NCBI GenBank assembly: GCA_000421325.1
Contig: ATWQ01000009.1
Location: forward strand, 1 to 64,000
Direction: 5' to 3'
Length of the DNA stretch: 64,000 bases
DNA from: an alpha proteobacterium SCGC AAA536-K22
Lineage (GTDB): Bacteria > Pseudomonadota > Alphaproteobacteria > Puniceispirillales > Marisalimonadaceae
The stretch's first letter is position 1. Every line of letters begins with the position of its first letter. The notes under the pieces are model-generated. The model did no database searches. It saw only the letters and a program-made list of their open reading frames with translations, and had not been told where the DNA came from. This document shows, one piece after another, positions 1 to 64,000 of the stretch. The position numbers were made by a program, and so were the translations under genes.

Positions 1-99
1 AATATTATATCCTAACTTTGATAAACTTTCACAAGTAGCTCTTCCAATGTTCTTGGCAGCACCTGTTACAATTGCAACCTTTGGCATTTCATTATTCAT
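1..99 (-). CDS. Short-chain dehydrogenase/reductase, N-terminal fragment (truncated by window edge)
   Basis: Only the first 33 codons are inside the window; the gene continues past base 1. The fragment holds the Rossmann glycine motif TGAAKNIGRA near residues 12-21, preceded by a hydrophobic beta strand (KVAIV), which is the cofactor-binding start of an SDR. The first ATG is at 99; a second in-frame ATG at 87 would give the start MPKVAIV, equally typical of the family. It is divergent from the ThDP decarboxylase pair beginning at 291. Substrate cannot be judged from the fragment. Confidence 0.75.
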   Translation of the reverse strand, partial: MNNEMPKVAIVTGAAKNIGRATCESLSKLGYNI

Positions 100-290
100 T
101 TGTATAGTTCCTAATTTTAGTTAATTACATTTTGATAATATCATATTTATTATTATAATTTTTAATTATGTTATAGTTATCTTGATTTATATTATTGGAA
201 ATATTCATTTTTCATTAAATTAATTGATCAACCTTGATTTATTCAAATTACCATTTAACGTGTAAAATATTAAAACATAATAGGTTTAAA

Positions 291-818
291 ATGACAGAAT
301 TAATCAAAGATTGGCGTAACGATATCTATGCCGTTTTTAAAGATTTGGGTATTACAATGGTCTCTCATGTGCCGGATGCAGGACACACACCACTAATTAA
401 CCTTTGTGAAAAGGATAATGAAATTGACGTAGTAACCCTCACGACAGAACAAGATGGTGTGGGTTTATCCTGCGGAGCATATGCAGGTGGTAGAAAGAGC
501 GCCTTACTTATGCAATCAAGTGGAGTTGGAAATTGTATCAATGCTCTAGCATTGCCCAATATTTGCCGAATACCTTTTCTGACATTAGTTTCAATGAGAG
601 GTGAATGGGGTGAGTTTGTTCCTTGGCAGGTTCCTATGGGGCTTGGAACTCCAAAAGTACTTGAAGCAATGGATATTAAAGTATTTAGAGCTGATTATGA
701 AGAAGAGGTGGGTTCAACGGTTGATGCTGCTGCAAAATTTGCATTTAATACGAATCGTTCTGCGGCAGTATTATTGTCGCAAAAAATGATTGGCGCTAAA
801 CAGTTTAAAAATGGATAA
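291..818 (+). CDS. ThDP-dependent decarboxylase alpha chain, sulfopyruvate/phosphonopyruvate decarboxylase type (ComD-like)
   Basis: This is the pyrimidine-binding (N-terminal) half of a thiamine-diphosphate enzyme encoded as a separate chain. The segment TTEQDGVGL near residues 51-59 carries the Glu expected to activate the cofactor, followed by a GAYAGGRKSALLMQSSGVGN-type stretch seen in ComD proteins. ComD/ComE decarboxylate 3-sulfopyruvate to sulfoacetaldehyde; relatives act on phosphonopyruvate. An open frame extends upstream to 234, but the ATG at 291 (MTELIKDW) gives the normal length of about 175 aa, so I chose it. The beta chain follows after 5 bp. No PEP mutase or sulfoacetaldehyde acetyltransferase gene is nearby, so the substrate is not settled. 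Confidence 0.8.
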   Translation: MTELIKDWRNDIYAVFKDLGITMVSHVPDAGHTPLINLCEKDNEIDVVTLTTEQDGVGLSCGAYAGGRKSALLMQSSGVGNCINALALPNICRIPFLTLVSMRGEWGEFVPWQVPMGLGTPKVLEAMDIKVFRADYEEEVGSTVDAAAKFAFNTNRSAAVLLSQKMIGAKQFKNG

Positions 819-823
819 TTATA

Positions 824-1393
824 ATGATTGATAGAAGACCTTTTGTACAAAAAATTTTAAAAGATAGAAAAGATAATTTAAGGGTTGTCAGCGGTATTGG
901 CACTTCAACTTGGGATTTAATGTCAGCTGGCGATAATAAAGGTAATTTTGGTTTTATTGGTGCTATGGGCCAATCAATTCCATTTGCTTTAGGACTTGCT
1001 AAAGCTCAGCCTGACATGAGGGTACTATTATTTACTGGTGATGGGGATACATTAATGAGTTTAGGATCTATAGCTACTATAGCTAATCATCCTGTGTCAA
1101 ACCTAACTATTGTTGTTCTTGACAATGAATCATATGTTGAAACTGGTAGCCAGCCAACAGCAACTGCTGGAAAAACAGACTTAGAGTTAATAGCTAAGGG
1201 GTCAGGAATTAGTAATTCTTATACTGTTAGAAACGAAGATGATTATAGCAAGATAATGAATACAGTTTATGAAGAAGAAGGCCCATCTTTAATAGTAATT
1301 AAATGCCAAGCTAAAGCCACACCTTTAATTTTTCCTCATTCATTTGACGGGTCAGTCTCAATGAATAGATTTAAGGAAACAATGAAAATATAA
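824..1393 (+). CDS. ThDP-dependent decarboxylase beta chain (ComE-like)
   Basis: This is the pyrophosphate-binding half of the split ThDP enzyme, 189 aa. The metal/ThDP motif GDGDTLMSLGSIATI (residues about 77-91) runs to DNESY about 25 residues later, the GDG...N spacing of the family. It should pair with the chain encoded just upstream; the gap is 5 bp and translation is probably coupled. Its TAA stop shares an A with the ATG of the next gene (TAATG at 1391-1395), so at least three genes are likely one transcript. Sulfopyruvate, phosphonopyruvate or another 2-oxo acid are all possible substrates. Confidence 0.8.
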   Translation: MIDRRPFVQKILKDRKDNLRVVSGIGTSTWDLMSAGDNKGNFGFIGAMGQSIPFALGLAKAQPDMRVLLFTGDGDTLMSLGSIATIANHPVSNLTIVVLDNESYVETGSQPTATAGKTDLELIAKGSGISNSYTVRNEDDYSKIMNTVYEEEGPSLIVIKCQAKATPLIFPHSFDGSVSMNRFKETMKI

Positions 1394-2436
1394 TGTCTAG
1401 CTTGCAAGTAACTAACATCGCACTTGTGGGCATTGGTACCATTGGCCAACGCCACCATATGGCTATAGAAAAAACAAATAACGTTAACCTTGTTGGTATC
1501 GTCGATCTAAGTAATCAAGCTAAAGATTATAGTGAAGATAAAAAAATACCATTATATAAAAATTTAAATGATCTTAAAATAAACCATAATGTTGATGGGG
1601 TTGTTATTTCAACACCAACTATCTTGCATCATGAACATGCTTTAACCGCATTAAAATTGGGTTTAGATGTCTTAATTGAAAAACCAATTTCTGCAAATCT
1701 TTCCGAGGCTCAAGAAATTGCTAAAATTGCCAACGAAAATAATTGTAAGGTATTAGTAGGTCATCAAAGGCGATTTTATCCTCTAGTCATAAAAGCAAAA
1801 CAAGTTATCCAAAATGGTGAAATAGGTAAAATTCTAGGCCTGTCTGGAGTTTGGGGATTACGTAAAGACAATGATTATTTTGAGCCTGATTGGAGAAAAA
1901 AAATAAGTGCAGGTCCAGTGATTACTAATTTAATTCATGACATTGATTATTTAAGATTTATATTTGGTGAGATAGAATCTGTTTCTGCTTATTCTTCAAA
2001 TAATATAAATAATTTTGAAAAAGAAGATATAATTACTACAAATTTTAAATTCAAAAGTGGTATATTAGGGAATTTCCTAATAACTGATTGTGGAACTTCA
2101 CCATGGTCTTGGGAGACCAGTACTGGTGAAAATATACATTTACCTCACTTGAAAGAAAATAATTTAAAAATTATAGGAACAGTAGGCTCTTTGGAATTTC
2201 CAAATTTGGAATTATGGAAATATAAAAATAAGGGTCAGAATTGGAAAGATGAAATAAATAAAATACAAATAGATACTAAGAAAATTGATCCTTACGTATC
2301 ACAAATAAATCACTTTAAAGATGTAATTAATAGAGAAGTTGAACCGATTACTGATGCTCTAGATGCTAAGATTACTTTAAAAGTAGCTCTATCTATACTA
2401 GAGTCAACGAAGAGTGAAAAAATAATTGTTATTTAG
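1393..2436 (+). CDS. Gfo/Idh/MocA-family NAD(P)-dependent oxidoreductase
   Basis: A 347-aa sugar- or inositol-type dehydrogenase. The N-terminal Rossmann motif is VGIGTIGQRH, the cofactor-positioning EKPIS motif is near residue 96, and the catalytic region reads GPVITNLIHDIDYL near residues 175-188, where Asp/His of the GxxxDxxxH-type motif sit. The start overlaps the stop of the ComE-like gene by one base, which implies coupled translation and a related job. Members oxidise or reduce hydroxyls of sugars, cyclitols or small hydroxy acids; the exact substrate is not evident. It could supply or consume the 2-oxo acid used by the ThDP enzyme (inference). Confidence 0.85.
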   Translation: MSSLQVTNIALVGIGTIGQRHHMAIEKTNNVNLVGIVDLSNQAKDYSEDKKIPLYKNLNDLKINHNVDGVVISTPTILHHEHALTALKLGLDVLIEKPISANLSEAQEIAKIANENNCKVLVGHQRRFYPLVIKAKQVIQNGEIGKILGLSGVWGLRKDNDYFEPDWRKKISAGPVITNLIHDIDYLRFIFGEIESVSAYSSNNINNFEKEDIITTNFKFKSGILGNFLITDCGTSPWSWETSTGENIHLPHLKENNLKIIGTVGSLEFPNLELWKYKNKGQNWKDEINKIQIDTKKIDPYVSQINHFKDVINREVEPITDALDAKITLKVALSILESTKSEKIIVI

Positions 2437-2474
2437 CTAAAATTTTAAATTTGATTTTCAATAAGGAGTGCAGA

Positions 2475-3248
2475 ATGTTTGATTTAGGTTTGAAAAATAA
2501 AGTAATTCTTATTACAGGAGGTAGTGACGGGTTGGGTTATGCTTCTGCTGAATTATTATCTTCAGAGGGTGCTAAAGTCATAATCTGCGGTAGAAGAGGT
2601 GATTATTTAACTGAAAAGGCGAAAACTATTTCTGAAAAAACAAATAATGAAGTTTTAGCTATACAAGCCGATGTAAGCAAAGCTGACGATTGTAAAAAAC
2701 TTGTTGAAAAGACAATCTCTAAATTCAAAAAAATTGATATTTTATTAAATAATGCGGGTGCATCAGCTGCTGCATTATTTGAAGACGTTACAGATAAAAA
2801 TTGGGAAGATGATATAAATCTAAAATTAATGTCAACTGTCAGGATGTGTAGGTTAGTAATACCTTATATGAAGTCAAATAATAAAGGAGTTATAATTAAT
2901 GCCACTATTGGTGGAGGTAAAGCACCTAATGCAGGTTCATTGCCTACAACTGTTACTAGATCTGCAGGCATTAATTTAACAAAATCCCTGGCTAACGAAT
3001 ATGCTAAAGATAACATTAGGGTTAATACTATCTGTATTGGGTTAATTAAAAGTGCTCAATGGGATCGTAAATCGGGGACTGGAAATGTTGATGATCTTTA
3101 CATTGAAATGGCTAAAAAAGTTCCAATGGGTAAAGTTGGTGAAGAAATTGATTATGCAAATTTAGTTGCCTTTTTATCATCAGATAGAAGTGGTTACATC
3201 ACTGGAACAGCTATCAACTTAGATGGTGGTTTGTGTCCAGTAGTTTAA
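2475..3248 (+). CDS. SDR-family protein with non-canonical active site
   Basis: A 257-aa short-chain dehydrogenase fold: TGGSDGLGYA cofactor motif near residues 13-22, NNAGA near 87, and the usual C-terminal GYITGTAINLDGG. The start at 2475 is preceded by AAGGAG at 2463-2468 with 6-nt spacing, better than the upstream ATG at 2451. At the place where YxxxK is expected (before LTKSLANEY) the sequence reads TTVTR, so the catalytic Tyr and Lys are replaced by Thr and Arg, and the Ser region reads INATIGGG. The cofactor site is intact. It may use another mechanism or be a divergent subfamily. It lies 38 bp after the MocA-type gene and is probably in the same operon. Confidence 0.8.
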   Translation: MFDLGLKNKVILITGGSDGLGYASAELLSSEGAKVIICGRRGDYLTEKAKTISEKTNNEVLAIQADVSKADDCKKLVEKTISKFKKIDILLNNAGASAAALFEDVTDKNWEDDINLKLMSTVRMCRLVIPYMKSNNKGVIINATIGGGKAPNAGSLPTTVTRSAGINLTKSLANEYAKDNIRVNTICIGLIKSAQWDRKSGTGNVDDLYIEMAKKVPMGKVGEEIDYANLVAFLSSDRSGYITGTAINLDGGLCPVV

Positions 3249-3261
3249 TCTAAGTTTTTAA

Positions 3262-4170
3262 CTAATCCTTTTTGACCCTTGGTGGTTTAACCTCTGCTAT
3301 TTCACAAGCATAATCCAGTAATGCACTAAAGTCTTTTTTTGCAAATTTACCAGATCTAGCTTGACCGTAAACAGCTTGTACTGAAGAACCAACGGGTAAG
3401 CCAACTCTAAAACTATTAGCAGTTTCAATAGCTAAACCCATATCTTTATGTGCAAGATCAATTGTAAAACCAGGCTCGATATCATTTTGAAGGACTTTTG
3501 ACATAAAATTAATATGAAATTGACCATTATTAGCAGTTGTCCCAGCATTAACTTCTTTAAAAGTTTCGAGGTCCAAACCAATTTTTTGAGCCAAGGTTAA
3601 TGCTTCAGCAGTTATTTGTGCAATGCTTAAAATTTGAAAATTATTTACAACTTTTGCTCTTATCCCAGATCCTACTTTTCCACAACGTATTATAGTTGTT
3701 CCCATTGCATTCAATAATGGCTCTACTTTTTTAAAAGCATCCTCATCATCGCATCCAACCATGAAAAGAGAGTCACCTGAAATTGCATGGCTTACTAATC
3801 TACCAACGGGAGCATCGATGAATTTTACATTTTTTTCTTGGCACATCTTATAGACTTCATCAGTACCAGTTGGTGCGATTGTGCTCATATCCAAAATTAT
3901 TGTATTAGGTTTAGCCATAGATAAAATCCCATCTTTATCTGTAATGACTGATTTTACGTTTTCAGTAGAAGGTAACATGGTTACTATAATTTCTGCGTTT
4001 TCAATTGTATCTTTTATTGTCTTGCCGGGTGTGCCACCAACCTTAACTACAGGATCCATTTTCTCTGTAACAATATCGAAAACTGAGACTTTAGATCCTT
4101 TTTTAATTATGTTCTGAGCCATAGGCCCACCCATAGCACCTAGGCCAATAAAAGCAATTTTTTCACCCAT
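3262..4170 (-). CDS. 3-hydroxyisobutyrate/beta-hydroxyacid dehydrogenase family oxidoreductase
   Basis: A 302-aa NAD(P)-dependent beta-hydroxyacid dehydrogenase. It shows the Rossmann motif GLGAMGGPMAQNI at the N-terminus, the substrate-binding segment DAPVGRLVSHAISG, and GSGIRAKVVNN with the catalytic Lys of the family. GGAGAA seven bases before the ATG at 4170 supports that start rather than the longer frame to 4203. Relatives include tartronate semialdehyde reductase, 3-hydroxyisobutyrate dehydrogenase and sulfolactaldehyde reductase; motifs do not separate these. It is convergent with the SDR gene (13-bp gap) and 71 bp downstream of the histidine kinase gene in the same direction, so it may be read from that transcript. 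Confidence 0.85.
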   Translation of the reverse strand: MGEKIAFIGLGAMGGPMAQNIIKKGSKVSVFDIVTEKMDPVVKVGGTPGKTIKDTIENAEIIVTMLPSTENVKSVITDKDGILSMAKPNTIILDMSTIAPTGTDEVYKMCQEKNVKFIDAPVGRLVSHAISGDSLFMVGCDDEDAFKKVEPLLNAMGTTIIRCGKVGSGIRAKVVNNFQILSIAQITAEALTLAQKIGLDLETFKEVNAGTTANNGQFHINFMSKVLQNDIEPGFTIDLAHKDMGLAIETANSFRVGLPVGSSVQAVYGQARSGKFAKKDFSALLDYACEIAEVKPPRVKKD

Positions 4171-4241
4171 TTTATTCTCCTTAAAATATCTAATAATCCC
4201 CATTATTTTGATTATAAGAATAAAAAAACTAAATCATACAG

Positions 4242-5699
4242 TTATCTTTTAATCATGAATTTAGCACGTATACCTACATTTGATTTTTCAAATGTAAGAC
4301 TGCCAGCATGTTGTTCAGCAATAGTGGAAACAATTGTTAACCCAAGTCCTGTTCCTTTAGTAAATCCAATATTCTGACCTCTAATAAATGGTTTTTTAAG
4401 AGCCTCTAATAATTCTTCTGATATGTTTTTTCCTTCATCTTCTATAATTAAAGTAATTGTTTCTGAAGTAGTTTCTAAGGATAATGTTGCTGTTCTTCCG
4501 TATTTAAGGGCATTGTCAATTAAGTTTGTTATAGCTCTTTGAAGTGACAAAGGCTTTCCTTTTACAAGCAAGTGATAATGTTGGTTAAGTTGAAAAGATT
4601 GGTTTCTTTTATTTCCTGAAAAAACAGAAGTAACTAACCCAATATTTTTTTCTTTAGGTTTTATCAGAGTTACTTTTTTGCCTAAATCTTGATAGTCAAA
4701 TACTATAGATTCAACCAGAGTTATGTATGAAATTTCTATTTCTTCTTCTAAATCCATTTCAGATCTAGTGTAAGAAAGTACGCCATTCATCATATCAATC
4801 ATTTTATCAATGTCAGTTTCTAGTTTCTCCTTTAATTGTTTATCTTCAATAAGTGCAGTTCTTAATTTTAATTTAGTTGCAGGAGTACCAATATCATGAC
4901 TGATTGATGATAAAACCATTAATCTTTTTTCGAGCTTCTCTTTTTGTGAATTTAAAAACATATCTAAGGTATCACTAATTTCAATTAGTTCAGATGGTCC
5001 TTTAATTTTCTCCATTGAATTTTTATTTGTTTTTAGATTATTTTTAAGATTTATAATAAAATTATGAAACTTAATTTCATTTTCTCTTATCAAGAGAAAT
5101 ATAGCTAGTAGGGAAATAATCAAAATGATAATTGATATTAACCTATTATCACTTGGCGCTGATTTACATCCCCATACTTTATTTCCATCAATGCGATACC
5201 AATTACTTTGATCTATTTTTAAAAATAAAATTGGATTGGTACAGTAATTTGCCACTAATTGAATTATTTTACCTAATTGTTGTTCTTTACTAAAATCCTT
5301 AGAAGTTTCAATTTTAGCAAGAGGATATCGCAGTTTAGCTGAAACTATGTGTAAAGATATTTTACCCTGTTGTTCTAATTTTTTTTTATTATCAAAAATT
5401 GATAACGAAGTTATTTTATAAGGTTGAGAAATTTTGGAAAAGGATTCGATTTGATCTTTTGTTATTGTTTCAGTTTTAAAATTAAGTTTTGTAATTTTTA
5501 TTTTTGAATTTATTTCAGTACGGTATTTAATCGTATTGTATATAGATATACCGCTTGAATAAGATTTATCTAAAAAACTATCCCACTTATTTTCTGATGA
5601 AACCCAAATAATAGTCGTTATAACTCCAACAAAGAATGATAAAATAAATAAAAAATAGGTTTGGATAGTGATTGAATTAATTTTCAATAATTTAATCAT
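4242..5699 (-). CDS. Membrane sensor histidine kinase (EnvZ/GtrS type)
   Basis: A 485-aa sensor kinase with two membrane segments (about residues 12-34 and 187-204) flanking a periplasmic region of roughly 150 residues. The dimerisation box SSISHDIGTPATKLKLR holds the phospho-accepting His. The ATP-binding domain shows NLIDNALKYG (N box), IEDEGKNIS (G1) and GTGLGLTIV (G2). The gene overlaps the end of its response regulator by 8 bp. The pair is divergent from a sugar ABC importer followed by zwf-pgl-edd. In Pseudomonas the GtrS/GltR pair sits beside the same set of genes and controls glucose uptake, so a sugar or sugar-acid sensing role is likely by analogy. The periplasmic domain has no motif I recognise. 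Confidence 0.85.
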   Translation of the reverse strand: MIKLLKINSITIQTYFLFILSFFVGVITTIIWVSSENKWDSFLDKSYSSGISIYNTIKYRTEINSKIKITKLNFKTETITKDQIESFSKISQPYKITSLSIFDNKKKLEQQGKISLHIVSAKLRYPLAKIETSKDFSKEQQLGKIIQLVANYCTNPILFLKIDQSNWYRIDGNKVWGCKSAPSDNRLISIIILIISLLAIFLLIRENEIKFHNFIINLKNNLKTNKNSMEKIKGPSELIEISDTLDMFLNSQKEKLEKRLMVLSSISHDIGTPATKLKLRTALIEDKQLKEKLETDIDKMIDMMNGVLSYTRSEMDLEEEIEISYITLVESIVFDYQDLGKKVTLIKPKEKNIGLVTSVFSGNKRNQSFQLNQHYHLLVKGKPLSLQRAITNLIDNALKYGRTATLSLETTSETITLIIEDEGKNISEELLEALKKPFIRGQNIGFTKGTGLGLTIVSTIAEQHAGSLTFEKSNVGIRAKFMIKR

Positions 5700-6432
5700 T
5701 TTTAGCAGTAACTTCTGTGGAAAAAATGTAACCTATACCTCTTTCTGTTTTAATAAGAGAAGGATTTTTTGTATCCTTTTCAATTTTAGTTCTCAGTCTT
5801 CCAACTAAAACATCAATAGCTCTACTTTCAGCTAAGTTAAGTTTTTCTTCTTGCACTCTTGTATCATCAATAGCATTTGCAATTTCTTCTCTGGTTAACA
5901 CTATGTGACTATTAGCAAGAAATACCTTAAGTATTTTAGTCTCTTTTTTAGATAATAAAATTTGGAAGCCTGCTGGAGAAATAATTATATCTTTCTTTCC
6001 ATTATAAAGCCAATCATCAAAATAATAACTATTGGTATTTCTTCTGTATGCAAACGAAGCTATTTTAGTTCCCCTTTTAAGAACAGCTTTAACTTTTGCT
6101 AACAAGATTTTTGGATTAAATGGTTTAGCTATATAATCGTCAGCTCCAACTTCAAAACCAAGTAAACGATCTTGATCAGCTGATAAAGCTGAGACAATTA
6201 TAATAGGTATATTGTTGTCTTTTCGTATTTCTTTACATATTGAAATACCGTTATCATCACCAAGCATTACATCTAATAATATTAAATCTATTCTTTGGGA
6301 ATTAATTTCTTTGGACAATTCAGAAGCATTTTTTGCGGCTGAAACCATATATCCACTTTTCTGCAAGAAAGTGACCATCATTTCTTGCATGTCTGAATCA
6401 TCTTCGACTATTAATATTCTATAAATTGTCAT
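5692..6432 (-). CDS. OmpR-family response regulator (GltR-like position)
   Basis: A 246-aa two-domain regulator. The receiver domain has the acidic pair EDD (residues 10-12), the phospho-acceptor Asp near residue 54 (LILLDVML) and the conserved Lys in AKPFNPK. The C-terminal winged helix ends with the family pattern RTKIEKDTKNPSLIKTERG and GIGYIF. ATG at 6432 is chosen; a TTG at 6447 is also in frame. It probably autoregulates and controls the divergent gts operon: three TAACA repeats 10 bp apart lie at 6470-6494 between the two genes. Neighbour context matches Pseudomonas GltR beside gtsABCD and the Entner-Doudoroff genes, but orthology was not tested. Confidence 0.87.
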   Translation of the reverse strand: MTIYRILIVEDDSDMQEMMVTFLQKSGYMVSAAKNASELSKEINSQRIDLILLDVMLGDDNGISICKEIRKDNNIPIIIVSALSADQDRLLGFEVGADDYIAKPFNPKILLAKVKAVLKRGTKIASFAYRRNTNSYYFDDWLYNGKKDIIISPAGFQILLSKKETKILKVFLANSHIVLTREEIANAIDDTRVQEEKLNLAESRAIDVLVGRLRTKIEKDTKNPSLIKTERGIGYIFSTEVTAKND

Positions 6433-6469
6433 TTTTTTAACTAACAAACTATATAAAATTAAAAACTTT

Positions 6470-6494
6470 TAACATTTAGTAACACAATGTAACA
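6470..6494. promoter_or_regulatory. Three TAACA direct repeats at 10-bp period, candidate response-regulator site
   Basis: TAACA occurs at 6470-6474, 6480-6484 and 6490-6494, exactly one helical turn apart, between the divergent response regulator (start 6432) and the sugar-binding protein gene (start 6602). OmpR-family regulators bind tandem direct repeats with 10- or 11-bp spacing, so this is the natural candidate site. A further TAACA lies at 6442-6446. Binding is inferred, not shown. Confidence 0.55.
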
Positions 6495-6601
6495 GATGAA
6501 TAAAAAAAATTAAGTATTTTGGAGTTTTCAATAATTTGTTTCTTTTCAATTTAATTAGAAATTACTAGGTTTGATTTTTAAAATTTAAATGGGGGAATTA
6601 T

Positions 6602-7849
6602 ATGTTTAAAAAAATAGCCGTTGCAGTAATTGCAACTTCAATTACATTTGCAGTTTCTACATCTTATGCAGGTCCTAAAGCCGAAGTTCTTCATTGGTGG
6701 ACATCTGGAGGCGAAGCTAAGTCAGTAGCTGTTCTTCAAAAAGAGTTTTCCGAAAATGGTGGTTCATGGACTGATATGCCAGTTGCTGGTGGTGGTGGTG
6801 ATGCTGCTATGACAGCTTTAAGAGCAAGAGTTTTATCTGGTAATGCTCCGGCAGCCGTTCAATTAAAGGGTCCGTCTATTCAAGAATGGTATGAAGAAGG
6901 TGCATTAGCTGATATTAGTGCAGTTGCTAAAAAGAACAATTGGTCCAAAGTACTTCCTGTATCAATAGCTGGTCACATGAAATGTGAAGGTAAATGGTGT
7001 GCTGCACCAGTTAATGTTCACAGAATAGACTGGATATGGGCTAATGCATCTGTGCTTTCTTCAAATGGTTTTGGTATGCCAAAAACATGGGACGAATTCA
7101 ATGCTACAGCTAGAGCTTTACAAGCAAAAGGTATTATTCCTTTAGCTCATGGTGGTCAAGCATGGCAAGATGCTACAGTTTTTGAAGCAGTTGCTCTTGG
7201 TATAGGTGGAGCAAACTTCTTTCACGATGCTTTTGTTAAATTAGACAAAAAAGCTTTACAATCAGATACAATGGTTAAAGTTTTTGATCAAATGAGAATT
7301 ATGCGTGGTTTTGTAGATAAAAACTTTTCTGGTAGAGACTGGAACTTAGCTACGGCTATGGTTATGAACGGTGAAGCAGCTTTTCAAATTATGGGTGACT
7401 GGGCTAAAGGAGAATTTTTAGCTGCTGGTAAGGTTCCTGGTAAGGACTTTTTATGTGCATCTACACCTGGTGAAGGATTCCTATACAATGTTGATAGTTT
7501 TGCTATGTTCAAGGTAAAAGGTTCTGAGCGTCAAGATGGTCAAAAGCTTCTTGCAAAACTAATTGTTGGGAAAAACTTTCAAAAAGTATTTAATCTTAAC
7601 AAAGGATCAATTCCTGCAAGAACTGATGTAAGCCTAAATGAATTTGATCATTGCGCACATGTATCTGCAGCCGACATGAATGCAAGTTCTGTTGGAGGTA
7701 CTTTGTTACCTAGTTATGCTCATGGTATGGCATTAAGAGGTGCTCAGGCTGGAGCTATTACAGACACTGTTACAGCACATTTTAATTCAAAAATGTCTTC
7801 AAAAGATGCTGTGGCAATGCTCGTAAAGGCAATTGACAATAGTAAATAA
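6602..7849 (+). CDS. gtsA: Sugar ABC transporter substrate-binding protein (GtsA-like)
   Basis: A 415-aa periplasmic binding protein of the carbohydrate family 1 type. A Sec signal peptide spans about residues 1-23, ending in TSYA before GPKAEVLHWWTSGGE; the WWTSGGEAK segment is characteristic of glucose/mannose-binding GtsA proteins. GGGGGA at 6591-6596 gives a strong ribosome site. It heads an operon of two permeases, an ATPase and zwf-pgl-edd, so glucose or a closely related hexose is the likely ligand. A stem-loop directly after the gene probably holds its transcript at higher level than the membrane components. Confidence 0.85.
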   Translation: MFKKIAVAVIATSITFAVSTSYAGPKAEVLHWWTSGGEAKSVAVLQKEFSENGGSWTDMPVAGGGGDAAMTALRARVLSGNAPAAVQLKGPSIQEWYEEGALADISAVAKKNNWSKVLPVSIAGHMKCEGKWCAAPVNVHRIDWIWANASVLSSNGFGMPKTWDEFNATARALQAKGIIPLAHGGQAWQDATVFEAVALGIGGANFFHDAFVKLDKKALQSDTMVKVFDQMRIMRGFVDKNFSGRDWNLATAMVMNGEAAFQIMGDWAKGEFLAAGKVPGKDFLCASTPGEGFLYNVDSFAMFKVKGSERQDGQKLLAKLIVGKNFQKVFNLNKGSIPARTDVSLNEFDHCAHVSAADMNASSVGGTLLPSYAHGMALRGAQAGAITDTVTAHFNSKMSSKDAVAMLVKAIDNSK

Positions 7850-7859
7850 ATAAAACTTA

Positions 7860-7898
7860 AATAACTGTTCCTATTAAATTTTGGGACAGTTATTTTTT
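7860..7898 (+). terminator. Intercistronic stem-loop with U-tract after the binding-protein gene
   Basis: AATAACTGTTCC (7860-7871) pairs with GGGACAGTTATT (7883-7894) through 12 base pairs including one G-U, with an 11-nt loop and a run of T to 7898. This has the form of a rho-independent terminator placed between gtsA and the permease genes. The downstream genes lack an obvious promoter of their own, so partial termination or 3' protection of the gtsA message is likely. Confidence 0.65.
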
Positions 7899-7908
7899 GG
7901 AACAAACT

Positions 7909-8784
7909 ATGTCAAATTGGCTTGAAAAACATTTACCTAAGATTGTCTTGGGACCGTCGCTTTTTGCAATAATTTTATTTGTATATGGTTTTATCGCATG
8001 GACTGCATGGATATCATTCACTAAATCAAGGCTTATGCCTAAATATGATATTGTTGGTTTTATACAATATAGCAGACTATTTGATTCCCCGAGATGGGAA
8101 GTAGCTATTGATAATTTATTTATTTTTGGATTTTTGTTTATTCTAATTTCAATGTTTTTGGGACTTTTGATTGCAATATTTCTTGATCAAAAGATACGTG
8201 TCGAAGGTGCGTTAAGAACTATTTATTTATACCCAATGGCCTTGTCTTTGATTGTAACTGGCACAGCTTGGAAGTGGATTTTAAATCCAGGTTTAGGTTT
8301 GGAATCGGTTGTTAAAAGTTGGGGGTTTACTGATTTTACATTTGATTGGGTGATAAACCCAGATTTTGCAATTTATACTGTGGTTATTGCTGGAGTTTGG
8401 CAAGCCTCTGGATTTGTGATGGCTCTTTTCTTAGCAGGATTAAGATCTGTTGATCAAGAGATAATTAAGGCAGCTCAAGTGGATGGCGTACCTACTTTTA
8501 AAATTTATACTGCAATAATAATTCCCTCTATGGCACCAATTTTTCTTTCAGCTTTTATAGTTCTAGCTCATTTAGCTATAAAAAGTTTTGATCTCGTTAT
8601 TGCTTTAACAGGTGGTGGCCCGGGATATGCAACAGATCTTCCAGCCACTTATATGTATACAATGGCTTTTTCTCGAGGAGATATAGGTCAAGCAGCAAGC
8701 TCGGCAATTATAATGATGTTGGTAGTTTTTGCAGTGGTTGTTCCTTACTTGTATTCAGAATTAAGGAATAAAAATGATCAATAA
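7909..8784 (+). CDS. gtsB: Sugar ABC transporter permease (GtsB-like)
   Basis: A 291-aa inner-membrane permease with six predicted hydrophobic segments. The cytoplasmic EAA-type loop reads QEIIKAAQVDGVPTFKIYTA, which contacts the ATPase. The ATG at 7909 (MSNWLEKHLP) is preferred to the TTG at 7897. The stop overlaps the start of the second permease by 11 bp (8774-8784), so the pair is translationally coupled. It forms the channel of the sugar importer with the next gene. Downstream of a terminator-like hairpin, so it is probably expressed below the binding protein. Confidence 0.87.
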   Translation: MSNWLEKHLPKIVLGPSLFAIILFVYGFIAWTAWISFTKSRLMPKYDIVGFIQYSRLFDSPRWEVAIDNLFIFGFLFILISMFLGLLIAIFLDQKIRVEGALRTIYLYPMALSLIVTGTAWKWILNPGLGLESVVKSWGFTDFTFDWVINPDFAIYTVVIAGVWQASGFVMALFLAGLRSVDQEIIKAAQVDGVPTFKIYTAIIIPSMAPIFLSAFIVLAHLAIKSFDLVIALTGGGPGYATDLPATYMYTMAFSRGDIGQAASSAIIMMLVVFAVVVPYLYSELRNKNDQ

Positions 8785-9652
8785 TAATTATAAAATTAAC
8801 TACACTAATGTAATTTTAAGAATGTTGTTGTATTTTTTCTTATCTGTATTTGTATTGTACTATCTTCTCCCATTATTTGTAATGGTAACAACATCTTTAA
8901 AAAGTTTAGAGGAAATTAGAACTGGAAGTTTAGTCGCTTTACCTAGAAACATTACTTTTGAAGCTTGGGGTACAGCTTGGTCTTCTGCATGCACTGGTAT
9001 TCAGTGTGAGGGGTTAAAACCTTATTTTTGGAACTCAATTTTAATAGCGATCCCTGCTGTTTTTATTTCAACTTTGATAGGTGCATTAAATGGTTATGTT
9101 GTTGCACAATGGCGATTTAAAGGAGCAAACATAATTTTTGCATTAATGTTATTTGGTTGTTTCATTCCTTTTCAAGTTGTTCTACTGCCGATGGCTAGGG
9201 TATTAGGATTAATGGATTTAGCTGGTAGTATTATAGGCTTAATTTTTGTTCACGTAATCTACGGTATTGGTTTTACAACACTTTTTTTTAGAAATTATTA
9301 TGTAAATATTCCGAGCGAATTAGTTAAAGCTGCTAAAATGGATGGAGCTACGTTCTTAAGAATATTTTGGTCTATTTTTCTTCCTCTATCTTTACCAATA
9401 ATAGTCGTAACAATTATTTGGCAATTTACTCAGATATGGAATGATTTTTTATTTGGAGTTTCATTTAGCGAGGCTGGAACACAACCTATAACAGTAGCTC
9501 TTAATAATATAGTGAACTCTACAACTGGAGTAAAGGAGTATAATGTTGATATGGCTGCAGCTATTATTGCGGCTATGCCTACCTTGTTGGTCTATATATT
9601 TGCTGGAAAATATTTTATACGTGGTTTAACTGCAGGATCTGTAAAGGGATAA
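8774..9652 (+). CDS. gtsC: Sugar ABC transporter permease (GtsC-like)
   Basis: A 292-aa inner-membrane permease of the MalG type with six hydrophobic segments. The EAA loop is SELVKAAKMDGATFLRIFW. The large periplasmic loop after the first membrane helix (about residues 45-85) contains two Cys residues (SACTGIQCEG) that could form a disulfide. It overlaps the upstream permease gene by 11 bp and is 3 bp from the ATPase gene. It completes the heterodimeric channel for the hexose importer. Confidence 0.87.
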   Translation: MINNNYKINYTNVILRMLLYFFLSVFVLYYLLPLFVMVTTSLKSLEEIRTGSLVALPRNITFEAWGTAWSSACTGIQCEGLKPYFWNSILIAIPAVFISTLIGALNGYVVAQWRFKGANIIFALMLFGCFIPFQVVLLPMARVLGLMDLAGSIIGLIFVHVIYGIGFTTLFFRNYYVNIPSELVKAAKMDGATFLRIFWSIFLPLSLPIIVVTIIWQFTQIWNDFLFGVSFSEAGTQPITVALNNIVNSTTGVKEYNVDMAAAIIAAMPTLLVYIFAGKYFIRGLTAGSVKG

Positions 9653-9655
9653 ATA

Positions 9656-10750
9656 ATGTCATCTATTTTAAAAATAAAAGATGTTAACAAAAAGTTTGGA
9701 AAAATTTCTGTCTTAAATGACATAAACATAAATATAGATAAAGGAGACTTTCTAGTTTTAGTAGGTCCTTCTGGGTGTGGAAAATCAACTCTTTTGAACT
9801 GTATAGCAGGTTTAGAGAAAATTAATGGTGGAGAAATCTTTATAAATAATAAAGATATGTCTGAAGTAGCTCCTAAAGATAGAGATATAGCTATGGTATT
9901 TCAGTCATATGCACTTTATCCAACTATGACAGTTGAGAAGAATATTACTTTTGGAATGAAAGTTAGAGGAACATCTGAAGAAATTCAAAAAGAAAAATTA
10001 AATGAAGTTGCTAAGCAATTACAAATTGAAAGTCTACTTAAAAGAAAACCCGGGCAATTATCGGGTGGTCAAAGACAAAGAGTTGCAATGGGAAGAGCAT
10101 TAGTGAGAAATCCGAAGCTTTTTTTATTTGATGAACCTTTATCAAACCTTGACGCTAAATTACGAGTTGAAATGAGAACAGAAATAAAACGTCTTCATTA
10201 TGATTTAGGGGCTTCAATGGTTTATGTCACTCATGACCAAATTGAAGCAATGACATTAGCTACAAAAATAGTAGTAATGAAAGATGGTTTTATTCAACAG
10301 ATTGGAACACCCGCTGAAATCTACAATTATCCAGAAAATATATTTGTAGCAGATTTCATGGGCTCTCCTCCAATGAACCTGATAAATGCAACTGCTCAAA
10401 AAGAAAAAGATTATTATAAAATTAATATTAAAATGGAAGATGGATCTATTTCGACCTTAAAAGAAAAAAATAAAAGCAAGTTACCACACGAATTAATTAT
10501 AGGTATTAGACCTGAAAATATTACTGAGAATGGATTAAAAAATAAGCAAAGCTCTCAAGTTATTTCATCAAATATTGACATAATAGAGCCCGCAGGATCA
10601 GATACATTTGTAATGACCAAACTTGGTAATACTGAGGTTACAGCTAGATTTCATTCTGAAACAAAAGTAAAGGTTGGCTCAAAAGTTAATCTTTTAATAG
10701 ATCTAGATAAAGCTTCTTATTTTGATCCTAACTCTGGACAGAGAATATAA
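9656..10750 (+). CDS. gtsD: Sugar ABC transporter ATP-binding protein (MalK/UgpC family)
   Basis: A 364-aa ATPase. Walker A is GPSGCGKST, the signature is LSGGQRQR, Walker B is LFLFDEPLSNLD and the switch His is in VYVTHDQIEA. The C-terminal 120 residues form the MalK-type OB-fold regulatory region (GIRPENI near residue 285). AAGGGA before the ATG is a good ribosome site. It energises the importer encoded just upstream and is followed after 12 bp by zwf, so uptake and first metabolic steps are co-expressed. Confidence 0.9.
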   Translation: MSSILKIKDVNKKFGKISVLNDININIDKGDFLVLVGPSGCGKSTLLNCIAGLEKINGGEIFINNKDMSEVAPKDRDIAMVFQSYALYPTMTVEKNITFGMKVRGTSEEIQKEKLNEVAKQLQIESLLKRKPGQLSGGQRQRVAMGRALVRNPKLFLFDEPLSNLDAKLRVEMRTEIKRLHYDLGASMVYVTHDQIEAMTLATKIVVMKDGFIQQIGTPAEIYNYPENIFVADFMGSPPMNLINATAQKEKDYYKINIKMEDGSISTLKEKNKSKLPHELIIGIRPENITENGLKNKQSSQVISSNIDIIEPAGSDTFVMTKLGNTEVTARFHSETKVKVGSKVNLLIDLDKASYFDPNSGQRI

Positions 10751-10762
10751 TAGTATTTTGAA

Positions 10763-12214
10763 ATGAAACAAAAAATACCAGAAACAGCTAATATTATACC
10801 TAGTGACTTTGTAATTATAGGTGGAACAGGTCATTTGTCTGTAAGAAAAATTCTTCCAGCTTTATTTTGGAGATTTTTAGATAAACAAATTGATAAAAAT
10901 TCTCAAATTATATTATGTGATAGAAACATAAAATCACCAAGTGAGTTTTTTGATAATTTAAAACAACATTGTTCTGAAGCCATTAAAAAAGACAAAAATA
11001 ATAAGATCATTTGGGAACAATTTTTATCTATTATAAAAATAATTGAATTAGACGTTGTTTCCGGTGAGGGCCATTTAGAATTATTAGAGATATTAAAAGC
11101 AAATTTCGATGAAAAAAGACCTATAATATTTTACTTAGCCATAGCTTCAAGTTTATTTGGAAATAGTTGCAAATTTATTAGAGATTCCGGTTTAAATGTT
11201 CCACAAAGTAGACTTGTAATTGAAAAGCCTATTGGAAAAAATAAAGAGACTGCAATAGAAATCAATAACGAAATTTCGAGTATCTTTAAAGAAAGTCAAA
11301 TTTATAGAATTGATCATTATTTAGGAAAAGAAACTGTCCAAAATTTAATGGCTTTAAGATTTGCAAATACATTTTTTGAAAATCAGTGGAATAATAATAA
11401 TATTGATCATGTTCAGATAACTGTTTCTGAAACAATAGGAGTTAAGGAAAGGATTGCTTATTATAATGAATATGGTGCCATCAGAGATATGTTACAAAAT
11501 CATTTGCTACAATTGATTTGTTTAATAGCAATGGAGCCTCCATCCTTTTATGAAGCAGACCAAATGAGAGATGAAAAGCTAAGAGTTTTAAAAGCATTGA
11601 AACCAATAGCTGAAAATGAAATACAGACTGGTCAATATAGAAGCTTTTCTGATGAATTAGAAGAAATTTCTAACACTGAAACTTATGTGGCTTTAAAGGT
11701 TATGATCAACAATTGGCGTTGGGCGGGAGTACCCTTTTATATAAGGACTGGTAAGAAACTATCTACCAAAGCAAGTGAAATTATAATTACATTCAAAAAA
11801 AAGCCTCATGATATTTTTTCAAAATTTACTCAAGATACACAAGACAATCCAAATAGATTAATAATAAGAGTTCAACCAGAAGAAGGTTTAAAACTTAAAT
11901 TAACTTCAAAAGCTCCTGGTCCTGGAGGAATGCGTTTTTTCCCATCAGAGCTTAATTTGTCGTTTGGGGATACATTCTCAGATAGACTTCCAGATGCATA
12001 TGAACGATTGCTTATGGATGTTGTTAGAGGAAATCAAACATTATTTATGAGATCAGACGAAGTTTTAGCGGCTTGGGATTACATAGATCCAATTGTTGGT
12101 ATAGCAAAAAAACAAGAACCACAATTATATCGAACTGGAACTATGGGTCCGGAGGATAAAATCTTATCTCTAGATGGGCATAAATGGATTGATCCAAAAG
12201 ATGAACTAAAATGA
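10763..12214 (+). CDS. zwf: Glucose-6-phosphate 1-dehydrogenase
   Basis: A 483-aa enzyme oxidising glucose-6-phosphate to 6-phosphogluconolactone with NAD(P)+. The active-site motif RIDHYLGKE (near residues 182-190) holds the catalytic His and substrate Lys, and IEKPIGK is the cofactor-side motif. The N-terminal nucleotide loop reads GGTGHLSVRKILPA, with His where most family members have Asp (GDL). It is the first of three Entner-Doudoroff genes joined by overlaps (ATGA with pgl). No glucokinase gene was seen in the window. Confidence 0.92.
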   Translation: MKQKIPETANIIPSDFVIIGGTGHLSVRKILPALFWRFLDKQIDKNSQIILCDRNIKSPSEFFDNLKQHCSEAIKKDKNNKIIWEQFLSIIKIIELDVVSGEGHLELLEILKANFDEKRPIIFYLAIASSLFGNSCKFIRDSGLNVPQSRLVIEKPIGKNKETAIEINNEISSIFKESQIYRIDHYLGKETVQNLMALRFANTFFENQWNNNNIDHVQITVSETIGVKERIAYYNEYGAIRDMLQNHLLQLICLIAMEPPSFYEADQMRDEKLRVLKALKPIAENEIQTGQYRSFSDELEEISNTETYVALKVMINNWRWAGVPFYIRTGKKLSTKASEIIITFKKKPHDIFSKFTQDTQDNPNRLIIRVQPEEGLKLKLTSKAPGPGGMRFFPSELNLSFGDTFSDRLPDAYERLLMDVVRGNQTLFMRSDEVLAAWDYIDPIVGIAKKQEPQLYRTGTMGPEDKILSLDGHKWIDPKDELK

Positions 12215-12828
12215 GTGTTGTAAAATTAATCGCTGACAAATTAAATTCTTCAATTAAAAAAACAGGATTAGCAAGTTTAGTTGTTTCTGGTGGAAGTAGT
12301 CCCATAAAAATTTTTGATGAATTATCAAATACTGATGTTTCTTGGTCTAATGTTCAAGTTACTTTAGTGGATGATAGATTAGTAGATTCCAAAAACTCCA
12401 ATAGTAACCAAAAGTTATTACAAGATAATCTTTTAAAAAACAAAGCTAAAAGTGCTAATTTTTTTCCTTTATCTGAGGATTTAATATTTAACAATAAATT
12501 TAAAATACCTTTTGACGTCAATTTACTTGGAATGGGAGAAGATGGTCATTTTGCTTCTTTATTTCCCCAAATGCTTACTGATCAAGATGCCTTTAGTAGA
12601 AATGCAGATTTCAAAATTTTTAAAACATTACCACAAGGTGATCCTTTTCTTCCAAGAATAACTATGAATTTGTCCTTAATCTTAAGTAGTGAATTTATAA
12701 TTCTATTAGTTAAAGGAAAAGCAAAACAGAATATTTTAGATATTTCTAAAAATGATGAAAAATATCCTATTCATCATTTATTAAAAAATAGAAAAAATGA
12801 TTTTTTGATTGAGAAAATTAATGAATAA
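12211..12828 (+). CDS. pgl: 6-phosphogluconolactonase
   Basis: A 205-aa, slightly short member of the DevB/SOL lactonase family that hydrolyses 6-phosphogluconolactone to 6-phosphogluconate. VVSGGSSPIKIF near the N-terminus is the phosphate-binding loop and NLLGMGEDGHFASLFP is the family signature. The start overlaps the zwf stop by 4 bp and the end overlaps edd by 8 bp, so the three enzymes are translationally coupled. It acts in the cytoplasm between Zwf and Edd. Confidence 0.9.
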   Translation: MSVVKLIADKLNSSIKKTGLASLVVSGGSSPIKIFDELSNTDVSWSNVQVTLVDDRLVDSKNSNSNQKLLQDNLLKNKAKSANFFPLSEDLIFNNKFKIPFDVNLLGMGEDGHFASLFPQMLTDQDAFSRNADFKIFKTLPQGDPFLPRITMNLSLILSSEFIILLVKGKAKQNILDISKNDEKYPIHHLLKNRKNDFLIEKINE

Positions 12829-14644
12829 ATTACACCCTAAAATTATTGAAGTTACAAAAAGGATAAGAAAAAGAAGTAAGCCTTCTAGAGATATTTATTT
12901 AAAAAACCTTGTTGCTATGGAACAGGACAGGGATAATGACAGAAATCTAATTTCTTGTTCTAACATGGCACATGCAGCTGCAGCTGCACCTTCTGATGAA
13001 AAATCAGCAATATTAAATAATTCTAAACCCAATCTAGGTATTGTGTCATCTTATAATGATATGTTATCGGCTCATAAACCTTTAGAGCAATTCCCAAAAG
13101 TAATTAAAGCTGCGGCAAATCAATTTGGTGCAACTGCGCAGATGGCAGGAAGTGTGCCAGCTATGTGCGACGGTGTAACTCAAGGAAGACCAGGTATGGA
13201 ACTTTCACTAATGTCCAGGGATGTTATAGCTATGTCTACAGCAGTTGCACTAAGTCATGGCGTGTATGATGCAACTTTGTGTTTAGGAGTATGTGATAAA
13301 ATTGTTCCTGGTCTTTTTATTGGTGCTATGACCTTTGGTCATTTGCCTACAATTTTTGTCCCAGCTGGTCCAATGTCAAGTGGTATCCCAAATGAAGAAA
13401 AAGTAATTGTTAGAAAAGCTTTTGCAAAAGGAGAGGCAACAAGAAAAGAATTACTCAAGGCTGAAATTTCTGCTTATCATGGTGAAGGAACATGTACTTT
13501 TTATGGAACTGCAAATTCAAATCAAATGTTAATGGAAATAATGGGACTTCATATTCCAGGATCAGCATTTGTTCATCCTCATAGTGATTTAAGAAATGCT
13601 TATAATATAATTGCAACAGAACAAGCTATTTCAATATCAAGAAAAGGAAAAGATGTAAGGTCAATAGGTAGAATGATTGACGAAAGAAGTTTTGTTAATG
13701 CAATTATTGGGTTGCATGCTACTGGAGGTTCAACAAACCATACACTACATTTACCAGCAATGGCAGCTGCTGCAGGAATAAAATTATTATGGGAGGACTT
13801 TGCAGATTTATCTGATGTTGTTCCTTTACTTGCAAAAATCTATCCTAATGGAAGTGCAGATGTGAATCAATTTCATGCAGCAGGTGGAATGAGTTTTTTA
13901 ATCGGAGAACTTTTGGAAGAAGGATTACTTGATGGTACGGCTCTTACTGTATGGGGAAAAAATTTATTTGATTATGTCTTGGAACCAACTTTGAAAGATA
14001 ATAAATTAGTTTGGAATAAACCTAATTTAAAATCATATGATAAAAATATTTTAAGACATGTAAGAGAACCACACCAAAAAAATGGTGGGTTAAAAATATT
14101 ACAAGGCAATATTGGTAAAGGTGTAATTAAAATCTCAGCCGTTGAATTGCATCACCAAAAAATTAAAGCCTCTGCAATGGTTTTTGATAACCAAAATGAT
14201 GTTAAAATAGCGTATGAGAAGGGGTTGTTAAACAGAGATATTATAATTGTAGTTCGTTTCCAAGGACCAAAAGCTAATGGCATGCCCGAACTTCATGCTT
14301 TATCACCGATATTGTCTAATATCCAAGATTTAGGATTTAAGGTGGGGTTACTTACTGATGGAAGAATGTCAGGGGCTTCAGGAAAAGTGCCAGCTGCTAT
14401 TCATATTACACCTGAAGCAACTGATAATGGTAATATTGGAAAAATTAAAAATGGTGATGAAATAGAAATTGATGCTATTGCTGGAAAAATTAATGTTAAT
14501 AAAGAAATTGACAATAGAGAGTTAATTTTTCCAAAAAACTCCGATCATCATAGTGGATTTGGTCGAAACTTATTTGCAATATTAAGAAAAAATGCGGCTG
14601 GCGCAGAAAATGGCGCAGGATTAGATTTAATTAATAGTAATTAA
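12821..14644 (+). CDS. edd: Phosphogluconate dehydratase (Entner-Doudoroff)
   Basis: A 607-aa IlvD/Edd-family dehydratase converting 6-phosphogluconate to KDPG. Cluster-ligand cysteines are seen in PAMCDGVTQG, LCLGVCDKIVPG and GEGTCTFYGTANSN, and the C-terminal LTDGRMSGASGKVPAAIH is typical of Edd. The ATG at 12821 overlaps the pgl stop by 8 bp; an upstream TTG at 12809 is less likely. The aldolase that should follow (Eda) is not next door but at 41496. The gene ends 5 bp from a convergent amidohydrolase gene without a clear terminator. Confidence 0.93.
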   Translation: MNKLHPKIIEVTKRIRKRSKPSRDIYLKNLVAMEQDRDNDRNLISCSNMAHAAAAAPSDEKSAILNNSKPNLGIVSSYNDMLSAHKPLEQFPKVIKAAANQFGATAQMAGSVPAMCDGVTQGRPGMELSLMSRDVIAMSTAVALSHGVYDATLCLGVCDKIVPGLFIGAMTFGHLPTIFVPAGPMSSGIPNEEKVIVRKAFAKGEATRKELLKAEISAYHGEGTCTFYGTANSNQMLMEIMGLHIPGSAFVHPHSDLRNAYNIIATEQAISISRKGKDVRSIGRMIDERSFVNAIIGLHATGGSTNHTLHLPAMAAAAGIKLLWEDFADLSDVVPLLAKIYPNGSADVNQFHAAGGMSFLIGELLEEGLLDGTALTVWGKNLFDYVLEPTLKDNKLVWNKPNLKSYDKNILRHVREPHQKNGGLKILQGNIGKGVIKISAVELHHQKIKASAMVFDNQNDVKIAYEKGLLNRDIIIVVRFQGPKANGMPELHALSPILSNIQDLGFKVGLLTDGRMSGASGKVPAAIHITPEATDNGNIGKIKNGDEIEIDAIAGKINVNKEIDNRELIFPKNSDHHSGFGRNLFAILRKNAAGAENGAGLDLINSN

Positions 14645-14649
14645 ATCTT

Positions 14650-15888
14650 TTACGTCGCTGATGCTATAGTAGCATGCAACATTACGTTTGTGCTTGAAGA
14701 TGCCCATTCTGGTTTAATTTCCTCAGCTTCATTATGGCTTAATCCATCAACACAGGGACACATTACCATTGCTGATGGAGCCACTGTATTTATCCAACAT
14801 GCATCATGACCTGCTCCTGAAACAATATCCTTATGAGAGTATCCAAATTTATCCGCACTATTTCTTATATTATCAAGACATTCTTTATCAAAAGCTACTG
14901 GATCAAATCCGCCAATTTGATCCATTTCAAATGTAACTTTATATTTATTACAAATATCTATAGCCATATCTCTTAATTCATTCTCCATTTTTTCTAGTTT
15001 GTTAATATCTGGTGATCTTATGTCTATGGTAAAAAGAGAGTTGCCAGCGATTACATTTCTTGAATTAGGAGACACTTCGATATGTCCTACGCTGCCAAGA
15101 ACATTAGGTTGATTTTTATTTGCTATATGATTTACAGCTAAAATAATTTCAGATAGCGCAAGAGATGTGTCTTTTCTGACATGCATTGGTGTGGTTCCAG
15201 TATGTTGTTCAACACCTGACAGTTTTACCTCTAACCATTTTAGACCTTGTCCGTGTGTTACTACACCAATATCAATTTCTTCCGTTTCAAGTATTGGTCC
15301 CTGTTCTATATGTAATTCATAATAACAATGAAACTTTTGTGCTCCAACAGTTTCAGATCCCTTCCATCCAATTTTGTTGAGTTCATCTCCAAAGATATTG
15401 CCTTCAGCATCTTTCGCTGAAAGAAGAGACTCTACCTCATATATTCCGGCATATCCAGCAGACGCCATCATTGCTGGAGGAAAGCGAGAACCTTCTTCAT
15501 TAGTCCAATTTACAACTAAGATTGGATGTTTTGTTTGAATATTTAAATCATTAAGAGTTCTAACAATCTCTAGTCCAGCTAAAACACCAAGAACTCCGTC
15601 GTATTTACCGCCAGTTGGTTGTGTGTCTAAATGACTTCCAATGACAACTGGAAGCGCATGTTTATCTGTTCCTTCTCTTTTAAAGTACATTGATCCAAGT
15701 TCATCTACTTTCATTGTCATACCTGCATTTTCAGACCATTCTTGTAATAATTTTCTTGCCTCTCCATCTTCTAAAGTAACAGTTTGTCTGTTATTACCTC
15801 CAGCAATTCCAGGACCAATTTTAGCCATTGTCATTAAGCTATCCCAAAGTCTGTCACTATTAATTGAAATATTTGTTTCTTTTACCAT
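14650..15888 (-). CDS. Zn-dependent M20-family hydrolase (N-carbamoyl-amino-acid hydrolase / allantoate amidohydrolase type)
   Basis: A 412-aa hydantoinase/carbamoylase-family amidohydrolase. Metal-binding motifs are visible as GSHLDTQPTGGKYDGVLG and NEEGSRFPPAMM, with HIEQGPILE and the C-terminal SGAGHDACW and GLSHNEAEE. The family removes carbamoyl or ureido groups from amino acids, beta-alanine precursors or allantoate. AAGGA seven bases before the ATG at 15888 sets the start; the longer frame to 15939 lacks this. It stands alone on the minus strand, divergent from the HIT gene. Substrate cannot be assigned from motifs. Confidence 0.88.
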   Translation of the reverse strand: MVKETNISINSDRLWDSLMTMAKIGPGIAGGNNRQTVTLEDGEARKLLQEWSENAGMTMKVDELGSMYFKREGTDKHALPVVIGSHLDTQPTGGKYDGVLGVLAGLEIVRTLNDLNIQTKHPILVVNWTNEEGSRFPPAMMASAGYAGIYEVESLLSAKDAEGNIFGDELNKIGWKGSETVGAQKFHCYYELHIEQGPILETEEIDIGVVTHGQGLKWLEVKLSGVEQHTGTTPMHVRKDTSLALSEIILAVNHIANKNQPNVLGSVGHIEVSPNSRNVIAGNSLFTIDIRSPDINKLEKMENELRDMAIDICNKYKVTFEMDQIGGFDPVAFDKECLDNIRNSADKFGYSHKDIVSGAGHDACWINTVAPSAMVMCPCVDGLSHNEAEEIKPEWASSSTNVMLHATIASAT

Positions 15889-15972
15889 TGGAATATCCTT
15901 TGTATTAATACTGTTAACTAGCGTAAAAAAATATGACAATATAAAATTAGATTAAATTAATAGGAATTTGAA

Positions 15973-16380
15973 GTGTTTAAATTAGATAAGAGATTGGAAA
16001 GCGATACAATACTTGTAAAAGAACTAAAAAGTTTTCAAGTAAGACTTATGAATGCAAAAGAATTTTTTTGGATAGTTTTGATACCTAATAAGCCTAATTT
16101 AATTGAATTAAGTGATTTAAACATAATTGAAAGGAATTACTTAATGAATTTTGCTATTGATTTAGGAAATTTTATTAAATCTTCAGAAAAATATGACAAA
16201 GTAAATATTGGAATGTTAGGCAATGTTGTCTCACAATTACATTTACACGTTGTTTTAAGAAATAAACAAGATGCAGCATGGCCTGGACCTGTTTGGGGGT
16301 GGGGAGCAACAACTCAACTTGATCAAGAAACAAAACAGACGAGGTCAAAATTAATTATTAAATATACAGAACAACCTTAG
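15973..16380 (+). CDS. HIT-domain protein
   Basis: A 135-aa histidine-triad-like nucleotide-binding protein. The core reads VSQLHLHVVLR followed by DAAWPGPVWGWG, a hallmark of one proteobacterial HIT branch. In this branch the first His of the usual HxHxH triad is Gln (QLHLH), while the two remaining His are kept. Members hydrolyse nucleotide phosphoramidates or related bonds, but this branch has no firm function that I know. It is divergent from the amidohydrolase and convergent with the DMT transporter. Confidence 0.85.
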   Translation: MFKLDKRLESDTILVKELKSFQVRLMNAKEFFWIVLIPNKPNLIELSDLNIIERNYLMNFAIDLGNFIKSSEKYDKVNIGMLGNVVSQLHLHVVLRNKQDAAWPGPVWGWGATTQLDQETKQTRSKLIIKYTEQP

Positions 16381-16400
16381 TTGATTTTTGTTAAAGAAAA

Positions 16401-17291
16401 TTAATTATTTGCTACTTTCATTTGATCAACTAAAATATACCAAGCAAGACTTAAAATAACAATAACTCCCCCAGAAATCATAAATAAATTAGGCGTTTCG
16501 TTTGTTCCTAACCAAACCCAAAATGGTCCAAGAGCGGTTTCTAACAACATTAAAAGGCCAATATTTGAAGCTTGTGTGTATCGTGTTGCAAAAGTTAAGC
16601 AAGCGAATGATATTGGTAGTATAATCAACCCAGATAACGAAATAGATAATATATCACCCTGGAAAAGCAAGCCAGGTGATACTACGAGCAAGCCAATAAA
16701 ACCATTGCCCAAAGCGCTTATTCCAGTAACTGTCATGGCAGGTATGTTTGGTTGGTATCTTAATAGAACAAGACTCAAACCTAAAGATGCAGCTGCTCCA
16801 ATTCCACATATAGTTCCTATTAATACACTTCCCTGAGGGGCATTCAGTACATCTTCACCGTTGGCAACAGAAATCCCCACACCAATTAAAGCGAGGCAGG
16901 CTGTAATCCATGTTGAGTTTGTTGTTTTTTCCCCAAGTATAAACATTGAGAATATAGACGCAAATATAGGTGATGTTGCTAAAGTAAATAATATTAAAGA
17001 AGCTGAAGTTTCAGCAATTCCATAAGTAAAAAAAAATGAGCTTACAATCTGGCAAAAAATTATTCCAAAACCAACTGGAGAAAGTATATTTTTAAAATTT
17101 GTTCTAAAAACCTTAAAACAACTTGAAAATATGATTAAGATGATACCCATCTCAAGCCCTCTCCAAGTAAGCATTGACCAAACATCCATTTGAGACCATC
17201 TCATGAAAAGAACATCAGGAGACAAAATCAATGCACCAATGCTTGCTATTCCGATACCTTTGAAAAGATTTCCAGATATTGAGAATGACAA
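16401..17291 (-). CDS. EamA/DMT-family transporter
   Basis: A 296-aa membrane protein with about ten hydrophobic segments in two repeated halves (roughly residues 5-140 and 150-290), the drug/metabolite transporter layout. The first-half segment FTLATSPIFASIFSMFILGE matches the EamA pattern. The only supported start is TTG at 17291, preceded by AGGT in TAGGTAGAAATTTG and by an in-frame stop shortly upstream; the next Met is well inside the protein. It ends an apparent minus-strand run with the alpha/beta hydrolase and enolase-superfamily genes. Substrate unknown. Confidence 0.85.
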   Translation of the reverse strand: MSFSISGNLFKGIGIASIGALILSPDVLFMRWSQMDVWSMLTWRGLEMGIILIIFSSCFKVFRTNFKNILSPVGFGIIFCQIVSSFFFTYGIAETSASLILFTLATSPIFASIFSMFILGEKTTNSTWITACLALIGVGISVANGEDVLNAPQGSVLIGTICGIGAAASLGLSLVLLRYQPNIPAMTVTGISALGNGFIGLLVVSPGLLFQGDILSISLSGLIILPISFACLTFATRYTQASNIGLLMLLETALGPFWVWLGTNETPNLFMISGGVIVILSLAWYILVDQMKVANN

Positions 17292-17306
17292 ATTTCTACC
17301 TAAAAA

Positions 17307-18419
17307 TTACTTATTTTTATAAAAATTTAATAATGTTTCAGCTACATCATTAGGATTTTCTTGTTGGACCCAATGTCCTGCATTTTTAAGAATATGTCTA
17401 CCATAATAATTGGTACACAAAGTATTTTCCATTATATCTAAAGCACCTGGTTTTTGAAAAATCCCCCAGTCTTTTTCTCCAGCAATAAAACATGAAGGTA
17501 TTTCAATTTTTTTATTTGAAAAAACTTTTAAGTCACTGTTTTGATTGGATGAAGTCATACATCTATACCAATTAAGAGCAGGCTGGAAAGAGTTTTTGTA
17601 AAAGCTATTTGAATAAATTTCCAACTCTTTATCACTTAACCAATTTTCGTAAGTGTTATGTTTTGGAAATTGAGACATAACTGCTTCAACCATTGTTTGA
17701 TCTAATTTCATAATGTAATATTCAGGCATTTTAGCTAGATTTTGAGCTGTCCAGGAGCCTAACTCATATGGATTATTTTCCTCCCAGTCAGCGCTTTTCA
17801 TATGATAGTAAGCTCTGAGGAACTTATGTAGTCCTTTTTTATCCAAATGCATGTCATTATTTGCCCCAGGGGTGGAGTAATACCATTGATAGTGTTTTCT
17901 TGGTGGATTTAAATTTTCTAAATTTTTATGGATTGGATCTTCATATGATAAATTACTTTCTACATTTGGCGCGCCAGTAAATGGTGCACTCATCATTACT
18001 ACTGATTTAAATATGTCAGGTCTTATCAAAGCTGATATTCCTGCAACTGACGAACCTGCGTCATGTCCCACTAATAAATCAATTTTATCAATCTTTAGGG
18101 CGCTTATTAAACTAAGTATATCTGTTGTAAGATTTAATAATCGGTACTCGGATATGTCTACATCATATTTTTTAACACCACCGGATGTGAGACCATACCC
18201 TCTCATATCAGGAGCTATAACCCTAAAGCCTTCATTAGCCAAAATTGGCATTATTTTTCGCCAACTAAAACTTAATTCAGGAAAGCCATGAAGTAAAAGA
18301 ACTGTGGGCTGACTATCAATTTTATTATTGTTCTTTGAAGCCTCTAAATAATGAACATTAAGACCCATAGAAATATCTACTTTATGAGATTTTATTATAG
18401 GATCCATTAATTCAATCAT
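17307..18419 (-). CDS. Alpha/beta hydrolase, epoxide hydrolase/haloacid dehalogenase-like
   Basis: A 370-aa alpha/beta hydrolase. HGFPE (oxyanion region), MRGYGLTS, the nucleophile elbow VGHDAGSSV with Asp as nucleophile, and NAGHWVQQENP with the catalytic His are all present. An Asp nucleophile is typical of epoxide hydrolases and fluoroacetate dehalogenases, not esterases. The cap region between the elbow and the His is longer than usual. ATG at 18419 or 18407 could both be the start. It lies 15 bp from each neighbour in a minus-strand run, suggesting co-transcription with the enolase-superfamily enzyme. Confidence 0.82.
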   Translation of the reverse strand: MIELMDPIIKSHKVDISMGLNVHYLEASKNNNKIDSQPTVLLLHGFPELSFSWRKIMPILANEGFRVIAPDMRGYGLTSGGVKKYDVDISEYRLLNLTTDILSLISALKIDKIDLLVGHDAGSSVAGISALIRPDIFKSVVMMSAPFTGAPNVESNLSYEDPIHKNLENLNPPRKHYQWYYSTPGANNDMHLDKKGLHKFLRAYYHMKSADWEENNPYELGSWTAQNLAKMPEYYIMKLDQTMVEAVMSQFPKHNTYENWLSDKELEIYSNSFYKNSFQPALNWYRCMTSSNQNSDLKVFSNKKIEIPSCFIAGEKDWGIFQKPGALDIMENTLCTNYYGRHILKNAGHWVQQENPNDVAETLLNFYKNK

Positions 18420-18434
18420 TTTATAATATCTAAA

Positions 18435-19589
18435 TTAGTTATATTTATATTTGTTAACAGTTGCCATATCTATCTGAATTCCTAAACCGGGATTTGAAGA
18501 AACATTAACCATTCCATTATCCAATTCAAGTGGATTTTGAAGCAACTCTCTTCTGAATGGATGACTTGACTGGTCATATTCTAGTATTGGAGATCGAGCA
18601 TAAATTGAATGATGTGTAGTTGGTATAGAAGCAATAACTTGAATAGACGCAGCTTGTGCAACTGCAGAGCCCCATACATGTGGGTTTACTTCTACGCCAA
18701 AACTTTGAGCTAAATTGATAATATGTCTTGCACCAGATATGCCTCCACATGACCCAATATCTGGTTGAGCAATATCGATTGCTCCACTTTCAAAAATAGA
18801 TCTAAACCCGTATAAAGTATGCTCATTTTCACCACCTGCAATTGGTATATTTAGTTTCGATCTTAACTCTACATAACCTTTTACATCTTCGGGCGTTACA
18901 GGTTCTTCGTACCAACGTAAATTATAATCTTTAAGGGCTTGTCCTAAAAGTAATGCTTCTGATCTTCCATAAGCATGATTGGTATCAATCATTAATGTAA
19001 CATTTTTATTTTCCAATACATTATATATAGCTTCCATACATTTAATGTCGTCTTGCAGACCAAATCCCAGTTTAACTTTCATATGATCAAATTTATTTTC
19101 ATAATGTGATAGTGCTTCTTCAGCTAGTCTTTTTGCTTCTCCTTGACCTTTAATTCTATAAAAACCTGTAGCATAAGGTTTTATTTTTGTTCTAAAAGCT
19201 CCACCTAATAATTGATAAATAGGTTGGTTATGATATTTTCCTAATATATCCCATAGTGCGATATCTATGGCACTAATACCTGATATTACAGATCCTTTTC
19301 TTCCAAAGTCTCTTGTAGCGTTATACATTTTGTGCCACAGAACCTCTATATCCAAAGGAGATTCTTCTACAAGTAATGGTTTTAAGGCAGTTTCAATAAC
19401 TGCAGCTGAAATTTCTGGAGGTTCCAAGCCTTGACAAAAAGCTTCTCCCCAACCTGTAATCCCATCATTAGTTTTTATCTCTACAAGTGTTGCAGATCTT
19501 TTTTTAACCCAACCTTGTGAAAATGCAAAAGGGATATCCAAATCTGATTTGATTACATGAACAATTATATCTTTAATTTTTAAACTCAT
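18435..19589 (-). CDS. Mandelate racemase/muconate lactonizing enzyme family protein (enolase superfamily)
   Basis: A 384-aa member of the mandelate-racemase subgroup. The KxK base motif is in HMKVKLGFG; the three metal ligands lie in LMIDTNHAYG, WYEEPV and IAGGENEH; the His-Asp dyad is in AQPDIGS and NPHVWGSA. These residues predict alpha-proton abstraction from a carboxylate, as in sugar-acid dehydratases, racemases or the galactarolactone cycloisomerase. GGGGGA five bases before the ATG at 19589 supports the shorter start over 19601. A sugar-acid substrate fits the neighbourhood, but identity is not resolved. Confidence 0.87.
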   Translation of the reverse strand: MSLKIKDIIVHVIKSDLDIPFAFSQGWVKKRSATLVEIKTNDGITGWGEAFCQGLEPPEISAAVIETALKPLLVEESPLDIEVLWHKMYNATRDFGRKGSVISGISAIDIALWDILGKYHNQPIYQLLGGAFRTKIKPYATGFYRIKGQGEAKRLAEEALSHYENKFDHMKVKLGFGLQDDIKCMEAIYNVLENKNVTLMIDTNHAYGRSEALLLGQALKDYNLRWYEEPVTPEDVKGYVELRSKLNIPIAGGENEHTLYGFRSIFESGAIDIAQPDIGSCGGISGARHIINLAQSFGVEVNPHVWGSAVAQAASIQVIASIPTTHHSIYARSPILEYDQSSHPFRRELLQNPLELDNGMVNVSSNPGLGIQIDMATVNKYKYN

Positions 19590-19646
19590 TAAATCCCCCA
19601 TTTATCTAATTTAACAACGTAATAAATTTTAATTTAAATAAATTAT

Positions 19647-20186
19647 TTATTTAATTTTAATTCTTCCTCTCAAAGTAAGTGGAAGTTGACAAAGCATAAA
19701 TATTCCAATTAAAGGAGTTAATATAAAAACTTTTATGAAAACCCAGTCTTCAGTTTCTAAGTTTCTCCAAGCCATTTCATTTATAATTGTAAGAAATAAA
19801 AAAAATAATCCCCATCTTAAACTTAATTTATACCAAGTATCGTCATTAAGGAAAAACTGAGAACCAAAAAATTGTTTCATCATTGCCTTTTTATTTATAA
19901 TTCCTATTAATAAAACAGAGCTAAAAAAGCCGTTGAATATAGTTGGTTGTATTTTTACAAATTGATCATCATCAAACATATAAGCAAATAGTGTAAAAAG
20001 AGCAGACATACAAATTGCAAAAATTTGAAACTTAGAAATTCTTTTCTCTAATACATAAAAAGTAGCCATTACAAATAAACTTAACAGTAATGAAATAAAG
20101 GCAGCTATAATTAGATTATAATACTGAGACCCAATAAAAAAACCAGATATGGGTACAATTTCAAAAAAAAACGCACTTAGACGCAT
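19647..20186 (-). CDS. yciB: Inner-membrane protein YciB / intracellular septation protein A
   Basis: A 179-aa membrane protein with about five hydrophobic segments. Family landmarks are DDDQFVKIQPTIFNG near the middle and LSLRWGLFFLFLTIINEMAW near residues 125-144. YciB/IspZ affects cell envelope synthesis and division in enterobacteria. The gene starts a tight group with the chalcone-isomerase-like gene (13-bp gap) and the DUF3833 lipoprotein, all minus. The setting among catabolic genes is unusual. Confidence 0.88.
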   Translation of the reverse strand: MRLSAFFFEIVPISGFFIGSQYYNLIIAAFISLLLSLFVMATFYVLEKRISKFQIFAICMSALFTLFAYMFDDDQFVKIQPTIFNGFFSSVLLIGIINKKAMMKQFFGSQFFLNDDTWYKLSLRWGLFFLFLTIINEMAWRNLETEDWVFIKVFILTPLIGIFMLCQLPLTLRGRIKIK

Positions 20187-20198
20187 TTGACGCTTTCC

Positions 20199-20750
20199 CT
20201 AATTATTTTTACCTAAAAGCGATTTAGTAAAATTTGGATTTTGACTATCTTCTCTAAGCCATATATTAAAAAAACTATTAATAAATTTAATATCTTTAGA
20301 GGTTAGTATTTTCTTACCTTCAAAAAAAAGTTCTGCTGAATTTTTTGTTTTTATTCCAACAAAAATGCTTCCAACTTTTGTCTTCTTATAAGTTTTATTA
20401 AATAAAACTTTCAATCTTTTTAATTTTTTTTGGGTTAAGTTTTCTTGTTTTTCAAATTCATTAATTGTTTCTTTGACTAACCTTTCTTTTTTAATCACTT
20501 TATTATATTTCAAAATTAGAATAAATTCTTCATTATTAAATTGCCCTGTTTCAGTTATTAAAACTGCATCGTAAATATCCCAAAATAAATAACTGTAGTT
20601 TGCTGTTCCAACAACTTTGTATTTGGGCATTACTTTAGCGATTATATTTTTTGTATTTGTATCAAATAAAACTTTATTGATTTCTTGAGCAAATCCAAAA
20701 GATATAAAGTTAAAAATACTTAAAAGAAAGATTGGAAACTTTAATAACAC
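20199..20750 (-). CDS. Exported chalcone-isomerase-like domain protein
   Basis: A 183-aa protein with an N-terminal signal peptide (about residues 1-21, ending FGFA before QEINKV). The segment VVGTANYSYLFWDIYDAVLI (residues about 45-64) is the hallmark of the bacterial chalcone-isomerase-like family (Chalcone_3), a fatty-acid-binding-like fold of unknown role. The start codon is GTG at 20750, 6 bp after the stop of the DUF3833 gene. It is periplasmic or envelope-associated. In other proteobacteria this family often accompanies DUF3833 and lipid-modifying genes. Confidence 0.78.
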   Translation of the reverse strand: MLLKFPIFLLSIFNFISFGFAQEINKVLFDTNTKNIIAKVMPKYKVVGTANYSYLFWDIYDAVLITETGQFNNEEFILILKYNKVIKKERLVKETINEFEKQENLTQKKLKRLKVLFNKTYKKTKVGSIFVGIKTKNSAELFFEGKKILTSKDIKFINSFFNIWLREDSQNPNFTKSLLGKNN

Positions 20751-20756
20751 GATATT

Positions 20757-21362
20757 TTACCAATTCTTCAAATTCAGTGGACCAATTTTATTGGCAGTTT
20801 TCCCCCTTAGAAATACTAGAGTTACAGAACCAATATTAATTCCAAACTTACTGACATAAGCTCTATTAATAGCTAAATCCTCACTTTGTTTATAAATCCA
20901 ATCATTAAAATGAACTTTTATATCATTTCCCTTAATGTTCAAGTAAATATCATATGACCAGTTGAGAGCATTACCAGAAATCGAACCTGAAGCTTTACCC
21001 TCAACGTCATCAGCTTGACCTTCATAAATTATTTTTTGATTATTATCTATCTTCTTTTCAATTTTCCATATGCGCTTCGCTTGCTCACCATCGTCATATA
21101 AAAAATCTTCATCTAAAGTAAGAATTTGATTGTCGATCTTTCCATTAATATTTACTCGAAATTGTCTCTTTAGATTACCAAATCTATCTTCAAATATTCC
21201 ATATGCAATTGTCTCTCCTGCAAAAAATTCGAACAAATCAAGTTTCGGGGTGTTATTTTGAAATTCTTTCATGTCAGTCTGAGAGCATCCTGTAAATAAT
21301 AATATAATAAAAAGGGTTAAATAAGAACTTAAATTACACATAATTTTATTAATAGATAACAA
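20757..21362 (-). CDS. DUF3833-family lipoprotein
   Basis: A 201-aa predicted lipoprotein with hydrophobic signal region (residues about 10-24) and a lipobox-like LLFTGC at about residues 21-26. The body shows FFAGETIAYGIFEDRFGN, DDGEQAKRIWKI and GNALNWSYDIYL, all DUF3833 landmarks. The TTG at 21362 is chosen because AGGAG lies six bases upstream; the internal ATG at 21341 has no ribosome site. Likely anchored in the envelope and expressed with the chalcone-isomerase-like and YciB genes. Function unknown. Confidence 0.8.
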   Translation of the reverse strand: MLSINKIMCNLSSYLTLFIILLFTGCSQTDMKEFQNNTPKLDLFEFFAGETIAYGIFEDRFGNLKRQFRVNINGKIDNQILTLDEDFLYDDGEQAKRIWKIEKKIDNNQKIIYEGQADDVEGKASGSISGNALNWSYDIYLNIKGNDIKVHFNDWIYKQSEDLAINRAYVSKFGINIGSVTLVFLRGKTANKIGPLNLKNW

Positions 21363-21418
21363 TCCAAACTCCTAAATCTTTATATTAAATAAAGCTACTT
21401 ATATTTAACTTTTAATTA

Positions 21419-22450
21419 TTAACAAGTTTTTTGAAGAGACTTTTTTGCATTTAACTTAAATTCGTCTGCGAATAATTCATAAGATTGTATTCTTGCTTTT
21501 TCACTATGGCACCAAGTCAAAATTGCAATTTCATCTATATCATTGTTTTTTGCTAAATTTGCAATTTTCTCTTTAGTGTTGCCAATTTCTCCAACAAGAG
21601 AATTTTGAAACATTAATTCGTAATGTTCTTGCCAATTATTTTCTTTGATTATATTTAAAGCATTGTCGGGATCAGTTATTGGACCAAGATGACCATAGTT
21701 TCTGCCAATTTTCCATGCTGCCCTGGAAGCAAACAGATATTTAGCTTCTTTTTCTGTTTTAGCAGTCAAAGCCCATAAGCAAACGTTAACGATTGGTTTA
21801 TTAAAATTTTTGCTTGGGCGAAATTCTGATTTATAAAGATCAATAGCATTTTTCATTCCTTGTCCATCTGTTATGAAATGGGCAAAACAATATGGTATCC
21901 CAAGATATGCAGCAAGTTGTGCTCCATAATTTGAAGTTCCCAACATCCAAACTTCCGGATAGGTTTCAGACTCAGGTTGGGCGATTAAATGTCTAAATGG
22001 ATGACCTTCTAAAGGTTTTTCATTTGATACCCAAGCCATTAAATCTCTTACGTTACCTGGAAATTGTTCACTATCTTCTCGACTGTTTGGGTTTAAGGCT
22101 AGTGCGGTTCTACCATCTGATCCAGGTGCTCTACCAAGTCCTAAGTCAATTCTTCCAGGAGCAATCGCTTCTAAAACTCTAAACTGTTCAGCAACTTTAA
22201 AAGGTGCATAATGGGGTAACATAATACCTGCACTCCCAATTCGAATTGTTTTAGTTTTAGTTGCAATAGCAGCCATTAAGACTTCTGGTGCACTTCCTAT
22301 TATGGTTGGATGATTATGATGTTCTGAGACCCAAAATCTTTTATAACCAAGTTTTTCTGCTTTGACAGCTAGATTAATACTATCTTGAATAGTATGATTT
22401 TGGGGCTTTCCTTCTACTGAAACAGATTGTTCTAAGATAGATACTTGCAT
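21419..22450 (-). CDS. Luciferase-like (LLM) flavin-dependent monooxygenase
   Basis: A 343-aa TIM-barrel flavin enzyme of the bacterial luciferase family. RFWVSEHHNHPTIIGSAPE near residues 38-56 and RIDLGLGRAPGSDGRTALAL near 121-140 are typical of the MsnO8/YhbW group. GAGG eight bases before the ATG at 22450 supports the start. Family members oxidise diverse substrates with FMNH2 and O2; none can be assigned here. It follows the TIM-barrel hydrolase gene by 24 bp in the same direction, so the two may act in sequence. Confidence 0.87.
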   Translation of the reverse strand: MQVSILEQSVSVEGKPQNHTIQDSINLAVKAEKLGYKRFWVSEHHNHPTIIGSAPEVLMAAIATKTKTIRIGSAGIMLPHYAPFKVAEQFRVLEAIAPGRIDLGLGRAPGSDGRTALALNPNSREDSEQFPGNVRDLMAWVSNEKPLEGHPFRHLIAQPESETYPEVWMLGTSNYGAQLAAYLGIPYCFAHFITDGQGMKNAIDLYKSEFRPSKNFNKPIVNVCLWALTAKTEKEAKYLFASRAAWKIGRNYGHLGPITDPDNALNIIKENNWQEHYELMFQNSLVGEIGNTKEKIANLAKNNDIDEIAILTWCHSEKARIQSYELFADEFKLNAKKSLQKTC

Positions 22451-22474
22451 TTAATTAACCTCAATATTCAATCA

Positions 22475-23518
22475 TCATAATTTTATCTTATATATTCTGG
22501 CTGCATTTTCATAAAATAATTTATTTTTTTCTTCGTCCGACATATCCTTGGAAATTAATTTAAATGCATTCCATAAAGATCCATAACTGCAAGATCCTTT
22601 ATCAACAGGAAAATTGCTCTCATACATACATTTATCAACTCCAAACATATTAATTGTTTCATAAATCCATGGCTTCCAAACTTCTGACAAATCTTTTGAA
22701 TGTGGTGGCATAGAGTTTAAATGGAATTTAGCACCATTTACAGCCATTCCTAAACCGCCTAGTTTTACATTTATATTCGGTAATCTAGACAACCTCATCA
22801 TTGCTGATCTCCATTCCCTATGAGTTAGGGCTTGTTTATCTTCATATTCTCCTAAGTGAATAGGTCCACCAATGTGATTTAAAATAATATTTAAATCTGG
22901 AAGTGCTCTAGCTATTTTTTCCATTTCATGAAGTTGGGTATGATAGATCCAAAAGTCTAATGACAAACCTGCTTTTTGAAGGCATCTTGCCCCTTCAATA
23001 AAATTAGGATGCAGCATGAGATTGAGGTCTGATTTTACTGCACCTGATGTTATTCTTGGATCTGCATGAGAAGCTAAAAGCATTCTTATGCCTTTAAGTC
23101 TTCCATCGCTAATACCTAATGCTTTTTCAATTACAGGCTCGAGCTTTTTACCAAAGGTAAGGTCTAATGAACCAATAATGGATGAGTTTACTTTAACTTC
23201 ATTGTTGATAATAAGATCGCTTCTTTTAGCTTCCTTAGTTGCAAATTCTATCTCAGCTAGAGGGCTGAATTCAGCAGGCCCATCTTTTGAGTATATTACT
23301 GTATTTGATGAACTCATTATGTATACTGTTGCTTTGATATTATGTCCTGATAATTTGATATCTTCTAATAATTCTTCTACATAATATCTACCAAATCCTA
23401 CATCCCAAAGATGGTGATGTGGGTCAATAATGGGCATTTCAGGTGCTATTGGTTCTTCAACTATTTGACTTAACCAGTCATTTTTCACTTCTAAATGAGG
23501 AGATGTTATTTTTTTCAT
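22475..23518 (-). CDS. Amidohydrolase-family TIM-barrel hydrolase (lactonase-like)
   Basis: A 347-aa amidohydrolase (Amidohydro_2). The metal motif IIDPHHHLWD is near residues 30-39, later His sites occur in ASHADPRI and NHIGGPIH, and the terminal Asp-containing part reads YESNFPVDKGS. This branch contains lactonases (for example 2-pyrone-4,6-dicarboxylate or L-rhamnono/fucono-lactone hydrolases) and many proteins of unknown function. It heads a minus-strand unit with the LLM gene and is divergent from the TauD-family gene across 127 bp. Confidence 0.83.
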   Translation of the reverse strand: MKKITSPHLEVKNDWLSQIVEEPIAPEMPIIDPHHHLWDVGFGRYYVEELLEDIKLSGHNIKATVYIMSSSNTVIYSKDGPAEFSPLAEIEFATKEAKRSDLIINNEVKVNSSIIGSLDLTFGKKLEPVIEKALGISDGRLKGIRMLLASHADPRITSGAVKSDLNLMLHPNFIEGARCLQKAGLSLDFWIYHTQLHEMEKIARALPDLNIILNHIGGPIHLGEYEDKQALTHREWRSAMMRLSRLPNINVKLGGLGMAVNGAKFHLNSMPPHSKDLSEVWKPWIYETINMFGVDKCMYESNFPVDKGSCSYGSLWNAFKLISKDMSDEEKNKLFYENAARIYKIKL

Positions 23519-23645
23519 TAAAATTACTTTGTAATAATTGAAATAAATTTGTTTTTATTTATCATTTAAAATTATTGCCGTTAAATTTTTTAAGTGCAAA
23601 TAATTTCTTTTAAGTTTCTTTATTTTTAGGGGATCGTTTTACAAT

Positions 23646-24509
23646 ATGAATATACATTTTAATAAAAAGAAAGATTTCCAATTTATTGAAGTTTATCCTA
23701 CTGCTGGAGCGTTGGGCGCTCAAATAGAAAATGTAAACCTTTCAGAAGATTTGTCGGAAGAAGTTGTTAAAGAGATTTATGAAGCTTTATTAACTTATCA
23801 AGTTATATTTTTTAGAAATCAAGAATTTGATCCAAAATCTCAAAAAGCTTTTGCAAAAAAAATTGGGAAGCCAATTGTCTACCCATTTGTAAAAAGTTTA
23901 GAAGATTTTCCTGAAATTACTCCAATATTAAAAAAAGAGACCGATGTTAATAATTTTGGAGGAATTTGGCATAGTGATACTACGTATCAAGATGAACCTC
24001 CAATGGGTACTATGTTATATGGCATTGAAGTACCTCAATTTGGCGGGGACACTGAGTGGTCTAATCAGTACCTTGCTTATGAAAGTTTATCAGATGGAAT
24101 GAAAAAGTTTTTAGATACTTTAGAAGCTGTAAATATCTCTGGAAAGGCCAGAGTTGCTAAAACCAGATCTGATATTATGAAACATGCCTCAGTCGGCTTG
24201 AAAGGCGACGAGTTAAAAGCAATTCATCCTGTAGTTAGGACTCACCCAGAAACTAAAAAGAAATCATTATATGTAAATGAAGCCCATACTACTAATTTTA
24301 TTGGTATGACTGAAGAAGAAAGTACACCTATTCTAGATTTTTTGTTCAAACATCAAATTAAGTCTGAGTTTACATGTCGATTCCAATGGAAACCTGGTTC
24401 TGTAGCAATATGGGATAATAGATGCACAATGCACAACCCAATTAATGATTATCATGGCCAAAAAAGATTAATGCATAGAATTACATTTGCAGGTGATAAA
24501 CCAATGTAA
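23646..24509 (+). CDS. TauD/TfdA-family 2-oxoglutarate-dependent dioxygenase
   Basis: A 287-aa Fe(II)/2-oxoglutarate dioxygenase. The iron ligands are His and Asp in WHSDTTYQDEPPMG (near residues 107-120) and the distal His in WDNRCTMH; Arg in MHRITFAGD binds 2-oxoglutarate. Relatives oxidise taurine, 2,4-D, alkyl sulfates or small carboxylates. It leads a plus-strand run with a cupin (20-bp gap) and a DsbA-like isomerase, so it probably starts a three-step pathway on an unknown aromatic, sulfonated or ether compound. Confidence 0.87.
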   Translation: MNIHFNKKKDFQFIEVYPTAGALGAQIENVNLSEDLSEEVVKEIYEALLTYQVIFFRNQEFDPKSQKAFAKKIGKPIVYPFVKSLEDFPEITPILKKETDVNNFGGIWHSDTTYQDEPPMGTMLYGIEVPQFGGDTEWSNQYLAYESLSDGMKKFLDTLEAVNISGKARVAKTRSDIMKHASVGLKGDELKAIHPVVRTHPETKKKSLYVNEAHTTNFIGMTEEESTPILDFLFKHQIKSEFTCRFQWKPGSVAIWDNRCTMHNPINDYHGQKRLMHRITFAGDKPM

Positions 24510-24529
24510 TTTATTTAATGGAGAAAAGA

Positions 24530-24898
24530 ATGTCACAGAAAAATTATTTTAATAACGTTAATGACGAAAATACTGGAATAAAAAGAATATTGGGTGAGGG
24601 TATTTCAACTAGGATATTTTGTGGAGATCAAGCAATGCTGTCAATTGTAACAATTGAACCCAATGCAAAAGGAAAAATACACTCTCATTCTCAAGAACAA
24701 TGGGGGTTTTTGATAGAGGGATCGGGTGTGAGAATTCAAGGAAATGAAGAGATTGAAATTAATAAAGGTGATTTTTGGCAAACACCTGGTGGCGTTGATC
24801 ATGGAATTATTGGAGGACCTGAAGGAGCTAAAGTATTGGATGTTTTTAGTCCTCCAAGAGATGAATACAAAGTTGAAGGTTCAGGATTTGGTAATTAG
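24530..24898 (+). CDS. Small single-domain cupin protein
   Basis: A 122-aa cupin. GKIHSHSQEQWGFLIEGSG carries the first motif with two His and a downstream Gln/Glu, and TPGGVDHGIIGG the second motif His. The start at 24530 is preceded by GGAG six bases upstream; ATG at 24518 overlaps that ribosome site and is unlikely. It could be an isomerase, dioxygenase or metal-binding accessory of the dioxygenase encoded just upstream. Function not assignable from sequence. Confidence 0.8.
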   Translation: MSQKNYFNNVNDENTGIKRILGEGISTRIFCGDQAMLSIVTIEPNAKGKIHSHSQEQWGFLIEGSGVRIQGNEEIEINKGDFWQTPGGVDHGIIGGPEGAKVLDVFSPPRDEYKVEGSGFGN

Positions 24899-24914
24899 TT
24901 AAAAAGAGTAAAAG

Positions 24915-25523
24915 ATGATTAAAGTTGATTATTTTATGAGCCATGGAAGTCCTTGGACTTTTCTTGGTCACAATCGGATTAATAACATAGTAAAACAATT
25001 TAATGTCCAACTAAATATGTATCCTGTGAACTATGGAGAAATTTTTCCTGTTAGCGGCGGGCTTCCTGTTTTCAAAAGACCTTTACAAAGACAAAAAATA
25101 CGTTTGCAAGAATTAAAAAGATGGGCACAATTTCTTAAGATAAACCTCACTCCTGAGCCTAAATTTTTTCCATCAAAATCTTTGTTGCCTTCTTTATTGA
25201 TAATTGCTGCTAAAATAATGAAAACTAATAAAGATTTTGAATTAGCAAGTAACATAATGAATGCATTATGGGTTGAAGAGCTACATGTCGATGATGAAAA
25301 CACTCTAAAAAATATTATGAACAAATTAGAATTAGATTCTGAAGTCCTTTTATCTTTTGCTAAAAGTCAAGAATGTGAGAATATTTTCAAAGAATATACT
25401 AAGATTGCAATTGAAAAGAATGTTTTTGGAGCTCCAACTTATATAATTGAGGATCAGGTTTACTGGGGACAAGATAGATTGGATTTTATTGAGAGGCATT
25501 TGTTAAAGTTAACTAAATCTTAA
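24915..25523 (+). CDS. DsbA-like thioredoxin-fold protein, 2-hydroxychromene-2-carboxylate isomerase family
   Basis: A 202-aa kappa-GST/DsbA-fold protein. It starts with VDYFMSHGSPWTFLG, where Ser replaces the CxxC of disulfide oxidoreductases, and ends with VFGAPTYIIEDQVYWGQDRL, the family signature. Relatives are glutathione-dependent isomerases of aromatic ring-cleavage products. Third gene of the TauD-cupin run, 16 bp after the cupin; the acyl-CoA dehydrogenase follows 61 bp later. This supports an aromatic-like or unsaturated substrate, but it is inference. Confidence 0.82.
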   Translation: MIKVDYFMSHGSPWTFLGHNRINNIVKQFNVQLNMYPVNYGEIFPVSGGLPVFKRPLQRQKIRLQELKRWAQFLKINLTPEPKFFPSKSLLPSLLIIAAKIMKTNKDFELASNIMNALWVEELHVDDENTLKNIMNKLELDSEVLLSFAKSQECENIFKEYTKIAIEKNVFGAPTYIIEDQVYWGQDRLDFIERHLLKLTKS

Positions 25524-25584
25524 TAAATGTTGTCTTTATCTATATATTTAAGTAAAACAAACATATTTTAACCAAGGAAAAATC

Positions 25585-26826
25585 ATGGACACAAGTCTTA
25601 ATACTAACGACAAAAATATTGTTGATTTAAAAAACACAAAAGCTTCTAAACCTAAATTTAATTGGGAAGATCCTTTGTTGTTGGATACCTTAATTTCTGA
25701 AGAAGAGCATCTAATAAAATCAACTGCTCATGATTATGCTAAATCAAAACTGTTACCAAGAGTAGAAGAAGCTTTTTTAGATGAGGTAACAGATAAAGAG
25801 ATTTTTAGAGAAATGGGAGAACTTGGCCTTTTAGGAATTACTATTCCTGAAATGTATGGCTGTGCAGGAGCTTCATATGTCTCCTACGGACTTGTAGCAA
25901 GAGAAGTCGAGAGAATAGATTCAGGATATAGATCTATGATGTCAGTTCAGTCATCATTAGTTATGCATCCAATTTACTCATATGGAAGTGAAGAGCAGAG
26001 ACAAAAATATTTGCCTGGATTGGCTTCGGGTAAATTAATTGGTTGTTTCGGTTTGACTGAACCTGACGCAGGCTCTGATCCAAGCTCTATGAAAACAACT
26101 GCAACTAAAGTTCAAGGTGGATATTCTTTATCTGGTTCCAAAATGTGGATATCTAATTCTCCAATAGCAGATGTTTTTGTGGTTTGGGCCAAATCAAAGG
26201 AACATGGAGATGCTATAAAAGGATTTATTCTTGAAAAGGAAATGAATGGATTAACAGCCCCTAAAATAAAAGGGAAATTATCACTGCGTGCTTCAATAAC
26301 TGGTGAAATTGTGATGGATAACGTTTTTGTTCCTGATGAAAATATATTACCTAATATTACTGGATTAAAAGGGCCGTTTGGTTGTTTGAACAGAGCCAGA
26401 TACGGTATAGCTTGGGGAGTAATGGGAGCAGCAGAAGATTGTTGGTTTAGAGCGCGTCAATATACATTAGATAGAAAACAATTTGGAAAGCCACTTGCTG
26501 CAACTCAATTAATTCAAAAAAAATTAGCTGATATGCAAACTGAAATCACTTTAGGTTTAAGCGCTGCTTTGCAAGTTGGTAGAATGTTTGATCAAGGTAA
26601 TTTAGCTCCAGAGTCTATATCTCTTATTAAGAGAAACAACTGTGGTAAAGCACTGGATATTGCAAGAATGTCTAGAGATATGCACGGTGGTAATGGAATT
26701 CATGCTGAGTATCAAGTTATGAGGCATTTAATGAACCTTGAGACTGTAAATACATACGAGGGAACTCATGATGTTCACGCTCTAATTCTTGGTAGGGCAC
26801 AAACTGGTATTCAAGCATTTTTTTAA
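25585..26826 (+). CDS. gcdH: Acyl-CoA dehydrogenase, glutaryl-CoA dehydrogenase type
   Basis: A 413-aa flavoenzyme. The features [20 protein letters not shown] (substrate Arg), [16 protein letters not shown] (FAD/substrate loop) and the catalytic Glu in [16 protein letters not shown] match glutaryl-CoA dehydrogenases, which oxidise and decarboxylate glutaryl-CoA to crotonyl-CoA in lysine and aromatic catabolism. AAGGA before the ATG is a good ribosome site. It may be co-transcribed with the three upstream genes (61-bp gap). Other short-chain dicarboxyl-CoA substrates are possible. Confidence 0.85.
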
Positions 26827-26856
26827 GAACATACTCTAATAAAAAAAAGATTTATA

Positions 26857-27228
26857 ATGCTTAATAGTATTTTCATTATTCTATTGTTTCAGTTAATGGG
26901 AGAGTTTATTCAAAAGTTTTTTGATTTTAGTATTCCTGGCCCTGTTATTGGATTAATATTTCTTTTAAGTGTTTTGCTAATAATTAAAAAAATTAATAAA
27001 AAACATGAAGCCTTTGATACTAACCTTGTCATTTCAGCAGAAAATTTATTAAGTTACCTTCCCCTGTTATTCATTCCAGTTGGTGTAGGCGTTGTTATGC
27101 ATTTATCTCTCCTAGAAGAAAATTTAGTTTCTGTACTTTTAGTAATAGTTTTTGGAACGTTATTAACACTTGCATTAACTGGTTATGTTATGGAAAAGCT
27201 TCTTAAAGATAATAATCTAAATGATTGA
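26857..27228 (+). CDS. CidA/LrgA-family membrane protein
   Basis: A 123-aa protein with four hydrophobic segments. The motif MGEFIQKFFDFSIPGPVIGL near residues 12-31 is diagnostic of CidA/LrgA. It overlaps the next gene by 8 bp, the usual LrgA-LrgB pairing. Once described only as holin-like, LrgAB-type pairs are known in Gram-positives to move pyruvate, and the plant homologue moves glycolate and glycerate. A small organic-acid role would suit this catabolic neighbourhood (inference). Confidence 0.85.
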   Translation: MLNSIFIILLFQLMGEFIQKFFDFSIPGPVIGLIFLLSVLLIIKKINKKHEAFDTNLVISAENLLSYLPLLFIPVGVGVVMHLSLLEENLVSVLLVIVFGTLLTLALTGYVMEKLLKDNNLND

Positions 27229-27946
27229 TCAACAAAAATTATATTATATATGGATATATCTTCAAGCGGAACCTTTGTTCTGGTTAACATTGACAATTAG
27301 TTCTTACTTAATTGCTGATTTTATTTATAGAAAATCAAATCTATTTCCACTTTTAAATCCCGTAGCTTTAAGTGTTTTATTAGTAAGTTTAATTCTAATT
27401 TCATTTAATATTCAGTATGAACGTTATTTTGATGGAGCTAAATTTATTCATTTTCTACTAGGTCCTGCGACAGTTGCTCTTGCGATTCCGATTTATAGAA
27501 AATGGGATTTAATTGTATCAAATAGCAAAGCTATATTAATTTCTCTAACTCTAGGATCATTTTTTGCAATTTTTATTACTTACGTTTTATCATTACAATT
27601 CAAATTACAAGAAGAGTTGATTTTTAGCTTGTTACCAAGAAGTGTAACAGCTCCAATTGCAATGGGAATATCTGAAATAATTGGTGGCATACCATCTTTG
27701 ACAGCTATTATTACTCTAATTACCGGTGTAGTTGGTGCGTCATTGGGAGTTTTTGTTTTTGATTTAATGAAATTAAAAAAAATGGAGGCAAGAGGATTTA
27801 GTTTGGGACTTGCAAGTCACGGAATTGGGACAGCAAGGGCAATGAGTAGAGATAAAAATGCTGGTGTTTTTGCGGCGGTAGGCATGGGTTTAAGTGGGTT
27901 AATAACGTCAATAATAGTTCCATTATTCTTAAAAATAATATTTTAA
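27221..27946 (+). CDS. CidB/LrgB-family membrane protein
   Basis: A 241-aa membrane protein with about six or seven hydrophobic segments. LLGPATVALAIPIYRKWD and SVTAPIAMGISEIIGG are the family's conserved blocks, and GLASHGIGTARAMSRDKNAG lies near the C-terminus. It overlaps the LrgA-type gene, so the two are co-translated and likely form one complex in the inner membrane. Transport of pyruvate, glycolate or glycerate is a reasonable guess from characterised relatives; a role in autolysis control is the older alternative. Confidence 0.87.
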   Translation: MIDQQKLYYIWIYLQAEPLFWLTLTISSYLIADFIYRKSNLFPLLNPVALSVLLVSLILISFNIQYERYFDGAKFIHFLLGPATVALAIPIYRKWDLIVSNSKAILISLTLGSFFAIFITYVLSLQFKLQEELIFSLLPRSVTAPIAMGISEIIGGIPSLTAIITLITGVVGASLGVFVFDLMKLKKMEARGFSLGLASHGIGTARAMSRDKNAGVFAAVGMGLSGLITSIIVPLFLKIIF

Positions 27947-27955
27947 TATTAACAG

Positions 27956-28153
27956 TTAACTGTAATTAAATTCTTTTTTAATATTTTCAATATCAACTGT
28001 CTTTAAAACTTGGAATGAAGAATTTTCGAATTTCATATTTATTCTAATTTTTGCATAAGAAATATTTTTATGTTCAAAATACTCAATAATTTTAGCTTTT
28101 GATCCAGTTTTTAAGCAGATTAATTCATCTTTACTTTTTTTATTAGTTTTCAT
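27956..28153 (-). CDS. Small hypothetical protein
   Basis: A 65-aa Lys- and Ile-rich open frame with no domain I recognise. It begins MKTNKKSKDELICLKTGSKA and contains alternating hydrophobic residues that could form a small beta barrel. The start has only a weak AAAAGAT upstream. It lies between the LrgB-type gene and the cyclase gene on the opposite strand and is not a shadow of another gene, so it may be real. Confidence 0.4.
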   Translation of the reverse strand: MKTNKKSKDELICLKTGSKAKIIEYFEHKNISYAKIRINMKFENSSFQVLKTVDIENIKKEFNYS

Positions 28154-28221
28154 TTATCTTTTACTTTTATATTTAATTTAAAAGCGTATCATGATGGAAT
28201 TAATTGTTTAATAATTTTGAA

Positions 28222-28234
28222 TCACGAAACGTGA
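28222..28234. promoter_or_regulatory. 13-bp palindrome upstream of the cyclase gene
   Basis: TCACGAAACGTGA is a perfect inverted repeat (5-bp arms, 3-bp centre) 28 bp before the cyclase start in otherwise AT-only DNA. It could be an operator. No binding protein is implied by the neighbours. Confidence 0.3.
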
Positions 28235-28262
28235 AAACTGATATTTTTTTAAATGGAATTTT

Positions 28263-30005
28263 ATGTCTCAAGTTAAAAGAAAACTAGCTACTATTTTAGC
28301 TACTGACTGTGTAAGTTTCAGTAAACATATGGAAGAGCAAGAAGAAAAAACTCTTGATAGTTTAAAAGCATGTCGTGATATTATAGATCCATTAATTGCA
28401 AAATATTCAGGAAGGATATTCCATACTGCAGGTGACTCTGTCATAGCTGAATTTGATAGTCCTGTTGGAAGCGCTAACGCAGCGATTGAATTTCAAAACG
28501 CTATAAAAGATAGAAATAAAAATGAAGAAGTTAATCCAAAGCTATCTTGGCGAGTTGGGATACATTTGGATGATATTATTATTGAAGGCGATAATATTTA
28601 TGGTAATGGGGTAAATATTGCGGCTCGACTTGAAAGTCAGTCGCCAGTTGGCGAAATTTTAATATCTGATGTAGTTAACCAACAAATTAATAAAAAAATT
28701 GAACAAAAGATATATTCATTAGGAAAAATTGAATTGAAAAATATTTCTAGTGACTTTGAAGTTTTTTCTATTTTAGGTGATGGTAAAAATAAAATATCTA
28801 AAAAAACAAGCCCATCTGTTAATAAAAAACCTAAGTTCGCAATTTTACCATTCATAAATACCAGTAAAGATGAAGATAGTGGTTTCTTAGTTGATGGAAT
28901 AGTTGAAGATCTAATCACTGAATTTTCAATGATGCGAGAATTTGAAATACTGTCTAGACAAACAAGTGTTAATTTTAAAGATGAAAATCAGGATATTAAA
29001 GAATTTTCAAAAAAATTTGATTTAGATTTTTTAGTTACTGGAGGTATTAGAGCATCCGGTAAAAGAGTAAGAATAAACATTGAATTAAGTGATGCTAATG
29101 ATGAAAGCATTATTTGGAGCAACAAATATGACAGAGTTCTTGAAGATATTTTTGATTTACAAGATGAAATAGTCAGAAAAATATCAATTGCTTTACTTGG
29201 TGAGATTGAGATTAGTTCATTACAGCGGTCTAAAAGAAAACCTACTCAAAATATAAGTTCATACGAGTATTTACTTAGGGGTAAAGAAAACCATCATAAA
29301 TTTACCAAAGAAGCAAATCAAGAAGCATTAGAAAACTTCGACAAAGCCATTGAGGCTGATGCAGGTAATGCCCAGGCTTATGCATGGAAAGTTTGTACGT
29401 TAGGTCAAGCTATGTTTAGAGGATTTTCTGACCGTAAAATGGAAGAGATGTTTACTGAAGCAAAACAGAATATTGATAAAGCTCTAGAGTTAAACGAAAA
29501 TGATTTTGAATGCCATAGAATGCTATCAGCCGTCTATTTAAGTAATCATGACTATTTATTAGCTGAAGATCATGGAAGAAAAGCATTCAATATGGTTCCA
29601 AACGACCCAAGAGTGCTATCAGGGTATGGTGAAGTTTTAGTCAGAATAGGAAAAGTTGATAAAGGACTGGAATTACTAAATAAAGCTTTTGAGCTTGATC
29701 CTATTCCTCAAGGACAATCAACTTCAGATAATAGAATAAAAGATTTAATACTTGGATACTTTTTTGCGGAGGATTTTAATAAGGTAGTAGAATTAAGTTT
29801 TGATATTAGGTTGATGGATACAAGATCATTGGCTTTAATTCTTTATTCTAGGTCAAAATTAAATCAAGACCTTAAAATAAGTAATGAATATCAGTCCTTT
29901 AAAGGTGAGTTTAAAGACACTGATTGGGAGCAAACAATTGATAGATTTCACATACAAGATGAAAATATAAAAAACACCCTTTTAAATTTTATAAAAGTTG
30001 TTTAA
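28263..30005 (+). CDS. Class III adenylate/guanylate cyclase with TolB-like and TPR regions
   Basis: A 580-aa three-part protein. Residues about 5-170 form the cyclase domain, with metal-binding Asp in LATDCVSFSKHM and FHTAGDSVIAEF and the transition-state Asn/Arg in GNGVNIAARLE. Residues about 190-320 resemble the TolB N-terminal-like linker (AILPFINTSKDED, FLVDGIVEDL) common in alphaproteobacterial cyclases. The C-terminal 260 residues are helical with TPR-like repeats (NFDKAIEADAGNAQAYAWK, NIDKALELNENDFECH). It should make cAMP or cGMP in the cytoplasm; no receptor domain is visible. It stands alone with its own promoter region. Confidence 0.87.
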   Translation: MSQVKRKLATILATDCVSFSKHMEEQEEKTLDSLKACRDIIDPLIAKYSGRIFHTAGDSVIAEFDSPVGSANAAIEFQNAIKDRNKNEEVNPKLSWRVGIHLDDIIIEGDNIYGNGVNIAARLESQSPVGEILISDVVNQQINKKIEQKIYSLGKIELKNISSDFEVFSILGDGKNKISKKTSPSVNKKPKFAILPFINTSKDEDSGFLVDGIVEDLITEFSMMREFEILSRQTSVNFKDENQDIKEFSKKFDLDFLVTGGIRASGKRVRINIELSDANDESIIWSNKYDRVLEDIFDLQDEIVRKISIALLGEIEISSLQRSKRKPTQNISSYEYLLRGKENHHKFTKEANQEALENFDKAIEADAGNAQAYAWKVCTLGQAMFRGFSDRKMEEMFTEAKQNIDKALELNENDFECHRMLSAVYLSNHDYLLAEDHGRKAFNMVPNDPRVLSGYGEVLVRIGKVDKGLELLNKAFELDPIPQGQSTSDNRIKDLILGYFFAEDFNKVVELSFDIRLMDTRSLALILYSRSKLNQDLKISNEYQSFKGEFKDTDWEQTIDRFHIQDENIKNTLLNFIKVV

Positions 30006-30025
30006 TTTAATTTCCTAAGAATAAA

Positions 30026-30682
30026 TTATTTCCCTGTTTTCATTGGTGGTGCTAAGAATATAAGTTCCATTTGAGGCAAAAAGTTTTTAAAAGCTTCATT
30101 CATATTTAAGGGTGCATAATTTTCTTTTCTTGATGCGAAGTTTCCACTTTTAATACTTTCTGCACTACCCATCAAAAATGTAAGAGCTCCAACCATTGTA
30201 TGGTAACGCCATTGTAAATCTTTTTTACTAAGTTCTACCAACTCTTCTGAGAGAGCATTAAGAAACTTTTCTCCAGTAATTGTGAAGTGTTTTGTTAATA
30301 ATTCTGACATAAAAGGATGAGTTTTTTGTGATAATTGCATTCTAATGCTTGAGAAATTGAACCTTTGTTGATTGTTAGCAAAAGCTGTTTTTAAAGCTGG
30401 AGTTAGATAAGATAATAAAATTTGTCTAAGCATTGGGATATTTTTATTTTTATCACATTGAGAAAGTAATTCTAATCGTTGATTAACTACAGGGCTGGCT
30501 AATCTATCAAAAACTGATTCAAATAATTTTTGCTTGGTTTTAAAATGATAGAATATTGCAGCATTGTTAACCTTTGCCTGTATAACTATGTCTCTAATAG
30601 AGGAACCATCAAATCCGTATTGTGCAAAAGAGTTCTCAGCTATGTTTAAAATTTTATACTTTGTGTTTTGCTTTTCTTTCAT
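30026..30682 (-). CDS. TetR/AcrR-family transcriptional regulator
   Basis: A 218-aa regulator with an N-terminal helix-turn-helix (FDGSSIRDIVIQAKVNNAAI, about residues 22-41) followed by FYHFKTKQKLFESVF, the TetR pattern. The C-terminal ligand domain resembles the CerR/DUF1956-type. ATG at 30682 is taken; TTG at 30688 is in frame, and neither has a clear ribosome site. It is the last gene of the minus-strand run quiC, TAXI-TRAP, cupin, and so is the likely local regulator of that unit. Confidence 0.85.
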   Translation of the reverse strand: MKEKQNTKYKILNIAENSFAQYGFDGSSIRDIVIQAKVNNAAIFYHFKTKQKLFESVFDRLASPVVNQRLELLSQCDKNKNIPMLRQILLSYLTPALKTAFANNQQRFNFSSIRMQLSQKTHPFMSELLTKHFTITGEKFLNALSEELVELSKKDLQWRYHTMVGALTFLMGSAESIKSGNFASRKENYAPLNMNEAFKNFLPQMELIFLAPPMKTGK

Positions 30683-30750
30683 ATTCAATTTTAATTCTAT
30701 TATTTTCTAAAGGGAACTTAAAAACAAATAACTTAAGTACAATCTTTAAA

Positions 30751-31290
30751 CTATTTTAATTTATCAACTGCATCTATTAAAACAAATGCAATTAAACAAC
30801 TTTCCTTACTCTGGTTTGACCAGGCATGATTTGTTCCTCTTTGAACAACTACGTCTCCAGCTTTTAAATGTACTTCTGTATCGTCTAAAAGCATATTTAT
30901 TTCTCCTTTGACAATAACTGCATAATCTACTGAATTAGTTCTATGCATGAAAGGGTGTCTGGCGTTCTCGACTATTGCTTGAGATGCGCCCATTTCTGAA
31001 AATGCAGATTTTCCATCTAATGTTTTTAAAACTTCTGGGTCTTCTGGTTTAAACTCTACCATCCGGAAAATTGAACCATTTTTAGGAGGATGTAAAATAA
31101 ATGGGCCTCCTAAACTTTCTTCTTCTCCATCGTATTCAGCAGGAGTGGATTTAGTTTGCCAGAAATTTGTTAATGCAACACCAGGTCTTGAATCACGTTG
31201 TAGAACCTCAGTTGCAATATTATCCGAAATACAAATTGCCTTCCCATCTTTATCATGTCCTGTTATTACTCTTCTAATTTTATCCGTCAA
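30751..31290 (-). CDS. Cupin-domain protein associated with TRAP transporter
   Basis: A 179-aa cupin. The barrel is in the C-terminal half: HRTNSVDYAVIVKGEINMLL and KAGDVVVQRGTNHAWSN. The start codon is TTG at 31290: AGGAGGT lies five bases upstream inside the end of the TRAP permease gene, and TTGA overlaps the TRAP stop. This makes it translationally coupled to the transporter. Such cupins are common in hydroxyaromatic and hydroaromatic acid clusters, with no fixed activity. A role in handling the imported compound is inferred. Confidence 0.82.
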   Translation of the reverse strand: MTDKIRRVITGHDKDGKAICISDNIATEVLQRDSRPGVALTNFWQTKSTPAEYDGEEESLGGPFILHPPKNGSIFRMVEFKPEDPEVLKTLDGKSAFSEMGASQAIVENARHPFMHRTNSVDYAVIVKGEINMLLDDTEVHLKAGDVVVQRGTNHAWSNQSKESCLIAFVLIDAVDKLK

Positions 31291-33173
31291 ATATACCTCC
31301 TAAAAGTTGATTTTATTATATTTTTATTATTAAAAACAAAGAAAAAAAATAAAATAACCATCCCAAAAATATCAGAATAATAGCCAGGTTTTAGTAGTAA
31401 AATACCTGAAATACAAAATAAAATTCTATTTAATAAATTAAGTTTTTCTTTGTAAAAACCAATCACAAATAATGAAATACAAAAAACTCCAATTACAGAT
31501 GTAGGGATAGCAATTAATATCATATCTAAAGTATCATTTAGTAGTAATGCGGGACCAAAAAAGAACATGAAAGGTAAAATATAGCATGTTAATCCATAGG
31601 CAAATGCAGTCCATCCAACTTCATTTATTTTTGCACCAGCTATTCCTGCTGCAACGTAAGAAGCTAGCGCTACTGGGGGAGTAATAGTTGATACACATCC
31701 ATAAAAAAATACAAACATATGAGCGGTAAGCATAGGAACCCCCATGTCAGATAAAGCTGGTGCTACTACAGTTGCTAGAATAAGATATGCAGCAGTGGTT
31801 GGTAATCCCATTCCTAAAATTATTGCAACAACCATTGTCATGAATAAAGCCCAAAATGGAATTCCAAACGACCATGTTAAAATTAATCCAGATATTTTAG
31901 AACCTAAACCTGTTATTCCCAAAGTTCCTGCTATAATTCCTGCAGCCCCACAAGCTATAGCGATAGGGACGATATTTTTTGTACCATTGATAATGGCAAA
32001 ACTGAGATTTTCAAAAAATTTTAATGATATTCTTTTGGTCCATAATATATTTAAGACAAGAAGAATTATGATTGAAAAAAAACAGGCCTTAAAAGGAGAA
32101 TATCCATTTAACATAAACACTATTAAAAGAATAAATGGTATCAAATATTGGAGACCGTTAAATAAGACAGTAGAGATTTTTTCCCCATCATCTTTATATT
32201 TTAGTGGTTTTAACCCATTTTTTTTTGCTTGAAAATGTACAACAAAAAAAGTTGATATAAAAAATAAAAGGGCAGGGACGATCCCGGCTTTCATAATCTC
32301 AGTATATGGTTTACCAATTATTTCGGCCATTATAAAAGCTGCTGCTCCCATAACAGGGGGCATGATTTGACCGCCAGTAGAAATAACAGCTTCGATTGCT
32401 CCAGCTTGATAATCTTTGTAACCTTCCTTTTTCATCATTGGAATTGTTAATGTTCCTGTAACAGCTACATTTCCTGCTGCAGAGCCAGAAATCATACCTA
32501 ATAACGTGCTAAAGATCACAGCAGTTTTGGCACTTGCAGCATGCATATTCTTTGTGATTCTTGTAGCTAATTTAAAGAAAAATTGACCTGCTCCAAATTG
32601 GCTTAAAAAAGAGCCAAAAATAGAAAAAAGTATTATGTAAGAAGCAGAAACACCTAGAGGAATTCCATAAACTCCTTGACTTGTAGTTGTTAAAAACTCT
32701 GACATACGCTCTAAACTATAACCTTTACTATAGAAAACACCGCCTAGGTATTGACTGTAGAATGGGTAAGTAAAAAATATAAGGCATATGACAGATAATA
32801 GTAGTCCTATTCCTCTTCTAGTGGCTTCTAAAATTAATAATAAAATCACTATTCCAGAAAAAATGTCAAGAGATGTTGTGTCACCTCCGCTCATTGCTAT
32901 TTCTTCCCATGAAAAAATCATGTGTATTCCGGTTAATAAACTCATAATAACTAAAATAAATCTGAAAAGATTATCCAAAATGCTATTTTCAAGAGTTTTT
33001 AAAGAAGGAAAATCTAAAAACAAAAGTGATAACATTAACATTAAATGAAATATTCTAATATCGGGAGTTGACAAAACAAATATCCCTGAGACATTTAATA
33101 AGTGAACTGCTCCTAGAATAAAAGCAATCCACAATATTAAATATTTTTTTATATAATCAATTTTTTTTAACAT
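31287..33173 (-). CDS. TRAP transporter permease, fused small and large subunits (TAXI type, DctQM)
   Basis: A 628-aa integral membrane protein with about 16-19 hydrophobic segments. The first 160 or so residues correspond to the small DctQ part and the rest to DctM, the fused form that normally works with TAXI binding proteins. Diagnostic segments include GMISGSAAGNVAVTGTLTIP, ISTGGQIMPPVMGAAAFIMA and ILGMGLPTTAAYLILA. ATG at 33173 (GTG at 33176 is in frame). It overlaps the cupin gene by 4 bp and follows the TAXI binding protein by 26 bp. It imports an organic anion with a sodium or proton gradient. Confidence 0.9.
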   Translation of the reverse strand: MLKKIDYIKKYLILWIAFILGAVHLLNVSGIFVLSTPDIRIFHLMLMLSLLFLDFPSLKTLENSILDNLFRFILVIMSLLTGIHMIFSWEEIAMSGGDTTSLDIFSGIVILLLILEATRRGIGLLLSVICLIFFTYPFYSQYLGGVFYSKGYSLERMSEFLTTTSQGVYGIPLGVSASYIILFSIFGSFLSQFGAGQFFFKLATRITKNMHAASAKTAVIFSTLLGMISGSAAGNVAVTGTLTIPMMKKEGYKDYQAGAIEAVISTGGQIMPPVMGAAAFIMAEIIGKPYTEIMKAGIVPALLFFISTFFVVHFQAKKNGLKPLKYKDDGEKISTVLFNGLQYLIPFILLIVFMLNGYSPFKACFFSIIILLVLNILWTKRISLKFFENLSFAIINGTKNIVPIAIACGAAGIIAGTLGITGLGSKISGLILTWSFGIPFWALFMTMVVAIILGMGLPTTAAYLILATVVAPALSDMGVPMLTAHMFVFFYGCVSTITPPVALASYVAAGIAGAKINEVGWTAFAYGLTCYILPFMFFFGPALLLNDTLDMILIAIPTSVIGVFCISLFVIGFYKEKLNLLNRILFCISGILLLKPGYYSDIFGMVILFFFFVFNNKNIIKSTFRRYI

Positions 33174-33199
33174 CACTAGTTAAGTATTTTTGAAAGCTA

Positions 33200-34132
33200 C
33201 TACTTTTCACCAAAATATTTAGCAGCTCCAGTATGAAGTGGAATTCTTAATTTGAGAGAATTTTCAACATTTATTTGCTTAGCATAAGCATTTATTCTTT
33301 TAAACTCTTCCATATTACCATAAATAGCTTTTGTTATTTTATATACTTTTACTGCGTCCATTTCCCAATCAGTTACTAGCATATTGTTTACACCAAAAAC
33401 TATTCCATCATTATCAGTCTTATATGCAGATTTTGGGATTACAACCTTATTATAATTTTTATATTTTGTAAGTCCTTGATCTAATTTACCATCTGCTAGC
33501 TTAATAAATTTTAAACTTTTATTGACTTGAGCTTGTACGACAGCCCCAGCAGGGTAACCTGATAGTGCAAAAGCAGCATCAACGTTCCCATCCGCAAGTT
33601 GAGAAAAACCATCAGAATAAGACAAAAAAACTGGCTTTATATCTTTTATAGATAATCCATGTAATCCCAGTACCTGTTTTGTAAAAGGAATTGTACCTCC
33701 ACCAGCTGGTCCAATTGCAACTCTTTTTCCTTTAAGATCACTAATTGTATTTATATCTGAGTTTTTTGAAGTCATCATATGCAAAACTGAAAAGTGTAAT
33801 GCTCCAATAGCTCTTAAATTCATTTTCCCAGACTTTTTATACATTGCAGCCCCTTTATTTGCCAAAACAGCTAAATTATTATTTGTGATTGCAATATCTA
33901 CTTCTTTTTTATTTACTAATTTGGGGTTTTGGACTGATCCACCAGTTACTATAGGAACCATTTCCAGACCTTTTGCATGTTTATTTACTAAAGTTGAAAT
34001 TGCCTGACCTACAGGGTAAAAAGCTCCACCTTGACTTGCTGTGCCTATTCTTAATTCTTCCGCATTTACGGAACCTATCATAAAACTAAGAATTAAGATT
34101 AAAACCGAATTAATTAATTTAATTATTTTCAT
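33200..34132 (-). CDS. TAXI-family TRAP transporter solute-binding protein
   Basis: A 310-aa exported binding protein. The signal peptide spans about residues 1-24, ending VNAEE; the TAXI signature is IGTASQGGAFYPVGQAIST. AGGAGG upstream of the ATG at 34132 is a strong ribosome site. Ligands of TAXI proteins are poorly known. Placement 94 bp after a QuiC-type dehydroshikimate dehydratase gene in the same direction suggests a hydroaromatic acid such as shikimate, quinate or dehydroshikimate, but that is inference from context only. Confidence 0.88.
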   Translation of the reverse strand: MKIIKLINSVLILILSFMIGSVNAEELRIGTASQGGAFYPVGQAISTLVNKHAKGLEMVPIVTGGSVQNPKLVNKKEVDIAITNNNLAVLANKGAAMYKKSGKMNLRAIGALHFSVLHMMTSKNSDINTISDLKGKRVAIGPAGGGTIPFTKQVLGLHGLSIKDIKPVFLSYSDGFSQLADGNVDAAFALSGYPAGAVVQAQVNKSLKFIKLADGKLDQGLTKYKNYNKVVIPKSAYKTDNDGIVFGVNNMLVTDWEMDAVKVYKITKAIYGNMEEFKRINAYAKQINVENSLKLRIPLHTGAAKYFGEK

Positions 34133-34226
34133 TTAATACCTCCTTTTTATAAAAAATTAATTATTAACTAAATAAAAATAAAAAGGAAGTAATTAAGTCA
34201 GTCGAATGAATAAATATTTTCAATTC

Positions 34227-36053
34227 TTAAGAATTATTTTGAAAGTTTTTTTGAGCACTGATTCTAAATAAAGCATTATTTGCGCCATAACCATTATAAT
34301 TATCTACTCTTTCAACAAATTCAAAGAAAAATGTATCATTAAATACATGTGTATAAATTTGAAGAAAAGAACCGTATTCATCTTCATCATATAATATATT
34401 CAACTCTTGTAATTTCTTACAAAATTTATAATTTAATCCAAAACGAGCTTCGATGTCATCATAATAATTATTAGATATTTCAAGAAAATTTTGTCCTTTT
34501 GTTTTTAACATTTCCACTAACTTAACTAAGTTTTTTGTTTTTAATGCAATATGTTGTATCCCAGAACCTTTCTTATTTTTGAGGAATTGACCAGCAACTG
34601 TTTTGTTGTTATCAGCACCGTTCATCGTCATGCGAAATGTTTTTGTATCATTTTCAATTACTTGGCTTTTTGTAATTCCATAGGGATCAATGATATCTAC
34701 AATTGGAGATTTCTTAAAATTGAATAAAGTGGAGTAAGATAATAATGCTGATGGCATTTCATCAGAATGTAAAGTTTTTGCAATATGATCTATTTTCAGA
34801 TTAAAATTATTTCTTTGATTGGAAGCTTTAAATTGAAAATCTTTTTCCCATATCTCATGATTATTTTTATCAATAACATAAATCAATCCATCAATATGTT
34901 TAATTACATCCATTGATAAATTATTTTCATTTTCTTTATTAATAAAATCTATGTCTAGCAATTTAGCTTTTTCAAATAAAGCATTTATATCCTGTATTTT
35001 AACCCCATATGCGTATGGGTAGGGACCGTCTTTGCTTCCATCTTTTACTAAATTGTGATTTTCATAATTAATTATGAATTTTACTTGATCAAAAACAAAT
35101 AGACTAATTAACTTAGTCTTATGTTTACCTATTTCAGTAAATCCTAGACTTTTAAACAAAGTTTGTAGATTTTCTAAATCATTTTTTTCTGTAGCAAATT
35201 CTACAAATTCAATTTCATCAATATTTGTTTCTTTTTTTTGTTCGAAATTCTTTTTATGAATTAATGATGTTAATGACCTTTTACCATCTTTTGCTATTAT
35301 ATTTCTTGGTCCTGATCTGTAATGATCATTGAATATCTCTAAAGATAAATAACCACTATAACCAGTACTGTTAAGCGCATTCATAAATTTTGAAATAGGT
35401 AAATCACCTTGCCCAGGCATATTTCTAAAATGTCTGCTCCAATATAATAAATCCATATCATGTAATGGAGCATCAGCTAATTGCACAATGAATATTTTTT
35501 CTTTTGGTATAGATGAGATTGAATTCAAATCAATATTTCTTGAAAGAGTATGAAATGAATCTAATATAATTCCTATATTATCGTGATTTGTTCTTCTTAC
35601 TATTTCCCATGCATCTCTATGATCATTAATATATTTCCCCCAAGCAAGAGCCTCATATCCAACTTTTATTGATCTATCTTTTGCTATCTCACCAAGTTCA
35701 AAAAAGTCGTCAGCCGCTCTGTTCAAACCACCTAATGAAATATTCGAAGTATTAGAACAAATTAATATAAGGTCAGTCTCAAGTTCTTCCATTATATCAA
35801 ATTTTCTTTTGGCTCTTTCAAATGCCCTTATTCGGTGTTTGTCTGGCATACCTTCAAAGTCTCTAAAAGGTTGGAATAAAGTGATGACTAGTCCATTGTC
35901 TTTAACTATATTTTTTACCTCTTTAGGTGATAAGTCATTGGTTAAAAAATCATTTTCAAAAATCTCTACGCCATCGAAACCTGCATTTGCAATTGCATTT
36001 ATTTTTTCTCTTAATGTTCCGTTGATTGAAACAGTTGCTATTGACGTTTTCAT
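34227..36053 (-). CDS. quiC: 3-dehydroshikimate dehydratase, TIM-barrel/HPPD-like fusion (QuiC type)
   Basis: A 608-aa two-domain protein. The N-terminal AP-endonuclease-2-like barrel (about residues 1-270) has the metal ligands Glu in GYEALAWGK, Asp in ILDSFHTLSR, Gln in VQLADAP and Glu in LSLEIFND. The C-terminal part (about 285-600) resembles 4-hydroxyphenylpyruvate dioxygenase with His in KIDHIAKTL, His in GIQHIALK and Glu in FFFEFVER. Pseudomonas QuiC enzymes share this layout and convert 3-dehydroshikimate to protocatechuate. ATG at 36053 follows AAGG. It probably heads the minus-strand transport operon and is divergent from a GntR regulator. Confidence 0.83.
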   Translation of the reverse strand: MKTSIATVSINGTLREKINAIANAGFDGVEIFENDFLTNDLSPKEVKNIVKDNGLVITLFQPFRDFEGMPDKHRIRAFERAKRKFDIMEELETDLILICSNTSNISLGGLNRAADDFFELGEIAKDRSIKVGYEALAWGKYINDHRDAWEIVRRTNHDNIGIILDSFHTLSRNIDLNSISSIPKEKIFIVQLADAPLHDMDLLYWSRHFRNMPGQGDLPISKFMNALNSTGYSGYLSLEIFNDHYRSGPRNIIAKDGKRSLTSLIHKKNFEQKKETNIDEIEFVEFATEKNDLENLQTLFKSLGFTEIGKHKTKLISLFVFDQVKFIINYENHNLVKDGSKDGPYPYAYGVKIQDINALFEKAKLLDIDFINKENENNLSMDVIKHIDGLIYVIDKNNHEIWEKDFQFKASNQRNNFNLKIDHIAKTLHSDEMPSALLSYSTLFNFKKSPIVDIIDPYGITKSQVIENDTKTFRMTMNGADNNKTVAGQFLKNKKGSGIQHIALKTKNLVKLVEMLKTKGQNFLEISNNYYDDIEARFGLNYKFCKKLQELNILYDEDEYGSFLQIYTHVFNDTFFFEFVERVDNYNGYGANNALFRISAQKNFQNNS

Positions 36054-36067
36054 GTACAACCTTAAAA

Positions 36068-36098
36068 ATATATGATATTATATATAATATATGATATT
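36068..36098. promoter_or_regulatory. Repeat/palindrome cluster between quiC and GntR genes
   Basis: ATATATGATATT occurs at 36068-36079 and again at 36087-36098, 19 bp apart, and the stretch 36075-36090 is a perfect 16-bp palindrome (ATATTATATATAATAT). It lies midway in the 68-bp gap between the divergent quiC-type and GntR genes. AT-rich palindromes arise easily here, so an operator role for the GntR protein is only a candidate. Confidence 0.35.
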
Positions 36099-36121
36099 TA
36101 AGATTGTGCAATAAAATTTCT

Positions 36122-36781
36122 ATGAATGATAATTTAAAAACAGTTAGCGCTAATACTTACGAAATAATCAAAAGAGATATTATTTTTGGGGTTCTTCCAC
36201 CTCTTAAAAAATTAAAACTCCAAGAGCTTAAAATAAATTATAGCACTAGCATTTCTATATTAAGAGAAATTTTAAGTAGATTATGTGGCGATGGTTTTGT
36301 TGTTTCAGAAGAGCAAAAAGGATTTCGTGTCAGTCCTGTATCAAAGTCAGATTTATTAGAAATAGCTAAATTAAGAATTTTGATAGAGAGCCATGCTTTG
36401 AAATTATCAATCGAAAATTCTAATCCAGAATGGGAAGGATCACTTTTGTCTGCACACCATAAGTTAAGTTTATACGAAAGTGAAATGATACAAAATAAAC
36501 ATGACGATAGAATGAATTGGAAGAAATATGATAGTGAATTTCATCAAACCTTAGTTAAAAATTGTGGTTCACAAAATTTAGTTGAACTTCATAAATTAAT
36601 TTTTGATAAATATTTAAGATATCAATTATTAGTTTTAACTTTTAGAGGTAAAGGTTCTATTGATGAACACAAAAAATTATTAGATTTTTCTCTTAACAAA
36701 AATTTTGTAAATGCTCAGATCATTTTGAAAGAGCATATTGAAAACGGTATATATCATGCAGAAAAAAATTTTAAATATTAA
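36122..36781 (+). CDS. GntR-family regulator with FCD ligand domain
   Basis: A 219-aa FadR-subfamily regulator. The winged helix occupies about residues 5-70 (ILREILSRLCGDGFVVSEEQ, KGFRVSPVSK), and the all-helical FCD domain keeps the metal-site residues in DSEFHQTL, DEHKKLLD and LKEHIENG. FCD ligands are usually organic or sugar acids. The ATG at 36122 gives the normal length; a TTG at 36104 is possible. Divergent from the quiC-type gene across 68 bp and convergent with the hydantoinase gene, it is a likely regulator of the quiC-TRAP unit. Confidence 0.86.
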   Translation: MNDNLKTVSANTYEIIKRDIIFGVLPPLKKLKLQELKINYSTSISILREILSRLCGDGFVVSEEQKGFRVSPVSKSDLLEIAKLRILIESHALKLSIENSNPEWEGSLLSAHHKLSLYESEMIQNKHDDRMNWKKYDSEFHQTLVKNCGSQNLVELHKLIFDKYLRYQLLVLTFRGKGSIDEHKKLLDFSLNKNFVNAQIILKEHIENGIYHAEKNFKY

Positions 36782-36798
36782 AAAAAAAGATACTAAAT

Positions 36799-39700
36799 TT
36801 ATTTTGATCCATAACCACCACCCCCTGGGGTCTCCATTACAAATAAATCATTTACTTTTACTTCGCAGCTATCATTACCTTCAAGTCTAATAAATTTACC
36901 ATCTTTTTTTTCTAGCCATTCTTTTCCACATTGACCAGGTTCGCCACCATTTAGACCAAAAGGCTGAACTTTTCGATGAGAACATAATGTTGTGACGGTC
37001 ATTGGTTCAAGAAACCTTAGTTTTCTGGTAACACCGTCTCCTCCGTTAAACATGCCTTTCCCGCCAGAATTTTTTCTTATTGAATATTCTTCTAAACGAA
37101 CAGGAAATCTAGCTTCTAAGATTTCAGGATCTGTACTTCTAGTATTAGTCATATGGGTTTGAACAGCAGATGTTCCATGAAAATTTGGGCCTGCTCCAGT
37201 TCCCCCACAAATAGTCTCATAATTTTGTATTTTATCATTACCCCAAATAAAATTATTCATGGTGGCTTGACTACCTGCGATGACTCCAAGTGCACCAAAT
37301 AGGGCATTACAAGTCAATTGACTTACTTCTGTATTACCTGCAATTACAGCTGATGGATATTTTGCGTTTATCATTGAGTTATTGGGAATAATTATATTTA
37401 AAGGTTTAAAGCAACCCTCATTCAAAGGTATATTATTACCTACTAAAGTTCTAAAAACATATAAAATAACAGCATGACATACTGCCATGGGAGCATTGTA
37501 ATTGAAGGGATTTTTTGGAGCTGTTCCTGAGAAGTCAATGGTTGCTTCACGCTTAATTTTATTGATTGTAATTCTTACTCTAATAAATTCTCCATTATCT
37601 AATTCGTATTCATATTTACCTTCTTTTAAGTTTACAATTGCATTTCTTATACATTCCTCAGCATTATCTTGAACATGGTTCATGTAAGAATGAACAGTTT
37701 CAATACCAAACTGCTCAATCATTGCATTAATTTCAACTATGCCAGTATTATTCGCAGCCACTTGGGCTGCAAGATCAGCCATATTATGTTCTATATTTCT
37801 ACAAGGATACCTTCCAGATGATAAAACTTTTCTGATTTCACTCTCACGAAAAACTCCTTTATCAAACATTTTAAAATTATCTATCAGAACACCTTCTTCG
37901 TCGATATGTTTGGAGTCGGGAGGACCTGAACCTGGTGTTTTACCTCCTATGTCTGCATGGTGTCCTCGTGAAGCTACAAAAAATGTAATTTGTTTTCCAT
38001 CTTTATCAAAAACTGGAGTAATAACTGTAACATCAGGAAGATGTGTGCCGCCATTAAAAGGAGCATTGAGAACAAAAACATCTCCAGGAAAAATATTATT
38101 TTTATTTAATTTTATTACTGTTCTAATAGCCTCAGACATGGACCCAAGATGAACAGGCACGTGAGGTGCATTTGCTACTAGTGCTCCGGAGTTATCAAAA
38201 AGAGCACAAGAAAAATCAAGTCTTTCTTTGATGTTTACGGAATATGCTGTGTTGGCTAAAGTAGCTCCCATTTGCTCAGCAATATTCATAAAAAGGTTGT
38301 TGAAAACCTCTAACATTACTACATCAACAGAGGTGCCTAACCCTTTTTCTAACTTTTTTTCTTCAGATCTACTAAGGATTAAATTATAATATTTATCTAA
38401 TGATCCTAACCAACCTCTTTCAATTATATTTGTGCCAGTTGCTTCAGATATAATAGCTGGACCAATAATTTGTTGTTCAATTTTTAAGTCTGATCTTTGA
38501 TAAATAGGAACAGAATTTACCACTTTATCAACATACATCATTTTATGAGCTATTGGGACAGCAACTTTTGATTGAGAAGAAATATTTGACAGTTTGTTAA
38601 TTTCCGAAGCTTTACCAATGGCTTCAACCGTAATCATTTCAACAAAAATTGTTCTACCATCAACAAAAAATCCAAATCTTTTTTTATGTTCTTGCTCAAA
38701 GGATTCTCTCATTTTATCTATAGTATCAAAGTTAATTTCTAAGTTTTGATGAGAGCCTTGATAATGTAAAAATGCACGCTTAACTAATTTAATTGAAGAT
38801 TTTTCAATACCTTGTTTTTTTAAGTCCTCATTAGCTTTTAAGGATAATTTATTAATTAGAACTTTAGCATTTTCAATTTCTTCAATATTTTGTTCTAGAT
38901 GACCCTCTCTTATACTCCTAATTTCTGCCAGCCCCATTCCGTATGCTGACAAAACACCTGCGTATGGATGAATTAATACTTTTGAAATCCCAAGAGCATC
39001 CGCAACATGACATGCATGTTGACCGCCTGCACCACCAAAACAATTCATTGTATAATTAGTAACGTCATAACCTCTTTGAATTGATATTTTTTTAATAGCA
39101 TTAGCCATGTTTTCGACTGCTATTTTTAAAAAGCCTTCAGCCATAAAAATAATATCCAATTCTGGCTTTTTAGTTTGGATAGATATTTCTTTAGATAAGA
39201 CCAAGAACTTTTTTCTAACAATCTCAACATTAAGAGGTTTGTCACCAGTTTTGCCAAAAACATTTGGAAAATGTTCAGGATGAAGTTTTCCCAGCAATAC
39301 ATTACAATCCGTAACCGTTAATGGTCCATCTCTGCCATAAGATGCTGGTCCTGGTATTGCACCAGCACTTTCAGGGCCAACTTGAAACCGTCCATCTCGA
39401 AAAGAAAGGATTGAACCACCACCAGCAGCTACTGTATTAATCTGCATCATTGGTGCTCTAATTCTTACACCAGCTAACTCAGTTTCAAATGATCGTTCAT
39501 ACTCTCCAGCGAAATGACAAACATCTGTAGAAGTGCCACCCATATCAAATCCAATTAATTTATTATATCCAGCTTGTTTTCCAGTTTGGACCATACTAAC
39601 AACTCCTCCAGCTGGACCGGATAAAAGCGCGTCTTTGCCTTGAAACAGATTTGCATCAGTTAATCCGCCATTTGATTGCATAAACATCAACTTAGTGGAT

Positions 39701-40392
39701 TTATTTTTTTCAAGTTCTTCAGAAACTTGATTGACGTATCTACGAAGTATTGGAGATAAATAAGCATCGACCACGGTTGTATCACCTCTTCCAATTAGCT
39801 TTATTAAAGGAGATACTTTATGACTAACCGAGATTTGATCGAATTTTTCTTCATGAGCAATTTCTGCAATAATATTTTCATGATTTGGATTGATATAAGA
39901 GTGCATGAATGCTATTGCCACACTATTTATACCGTCAATTTTTGCTTTTTTTAAAGCTGTCCTGACCTCATTTTCATTAAGGCTTTTTATTATTTCACCT
40001 TCTGCATCTAGCCTTTCTGATACTTCAACTACTCTGTCATACAATAATTCTGGTAGTTGAATGTTTAGATCAAATAATAGAGGTCTATTTTGATAACCTA
40101 TTCTTAATAAATCTCCAAAACCCTTGGTTATTAATAAAAGTGTTCTATCTCCTTTTCTTTCAAGTAAAGCGTTTGTAGCAACTGTAGTTCCCATTTTAAC
40201 AGAAGCTATTTGGTCAGTAGGTATTTTGTCTTCATTTTTTAAATTAAGAATTCTTTTTATACCTGCAATGGCTGCATCTTTATACATCGAAAAATTTTCA
40301 GATAAAAGCTTGTCAACAAGAATTGTTCCATCAGGTTTTCTAGCTACAATATCAGTAAAAGTTCCACCTCTATCAATCCAGAATTGCCACAT
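36799..40392 (-). CDS. Fused hydantoinase A/B, 5-oxoprolinase-like
   Basis: A 1197-aa protein. The N-terminal HyuA part (about residues 1-690) has two ASKHA-type phosphate motifs, DRGGTFTDIVARKPDG and FDMGGTSTDVC. The C-terminal HyuB part (about 690-1197) includes HVPVHLGSMSEAIR, FNGGTHLPDVTVITPVF, SRGHHADIGGKTPGSG and METPGGGGYG. Both halves in one chain is the arrangement of ATP-dependent 5-oxoprolinase and of some hydantoinases. It cleaves a cyclic amide with ATP; 5-oxoproline or a hydantoin are the usual substrates. It follows the DenD-like gene by 36 bp on the same strand. Confidence 0.88.
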   Translation of the reverse strand: MWQFWIDRGGTFTDIVARKPDGTILVDKLLSENFSMYKDAAIAGIKRILNLKNEDKIPTDQIASVKMGTTVATNALLERKGDRTLLLITKGFGDLLRIGYQNRPLLFDLNIQLPELLYDRVVEVSERLDAEGEIIKSLNENEVRTALKKAKIDGINSVAIAFMHSYINPNHENIIAEIAHEEKFDQISVSHKVSPLIKLIGRGDTTVVDAYLSPILRRYVNQVSEELEKNKSTKLMFMQSNGGLTDANLFQGKDALLSGPAGGVVSMVQTGKQAGYNKLIGFDMGGTSTDVCHFAGEYERSFETELAGVRIRAPMMQINTVAAGGGSILSFRDGRFQVGPESAGAIPGPASYGRDGPLTVTDCNVLLGKLHPEHFPNVFGKTGDKPLNVEIVRKKFLVLSKEISIQTKKPELDIIFMAEGFLKIAVENMANAIKKISIQRGYDVTNYTMNCFGGAGGQHACHVADALGISKVLIHPYAGVLSAYGMGLAEIRSIREGHLEQNIEEIENAKVLINKLSLKANEDLKKQGIEKSSIKLVKRAFLHYQGSHQNLEINFDTIDKMRESFEQEHKKRFGFFVDGRTIFVEMITVEAIGKASEINKLSNISSQSKVAVPIAHKMMYVDKVVNSVPIYQRSDLKIEQQIIGPAIISEATGTNIIERGWLGSLDKYYNLILSRSEEKKLEKGLGTSVDVVMLEVFNNLFMNIAEQMGATLANTAYSVNIKERLDFSCALFDNSGALVANAPHVPVHLGSMSEAIRTVIKLNKNNIFPGDVFVLNAPFNGGTHLPDVTVITPVFDKDGKQITFFVASRGHHADIGGKTPGSGPPDSKHIDEEGVLIDNFKMFDKGVFRESEIRKVLSSGRYPCRNIEHNMADLAAQVAANNTGIVEINAMIEQFGIETVHSYMNHVQDNAEECIRNAIVNLKEGKYEYELDNGEFIRVRITINKIKREATIDFSGTAPKNPFNYNAPMAVCHAVILYVFRTLVGNNIPLNEGCFKPLNIIIPNNSMINAKYPSAVIAGNTEVSQLTCNALFGALGVIAGSQATMNNFIWGNDKIQNYETICGGTGAGPNFHGTSAVQTHMTNTRSTDPEILEARFPVRLEEYSIRKNSGGKGMFNGGDGVTRKLRFLEPMTVTTLCSHRKVQPFGLNGGEPGQCGKEWLEKKDGKFIRLEGNDSCEVKVNDLFVMETPGGGGYGSK

Positions 40393-40428
40393 TATTTAAT
40401 CACCATTGTGTAATTGATAAGTTGAGGT

Positions 40429-41400
40429 TTATTTATCTAAATCATCTTCAATGTAGATTTTAATTATCTCATCAAAATTGTTTTCTGCTTTGAAACCTAA
40501 ATCGAGTGATCTTTTAGTTTCAAAATCTCTTGCCCACCCACTTACTATTTTTTCTATGACTGGATCGGATTGATGTTTAATCAATTTCACAACATCACTT
40601 CCAGCTACTCTTTCAAGAGCTTCAATTTGTTCTTGAACTGTTACTGATAAACCAGGCATATTTAGGGTAATTCTATTATTTAATTCTGCAGTATCTATTT
40701 CAGCTGCATGAACTAAAAAGCCTGCAGCTGATCGGGGTGTAGCGTGCCAATGTCTTACATCTGTACTTACTGGTAAAATAGCTTCTTTCCCATTTAAAGG
40801 TTCCCTTATAATACCTGAGAAAAAACCTGATGCAGCTAAATTAGGTTTTCCAGGTCTTACACATATTGTTGGGAGTCTTATTGAAATACCATCAATCATT
40901 CCTTTTCTAGAATAATCAGCTAGTAAAAGCTCGGAAATTGCTTTTTGAGCGCCGTAGGAAGTAAGAGGAGTAGTAAAAAAATTATCTGGTATTTGATCTG
41001 GAAATGGTGCGCCAAAAACGGCAATTGAACTCGTGAAAACAACCCTAGGACAATAATTTTTACCCTTATGTCTTATTGCTTCAAATAATCCCCAGCTGCC
41101 TTTTGCATTTATATTCCAGCCCAGATCAAATTCTTGTTCAGCCTGACCAGAAACTATGGCCGCTAGATGAAAAATAACGTCTGGCTCAGATGAAACAAGA
41201 TCATTACTTACACTTGGATCAGATATGTCACCCGTTTTTGTAATTATAGAAATTGAAGTATTTGTTGGATGAGGCGCATCTACAATATCAAATAATGTAA
41301 TTTCACTTATTTTTTGACTTCTTAATTCTGCTTTATTAAGAATAAGATTAAGCAACTTTTGCCCAATCATGCCAGCTCCACCCATTATTAAAATTTTCAT
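40429..41400 (-). CDS. denD: NAD-dependent epimerase/dehydratase-family enzyme, D-erythronate dehydrogenase-like
   Basis: A 323-aa extended SDR. The N-terminus reads MKILIMGGAGMIGQKLLNLI, the Asp for NAD is in LFDIVDAPHP, and the catalytic Tyr and Lys are in SYGAQKAISELLL. The SYGAQKAI segment and overall length match DenD, which oxidises D-erythronate to 2-oxo-tetronate. Other tetronate enzymes (LtnD-, OtnC- and OtnI-like) are encoded later in the window. It is divergent from eda and heads the transcript that includes the fused hydantoinase gene. Assignment is by pattern memory, not alignment. Confidence 0.75.
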   Translation of the reverse strand: MKILIMGGAGMIGQKLLNLILNKAELRSQKISEITLFDIVDAPHPTNTSISIITKTGDISDPSVSNDLVSSEPDVIFHLAAIVSGQAEQEFDLGWNINAKGSWGLFEAIRHKGKNYCPRVVFTSSIAVFGAPFPDQIPDNFFTTPLTSYGAQKAISELLLADYSRKGMIDGISIRLPTICVRPGKPNLAASGFFSGIIREPLNGKEAILPVSTDVRHWHATPRSAAGFLVHAAEIDTAELNNRITLNMPGLSVTVQEQIEALERVAGSDVVKLIKHQSDPVIEKIVSGWARDFETKRSLDLGFKAENNFDEIIKIYIEDDLDK

Positions 41401-41495
41401 AAAAACACCTTTACTGAATTATTTGTTGAAGATTTTTGTATAACAACATATTTAAATACAAACTTAAAATAAAAAAATATATTTTTGGAAAACTC

Positions 41496-42116
41496 ATGCA
41501 TGATTCTATAAAATCCATTTTGTCAATGTCACCAGTTATGCCTGTTTTAACTATAAACAAGGTTGAAAAGGTAGAATATCTATTCGAAGCATTAATAAAA
41601 GGTAACATCAAAACAGTTGAGATTACGTTGAGGACTGATTGTGCTTTGCAGGTGATAGAAATTGCATCCAAAAATTTTTCTACCCTTCAAATAGGAGCAG
41701 GTACTGTCATAAATGAAAGTCATTTACAAACAGTGAAAGATGCAGGAGCTTCATTCGCAGTCAGCCCAGGTGCTACAACAACATTAGCAAAAAAAGCTAT
41801 CGAAATTGATTTTCCGTTTCTTCCAGGAGTTTCTAATTCTAGCGATATAATGAAATTACTTGATTTAGGATTTAAGTCTTTTAAATTTTTCCCGGCACAA
41901 GCTGCTGGTGGTATTAATTATTTAAAAGCCTTAAGTGGTCCTTTCCCAGATATATCATTCTGTCCTACTGGCGGAATAAACGAGGATAATGCTATAGAAT
42001 GGCTTAATCAAAAAAATGTAATTTGTGTTGGAGGAAGTTGGATAGTTCCTTCAAAAATTAAAGATTATAAAGAAATAACAAACAGAGCATTATTGGCTTC
42101 TCAATTAATTAAGTAG
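41496..42116 (+). CDS. eda: 2-dehydro-3-deoxy-phosphogluconate (KDPG) aldolase
   Basis: A 206-aa class I aldolase that splits KDPG into pyruvate and glyceraldehyde-3-phosphate. The catalytic Glu is in VEITLRTDCAL and the Schiff-base Lys in FKFFPAQAAGG, with PTGGI forming the phosphate site. The ATG at 41496 (MHDSIKSILS) gives the usual length; the frame open from 41436 is an AT-rich extension. It completes the Entner-Doudoroff route begun by zwf-pgl-edd 27 kb upstream, and could also serve the KDG kinase encoded at 52557. Confidence 0.92.
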   Translation: MHDSIKSILSMSPVMPVLTINKVEKVEYLFEALIKGNIKTVEITLRTDCALQVIEIASKNFSTLQIGAGTVINESHLQTVKDAGASFAVSPGATTTLAKKAIEIDFPFLPGVSNSSDIMKLLDLGFKSFKFFPAQAAGGINYLKALSGPFPDISFCPTGGINEDNAIEWLNQKNVICVGGSWIVPSKIKDYKEITNRALLASQLIK

Positions 42117-42221
42117 ATTTAAAATTTACAAATAAAAAGCATTATAGATAATATCCTCATTATTTCTTTTGGATCAAATATCTTGCTTATAATATAATAA
42201 ATATTTTATAATCGGAACTTA

Positions 42222-42276
42222 ATGAAAGTAAGTTTTTTTATTTAAATTTAATTTATAACTTATTTATTACTTTCAT
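42222..42276. repeat. 10-bp inverted repeat in the leader of the acyl-CoA ligase gene
   Basis: ATGAAAGTAA at 42222-42231 and its exact complement TTACTTTCAT at 42267-42276 flank 35 AT-only bases just before the ribosome site of the ligase gene. It could be an operator pair or an mRNA leader hairpin; no U-run follows, so it is not a normal terminator. Confidence 0.35.
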
Positions 42277-42292
42277 ATATTTGAGGTCAAAA

Positions 42293-43930
42293 ATGATAAC
42301 ATTTGATAATGTTGATAGAAATTATGAAATTGCAAAAAAGACTTTTTCACTTGATATTCCAGATTTTTTTAACTTTGCATTTGATGTTTTGGATGTGCGT
42401 GCTCAACAAGCTGATAAAAACGCTTTATTAGCTATAGATACAGTCACAGGTAATGAAACATCTGTAACATACTCAGAATTGTCAAAAGTTTCATCACAAT
42501 TTGGTAAGGCTCTTTTGTCACTTGGGTTGAAACGAGGTGATGCTGCTTGTGTTATAATTGGCAGAAATCCTGATTGGCATAAAGTGCTATTTGGATGTAT
42601 GAAAGTTGGTGTGGTCTCCATGCCTGGAACTAATTTGCTAACTGCTAAAGATATCGCTTATCGAGTAAACGAATCTGAAGCTAAGGCTGTAATTGTTTCG
42701 CCTATGCATGTTGAGAAGGTAAACCAAATAATTGATCAATGTCCTACGCTTAAACACTTGATTGTTACTGGAAACGCACCAGATAATTGGTTATCATTTC
42801 AAAAACTATGTGAAGAACAAGACACAGAGTTAAATGTAAGTGATTTGGATCCTTTCGCTTCATCTGAAACTATGATGATATATTTTACTTCAGGTACAAC
42901 AGCTTTACCAAAAATGGTACCAAGGGATTTTGGTTATGCTTATGCTCATGCCGCAACAGCACTTTTCTGGATGGATCTTAAAGAAAACGATATACATTGG
43001 ACCTTGACAGATACAGGTTGGGCCAAAGCTGCGTGGGGTATACTTTTTCCTCAAATGATGATTGGATGTACAACAGTTTTATATGATGCTCCCGACATGG
43101 ACCCAGTGGAACACCTAAAAGCAATTTCTAAGTATAGTATAACTACTTTTTGTGCACCTCCAACTGTATATAGATTGTTTGTTCAGCAAGATCTTAAACA
43201 ATTTAATCTTAATTCATTAAGAAGATGTCTTGGTGCAGGCGAACCTCTAAATCCAGAGGTGATCCGCTATTGGTCTGAAAATACAGGAACCGTGATTGCA
43301 GATGGTTATGGCCAAACTGAAACAATTAACATTGTTGGAAATTTTCCTGGTATAGAGACACGCTATGGCTCAATGGGGAAGCCTGTGCCTGGTTTTGATA
43401 TTAACGTTATTGACGATAATGGTAAAATCTTACCAGATGGTGAAGTAGGTCATATCGCTATTCGAACCGACAAAAAATGGCCTCCAGGTCTTTTTCATGG
43501 GTACTTACAAGATAAAGTAATTGTAAAGGATTCTTTTCGACACGGTTGGTATTATACAGGAGACACTGCTTCTCGTGATAAGGATGGCTACCTGTGGTTT
43601 GTTGGAAGATCAGATGATTTGATTTCGTCTGCAGGTTATAGAATTAGTCCTTTTGAAGTTGAAAGTGCTTTACTAGAGCATGACTTGATAGCAGAAAGTG
43701 CTGTTGTAGGTGTTCCAGATGAAACAAGGGGACAATTAGTAAAAGCATATATTGTTCTAGTAAAAGGCCATAAAGGATCAACTGAATTAACTAAAGAAAT
43801 TCAAGATTTCTGCAAAAATTTAACTGCGCCATATAAGTATCCAAGAAAAATTGAATTTGTTTCTTCTTTACCTAAAACAATATCTGGTAAAATTAGAAGA
43901 GTAGAATTACGTGAAAATGAAAATAAATAA
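42293..43930 (+). CDS. AMP-forming acyl-CoA synthetase (acetyl/medium-chain type)
   Basis: A 545-aa ANL-superfamily ligase. The P-loop-like motif is YFTSGTTALPKM, followed by ADGYGQTE, YYTGDTASRD and the C-terminal catalytic Lys in KTISGKIRR. These resemble the medium-chain acyl-CoA synthetase branch, which also takes aromatic acids. GAGG six bases before ATG 42293 supports the start. The cysteine-dioxygenase-like gene follows after 9 bp, so the two should be co-expressed. Acid substrate unknown. Confidence 0.86.
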   Translation: MITFDNVDRNYEIAKKTFSLDIPDFFNFAFDVLDVRAQQADKNALLAIDTVTGNETSVTYSELSKVSSQFGKALLSLGLKRGDAACVIIGRNPDWHKVLFGCMKVGVVSMPGTNLLTAKDIAYRVNESEAKAVIVSPMHVEKVNQIIDQCPTLKHLIVTGNAPDNWLSFQKLCEEQDTELNVSDLDPFASSETMMIYFTSGTTALPKMVPRDFGYAYAHAATALFWMDLKENDIHWTLTDTGWAKAAWGILFPQMMIGCTTVLYDAPDMDPVEHLKAISKYSITTFCAPPTVYRLFVQQDLKQFNLNSLRRCLGAGEPLNPEVIRYWSENTGTVIADGYGQTETINIVGNFPGIETRYGSMGKPVPGFDINVIDDNGKILPDGEVGHIAIRTDKKWPPGLFHGYLQDKVIVKDSFRHGWYYTGDTASRDKDGYLWFVGRSDDLISSAGYRISPFEVESALLEHDLIAESAVVGVPDETRGQLVKAYIVLVKGHKGSTELTKEIQDFCKNLTAPYKYPRKIEFVSSLPKTISGKIRRVELRENENK

Positions 43931-43939
43931 GGAAAGACT

Positions 43940-44500
43940 ATGAACAATTACTCAGTTGAAAGTTACATTAAGGACATACGTAAGGTTGTAAAAGAAGAAG
44001 TTATTGAAAAATCTATAACAGATAGAATAAAGCCATTAGCTCTTCGACTTGCTAAAGAAAAAAGTTGGATTAAACCTGAGTATTATAATGTAAATGAAGA
44101 GCAGGGTTTTGGACTGCATCTTTTGCATGAAGAGGATGACCATAAATTAGCGGTATTTGTTATTGCATGGGCACCTGGAAAAGGTCTTGCCCCTCATAAT
44201 CATAAAACTTGGGCAGTCGTTGCAGGAATACAAGGTCAAGAACACGAAACGAATTATAAAAGATTAGATAATGGATCTAAAGATGGATTTGCAGATTTAA
44301 TTAAAACAAATGAAGAAACAATTTTCCCAGGAAATGCAACTTGCTGCTTACCAGAGGATATTCATAGTGTATGGAATAATGGCGAAGACATAGCTCTTTC
44401 TATACATACTTATGGAATGCATTTAAATCATACTGGAAGATCTATATTTGATGTTGAATCAAAAACTGAAACACCATGTATTGTTCAAGTTCAAAATTAA
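43940..44500 (+). CDS. Cysteine-dioxygenase-like metal-dependent cupin (COG5553 type)
   Basis: A 186-aa double-stranded beta-helix protein. The metal motif APHNHKTWAVVAGIQGQEHE (residues about 91-110) and the later His in LPEDIHSVWN match the predicted metal-dependent enzymes related to cysteine dioxygenase. These act on thiols or related small acids in known cases. AAGG upstream of the ATG is a ribosome site. It is the second gene after the acyl-CoA ligase, a coupling that could mean an oxidised thiol- or sulfur-containing acid is activated to a CoA ester (speculative). Confidence 0.8.
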   Translation: MNNYSVESYIKDIRKVVKEEVIEKSITDRIKPLALRLAKEKSWIKPEYYNVNEEQGFGLHLLHEEDDHKLAVFVIAWAPGKGLAPHNHKTWAVVAGIQGQEHETNYKRLDNGSKDGFADLIKTNEETIFPGNATCCLPEDIHSVWNNGEDIALSIHTYGMHLNHTGRSIFDVESKTETPCIVQVQN

Positions 44501-44536
44501 ACTCTTACATGAAGTTATAGTTCTACATTAATATGT

Positions 44537-45550
44537 TTACGGAATTAAGACCGTGGCACCAGTCGTTTCTCTATTTTCTATTGCACGATGAGCTTCACCA
44601 ACTTCACTCAAAGGATATGTATGGTTAACGTTTGATTTTAAGTTACCTGTTTTTATTACACTAAATAGATCATTTGCACTTGAAACTAAATCCTCTCTCT
44701 TTGCCATATAATGCATTATAGCTGGTCGGGTAAGAAACAGAGAACCTTTTGTACCCAATTCAACAACATCAACCGGGTCAGGCGGCCCTGAGGCATGACC
44801 ATATGCTGCAAGCATTCCCATAGGTTGAAGACATTCCATAGATCTTCTAAATGTATCTTTTCCTATAGATTCATAAACAACTGGGCATCCTTGACCATCT
44901 GTAACTTCCAGAACTGTTTTAACAAAATCTCCTTTTGAATGAATTACAACATGTTCAGCTCCAGCCTCTCTTGCTTGTTCGGCTTTTTGTTCTGAACTGA
45001 CAGTTCCAATAACGGTTGCTCCTAGATACTTAGCCCATTGACATAGTATCAGACCCATTCCACCTGCGGCAGCATGTACTAGGATAACATCTCCTGATTT
45101 AACAGAGTATGTTCTTTTAAGAAGGAACTGAGCTGTTAATCCTTTTAACATTAACGCAGCAAGATCTTGATCAGAAACATTAGATAATGAATGAGGTACT
45201 TTTATTAATTTGTCGACAGGATATACCCTTTCCTCACTGTATGCTCCATGTGGAGGAAGAGCGTAAGCAACTCTGTCACCTATTGAAAACTCAGTTACAT
45301 CAGCGCCTAATTCTTCTACAATACTTACTCCTTCAATACCTAAAACAATTGGTAGTTCTGGAACTGGCCAAGGATGAGGCATACCCCTTCTGTGATAGGT
45401 ATCAATATAATTAACACCTATGGCAGTATTTTTTAAACGGACTTCTTTATTAGTCGGATTAGGAACTTCAACTTCTTCCCATTTAAAAACATCTGGAGTA
45501 CCTTTTTCATAAATAATTGCGGCTTTAGTGCTATTGCTTAACCTATTCAT
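44537..45550 (-). CDS. Zinc-independent MDR-family quinone oxidoreductase
   Basis: A 337-aa NADPH:quinone-reductase-like enzyme. NYIDTYHRRG and PIVLGIEGVSIVEELG are QOR family blocks, and the NADPH loop is VHAAAGGMGLILCQWAKYLG. Zinc-binding Cys clusters are absent. It is the last gene of a minus-strand operon after UxaA, SDR and FAH genes (9 bp after FAH). QOR-type enzymes reduce quinones or activated carbonyls; here it may handle a reactive dicarbonyl or simply travel with the cluster. Confidence 0.87.
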   Translation of the reverse strand: MNRLSNSTKAAIIYEKGTPDVFKWEEVEVPNPTNKEVRLKNTAIGVNYIDTYHRRGMPHPWPVPELPIVLGIEGVSIVEELGADVTEFSIGDRVAYALPPHGAYSEERVYPVDKLIKVPHSLSNVSDQDLAALMLKGLTAQFLLKRTYSVKSGDVILVHAAAGGMGLILCQWAKYLGATVIGTVSSEQKAEQAREAGAEHVVIHSKGDFVKTVLEVTDGQGCPVVYESIGKDTFRRSMECLQPMGMLAAYGHASGPPDPVDVVELGTKGSLFLTRPAIMHYMAKREDLVSSANDLFSVIKTGNLKSNVNHTYPLSEVGEAHRAIENRETTGATVLIP

Positions 45551-45559
45551 TATTTATAT

Positions 45560-46402
45560 TTATCCTTGAATACAAATTTGGTTTTGTTCCCCAAGACCTT
45601 CAATACCAAGTTTCATTTTATCACCAGCTTTTAAAAAAACTGGTGGCTTCATCCCGCCTCCTACTCCAGGAGGAGTTCCCGTTGCGATAATATCTCCAGG
45701 ATTAAGGCTCATAAATTGAGATAAGTAATATACAATGTATTTAGCTGAAAAAATCATAGTATTTGTGGAACCATCTTGCATTCTCTGTCCATTAACATCT
45801 AAGTACATTTTTAAGTTTTGAACGTCAGCTATTTCATCTTTTGTAACAAAGTATGGTCCTGTAGGTCCAAAAGTATCACATGACTTTCCTTTGGTCCACT
45901 GACCTTCTTTTTTTAACTGAAACTCTCTTTCAGATACGTCATTTACTAAACAGTAACCAGCTATATAGTCGTCAGCATTGTTCTCATTTATGTACTTAGC
46001 TTTTTTTCCAATTATAATTCCAAGTTCTACTTCCCAATCAGTTTCAACTGAATTTCTTGGTATTTCAATATTGTCATTAGGACCCACAATTGCAGAAGTG
46101 GCTTTAGAAAAAAGGATAGGTTCGCTAGGTACAGCCATACCACTTTCAGCGGCATGATCAGAATAATTTAATCCAATACATAGAAATTTTCCAACATTAC
46201 CTACGCAAGCTCCTAGTCTAGTATCACCAGAAATAATTGGTAATGAAGATAAATCAATAGAAGAAATTTTTTTTAAACTATTTTCACTAATAGTTTCTCC
46301 ATTAATATCTGATAAATGCCCAGATAGATCTCTTATAGATCCGTTTTGATCAAGAATTCCTGGTTTTTCCTTACCAAATTCTCCGTGACGTAACAATTTC
46401 AT
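45560..46402 (-). CDS. Fumarylacetoacetate hydrolase-family enzyme, 2,4-diketo-3-deoxy-sugar-acid hydrolase type
   Basis: A 280-aa FAH-family hydrolase. Metal ligands lie in TDWEVELGIIIG and NDVSEREFQLK; GKSCDTFGPTGPYFVT and GDIIATGTPPGVG are conserved blocks. The full pattern, including KFLCIGLNYSDHAAESGM, resembles 2,4-diketo-3-deoxy-L-fuconate hydrolases, which cut a diketo acid into pyruvate and a short hydroxy acid. GAGGAG precedes the ATG. It follows the KDF-dehydrogenase-like SDR by 56 bp on the same strand, which matches consecutive pathway steps. Confidence 0.86.
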   Translation of the reverse strand: MKLLRHGEFGKEKPGILDQNGSIRDLSGHLSDINGETISENSLKKISSIDLSSLPIISGDTRLGACVGNVGKFLCIGLNYSDHAAESGMAVPSEPILFSKATSAIVGPNDNIEIPRNSVETDWEVELGIIIGKKAKYINENNADDYIAGYCLVNDVSEREFQLKKEGQWTKGKSCDTFGPTGPYFVTKDEIADVQNLKMYLDVNGQRMQDGSTNTMIFSAKYIVYYLSQFMSLNPGDIIATGTPPGVGGGMKPPVFLKAGDKMKLGIEGLGEQNQICIQG

Positions 46403-46458
46403 CTAATTCTCCTCTTTTTAATAATTAATTAATAATTTTTCATGATATAATTATATAC

Positions 46459-47193
46459 TTAAGTACATATTCCACCGTCTATAATATGAAATTGACCGGT
46501 TGTAAAAGCTGATGCATCGCTTGCCAAATAAACCGCAAGGTTTGCAACTTCCTCTGCCTCTCCAATTCTTCCCATTGGTTGTCTTGCTACAAATTCCTTT
46601 CTTGCTTTTTCATAGTCACCCATATCCGATAATCTTTCTTCCAATGAAGGACTGTTTATTGTGCCAGGACATATAGCATTACATCTTATACCTTGATTTA
46701 TGTAATCTGAAGCTACAGACTTCGTTATCCCTAAAACAGCTGCTTTAGATGCGCTATAAATAAAACGGTTTGGAATACCTTTTAAAGATGATGCAACAGA
46801 TGCTATGTTAACAATTGATCCGCCACCTTTTTTTATCATTATAGGTATCACTTCTTTAATCATATGATACATTGCTTTACCATTAAGTTTAAAAGCAAAA
46901 TCCCAATCATCATCAGTAGATTCTAAAATTGTTCCATTGTGGACAATTCCGGCACAGTTAAATAAGATGTCAGGCTCTTTGATTGAACCTACCAATTTTT
47001 TAATTGCATTATTATCTGTTACATCAAGAATGTGAGTTTCATCCACAATTTTATCTAAAGAGGACAATGTTTCATGATTAATGTCTGTTGCAATTACATA
47101 AGCACCAGCTTCAGAGTATGCTTTTGCTGTTGCTTTTCCAATACCTTGACCAGAAGCAGTTAAAAGAGCAGTTTTACCTTTTAAATCAATCAT
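46459..47193 (-). CDS. SDR dehydrogenase, 2-keto-3-deoxy-L-fuconate (or -pentonate) 4-dehydrogenase type
   Basis: A 244-aa classical SDR with TASGQGIGKATA (cofactor loop), FNCAGIVHNGTILE, and intact catalytic Ser, Tyr and Lys (NIASVASSLKG and YSASKAA). The blocks ATDINHETL, FKLNGKAMYHMIKE and RCNAICPGTINSPSL closely follow the family that oxidises C4 of 2-keto-3-deoxy-L-fuconate. NAD use is likely from the Asp in ATDIN. It lies 9 bp after the UxaA gene with GAGG upstream. Together with the FAH gene this gives a dehydrogenase-hydrolase pair. Confidence 0.86.
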   Translation of the reverse strand: MIDLKGKTALLTASGQGIGKATAKAYSEAGAYVIATDINHETLSSLDKIVDETHILDVTDNNAIKKLVGSIKEPDILFNCAGIVHNGTILESTDDDWDFAFKLNGKAMYHMIKEVIPIMIKKGGGSIVNIASVASSLKGIPNRFIYSASKAAVLGITKSVASDYINQGIRCNAICPGTINSPSLEERLSDMGDYEKARKEFVARQPMGRIGEAEEVANLAVYLASDASAFTTGQFHIIDGGICT

Positions 47194-47202
47194 AAAATAT
47201 CC

Positions 47203-48726
47203 TCACATTGTAGCTCCAATTTGCCAAGGCACAAATTCTAAATCTCCAAGACCTTGATATTCAGATTTTGATTTTTCACCTGACGCAACTCTAACTATCA
47301 AATCAAAAATTTCCTGACCAACATCTTCAATACTTTTATTATCAGTAATTACTTTTCCTGCATTAACATCCATATCTTCAACCATATTGTTGAACATCTC
47401 TGTATTTGTAGCTATTTTGATTGATGGAGACGGTTTACAACCAAAGCATGATCCTCTTCCTGTTGTAAAAGTAACAACATTACAACCACTTGCTATTTGA
47501 CCAGTTACGGATGCAGGATCATACCCAGGACTATCCATAAATAAAAAACCTTTTTTTTCAGCTTGTTGAGCGTATAAGAGAACATCGTTTAATGGTGTTG
47601 TTCCTCCTTTAGCGGCCGCCCCCAGAGATTTTTCTAAAATAGTCGTTAAACCGCCAGCTTTATTCCCTGGTGAAGGGTTATTATTTAAACTTCCTTTGTT
47701 TCTAGTTACATAATCTTCCCACCATAAGATTCTATCAACAAGTTTTTTTCCAACTTCTGTTGAAATTGCTCTTCTTGTTAACATGTGTTCAGCACCATAA
47801 ATCTCGGGTGTCTCAGCTAAAATAGCAGTACCACCATTTTTGACTAATAAATCTGCGGCGTGACCAAGAGATGGATTTGAGGTTATCCCTGACCAAGCGT
47901 CTGACCCTCCACATTGAAGGGCTACGCTAAGATGCTCTACTGATTGCTCTGTTCGTTCAATAGAATTTACTTCTGGCAGCATATCATCTATGCACTTAAT
48001 ACCAGCTTTAATCGTTTTTCTAAGTCCACCCATATCCTGTAATGTCATGGTTTTAAAAAATGGATTTTCACGCAAATCAAATGCATCCAAAAGAAACTTT
48101 ATTTGGTTTGCTTCACATCCTAACCCAATTAGTAAAATTCCTGCTAAATTAGGATGTTGTATATATCCTAATAGGACTCTTTGAAGAGCATCAAAGCCAT
48201 CACCTGAATCTGCCATTCCACAACCAGTGCCGTGAGTAAATGAAACAACTCCGTCAACATTTGGATAAAGCCGTAACTTATCTTCTGTAAAAACTTCAGC
48301 AATATTTTTTGCTGCTGTTGCAGAGCAGTTAACTGAAGTAAGGATACCTATATAATTTCTAGTTCCGACTTTACCATTACGACGTTTGTAACCTCTAAAA
48401 GTAGGTCTGTCTTGTGGTTCAATCATGTTTGGTAATTTGATAGATGTTGAAAACTCATAATCATGATCAGTCGATTTAAAGTCCGTGTTTTCAACATGAA
48501 CGTGATCTCCTGCCAGAATTTCTTTGCTGGCAATACCAATAAGTTGGTCATATTTAATTATTTTTTCACCTTTATTTATTTGTTTAAGAGCTATTTTATG
48601 ACCCTTTGGAATTTTGTTAATACTTTCAAGACTTTGAGTGGTTTCACCAACAGCTATCTCCCTTAAAGCAGTAGCAACATTATCATTATCATTAAGTTTA
48701 ACAGTTAACTTCTCACCACTAGACAT
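47203..48726 (-). CDS. UxaA-family sugar-acid dehydratase (altronate/galactarate dehydratase family)
   Basis: A 507-aa protein with an N-terminal SAF domain (about residues 1-95) and a C-terminal dehydratase domain, both in one chain as in E. coli UxaA. Landmarks are GTRNYIGILTSVNCSATAAK, FTHGTGCGM, GLGCEANQI, LQCGGSDAWSGITSNPSLG and TGRGSCFGCKPSPSIKI. The family dehydrates altronate, galactarate or related acids using Fe2+. GGAGG eight bases before ATG 48726 sets the start over 48744. It heads an operon whose next two genes are KDF-type dehydrogenase and hydrolase, so the substrate may be L-fuconate or a pentonate and not altronate (inference). Confidence 0.87.
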   Translation of the reverse strand: MSSGEKLTVKLNDNDNVATALREIAVGETTQSLESINKIPKGHKIALKQINKGEKIIKYDQLIGIASKEILAGDHVHVENTDFKSTDHDYEFSTSIKLPNMIEPQDRPTFRGYKRRNGKVGTRNYIGILTSVNCSATAAKNIAEVFTEDKLRLYPNVDGVVSFTHGTGCGMADSGDGFDALQRVLLGYIQHPNLAGILLIGLGCEANQIKFLLDAFDLRENPFFKTMTLQDMGGLRKTIKAGIKCIDDMLPEVNSIERTEQSVEHLSVALQCGGSDAWSGITSNPSLGHAADLLVKNGGTAILAETPEIYGAEHMLTRRAISTEVGKKLVDRILWWEDYVTRNKGSLNNNPSPGNKAGGLTTILEKSLGAAAKGGTTPLNDVLLYAQQAEKKGFLFMDSPGYDPASVTGQIASGCNVVTFTTGRGSCFGCKPSPSIKIATNTEMFNNMVEDMDVNAGKVITDNKSIEDVGQEIFDLIVRVASGEKSKSEYQGLGDLEFVPWQIGATM

Positions 48727-48772
48727 TTTTATAACCTCCCACATTATAAAAAATAAAAACTGAAATTATCTT

Positions 48773-48791
48773 TTGATTTTCTGTAAATCAA
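48773..48791. promoter_or_regulatory. 19-bp palindrome between uxaA-type and xylD genes
   Basis: TTGATTTTCTGTAAATCAA is a perfect inverted repeat with 7-bp arms and a 5-bp centre, in the 184-bp gap between the two divergent sugar-acid dehydratase genes. A looser copy of the half site, TGATTGTATCA, follows 4 bp after it. This has the size and placement of an operator for a GntR- or LacI-type regulator. No regulator gene is adjacent. Confidence 0.45.
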
Positions 48792-48910
48792 GTATGATTG
48801 TATCAATATTCTTAAAAATTAAAATTAAATATAATATACATACTATTTTAAATTAGATTTATAAACTTTATTATTGATAGAATTTAATAATTTTACTTGG
48901 GAGAAAAGTT

Positions 48911-50692
48911 ATGTCAGATAAAAATTTCAATCCAAAATATAGAAGTCAACAATGGTTTGATAATCCAAGTAATCCTGGAATGACTGCTTTATATTTAGAA
49001 AGGTCTATGAATTTTGGACTGACACCAGATGAATTGAGATCAGGCAAACCAATTATCGGGATTGCTCAAACAGGTTCTGACATCTCGCCTTGCAATAGAA
49101 TTCATATTAAGTTAGCTGAAAGAGTAAGGGAGGGCATAAGAAGTGCTGGAGGAATAGCCTTTGAATTTCCTGTACATCCCATTCAAGAAACTCTTAAAAG
49201 ACCAACTGCTGCAGTTGACAGAAACTTGGCATATCTAGGTTTAGTTGAAATACTTCATGGTTATCCTTTAGATGGTGTAGTTTTAATGACAGGCTGTGAT
49301 AAAACAACCCCATCTTGTTTAATGGCGGCAGCCACAGTAGATCTTCCTGCAATTGTTCTTAATGGTGGACCTATGCTAGACGGATGGCATAACGGTAAAC
49401 TTGCTGGTTCTGGAACGGCTGTTTGGGATAGTAGGGTTGAACTAGCAGCTGGCAGAATTGACTATGAACAATTCATAGATATTGTGACAAGCTCAGCCCC
49501 ATCAGATGGTCACTGCAATACAATGGGAACAGCTTCAACAATGAATTCTTTAGCTGAAGCATTAGGAATGAGTTTGACGGGGAACGCTAATATTCCAGCT
49601 CCATATAGAGAACGTGGACAAATGGCTTATCAAACTGGCCTGAGAATTGTTGATATGGTTAAAGATGATTTGTGTCCATCACAAGTGATGACACGAGAGG
49701 CTTTTGAAAATGCTATCATAGTTAACTCTGCAATTGGAGGCTCTACTAATGCCCAAATACACATTACAGCAATTGCAAGGCATATAGGAGTTGAATTAGA
49801 GACAGAAGCTTGGCAAAAAGTTGGCTACGACATCCCACTTATGGCAAATATTCAACCAGCAGGTGAGTTTTTATGTGAAAGTTATCATAGGGCAGGAGGA
49901 ACAGCTGCTGTTATGTCTGAACTTTTAAATAATAATAAGCTTCATGGTAACGTGATGACTGTTACAGGAAAAAAAATGTCTGAAAATTTAAAGGGAATTA
50001 AAATAAAAGATGAAAAGGTTATTACCCCATTTAAAAATCCTATGAAACAAAAAGCCGGTTTTATAGTTCTAAAAGGTAACCTTTTTAATGCAGCAATCAT
50101 GAAAACATCTGTTATTTCAAAAAGTTTCAAAGATAAATTTTTAAACCACTCTGGTAAGGAAGGGATATTGGAAGGTAAAGTTATAGTTTTTGAGGGTTCT
50201 GAGGATTATCATGACCGCTTAAACGATAAGAGCTTAGGTATGAATGAAAATTCAATTTTGGTTATAAGGGGTGCAGGGCCAGTAGGTTGGCCAGGTTCAG
50301 CTGAGGTCGTAAATATGCAACCATCAGATGAATTAATTAAAAAAGGTATAACTGAATTACCTTGTATTGGAGATGGTAGGCAGTCTGGAACATCAGGAAG
50401 TCCTTCAATTCTAAATGCTTCTCCAGAAAGTGCTACCGGAGGTGGTTTGGCTTGGTTAAGAACAGGTGACACAGTAGTAATAGATTTAAATAAATGTACA
50501 GCTAATATGCTTGTGAGTGATGAAGTTATAGAGTTAAGGAAAAAGGATGGTGTACCATCATATCCTGAAAGCCAAACTCCATGGCAAGAAATTCAAAGAA
50601 ATTTTGTTGGAGAATTATCTGATGGAGCTGTTCTTGAAAACGCTGTAAAATATCAAAAGGTTAAGAAATCTCTGCCTAGGGATAATCATTAA
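48911..50692 (+). CDS. xylD: D-xylonate dehydratase
   Basis: A 593-aa IlvD/Edd-family dehydratase. The sequence follows the Caulobacter XylD pattern closely from [20 protein letters not shown] through [19 protein letters not shown] to the final LPRDNH. Cluster ligands are Cys in [15 protein letters not shown] and [11 protein letters not shown]. It turns D-xylonate (and possibly other aldonates) into 2-keto-3-deoxy-xylonate. GGGAGA before the ATG is a good ribosome site. It is divergent from the UxaA-SDR-FAH operon, and the LtnD-like gene follows after 5 bp. Confidence 0.9.
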
Positions 50693-50697
50693 ATAAT

Positions 50698-51597
50698 ATG
50701 CACGATAAAAAAAATAAAAATGTTTTAGTTATAGGTCTTGGATCTATGGGCTATGGAATAGCTCAATCTTTAATTCGTTCAGGTTATAAAGTTTTTGGGG
50801 AAGATAAAAATCCCATTCAACAAAATAGGCTTATTGAAGAGGGTGGTTTTGATAAGAATATACCATATGAAGATTTACGAGCAGTAATTATAGTTGTTTT
50901 AAATGAAAAACAAACAAGAGATATTATTTTTGGCCAAGATGGCATTTCAGAAAAGTTAAAAAAAGATACACTTATTATGGTTTGCACTACGGTATCCCCA
51001 GATTTTGCAAAAGAAATAGCATCTTCTTGTTACAATAAAGGTCTTTTATATTTAGACGCCCCTATCTCTGGAGGGGCAAAAAAATCTGCTGAGGGTAAAT
51101 TATCTTATATGGTTTCAGGCAGCAAAAAAGCTTTTGAAGTAGCTAAACCCATATTAGATGATACATCTGAAACGGTCTTTGAATTTGGTGAACATGTTGG
51201 ATCTGGTTCTGCTATGAAAGCAGTTAATCAGATGCTTGCAGGTGTCCATATTGCTGCAATGGCTGAAGCTATTACATTTGGTATAACGCAAGGAATTGAT
51301 CCAAAAAGGTTTTTAGAAGTAATTTCTAAATGCGCTGGTACCTCTTGGATGCTTGAAAATAGAGCTCCTCATATTGTAGACAATGATTATTCCCCAAAAT
51401 CTTCAATCAATATCTGGCCAAAGGATTTAGGTATAGTTTTAGACATAGCTAAAAATTCAAACTTTTCAGCTCCTTTGACTGCTGCTGCCTTGCAACAATT
51501 CATTTCCGCTGCTGGCTCTGGTTTAGGTCTAGAAGATGACGCAGCAGTTGCAAAAATATACGCTCGCAACGCTGGAATAAAATTACCTCAAAATTAA
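50698..51597 (+). CDS. ltnD: NAD-binding beta-hydroxyacid dehydrogenase, L-threonate dehydrogenase-like
   Basis: A 299-aa member of the HIBADH family. The Rossmann motif is VIGLGSMGYGIAQSL, the substrate segment DAPISGGAKKSAEGKLSYM, and the catalytic Lys is in GSGSAMKAVNQMLAGVHIAA. That last block and SWMLENRAPHIVDNDYSP follow LtnD, which oxidises L-threonate to 2-oxo-tetronate. It is 5 bp after xylD and so co-transcribed. Tartronate-semialdehyde or other four-carbon substrates are alternatives. Confidence 0.8.
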   Translation: MHDKKNKNVLVIGLGSMGYGIAQSLIRSGYKVFGEDKNPIQQNRLIEEGGFDKNIPYEDLRAVIIVVLNEKQTRDIIFGQDGISEKLKKDTLIMVCTTVSPDFAKEIASSCYNKGLLYLDAPISGGAKKSAEGKLSYMVSGSKKAFEVAKPILDDTSETVFEFGEHVGSGSAMKAVNQMLAGVHIAAMAEAITFGITQGIDPKRFLEVISKCAGTSWMLENRAPHIVDNDYSPKSSINIWPKDLGIVLDIAKNSNFSAPLTAAALQQFISAAGSGLGLEDDAAVAKIYARNAGIKLPQN

Positions 51598-51604
51598 AAT
51601 ATTC

Positions 51605-52540
51605 TTAAACCACTTCTGATATAAGAGATTTTTTTTGAAAATAGTTTTTAATATTATCAAAGACTAATTGTCCCATTGCATTTCTAGTTTCAACTGTACC
51701 TGAAGCAATGTGAGGTAATAAAACAGTGTTATCAAGATTTATTAATTTTTCAGGAATATTGGGTTCATTAGTGTAAACATCCAATCCAGCAGCTAAGATA
51801 AGATTATTCTCAAGACTATAAATCAGTTCATCTTGATCAATTACTGATCCTCTAGCCACATTAATAAGAACACCATCTTTGCCAAGGTTGCCAAGAACTT
51901 TTTTATTTATTAATTTTTCTGTTTCCTTACCACCTGGAGTAATAATACATAAAGTGTCTACTTCTTTTGCTAAGTCATTTAAGTCATTATAATACTTATA
52001 TTTAACATCTTTCTTATTTCTAGAATGATAGTAAACTTCGCAGTCAAATGCTTCCGCTCTTTTTGCTATTGCTTTCCCAATTCTACCCATTCCAACTATA
52101 CCTAATTTAGTACCAGTAAATTTTTTAGTTAATGGAAAATCTCCTTTAACCCAGGAGTTGTTTCTAGCAAAATTATCTGCATCGACAATTTTTTTATACA
52201 CACATAGCATTAGTGCGATTGCTGTGTCTGCCACTTCATCATTTAGTACTTCAGGGGTATTAGTAACTTTGATACCTAGGCTTTTGGCATAATTTATATC
52301 GATTGCGTCGTACCCTACACCATAACAAGCTATTATTTTTAAATTAGGCATACTTTTCATTAACTCAGGCGTAATTTTGTAGCCTCCCATAACAGCAATT
52401 GCATCAACTTCTTTCTTTATCTCAGTTAAATAAGTATCTTCATTTTCTTTTGTCCACAATTTAAAAGTATTAAAATTCTTATCTGCCAGACTTACAAAAT
52501 AGTGAGGCATTTCTGTCATTATAAGTAGGTTTTTATCCAT
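51605..52540 (-). CDS. D-isomer-specific 2-hydroxyacid dehydrogenase
   Basis: A 311-aa NAD(P)H-dependent reductase of the glyoxylate/hydroxypyruvate reductase type. The nucleotide motif is GIVGMGRIGKAIAKRA; the catalytic Arg, Glu and His are in NVARGSVID, DVYTNEPNIPE and LLPHIASGT. It follows the PfkB kinase gene by 16 bp on the same strand. Glyoxylate, hydroxypyruvate or 2-ketogluconate could be its substrate; the nearby pathway that might release glycolate makes glyoxylate plausible. Confidence 0.88.
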   Translation of the reverse strand: MDKNLLIMTEMPHYFVSLADKNFNTFKLWTKENEDTYLTEIKKEVDAIAVMGGYKITPELMKSMPNLKIIACYGVGYDAIDINYAKSLGIKVTNTPEVLNDEVADTAIALMLCVYKKIVDADNFARNNSWVKGDFPLTKKFTGTKLGIVGMGRIGKAIAKRAEAFDCEVYYHSRNKKDVKYKYYNDLNDLAKEVDTLCIITPGGKETEKLINKKVLGNLGKDGVLINVARGSVIDQDELIYSLENNLILAAGLDVYTNEPNIPEKLINLDNTVLLPHIASGTVETRNAMGQLVFDNIKNYFQKKSLISEVV

Positions 52541-52556
52541 TTCACATATTCCTCTT

Positions 52557-53492
52557 TTAAGTTTTTATTTTAGGCATTTTGTTTTTAGAGATAATAGCCC
52601 CTCTATGTTTTATCACTTCTCTAGTAACTGAATGAGATATCAATATATTTTCTTCAACGGGAACATTTTTATTATTATTCATTATAGCAAGGAAAGATCC
52701 ATTGAAAGCATCTCCAGCTGCAGTTGTATCCACAACCTCTCCATGAGGAACTGTAACAGTTTTTATCTCTTGTTGTTTATTTTTAAAAATAATTGAGTTT
52801 TTATATCTTATAAGAATTAGATTTTTTTTCTCATTTATTATTTCAAAAATCTCAAGTGGATTTTTTATTTTAAATAATTCTCTTGCATCATCAAAAGATA
52901 CAAAGTGAATATCTACCCTGTTATTAATCTCATTAAATAATAGTTGAGATACCTTCTTGTTATAATGTAATTGAGATCTGTAATTGAAGTCAAAACCACA
53001 TATAGTTGCTGTAGATCCTATCTTTATAAGATCCTTTCTTTGTTTTTCGTCAAGAATTCCAGCAGAAATACCAGTATAATAAAAAACATCAGCATTATTT
53101 ATATCTTTAACAAGCTTTTTTCCCTTTGAGCCTAAAAAAATATATTTTGATGGTGATTGATCTCTCCAATAGGAAAAACTTCTTTCACCTTTTTTATTAA
53201 TTTCAATAGAATATAATCCAGGAGGATTTTCTCCATCGGTTCTTATATAATCACATTTAATATTTTCATTTTTAAATCTTGAAATCATTTTTTTTGAAAA
53301 GTTGTCTTTTCCAAGTGCTGTTGAATAAAAAGTGTTTGTCTTATTGTTTGTTAATCTTGAAAAATAAACAGCAGAATTATAGGTGTCACCTCCAAAGTTA
53401 ATTTTTATATTTGAACTATTATTTTCTAATGAAGATATGTCTCCATTAAGCTCAATCATACATTCTCCTAAAAAAATAGCTTTTTTATACAT
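52557..53492 (-). CDS. kdgK: PfkB-family sugar kinase, probable 2-dehydro-3-deoxygluconokinase
   Basis: A 311-aa ribokinase-family enzyme. GGDTYNSAVYFSRL near the N-terminus is the sugar site, and DTTAAGDAFNGSFLAIM is the second PfkB signature with the catalytic Asp. Length and the N-terminal GECMIELNG resemble KDG kinase, which phosphorylates 2-keto-3-deoxygluconate to KDPG. Its product would be split by Eda encoded at 41496. It heads a two-gene minus-strand unit with the hydroxyacid dehydrogenase, divergent from the FAD oxidase pair. Confidence 0.8.
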   Translation of the reverse strand: MYKKAIFLGECMIELNGDISSLENNSSNIKINFGGDTYNSAVYFSRLTNNKTNTFYSTALGKDNFSKKMISRFKNENIKCDYIRTDGENPPGLYSIEINKKGERSFSYWRDQSPSKYIFLGSKGKKLVKDINNADVFYYTGISAGILDEKQRKDLIKIGSTATICGFDFNYRSQLHYNKKVSQLLFNEINNRVDIHFVSFDDARELFKIKNPLEIFEIINEKKNLILIRYKNSIIFKNKQQEIKTVTVPHGEVVDTTAAGDAFNGSFLAIMNNNKNVPVEENILISHSVTREVIKHRGAIISKNKMPKIKT

Positions 53493-53627
53493 TTTTTTGT
53501 AATATTCCTAAAATAAAATTCAAAATTTTAATAAATATAATTTTTATAAAAATGTAATAATTTACTCAATCTTTATTTTGAAATATATTAATATTAGAAT
53601 AAAGATAAACTTAAATGAGGTTCATTA

Positions 53628-55040
53628 GTGACGATTTTAGATACAAAAAACAACTCCTTTTATTCAAAATTTGAGTACGACACAAATAGTGCAGTTGCAG
53701 CATTAAAAAGTGAGTTTGGTCAACAATTTTCAGTTTCTAAATCAGTTCGCGAACAACATACAAGCACAACAACTATTCATAAACCAGAATTGCCAGATGG
53801 TGTTGTGTTTGCTTATAATAAAGAGGATGTCAAAAAAACAGTTAAAATATGCCATGAACATGGATGCCCCATAATACCTTTTGGAGTAGGTTCTTCTCTT
53901 GAGGGACATTTAAACGCCAACTTTGGCGGTATCTCCATAGATATGAATAATCTGAATAATATTATTGAAGTGCACCCTGAAGATTCAACTGTTGTAGTTC
54001 AACCTGGTGTAACAAGAGAACAATTAAATACATACTTGCGAGATACAGGTTTATTTTTCCCTATTGATCCAGGTGCTAATGCTTCAATTGGAGGTATGGC
54101 ATCAACAAGAGCGTCTGGAACAAATGCAGTTCGTTATGGAACTATGAAAGACAATGTAATTTCTTTAGAAGTCGTAATGCCAAATGGAGAAATAATTAAT
54201 ACAGCTAGTAGAGCTAGAAAAAGTTCTGCTGGTTATGATTTGACAAGACTAATTGTTGGATCTGAAGGAACATTAGGTGTGATTACTGAAATTACACTTA
54301 AGCTTTATGGTATTCCTGAAGAAATTGGAGCTGGTAGATGTACGTTCCCATCTGTTCAGGATGCTACTGACGCAGTCATTATGACTATACAGGCAGGAAT
54401 TCCTGTTGCCAGAATAGAACTGCTAGATATTGCACAAGTAAAAGCTGTAAATAGTTATTCAAAGTTAAATTTACCTGAATCACCACTATTACTATTGGAG
54501 TTTCATGGGAGTAAATCTTCTGTGGAAGAGCAATCTGAGTTATTTAATGAAATTTCTAATGATTTTGGTGGAGATAATTTTGAGTGGAATGCAAATATTG
54601 AAGAAAGAAACAAATTGTGGAAGGCGAGGCACGATGTTTATTATGCTGTAAAAGCATGCAGACCAGAAGCCGATTATATAGCAACAGATGTTTGTGTGCC
54701 AATATCAAGATTATCAGAATGTATTACTGAAACAATAGATGACATGGAAAAAAATAATCTTTTTGGACCTATTGTTGGTCATGTAGGTGATGGTAATTTT
54801 CATGTTCAATTAATGATTGATCCTAAAATACAAAAGGAAGTTGATGTTGCAAATGGTTTTTTAGAAAGATTAGCTCATAGAGCTATTAGTATGGATGGAA
54901 CTTGTACAGGCGAACATGGAGTAGGGCAGGGTAAAAAACAATATTTAATTGATGAATTAGGTCCTGCCGTCAATTTTATGAAATTAATAAAAGAAGAAAT
55001 TGATCCAAAGGGTATTATGAATCCAGGAAAAATTTTATAA
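53628..55040 (+). CDS. FAD-binding oxidase, D-lactate/glycolate dehydrogenase (GlcD/LDHD) family, copy 1
   Basis: A 470-aa flavoprotein. The FAD-binding PCMH region includes PIIPFGVGSSLEGHL and FFPIDPGANASIGGMASTRA; the C-terminal domain has GHVGDGNFHV and GTCTGEHGVGQGKKQYL, with the family's active-site His residues. The start is GTG at 53628, preceded by GAGG with 7-nt spacing. Family members oxidise D-lactate, glycolate or other D-2-hydroxyacids and pass electrons to the respiratory chain. A second copy of identical length follows 34 bp later. Confidence 0.88.
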   Translation: MTILDTKNNSFYSKFEYDTNSAVAALKSEFGQQFSVSKSVREQHTSTTTIHKPELPDGVVFAYNKEDVKKTVKICHEHGCPIIPFGVGSSLEGHLNANFGGISIDMNNLNNIIEVHPEDSTVVVQPGVTREQLNTYLRDTGLFFPIDPGANASIGGMASTRASGTNAVRYGTMKDNVISLEVVMPNGEIINTASRARKSSAGYDLTRLIVGSEGTLGVITEITLKLYGIPEEIGAGRCTFPSVQDATDAVIMTIQAGIPVARIELLDIAQVKAVNSYSKLNLPESPLLLLEFHGSKSSVEEQSELFNEISNDFGGDNFEWNANIEERNKLWKARHDVYYAVKACRPEADYIATDVCVPISRLSECITETIDDMEKNNLFGPIVGHVGDGNFHVQLMIDPKIQKEVDVANGFLERLAHRAISMDGTCTGEHGVGQGKKQYLIDELGPAVNFMKLIKEEIDPKGIMNPGKIL

Positions 55041-55074
55041 ATATTGAATAAAATACAAAGAAAAGGTTTTAAAA

Positions 55075-56487
55075 ATGGATGGTAACGTTTCTGTGTGGTC
55101 TGAAGAGGATTATGATAAAGAAAGCATTAGATTATGCGTAAATAAAATCCAAGAAGAATTTGGACAACAATTCTCAAGTAGCAAAAGTATACTTGAACAG
55201 CACACTCATACGATGACTATACATGAATCAGAATTACCAGATGGTGTTGTTTTTGCTGAAAGTAAAGAAGATGTTCAAAAAGTTGTAAAAATTTGTAATG
55301 AATTTAAATGTCCTATAATACCTTTTGGTGTTGGATCTTCATTCGAAGGACATCTTAATGCTCCATATGGGGGCATTTCTATTGATATGAATAATATGAA
55401 TAAAATTCTGACAGTGCATCAAGAAGATCTTCTAGTGGTTGTCCAGCCTGGCGTTACTAGAGAACAATTAAACACTCATTTAAGAGATACTGGATTGTTT
55501 TTTCCAATCGACCCTGGTGCAAATGCGTCACTTGGTGGAATGACTGCCACCAGAGCTTCTGGTACAAATGCAGTGCGTTATGGAACAATGAAAGATAACG
55601 TAATTGCTCTTGAGGTTGTTACTCCTGATGGTCAAATAATAAAAACTGCAAATAAAGCTAGGAAAAGCTCAGCTGGTTATGACTTAACTCGGTTAATGGT
55701 TGGATCAGAGGGTACGTTAGGTATAACAACAGAAATAACATTAAAGCTTTATGGTATTCCGGAACTAATTGCAGGTGGAAGGGTAAGTTTTCCGTCAGTT
55801 AAAGATGCTACTGATGCAGTAATAATGACAGTGCAAGCAGGAATTCCAGTAGCAAGAATAGAGTTTTTAGATATTGCCCAAGTAAAGGCAGTCAATAGTT
55901 ATTCTAAAACAAATCTTCCAGAAGCTCCTTTGTTATTATTAGAGTTTCATGGCAGTGAAAAATCTGTAAAAGAGCAATCAGAATTATTTGGTGAAATAGC
56001 ATCAGATTTTGGTGGTAATGATTTTGAATGGACGTCTAATAATGAAGATAGAAACAAATTATGGAAAGCTAGACATGATGCCTATTGGTCTTGCAAGGCA
56101 GTAAGGCCTGAGGCTGAAATTTATTCAACAGATGTTTGTGTACCTATCTCTAAATTATCTGATTGTATTATAGAAACGATTGAAGATATGGAAAAGAATG
56201 AATTAATTGGGCCAATAGTAAGTCATGCAGGTGACGGAAATTTTCATGTTGCATTATTGATTGACAAAAAAAATCAGGTTGAATTAGATAAATTAGACAA
56301 TTTTTTAGTAAGAATATCTGAAAGAGCTATTAGAATGAATGGCACGTGTACTGGGGAACATGGAGTTGGACAAGGCAAAAGAAAATATATGTTAAAGGAA
56401 TTAGGTAATGCTGTAGATGTTATGAAAAAAGTTAAAAATGCTTTTGATCCAAATAAAATAATGAACCCAGGAAAGCTTTTTTTATAA
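55075..56487 (+). CDS. FAD-binding oxidase, D-lactate/glycolate dehydrogenase (GlcD/LDHD) family, copy 2
   Basis: A 470-aa paralogue of the gene just upstream, with roughly three quarters of residues identical by eye and no gaps over most of the length. The FAD blocks are PIIPFGVGSSFEGHL and GANASLGGMTATRA; the C-terminal His motifs are SHAGDGNFHVALLI and GTCTGEHGVGQGKRKYM. Differences cluster at YYAVKACRPEADYIATDV versus YWSCKAVRPEAEIYSTDV, which is near the substrate side in this family, and may mark different substrates. Likely co-transcribed with copy 1. Confidence 0.88.
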   Translation: MDGNVSVWSEEDYDKESIRLCVNKIQEEFGQQFSSSKSILEQHTHTMTIHESELPDGVVFAESKEDVQKVVKICNEFKCPIIPFGVGSSFEGHLNAPYGGISIDMNNMNKILTVHQEDLLVVVQPGVTREQLNTHLRDTGLFFPIDPGANASLGGMTATRASGTNAVRYGTMKDNVIALEVVTPDGQIIKTANKARKSSAGYDLTRLMVGSEGTLGITTEITLKLYGIPELIAGGRVSFPSVKDATDAVIMTVQAGIPVARIEFLDIAQVKAVNSYSKTNLPEAPLLLLEFHGSEKSVKEQSELFGEIASDFGGNDFEWTSNNEDRNKLWKARHDAYWSCKAVRPEAEIYSTDVCVPISKLSDCIIETIEDMEKNELIGPIVSHAGDGNFHVALLIDKKNQVELDKLDNFLVRISERAIRMNGTCTGEHGVGQGKRKYMLKELGNAVDVMKKVKNAFDPNKIMNPGKLFL

Positions 56488-56576
56488 TTTTTCTATTATT
56501 ATACTTACATTATAATTAAATTTTCAAAAAAACTCCTATTGATTCAAGGTATAGAATTATTCTTCTATAGATTTAA

Positions 56577-57179
56577 ATGATTGCTTACATAATTATTAGT
56601 TTTTTAATGATGGTCACTCCAGGTCCAGGTGTACTTTCTTTAGCTGGGGTTGGTGCAGGTTTTGGTTGGCGAGTTGGAATGATGTATCTCATTGGATTAT
56701 TTTTTGGAACAAATGGGGTTGCATTACTAGTTGTTTTGGGCTTTAAACAATTTTTGTTTGAGATTGAAGGAGTTGAATTAACTTTTTTATTTCTATCATT
56801 ATCTTACTTATCATTTCTTTCATGGCGTATAGCTACTTCTGAGAATAAAACTGGTTTTAAACAAAGTCTAAAAGCTCCAAAATTATACGAAGGAATTTTT
56901 TTACAATTTGTAAATCCAAAAGCTTATGTAGTCCAAGGTCACCTGTTTGTAGTACTTTCACTTGGAATAGCTTCATATAATGTAGAAATTATAACTAAAT
57001 TTATCATTGTGAATTCAATTTGGATACCTATACATTTATTATGGCTTTGGTTAGGAATAAGCTTAAAAAAATGGTCATTAGGAGTAAATAAACAAGTTTG
57101 GGTTAATAGGGGAATGGGACTTGCATTGTTTGCTGTTGTTATACTTTCTGCAATAATGGAGCTTAATTCCGATGTATAA
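56577..57179 (+). CDS. LysE/RhtB-family exporter
   Basis: A 200-aa membrane protein with six hydrophobic segments. The opening FLMMVTPGPGVLSLAGVGAG is the LysE-family signature. The family exports amino acids and related small molecules. It lies 89 bp after the second FAD oxidase in the same direction and has no close ribosome site of note. Substrate unknown. Confidence 0.87.
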   Translation: MIAYIIISFLMMVTPGPGVLSLAGVGAGFGWRVGMMYLIGLFFGTNGVALLVVLGFKQFLFEIEGVELTFLFLSLSYLSFLSWRIATSENKTGFKQSLKAPKLYEGIFLQFVNPKAYVVQGHLFVVLSLGIASYNVEIITKFIIVNSIWIPIHLLWLWLGISLKKWSLGVNKQVWVNRGMGLALFAVVILSAIMELNSDV

Positions 57180-57385
57180 AATGATTAAATATTAAGCATG
57201 TAAATTATTTCTTTGAATTTATGCATAAATTTCAAACATAAAATTAAGAATAATTTTTAAAAAAAATAATTTTAAGACATCACAGAGTATATTTGTAAAA
57301 ATGAACTACAACAATAAAACTCCCTAGTTCGTTTGTTATATTCTTACTAATAAATTCCTCCCCCGGTTATTAGTTTTTGAATAAA

Positions 57386-57415
57386 GGTGCAGAGGATCTC
57401 CTAAAAATCCTCACC
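57386..57415 (-). terminator. Stem-loop between convergent LysE and SDR genes
   Basis: GAGGAT (57392-57397) pairs with ATCCTC (57407-57412) around a 9-nt loop, extended by GGT (57386-57388) with ACC (57413-57415) across a small bulge. It sits 6 bp beyond the SDR stop in the otherwise empty 241-bp gap between convergent genes. No strong T-run follows on either strand, so termination is only probable. Confidence 0.35.
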
Positions 57416-57420
57416 AACTT

Positions 57421-58155
57421 TTAGTATGTTGCCCTACCTCCTGAAATATCAAAAACACCAGCCGTAGTAAAACTATTTTCTTTACTTGCTAGAAAACTAA
57501 TAAGAGATGCAATTTCTTCTACAGTTACAAATCTATTTCTTGGTATTTTAGAAATCATGTAATCAATAAATTCTTGTGATACTTGATCAAGAATCCTCGT
57601 TTTAGCAGTTGCTGGAGTTATACAATTTACAGCTATATCTTTATCAGCAGTTTCTTTACCAAGAGACTTTGTTAAACCTATAACAGCTGCTTTAGATGCT
57701 GAATAAGCGGAGGCATTAGGGTTACCTTCTTTACCTGCAATTGATGCTATATTAATAATTCTGCCATAGCCTTTCTCACGCATGGTCTTTACCACATGTT
57801 TGTTACAATAAAAAACACCATTAACATTTACATCAAATACTCTTGACCATTCTTCTACAGGATAATCCCAAGTTGAATAAGTCGGTCCAGCTATACCTGC
57901 GCTACAAACAAGAATATCAATTTTATTTATTTGATTAAGAGTTTTTTCTGTAGCTTCTTCAACTATGTTATTATTTGTTTGATCTACTTTTAAAAAATGA
58001 CAATTCAACTCTTTTGCAGCTTTTAAACCCATTTTTTCATCTATATCCCAAATCATAACTTGACAGCCATCATTAATAAATCTTTTTGCAGTTGCAAATC
58101 CAATACCTTGAGCACCCCCAGTAATAACTGCAGTTTGTCCATTAAAATTAGCCAT
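57421..58155 (-). CDS. SDR-family dehydrogenase (sugar/alcohol dehydrogenase type)
   Basis: A 244-aa classical SDR. The cofactor loop is TGGAQGIGFATA, with CSAGIAGP, catalytic Ser in NIASIAGKEG and Tyr/Lys in YSASKAAVIGLTKSLG all present. The C-terminus GVFDISGGRATY is typical of a branch frequent near sugar-acid clusters. MIWDID after strand 2 suggests NAD. It stands alone on the minus strand, so no operon partner points to the substrate. Confidence 0.87.
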   Translation of the reverse strand: MANFNGQTAVITGGAQGIGFATAKRFINDGCQVMIWDIDEKMGLKAAKELNCHFLKVDQTNNNIVEEATEKTLNQINKIDILVCSAGIAGPTYSTWDYPVEEWSRVFDVNVNGVFYCNKHVVKTMREKGYGRIINIASIAGKEGNPNASAYSASKAAVIGLTKSLGKETADKDIAVNCITPATAKTRILDQVSQEFIDYMISKIPRNRFVTVEEIASLISFLASKENSFTTAGVFDISGGRATY

Positions 58156-58301
58156 AAATCACTCTCCCATAATTTTTTTAAAAGTTTTAAGGTTTATCAA
58201 AAAATAAATTATAATAGATATATTTAACATAACCATTTATATTATTTTATATTGTTAACCAGTTCATTGCTAGAGAAATTTAAAATACAAAAGGGCTTTT
58301 A

Positions 58302-58778
58302 ATGGAAATATTTCATATTGTAATTATTGGAATTATTTCATGTTTTGCGATGGATATATGGCAAAGATTTTTAAAACTTTTGTATGAAATAAATCCTTCT
58401 GATTGGGCTATAGTCGGAAGATGGTACATTTTATTAATATCAAAAGGAAAAATTTATAATCCGATAATTGAAGAATTACCCGCAATTAATAATGAACTAA
58501 AAATTGGTTGGGCTGTTCATTACACAGTAGCAATTATGTATTCAATATTTTTCTTTATGTTATTGAAATATGACATATGTAACGCTTCAATTTCTAATGG
58601 CATTATTTTTGGCTTGGCAAGTGTCGTAGTTCCTTGGTTTTTCTTTATGCCAGTTCTTGGTAAAGGTTTTCTTGGTTTGAATACTCCATCCCCCTTTTTA
58701 GCCTGTTCTTTGGCTATTGGTAGTCATGTGGTTATAGGTTTGTCTATAGGTACTTTATACCAATTATTTGGTTACTAA
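58302..58778 (+). CDS. DUF2938-family membrane protein
   Basis: A 158-aa protein with four hydrophobic segments. The order ISCFAMDIWQRFLKLLYEIN, WAIVGRWY, LKIGWAVHYTVAIMYSIFF and NTPSPFLACSLAIGSHVVIG follows DUF2938. Function unknown. It lies 29 bp before the OtnC-like gene and may be the first gene of that plus-strand run. Confidence 0.78.
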   Translation: MEIFHIVIIGIISCFAMDIWQRFLKLLYEINPSDWAIVGRWYILLISKGKIYNPIIEELPAINNELKIGWAVHYTVAIMYSIFFFMLLKYDICNASISNGIIFGLASVVVPWFFFMPVLGKGFLGLNTPSPFLACSLAIGSHVVIGLSIGTLYQLFGY

Positions 58779-58807
58779 AATGGATCTATTTAGGTTATAT
58801 TTTTAAA

Positions 58808-59455
58808 ATGAATGAAAATAAATTAAGAGAACAAGTCTGTATTTTAGCGTCTTCAATGTTTGAAAGGGGTATTACACACGGATCTACAGGTAATATTTCA
58901 GTTCGTTTAGACAATGATGATATTTTGGTCACCCCTTCAGGATCATCATTCGGTAGACTTGATCCAAACGAAATAGTTAAAGTAACAAAGTCTGGTCAAT
59001 TCATAGGATCTTTGTCACCAACCAAGGAGTTACCACTTCACAAAGCTTTCTATGAAACAAGAGGAATGAAAACGGGAGCTGTTGTCCATCTCCATTCAAC
59101 TCATTCTGTTGCTTTATCTATGTTACCGGGCATTGATGAAGATAACGTCTTACCATCTTATACTCCTTATTCAATAATGTTATTAGGTAAAGTTAAATTA
59201 CTTCCTTTCTTTGTACCAGGTGATCCTGCTATGGGAGACGCGATTAAAGGCCTTGCAGGTAAGAGGTCTGCAGTTTTATTGGCTAATCATGGTCCTGTTG
59301 TGTCTGGCAAAGATTTAGAGTCTTCGGTTAATGCTATTGAAGAATTAGAAGCTACAGCAAGACTGGCTTTAATCTTAAAGGGAGCAAATGCTAAAGCTTT
59401 GGACGATAGTCAAATTAATGCAGTTGTAAATAAATTTAATGTTGAATGGGATTAA
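58808..59455 (+). CDS. otnC: Class II aldolase-family enzyme, 3-oxo-tetronate 4-phosphate decarboxylase-like
   Basis: A 215-aa class II aldolase/adducin-family protein. GSTGNISVRL and TPSGSSFGRLDP form the phosphate site; the Zn ligands are in VVHLHSTHSVALS and ANHGPV. The wording of these blocks and the next gene (a hydroxypyruvate-isomerase-like protein) match OtnC beside OtnI, where 3-oxo-tetronate-4-phosphate is decarboxylated to dihydroxyacetone phosphate. It is coupled to that gene by 5-bp spacing. Fuculose-phosphate aldolase would be the main alternative. Confidence 0.8.
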   Translation: MNENKLREQVCILASSMFERGITHGSTGNISVRLDNDDILVTPSGSSFGRLDPNEIVKVTKSGQFIGSLSPTKELPLHKAFYETRGMKTGAVVHLHSTHSVALSMLPGIDEDNVLPSYTPYSIMLLGKVKLLPFFVPGDPAMGDAIKGLAGKRSAVLLANHGPVVSGKDLESSVNAIEELEATARLALILKGANAKALDDSQINAVVNKFNVEWD

Positions 59456-59459
59456 TATT

Positions 59460-60233
59460 ATGTATAAATTTTCTGCCAATTTAGGTCTTTTATGGAATGA
59501 GATTTCTCAAATTGATGCTATTTATAAAGCAAAAGATAATGGATTTGATGCCGTAGAATTTCAATTTCCTTATCAATATGACGCAAAACAAATCAAAAAA
59601 GCTCTAGATGAAGTGAATTTGCCTGTTATGGGTATAAATACTGTTAAAGGTAATGTCGAAGAGGGAGATAATGGTTTACTTGCTGTACCAACTAGAACTT
59701 CTGAAGCAAGAGATGCAATACTTCAAGCTTTTGAGTATGCAAAAGTTATCAAATCTAAAAATATTCACACTATGGCTGGTGTGACTGATTTATCGACAAA
59801 ATCTCTTGTAACTTTTATTGATAATTTAAAGTTTGCAAAAGATTTGATTAGAGATAGTGACATAAATTTAGTAATTGAACCACTTAACTTAAATGATAAC
59901 CCAGGATATTTTTTAACTAAAGTTGAACAAGCAAAAGAAATTTGTGAATTAGTTGGATCTGATACTGTTAAAATTATGTTTGATTTTTACCATATTCAAA
60001 TAAATCAAGGTGACGTTCTTAAAAGATTTAAAGATCATTTACCTTTTATCGGTCATGTTCAAATAGCGTCTGTACAGGATCGAGCAGAACCAGATAGTGG
60101 TGAATTAGACTTTAAATATATTATACCCGAAATATATAAATCTGGTTATAATAGTATGATCGGTGCAGAGTACAAACCAAAGACAACTACTGAAGCAGGT
60201 CTTACTTGGATGGAAAAATTTAAAGACATTTAG
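59460..60233 (+). CDS. otnI: Hydroxypyruvate isomerase-family enzyme, 2-oxo-tetronate isomerase-like
   Basis: A 257-aa TIM-barrel isomerase. Metal ligands are Glu in LVIEPLNLND, Asp and His in MFDFYHIQI, Gln in GHVQIAS and Glu in IGAEYKP. The length is standard for Hyi/OtnI with ATG at 59460; the frame open from 59439 overlaps the otnC end. OtnI interconverts 2-oxo- and 3-oxo-tetronate. It follows otnC directly, while the kinase OtnK that should act between them is not in the window. Confidence 0.83.
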   Translation: MYKFSANLGLLWNEISQIDAIYKAKDNGFDAVEFQFPYQYDAKQIKKALDEVNLPVMGINTVKGNVEEGDNGLLAVPTRTSEARDAILQAFEYAKVIKSKNIHTMAGVTDLSTKSLVTFIDNLKFAKDLIRDSDINLVIEPLNLNDNPGYFLTKVEQAKEICELVGSDTVKIMFDFYHIQINQGDVLKRFKDHLPFIGHVQIASVQDRAEPDSGELDFKYIIPEIYKSGYNSMIGAEYKPKTTTEAGLTWMEKFKDI

Positions 60234-60247
60234 AAAGGTTTTATTTG

Positions 60248-61207
60248 ATGAAAATTGTAAGAGAGTTTGGTCCTAACAATTTAAAAAATTCTTCGTTATG
60301 TTTTGGTACTATGCAATTTGGAGAAGGAGCAAACGAAAAAGACAGTCAAGAAATGTATGAAGCTTGCCGTGAAAGTGGTATAAATTTTTTCGACACTGCA
60401 TTCGTTTACACAGGAGGTAAATCTGAACTAATTCTTGGAGATTTTATTAAAGAAGAAAGAGATAAAATAATTCTAGTTACTAAAGCAGGTTCAGTTGGTG
60501 GTTCTAGTAGTCAAAATATAAGATCACAGTTGGAACAAAGCCTTAAAAGATTAAAACAAGATTATGTAGATATTTTTTTCTTGCATCATTGGGATGAAAA
60601 TATTCCATTAGAAGAAACTTTTGAAACGCTTCAAAAGTTAAAAGAAGAAAAAAAATTTTTTCAATTAGGTGTTTCAAATTTTTCAGCTTGGCAAGTAATG
60701 AAAGCTGAATTAATAGCACAAGAAAACAAATTCCCATCAATAGATATTCTTCAACCTATGTACAACTTAGTTAAAAGGCAAGCTGAAGTTGAAATTCTTC
60801 CAATGGCAAAATCCGAGAATATTGGGGTTATTAGCTACAGTCCATTAGGTGGTGGGCTTCTTACTGGTAAGTATAACATTGATAATACATCTAACAAAAA
60901 TAGTTTGGGTAGATTGCATGATAATTCTAAATATAAAAAAAGATATGGTCAAAATTGGATGTATAATGCGGCTATCGCACTTCAGAAATTAGCCAGTGAA
61001 TTAAATTATGATCCAATTGCCTTAGCTGTCGCTTGGGTTTCACATAATGATGCTATTACAGCGCCAATTATAAGTGCAAGAAACTTAAAACAATTAAAAC
61101 CATCACTTGATTCAATCAAGATATCCTTAGACGAAGATGCATATAAATTAATTTCTAATATTAGTCCAACACCACCTCCTGCTACTGATAGACTTGAGGA
61201 AGTTTAA
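60248..61207 (+). CDS. Aldo/keto reductase
   Basis: A 319-aa AKR. The catalytic tetrad is visible as Asp in FFDTAFVY, Tyr in the same segment, Lys in VTKAG and His in FFLHHWDE; the NADPH region is PIISARNLKQLK. AAAGG before ATG 60248 fits better than TTG 60245. It lies 14 bp after the OtnI-like gene and its stop shares bases with the start of the metallo-hydrolase gene, so all three are one transcript. A sugar or small aldehyde substrate is likely. Confidence 0.88.
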   Translation: MKIVREFGPNNLKNSSLCFGTMQFGEGANEKDSQEMYEACRESGINFFDTAFVYTGGKSELILGDFIKEERDKIILVTKAGSVGGSSSQNIRSQLEQSLKRLKQDYVDIFFLHHWDENIPLEETFETLQKLKEEKKFFQLGVSNFSAWQVMKAELIAQENKFPSIDILQPMYNLVKRQAEVEILPMAKSENIGVISYSPLGGGLLTGKYNIDNTSNKNSLGRLHDNSKYKKRYGQNWMYNAAIALQKLASELNYDPIALAVAWVSHNDAITAPIISARNLKQLKPSLDSIKISLDEDAYKLISNISPTPPPATDRLEEV

Positions 61208-62043
61208 TGAGTAAGAAAGAATTAAAAATGGATACAGTTTTAGAAAAACAATGGGAAGTGTATGCTTTAAAATATGCAGAAAGAAGAGACAGGACTAGAA
61301 AAGAAAGTTTCATTTTTGATGATCACTCACACGAAGCTCACACTATTGATTATTTTATATGGGTTTTAAAATCAGATAAAGACATTATTATTGTTGATAC
61401 TGGTTATGATTATGAAGAGGCTAAAAGAAGAAACAGACCAATTCAAAGATCTCCATCAGAGGCGCTCAAAGCTATTAATATTGATGCCAACCAAGTAACT
61501 GATGTCATTATAACTCATTTGCATTATGATCATGCTGGTGGATTAATTGAATTTCCTAATGCAAAATTTCATTTACAAGAAACAGAAATGGCATATGCGA
61601 CTGGACCTTGTATGTGTCACGAAACAATTAAAATGCCTTTTACAGGAGAGCATGTATGCCAGATGGTGAAAAATATTTTTTCTGGAAGAGTAGTATTTTA
61701 TAATGGAATTGGAGCAATTCAACCAGGTATAACAACTCATTTGATTGGAGGGCATTCAAGAGGATTACAGTCAGTCAGGGTTAAAACTGAAAAGGGTTAT
61801 ATGTGTTTGGCATCAGATGCCACTCATTTTTATGAGAACTTTCTCACAGGTAAACCTTTTCCTATTGTTGTAGATCTTGAAGACATGCTTAATGGTTTTA
61901 ATACTATTAAAAAGTTAGCTTCAAATGATGAATTAGTAGTACCTGGTCATGATCCACTTTTAAGAAAATTTTTTCCAAAAGAAGGAAATTCTGGTTTTGT
62001 ATGGCGTTTAGATAAAGGACCAGACAAACCTATGATTTTTTAA
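61207..62043 (+). CDS. Metallo-beta-lactamase-fold hydrolase (lactonase-like)
   Basis: A 278-aa MBL-fold enzyme. The metal motif is THLHYDHAGG, with later ligands in GGHSRGLQSV, ASDATHFYEN and VPGHDP. Spacing and size match the N-acyl-homoserine-lactonase-like branch, which also includes sugar lactonases. ATG overlaps the aldo/keto reductase stop by one base (TTTAATGA). Given the neighbours, hydrolysis of an aldonolactone is more plausible than quorum quenching, but this is inferred. It overlaps the convergent oxidoreductase gene by 14 bp. Confidence 0.85.
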   Translation: MSKKELKMDTVLEKQWEVYALKYAERRDRTRKESFIFDDHSHEAHTIDYFIWVLKSDKDIIIVDTGYDYEEAKRRNRPIQRSPSEALKAINIDANQVTDVIITHLHYDHAGGLIEFPNAKFHLQETEMAYATGPCMCHETIKMPFTGEHVCQMVKNIFSGRVVFYNGIGAIQPGITTHLIGGHSRGLQSVRVKTEKGYMCLASDATHFYENFLTGKPFPIVVDLEDMLNGFNTIKKLASNDELVVPGHDPLLRKFFPKEGNSGFVWRLDKGPDKPMIF

Positions 62044-63340
62044 AATCATTTTCCATTTTCCTTCTATATAAAATAGCCGGATCACTTGGTAAATAATCTA
62101 CATCATTCCATGTAATTATTTCATTTTCTTTAATTTCATTTTTAAGTCTAATTCCATGAGCTAGTCCAATAGGGAGAGCTTCCATAGATAACGATAATTT
62201 GGATGGGACAAGTTTACCCCATACAGTTGCTCCACCTTCTCCGTCAAGAATTTCACCTTTTTTCAAAATTGTCTTTGTTGTTGAAACGACATCTCCAGTA
62301 AATTTTTTGGTTTGTCCAGTTGCCTGTTTTAATAATGCAGCTGAAAATACTGATATATTCAACTCCATTCCTATAAGATGAAAAGGCTTATACATTGCAG
62401 AAAATTTTCCCGTATCATCAGTATTCATTCCATATTGTTTGAAACAAGATGCTGCATAGTCATTTGGGGCTTCTAAAACAGCAAAAACCCCCCATCTCAA
62501 ATCTTTAAACACGGGTCGTCCATCTCTTTCAAGTGAAGACACTACTTCAACTTGTCCATTTTTTTCTAAAAAACCACCAGCTTTTATAGGCTTTAAAACA
62601 TTTGCAAGATCGTCCATTCCACATGGGGGAAATAATAGACCCTTAGTTGGAACATCAAGGTCACATGCATTAGCTATGGCAGCCATTTCCAATCCAGATT
62701 TAGTGCCATCTAAAAATGAGTTAAACATTTTAGGATTCATTCCTGCTTTTTTTGCCTCTTCATGAGTTAAGCCATAGTAATCCCATACCGTGTCAGGTGA
62801 TGATTTATGATATATTGGCTGATATCTGGTTCCTTTACCTGCGCTAGTAACATTAAAGCCAGAAGCTCTTGCCCATTCGACTATTTCTGCAGTTAGAGCA
62901 GGTTGATCTCCATAAGCCATAGAATAAACAACTCCAGCAGAATTAGCTTCTTTGACTAAAGCTGCACCAGCCAACACGTCTGCTTCGACATTAACCATTA
63001 TGATATGTTTGCCATTTCGAAAAGCTTGCCTTGCATGCTCAATACCTGCTGCAGGAAAACCTGTTGCCTCAATAACTACTTCTACTTCGTTTAATTTTAT
63101 TGCATCAGTACCACTATCAACAAATTTTGTTTTATTGATTAAATCATCACTCCAACCAACGTTTTTACAAGCTTTTACTGCATTGTCAGGTTTAAGATCT
63201 GCAATAACTAAAACCTCTATTCCCAAAGTACTTGGAACTTGACTTAAAAACATTGAACCAAACTTACCAGCTCCTATCAGAGCTACTTTGACAGGGTTAT
63301 TATTATTAATTCTTTTTGAAATTGCATTTTGTAAAAACAT
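62030..63340 (-). CDS. NAD(P)-dependent oxidoreductase with C-terminal SAF domain
   Basis: A 436-aa protein. The N-terminal Rossmann domain reads VALIGAGKFGSMFLSQ with the Asp in VIADLKPDNA and VVIEATGFPAAGIEH; the C-terminal 90 residues form a SAF-type domain (KKGEILDGEGG, VWGKLVPSK). This resembles homoserine-dehydrogenase-like proteins frequent in carbohydrate clusters, whose exact reactions vary. The reading frame is full length. It ends in a 14-bp tail overlap with the convergent MBL gene, and is 10 bp after the phosphatase gene on its own strand. Confidence 0.84.
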   Translation of the reverse strand: MFLQNAISKRINNNNPVKVALIGAGKFGSMFLSQVPSTLGIEVLVIADLKPDNAVKACKNVGWSDDLINKTKFVDSGTDAIKLNEVEVVIEATGFPAAGIEHARQAFRNGKHIIMVNVEADVLAGAALVKEANSAGVVYSMAYGDQPALTAEIVEWARASGFNVTSAGKGTRYQPIYHKSSPDTVWDYYGLTHEEAKKAGMNPKMFNSFLDGTKSGLEMAAIANACDLDVPTKGLLFPPCGMDDLANVLKPIKAGGFLEKNGQVEVVSSLERDGRPVFKDLRWGVFAVLEAPNDYAASCFKQYGMNTDDTGKFSAMYKPFHLIGMELNISVFSAALLKQATGQTKKFTGDVVSTTKTILKKGEILDGEGGATVWGKLVPSKLSLSMEALPIGLAHGIRLKNEIKENEIITWNDVDYLPSDPAILYRRKMENDFKKS

Positions 63341-63350
63341 TTTTTACCTC

Positions 63351-64000
63351 TTAATTGGAATATTGTTTTTTCAACTTATCAATATCATTTTTATCAAAAT
63401 TAAGTTCTTTAATAATATAATTCTCCAACGATTGATATTTGTTTTCTATTTCATTAATAGCTGACAATAAGTATGTCTTTTTAACTTTGCCAAGAGTATT
63501 TAACATTTTTTTGGTTACTAGAATATCATCATTACTACAAGCTGTTGTTTGTTCAGCTGTAGCAGCGTTTGTAGTTAATAATTTATTTGATAGTAAATAG
63601 TTTTCATAAATTAGCTCCATTGAATTATTTAATACTCTTTGAATAATAAAACTTGCTATACCAGTTCTATCTTTTCCAGCAGAGCAATGAAAAATTACTG
63701 GGGCATTGTTAGAATTTAGTAAGATCCTAATAAATTCTTTCCATACATGTTTATGATTATTTATATATAATTTATAACTCTCTTCCATAACTTTTTCGTA
63801 AGTTTTTACGTTATCACCTTCGATTTTTTTTTGAGCAACCATTCTGCCAAGGGTGCTAGCAGATATTGGTAAACTAATATATTTATTTAGTAATGTTTCT
63901 GACAAATTATCGGGAGCTTTATTTATTTCCTTAGGATCTCTAAAATCAATCACAGCATATGGATTTAGTGTCTCTAAACTACTAATATCATCTTGATTTA
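63351..64000 (-). CDS. Protein-tyrosine/serine phosphatase (C-terminal part; 5' end beyond window)
   Basis: The open frame runs from the stop at 63351 to the window edge without a stop, so the N-terminus is missing. The catalytic P-loop is FHCSAGKDRTGI (Cys, Arg of Cx5R), with the WPD-equivalent region near VIDFRDPKEINKAP. It matches the bacterial tyrosine/serine phosphatase family (Y_phosphatase3). An internal GTG at 63953 is not a likely start because VIDFRD is a core beta strand and upstream codons keep the family pattern (SSLETLNPYA). It precedes the SAF-domain oxidoreductase by 10 bp. Confidence 0.83.
   Translation of the reverse strand, partial: NQDDISSLETLNPYAVIDFRDPKEINKAPDNLSETLLNKYISLPISASTLGRMVAQKKIEGDNVKTYEKVMEESYKLYINNHKHVWKEFIRILLNSNNAPVIFHCSAGKDRTGIASFIIQRVLNNSMELIYENYLLSNKLLTTNAATAEQTTACSNDDILVTKKMLNTLGKVKKTYLLSAINEIENKYQSLENYIIKELNFDKNDIDKLKKQYSN

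Follow-up and report, generated by a model that had tools for sequence, protein, structure and literature searches.

The window, by which we mean the whole 64,000-nucleotide stretch of DNA analysed here (G+C content about 28–36%), carries a two-component system and a sugar importer in divergent orientation (Table 1). The response regulator joins a receiver to a Trans_reg_C winged-helix output domain, the domain composition of the OmpR/PhoB family, and its sensor kinase has EnvZ as the best NCBIfam match (117.6 bits, under the cut-off of 415). On the other side of the gap the importer genes are followed closely by zwf, pgl and edd, with which they are probably transcribed together, judging from the gene arrangement. 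Because of these three genes and of the structural matches of the gtsA-like binding protein, the imported sugar is likely to be glucose. A 13-bp hairpin with a T run behind it (7859–7895; −15.3 kcal/mol, z −4.7) separates gtsA from the first permease gene and is perhaps a partial terminator or a protector of the RNA end that lifts binding-protein levels over those of the permeases.

Table 1 Features of the regulator–importer locus, in positions of the window.
Feature	Position	Strand	Evidence or remark
Sensor histidine kinase	4242..5699	-	Pfam HATPase_c
Response regulator, receiver + winged-helix output domain, OmpR family	5692..6432	-	Pfam PF00072, PF00486
Third TAACA repeat, in phase, unconserved	6470..6474	+	1 of 53 loci
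Conserved box (putative operator) GTAACACAATGTAACA, two head-to-tail half-sites, 10-bp period	6479..6494	+	Pair at all 53 loci, with no more than 1 mismatch
Candidate -35 of the gts promoter, TTGTTT	6536..6541	+	42 nt past the box; 3 of the 4 genus loci have TTG at +42
Likely gtsA ribosome-binding site, GGGGG	6591..6595	+	Read from the sequence
gtsA-like sugar-binding protein	6602..7849	+	Best PDB matches 8hqq, 4r2b, 5dvf (ABC sugar-binding proteins); weaker 2b3b (glucose-binding protein)
Importer: two permease genes and ATPase gene	7909..10750	+	Pfam BPD_transp_1 twice, ABC_tran
zwf, pgl, edd	10763..14644	+	NCBIfam TIGR00871, TIGR01198, TIGR01196, above cut-off

The 169-bp gap between the start codons of the regulator (ATG at 6432, minus strand) and gtsA (ATG at 6602, plus strand) holds TAACA at 6470, 6480 and 6490, and we confirm from the sequence the exact 10-bp period on which the original prediction was built. 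The exact triple occurs a single time in the 2.0-Mb genome (assembly 79.8% complete) and its backward control not once, with an expectation under independence of 0.0005 per 64 kb and 0.015 per 2 Mb. Mononucleotide shuffling of the intergenic region produced it in 0 of 20,000 trials, and any 5-mer (of at least three letters) tripled at any period from 8 to 14 appeared in 6 of 3,000 shuffles. Triples with up to three mismatches number 6 in the window against 8.1 expected, which is chance level, and the exact form is therefore the only remarkable one.

Across relatives, the conserved unit is the two-repeat box GTAACA-N4-GTAACA at 6479–6494. A search for the regulator returned orthologues in 4 of 40 genomes of the genus, the window's own included, and close orthologues also in 9 genomes from other families of the same order and, among the matches listed (best 80 loci), in at least 22 named Rhodobacteraceae-type loci. 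Intergenic regions were read at 32 non-duplicate loci and later at 21 more, 53 in total; excluded from the counts were L049 (intergenic region identical to L009), L065 (near copy of L050), L219 and L225 (duplicates of L033 and L043) and L011, whose contig stops short of the binding-protein gene. Another contig of the L011 genome (L138) carries the box with one mismatch. Upstream of the window-type regulator, GTAAC-N5-GTAAC is present with at most one mismatch at all 53 loci, G+C-rich ones included, whereas the TAACA triple, exact or with one mismatch, is found at the window's locus alone. Half-sites spaced by 10 give 0–1 mismatches of 12 in 30 of 34 loci and 2 in the other 4; every other spacing from 6 to 16 reaches 0–1 mismatches in at most one of these loci. 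Of the 32 loci read first, 20 have another pair 30 bp further upstream (half-sites at 0, 10, 30 and 40), and all four members of the window's genus that have the regulator carry a single box. Relatives with both genes thus keep the pair and its 10-bp phase, and lose the repeat at 6470 even within the genus, where it is missing from the three other genomes that have both genes.

The occurrence of the pair follows that of the regulator. The 350 bp upstream of related binding-protein genes that do not have the regulator beside them lack such a pair in 12 of 12 cases (best 3–5 mismatches of 12 on either strand); four of these control genes are from relatives and eight from Gammaproteobacteria, where the upstream stretch is partly kinase gene. 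Upstream of the eight gammaproteobacterial regulators the best pairs have 2–4 mismatches, the value of 2 belonging to L063, before its own regulator. Among the 36 of 40 genus genomes without the regulator, the pattern matches in 5, in every case within a mechanical reading frame and never outside one. Of 13 Rhodobacteraceae-type genomes, 10 have the strict pattern a single time, always at the gts site, and the other 3, whose gts boxes are off by one letter, do not have it; its backward control gives 3 matches in the same 13 genomes. The looser GTAAYA-N4-GTAAYA matches at one more place in the window's own genome, within a reading frame, compared with 6 matches for the backward control, and therefore no regulon beyond gts is supported. 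Presence at 53 of 53 loci beside the regulator and at 0 of 12 without it links the putative operator to the adjacent OmpR-family regulator. The earlier proposal of an OmpR-family site for this regulator thereby gains a probable head-to-tail operator with half-sites about one helical turn apart, as is characteristic of the OmpR/PhoB family, and loses the idea that all three repeats make up the site.

Similar operators are known from Escherichia coli. The OmpR binding repeat, GTTACATTTTGTTACAT (PMC5438342, available part), has two units 10 bp apart, and the window's box read on the minus strand, GTTACATTGTGTTACT, agrees with it at 14 of 16 letters; the best match to 15 letters of the repeat over the 53 loci has 1 mismatch in 5, 2 in 15, 3 in 25, 4 in 7 and 5 in 1. 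The RstA box, TACATNTNGTTACA, consists of tandem TACA half-sites 10 bp apart that bind a head-to-tail dimer on one face (PMC4117788, available part), and the window's box has the same tandem TACA spacing. However, the window's regulator is 33% identical to OmpR and just 27% to RstA, it scores 176.7 bits against a curated cut-off of 331 for OmpR proper, and the likely target of its system is a sugar importer, with no wider regulon seen in its own genome.

The label 'GltR-like', which the original prediction gave to the regulator, is not supported. The GtrS–GltR system of Pseudomonas aeruginosa shares with the window's system the two-component control of glucose transport and catabolism, but GltR is described in the accessible part of PMC4081096 as a repressor with the operator tgGTTTTTc, which is unconserved at the locus (the best match differs by 2 letters in the window and, over all 53 loci, by 1 letter in 2, by 2 in 27 and by 3 in 24). 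In a tree that does not contain P. aeruginosa GltR, the regulator falls in a clade to itself with a long stem (100/100), apart from eight gammaproteobacterial regulators beside glucose-type binding proteins. Given the other operator and the repressor mode of GltR, the window's regulator would act like a local OmpR-type activator and not demonstrably as a GltR. The eight gammaproteobacterial clusters (L058, L062, L063, L067, L070, L071, L075 and L077, from Aeromonas, Psychromonas, Vibrio and Photobacterium) likewise place a regulator and a kinase beside the binding protein, but have all genes on one strand and no GTAACA pair before the binding protein; their separate regulator clade suggests more than one origin of two-component control for importers of this type. 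ChvI and BvrR were set aside as parallels, as the available parts of PMC3687685 and PMC9491525 spell out no motif to compare.

Downstream of the box, the distance to a −35-like TTG is nearly fixed. Of 28 loci outside the genus, 26 show a distance of 49–50 nt and the other 2 one of exactly 40 nt; an offset of 50 is common to 17 of 20 Rhodobacteraceae-type loci, whereas any one offset was shared by at most 5 in 2,000 shuffles. The offsets 40, 49 and 50 were fixed as a prediction before a further 21 loci were examined (23 loci found in one family, represented by 248 genomes, less two duplicates). All 21 show the divergent arrangement and the box, and TTG stands at a predicted offset in 18 (13 at 50, 5 at 40) and at 51 in two, while L220 has no TTG at the expected positions; 5,000 shuffles of these loci gave at most 5 at the predicted offsets, a control that does not remove kinship. 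The spacer between box and promoter is itself divergent (median ungapped identity 34%, range 18–77%). The 40-nt loci are L035, L052, L228, L231, L235, L238 and L241, six of them with a single box and only L228 with a double one, and spacing class and box number may be linked. The offset of 42 nt in three of the four related genus sequences (L004 has no TTG there) belongs to neither class. A consensus promoter scan did not select TTGTTT in the window, and no good −10 follows it. Over 6300–6750 the scan gave one match compared with 2.3 in shuffles, which is chance level, and its sole match in the gap (6556–6584), located elsewhere than the candidate −35, was rejected. A −35 hexamer starts near −36, and the box centre would therefore lie at about −94 in the 50-nt class, −84 in the 40-nt class and −85 in the window.

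A box of this form also stands before another gene in a sister genus (g2, L175–L185), where GTAACA-N4-GTAACA lies 10–13 nt before the start codon of pckA, which encodes an ATP-type PEP carboxykinase; it is exact in 8 of 11 loci and has two mismatches in 3. The genomes of this genus are without the window's regulator, and other regulators may read the box too. For the comparison, loci were taken from 30 of the 78 genomes having pckA, and upstream of the gene at 19 loci of other genera, among them that of the window's genome, pairs on that strand have 4–6 mismatches at best (start or upstream region poorly placed in L187 and L203). As a second target in the window's own genome pckA was discarded, there being no box at L194, where the closest pair has 5 mismatches on that strand and 4 on the other. 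In E. coli K-12 pck adjoins envZ–ompR (L216:2819-6585), which makes an OmpR-like box at the sister-genus pckA curious.

Several other explanations of the repeats have to be weighed. A chance pattern would suit the A+T-rich window and the chance level of its loose matches, but it has next to no probability given that the pair is kept at every locus, in G+C-rich DNA too, and that shuffled intergenic regions attain 0–2 mismatches in 1.7%. Chance is refuted for the pair; the third repeat alone might still owe its presence to it. That all three repeats form a functional three-unit site is quite improbable: the exact phase and the low chance expectation of the triple speak for it, but its presence at 1 of 53 loci and absence from three congeners with both genes rule out a general role of the third repeat in the site. 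At most, that repeat is a weak or recently gained extra half-site.

It is unlikely, though less so, that the box is the regulator's operator but represses gts, as a GltR-like protein released on phosphorylation would, or mainly autoregulates the regulator gene. GltR represses its own targets (PMC4081096, available part), and in the window the box is just 46 nt from the regulator start and may therefore overlap the regulator promoter. Across loci, however, this distance spans 46–178 nt, with a standard deviation of 25.3 against 2.5 for the distance to the importer TTG (n = 28), and the site would lie far upstream of gts, an unusual place for a repressor. To touch RNA polymerase, an activator has to sit at a constant upstream position or one turn away from it, while a repressor more often overlaps the promoter; activation of gts is therefore favoured. 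We also regard it as very improbable that a paralogous OmpR-family regulator reads the box and the adjacent one does not. The pckA box in a genus without this regulator implies that another protein can probably read the same code, yet the gts box accompanies the adjacent regulator and is absent without it, and in congeners devoid of the regulator all matches fall within reading frames.

The explanation that we prefer, and hold to be probable on the comparative evidence, is that the adjacent two-component system has its operator within the repeats, from which a phosphorylated OmpR-family dimer would activate gts and probably zwf–pgl–edd. The kinase, triggered perhaps by the sugar or by the loaded binding protein, would phosphorylate the response regulator, and two regulator molecules would bind head-to-tail on the GTAACA half-sites, one helical turn apart. 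The bound dimer would activate the gts promoter from about −85 in the window, or about −95, and read-through from gts would probably switch on zwf–pgl–edd. With the box near the regulator's own start, some tuning of regulator expression is conceivable.

The available portions of the open-licence literature returned no study of the window's regulator. The locus is a well-supported further example of an already known kind of gene switch. We give about even credence to a wider proposal, namely an apparently undescribed OmpR-like two-component system of marine Alphaproteobacteria that is independent of GltR and has the glucose importer and Entner–Doudoroff operon as its single target. Its operator would lie mostly 50 or 40 nt before the −35, positions one helical turn apart, and come in two architectures, with a single dimer box or with two that are 30 bp apart, and Roseobacter-type genomes and an A+T-rich lineage would keep the switch although the DNA from box to promoter has diverged. 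Together, the operator, its distance to the promoter and its target give a testable case of sugar-uptake gating in some marine Alphaproteobacteria, and the bimodality of 40 and 50 nt amounts to a natural experiment on how an OmpR-family activator depends on helical phasing. The findings also suggest that unrelated two-component systems, the window's and GtrS–GltR, took over the same type of importer with different DNA codes.
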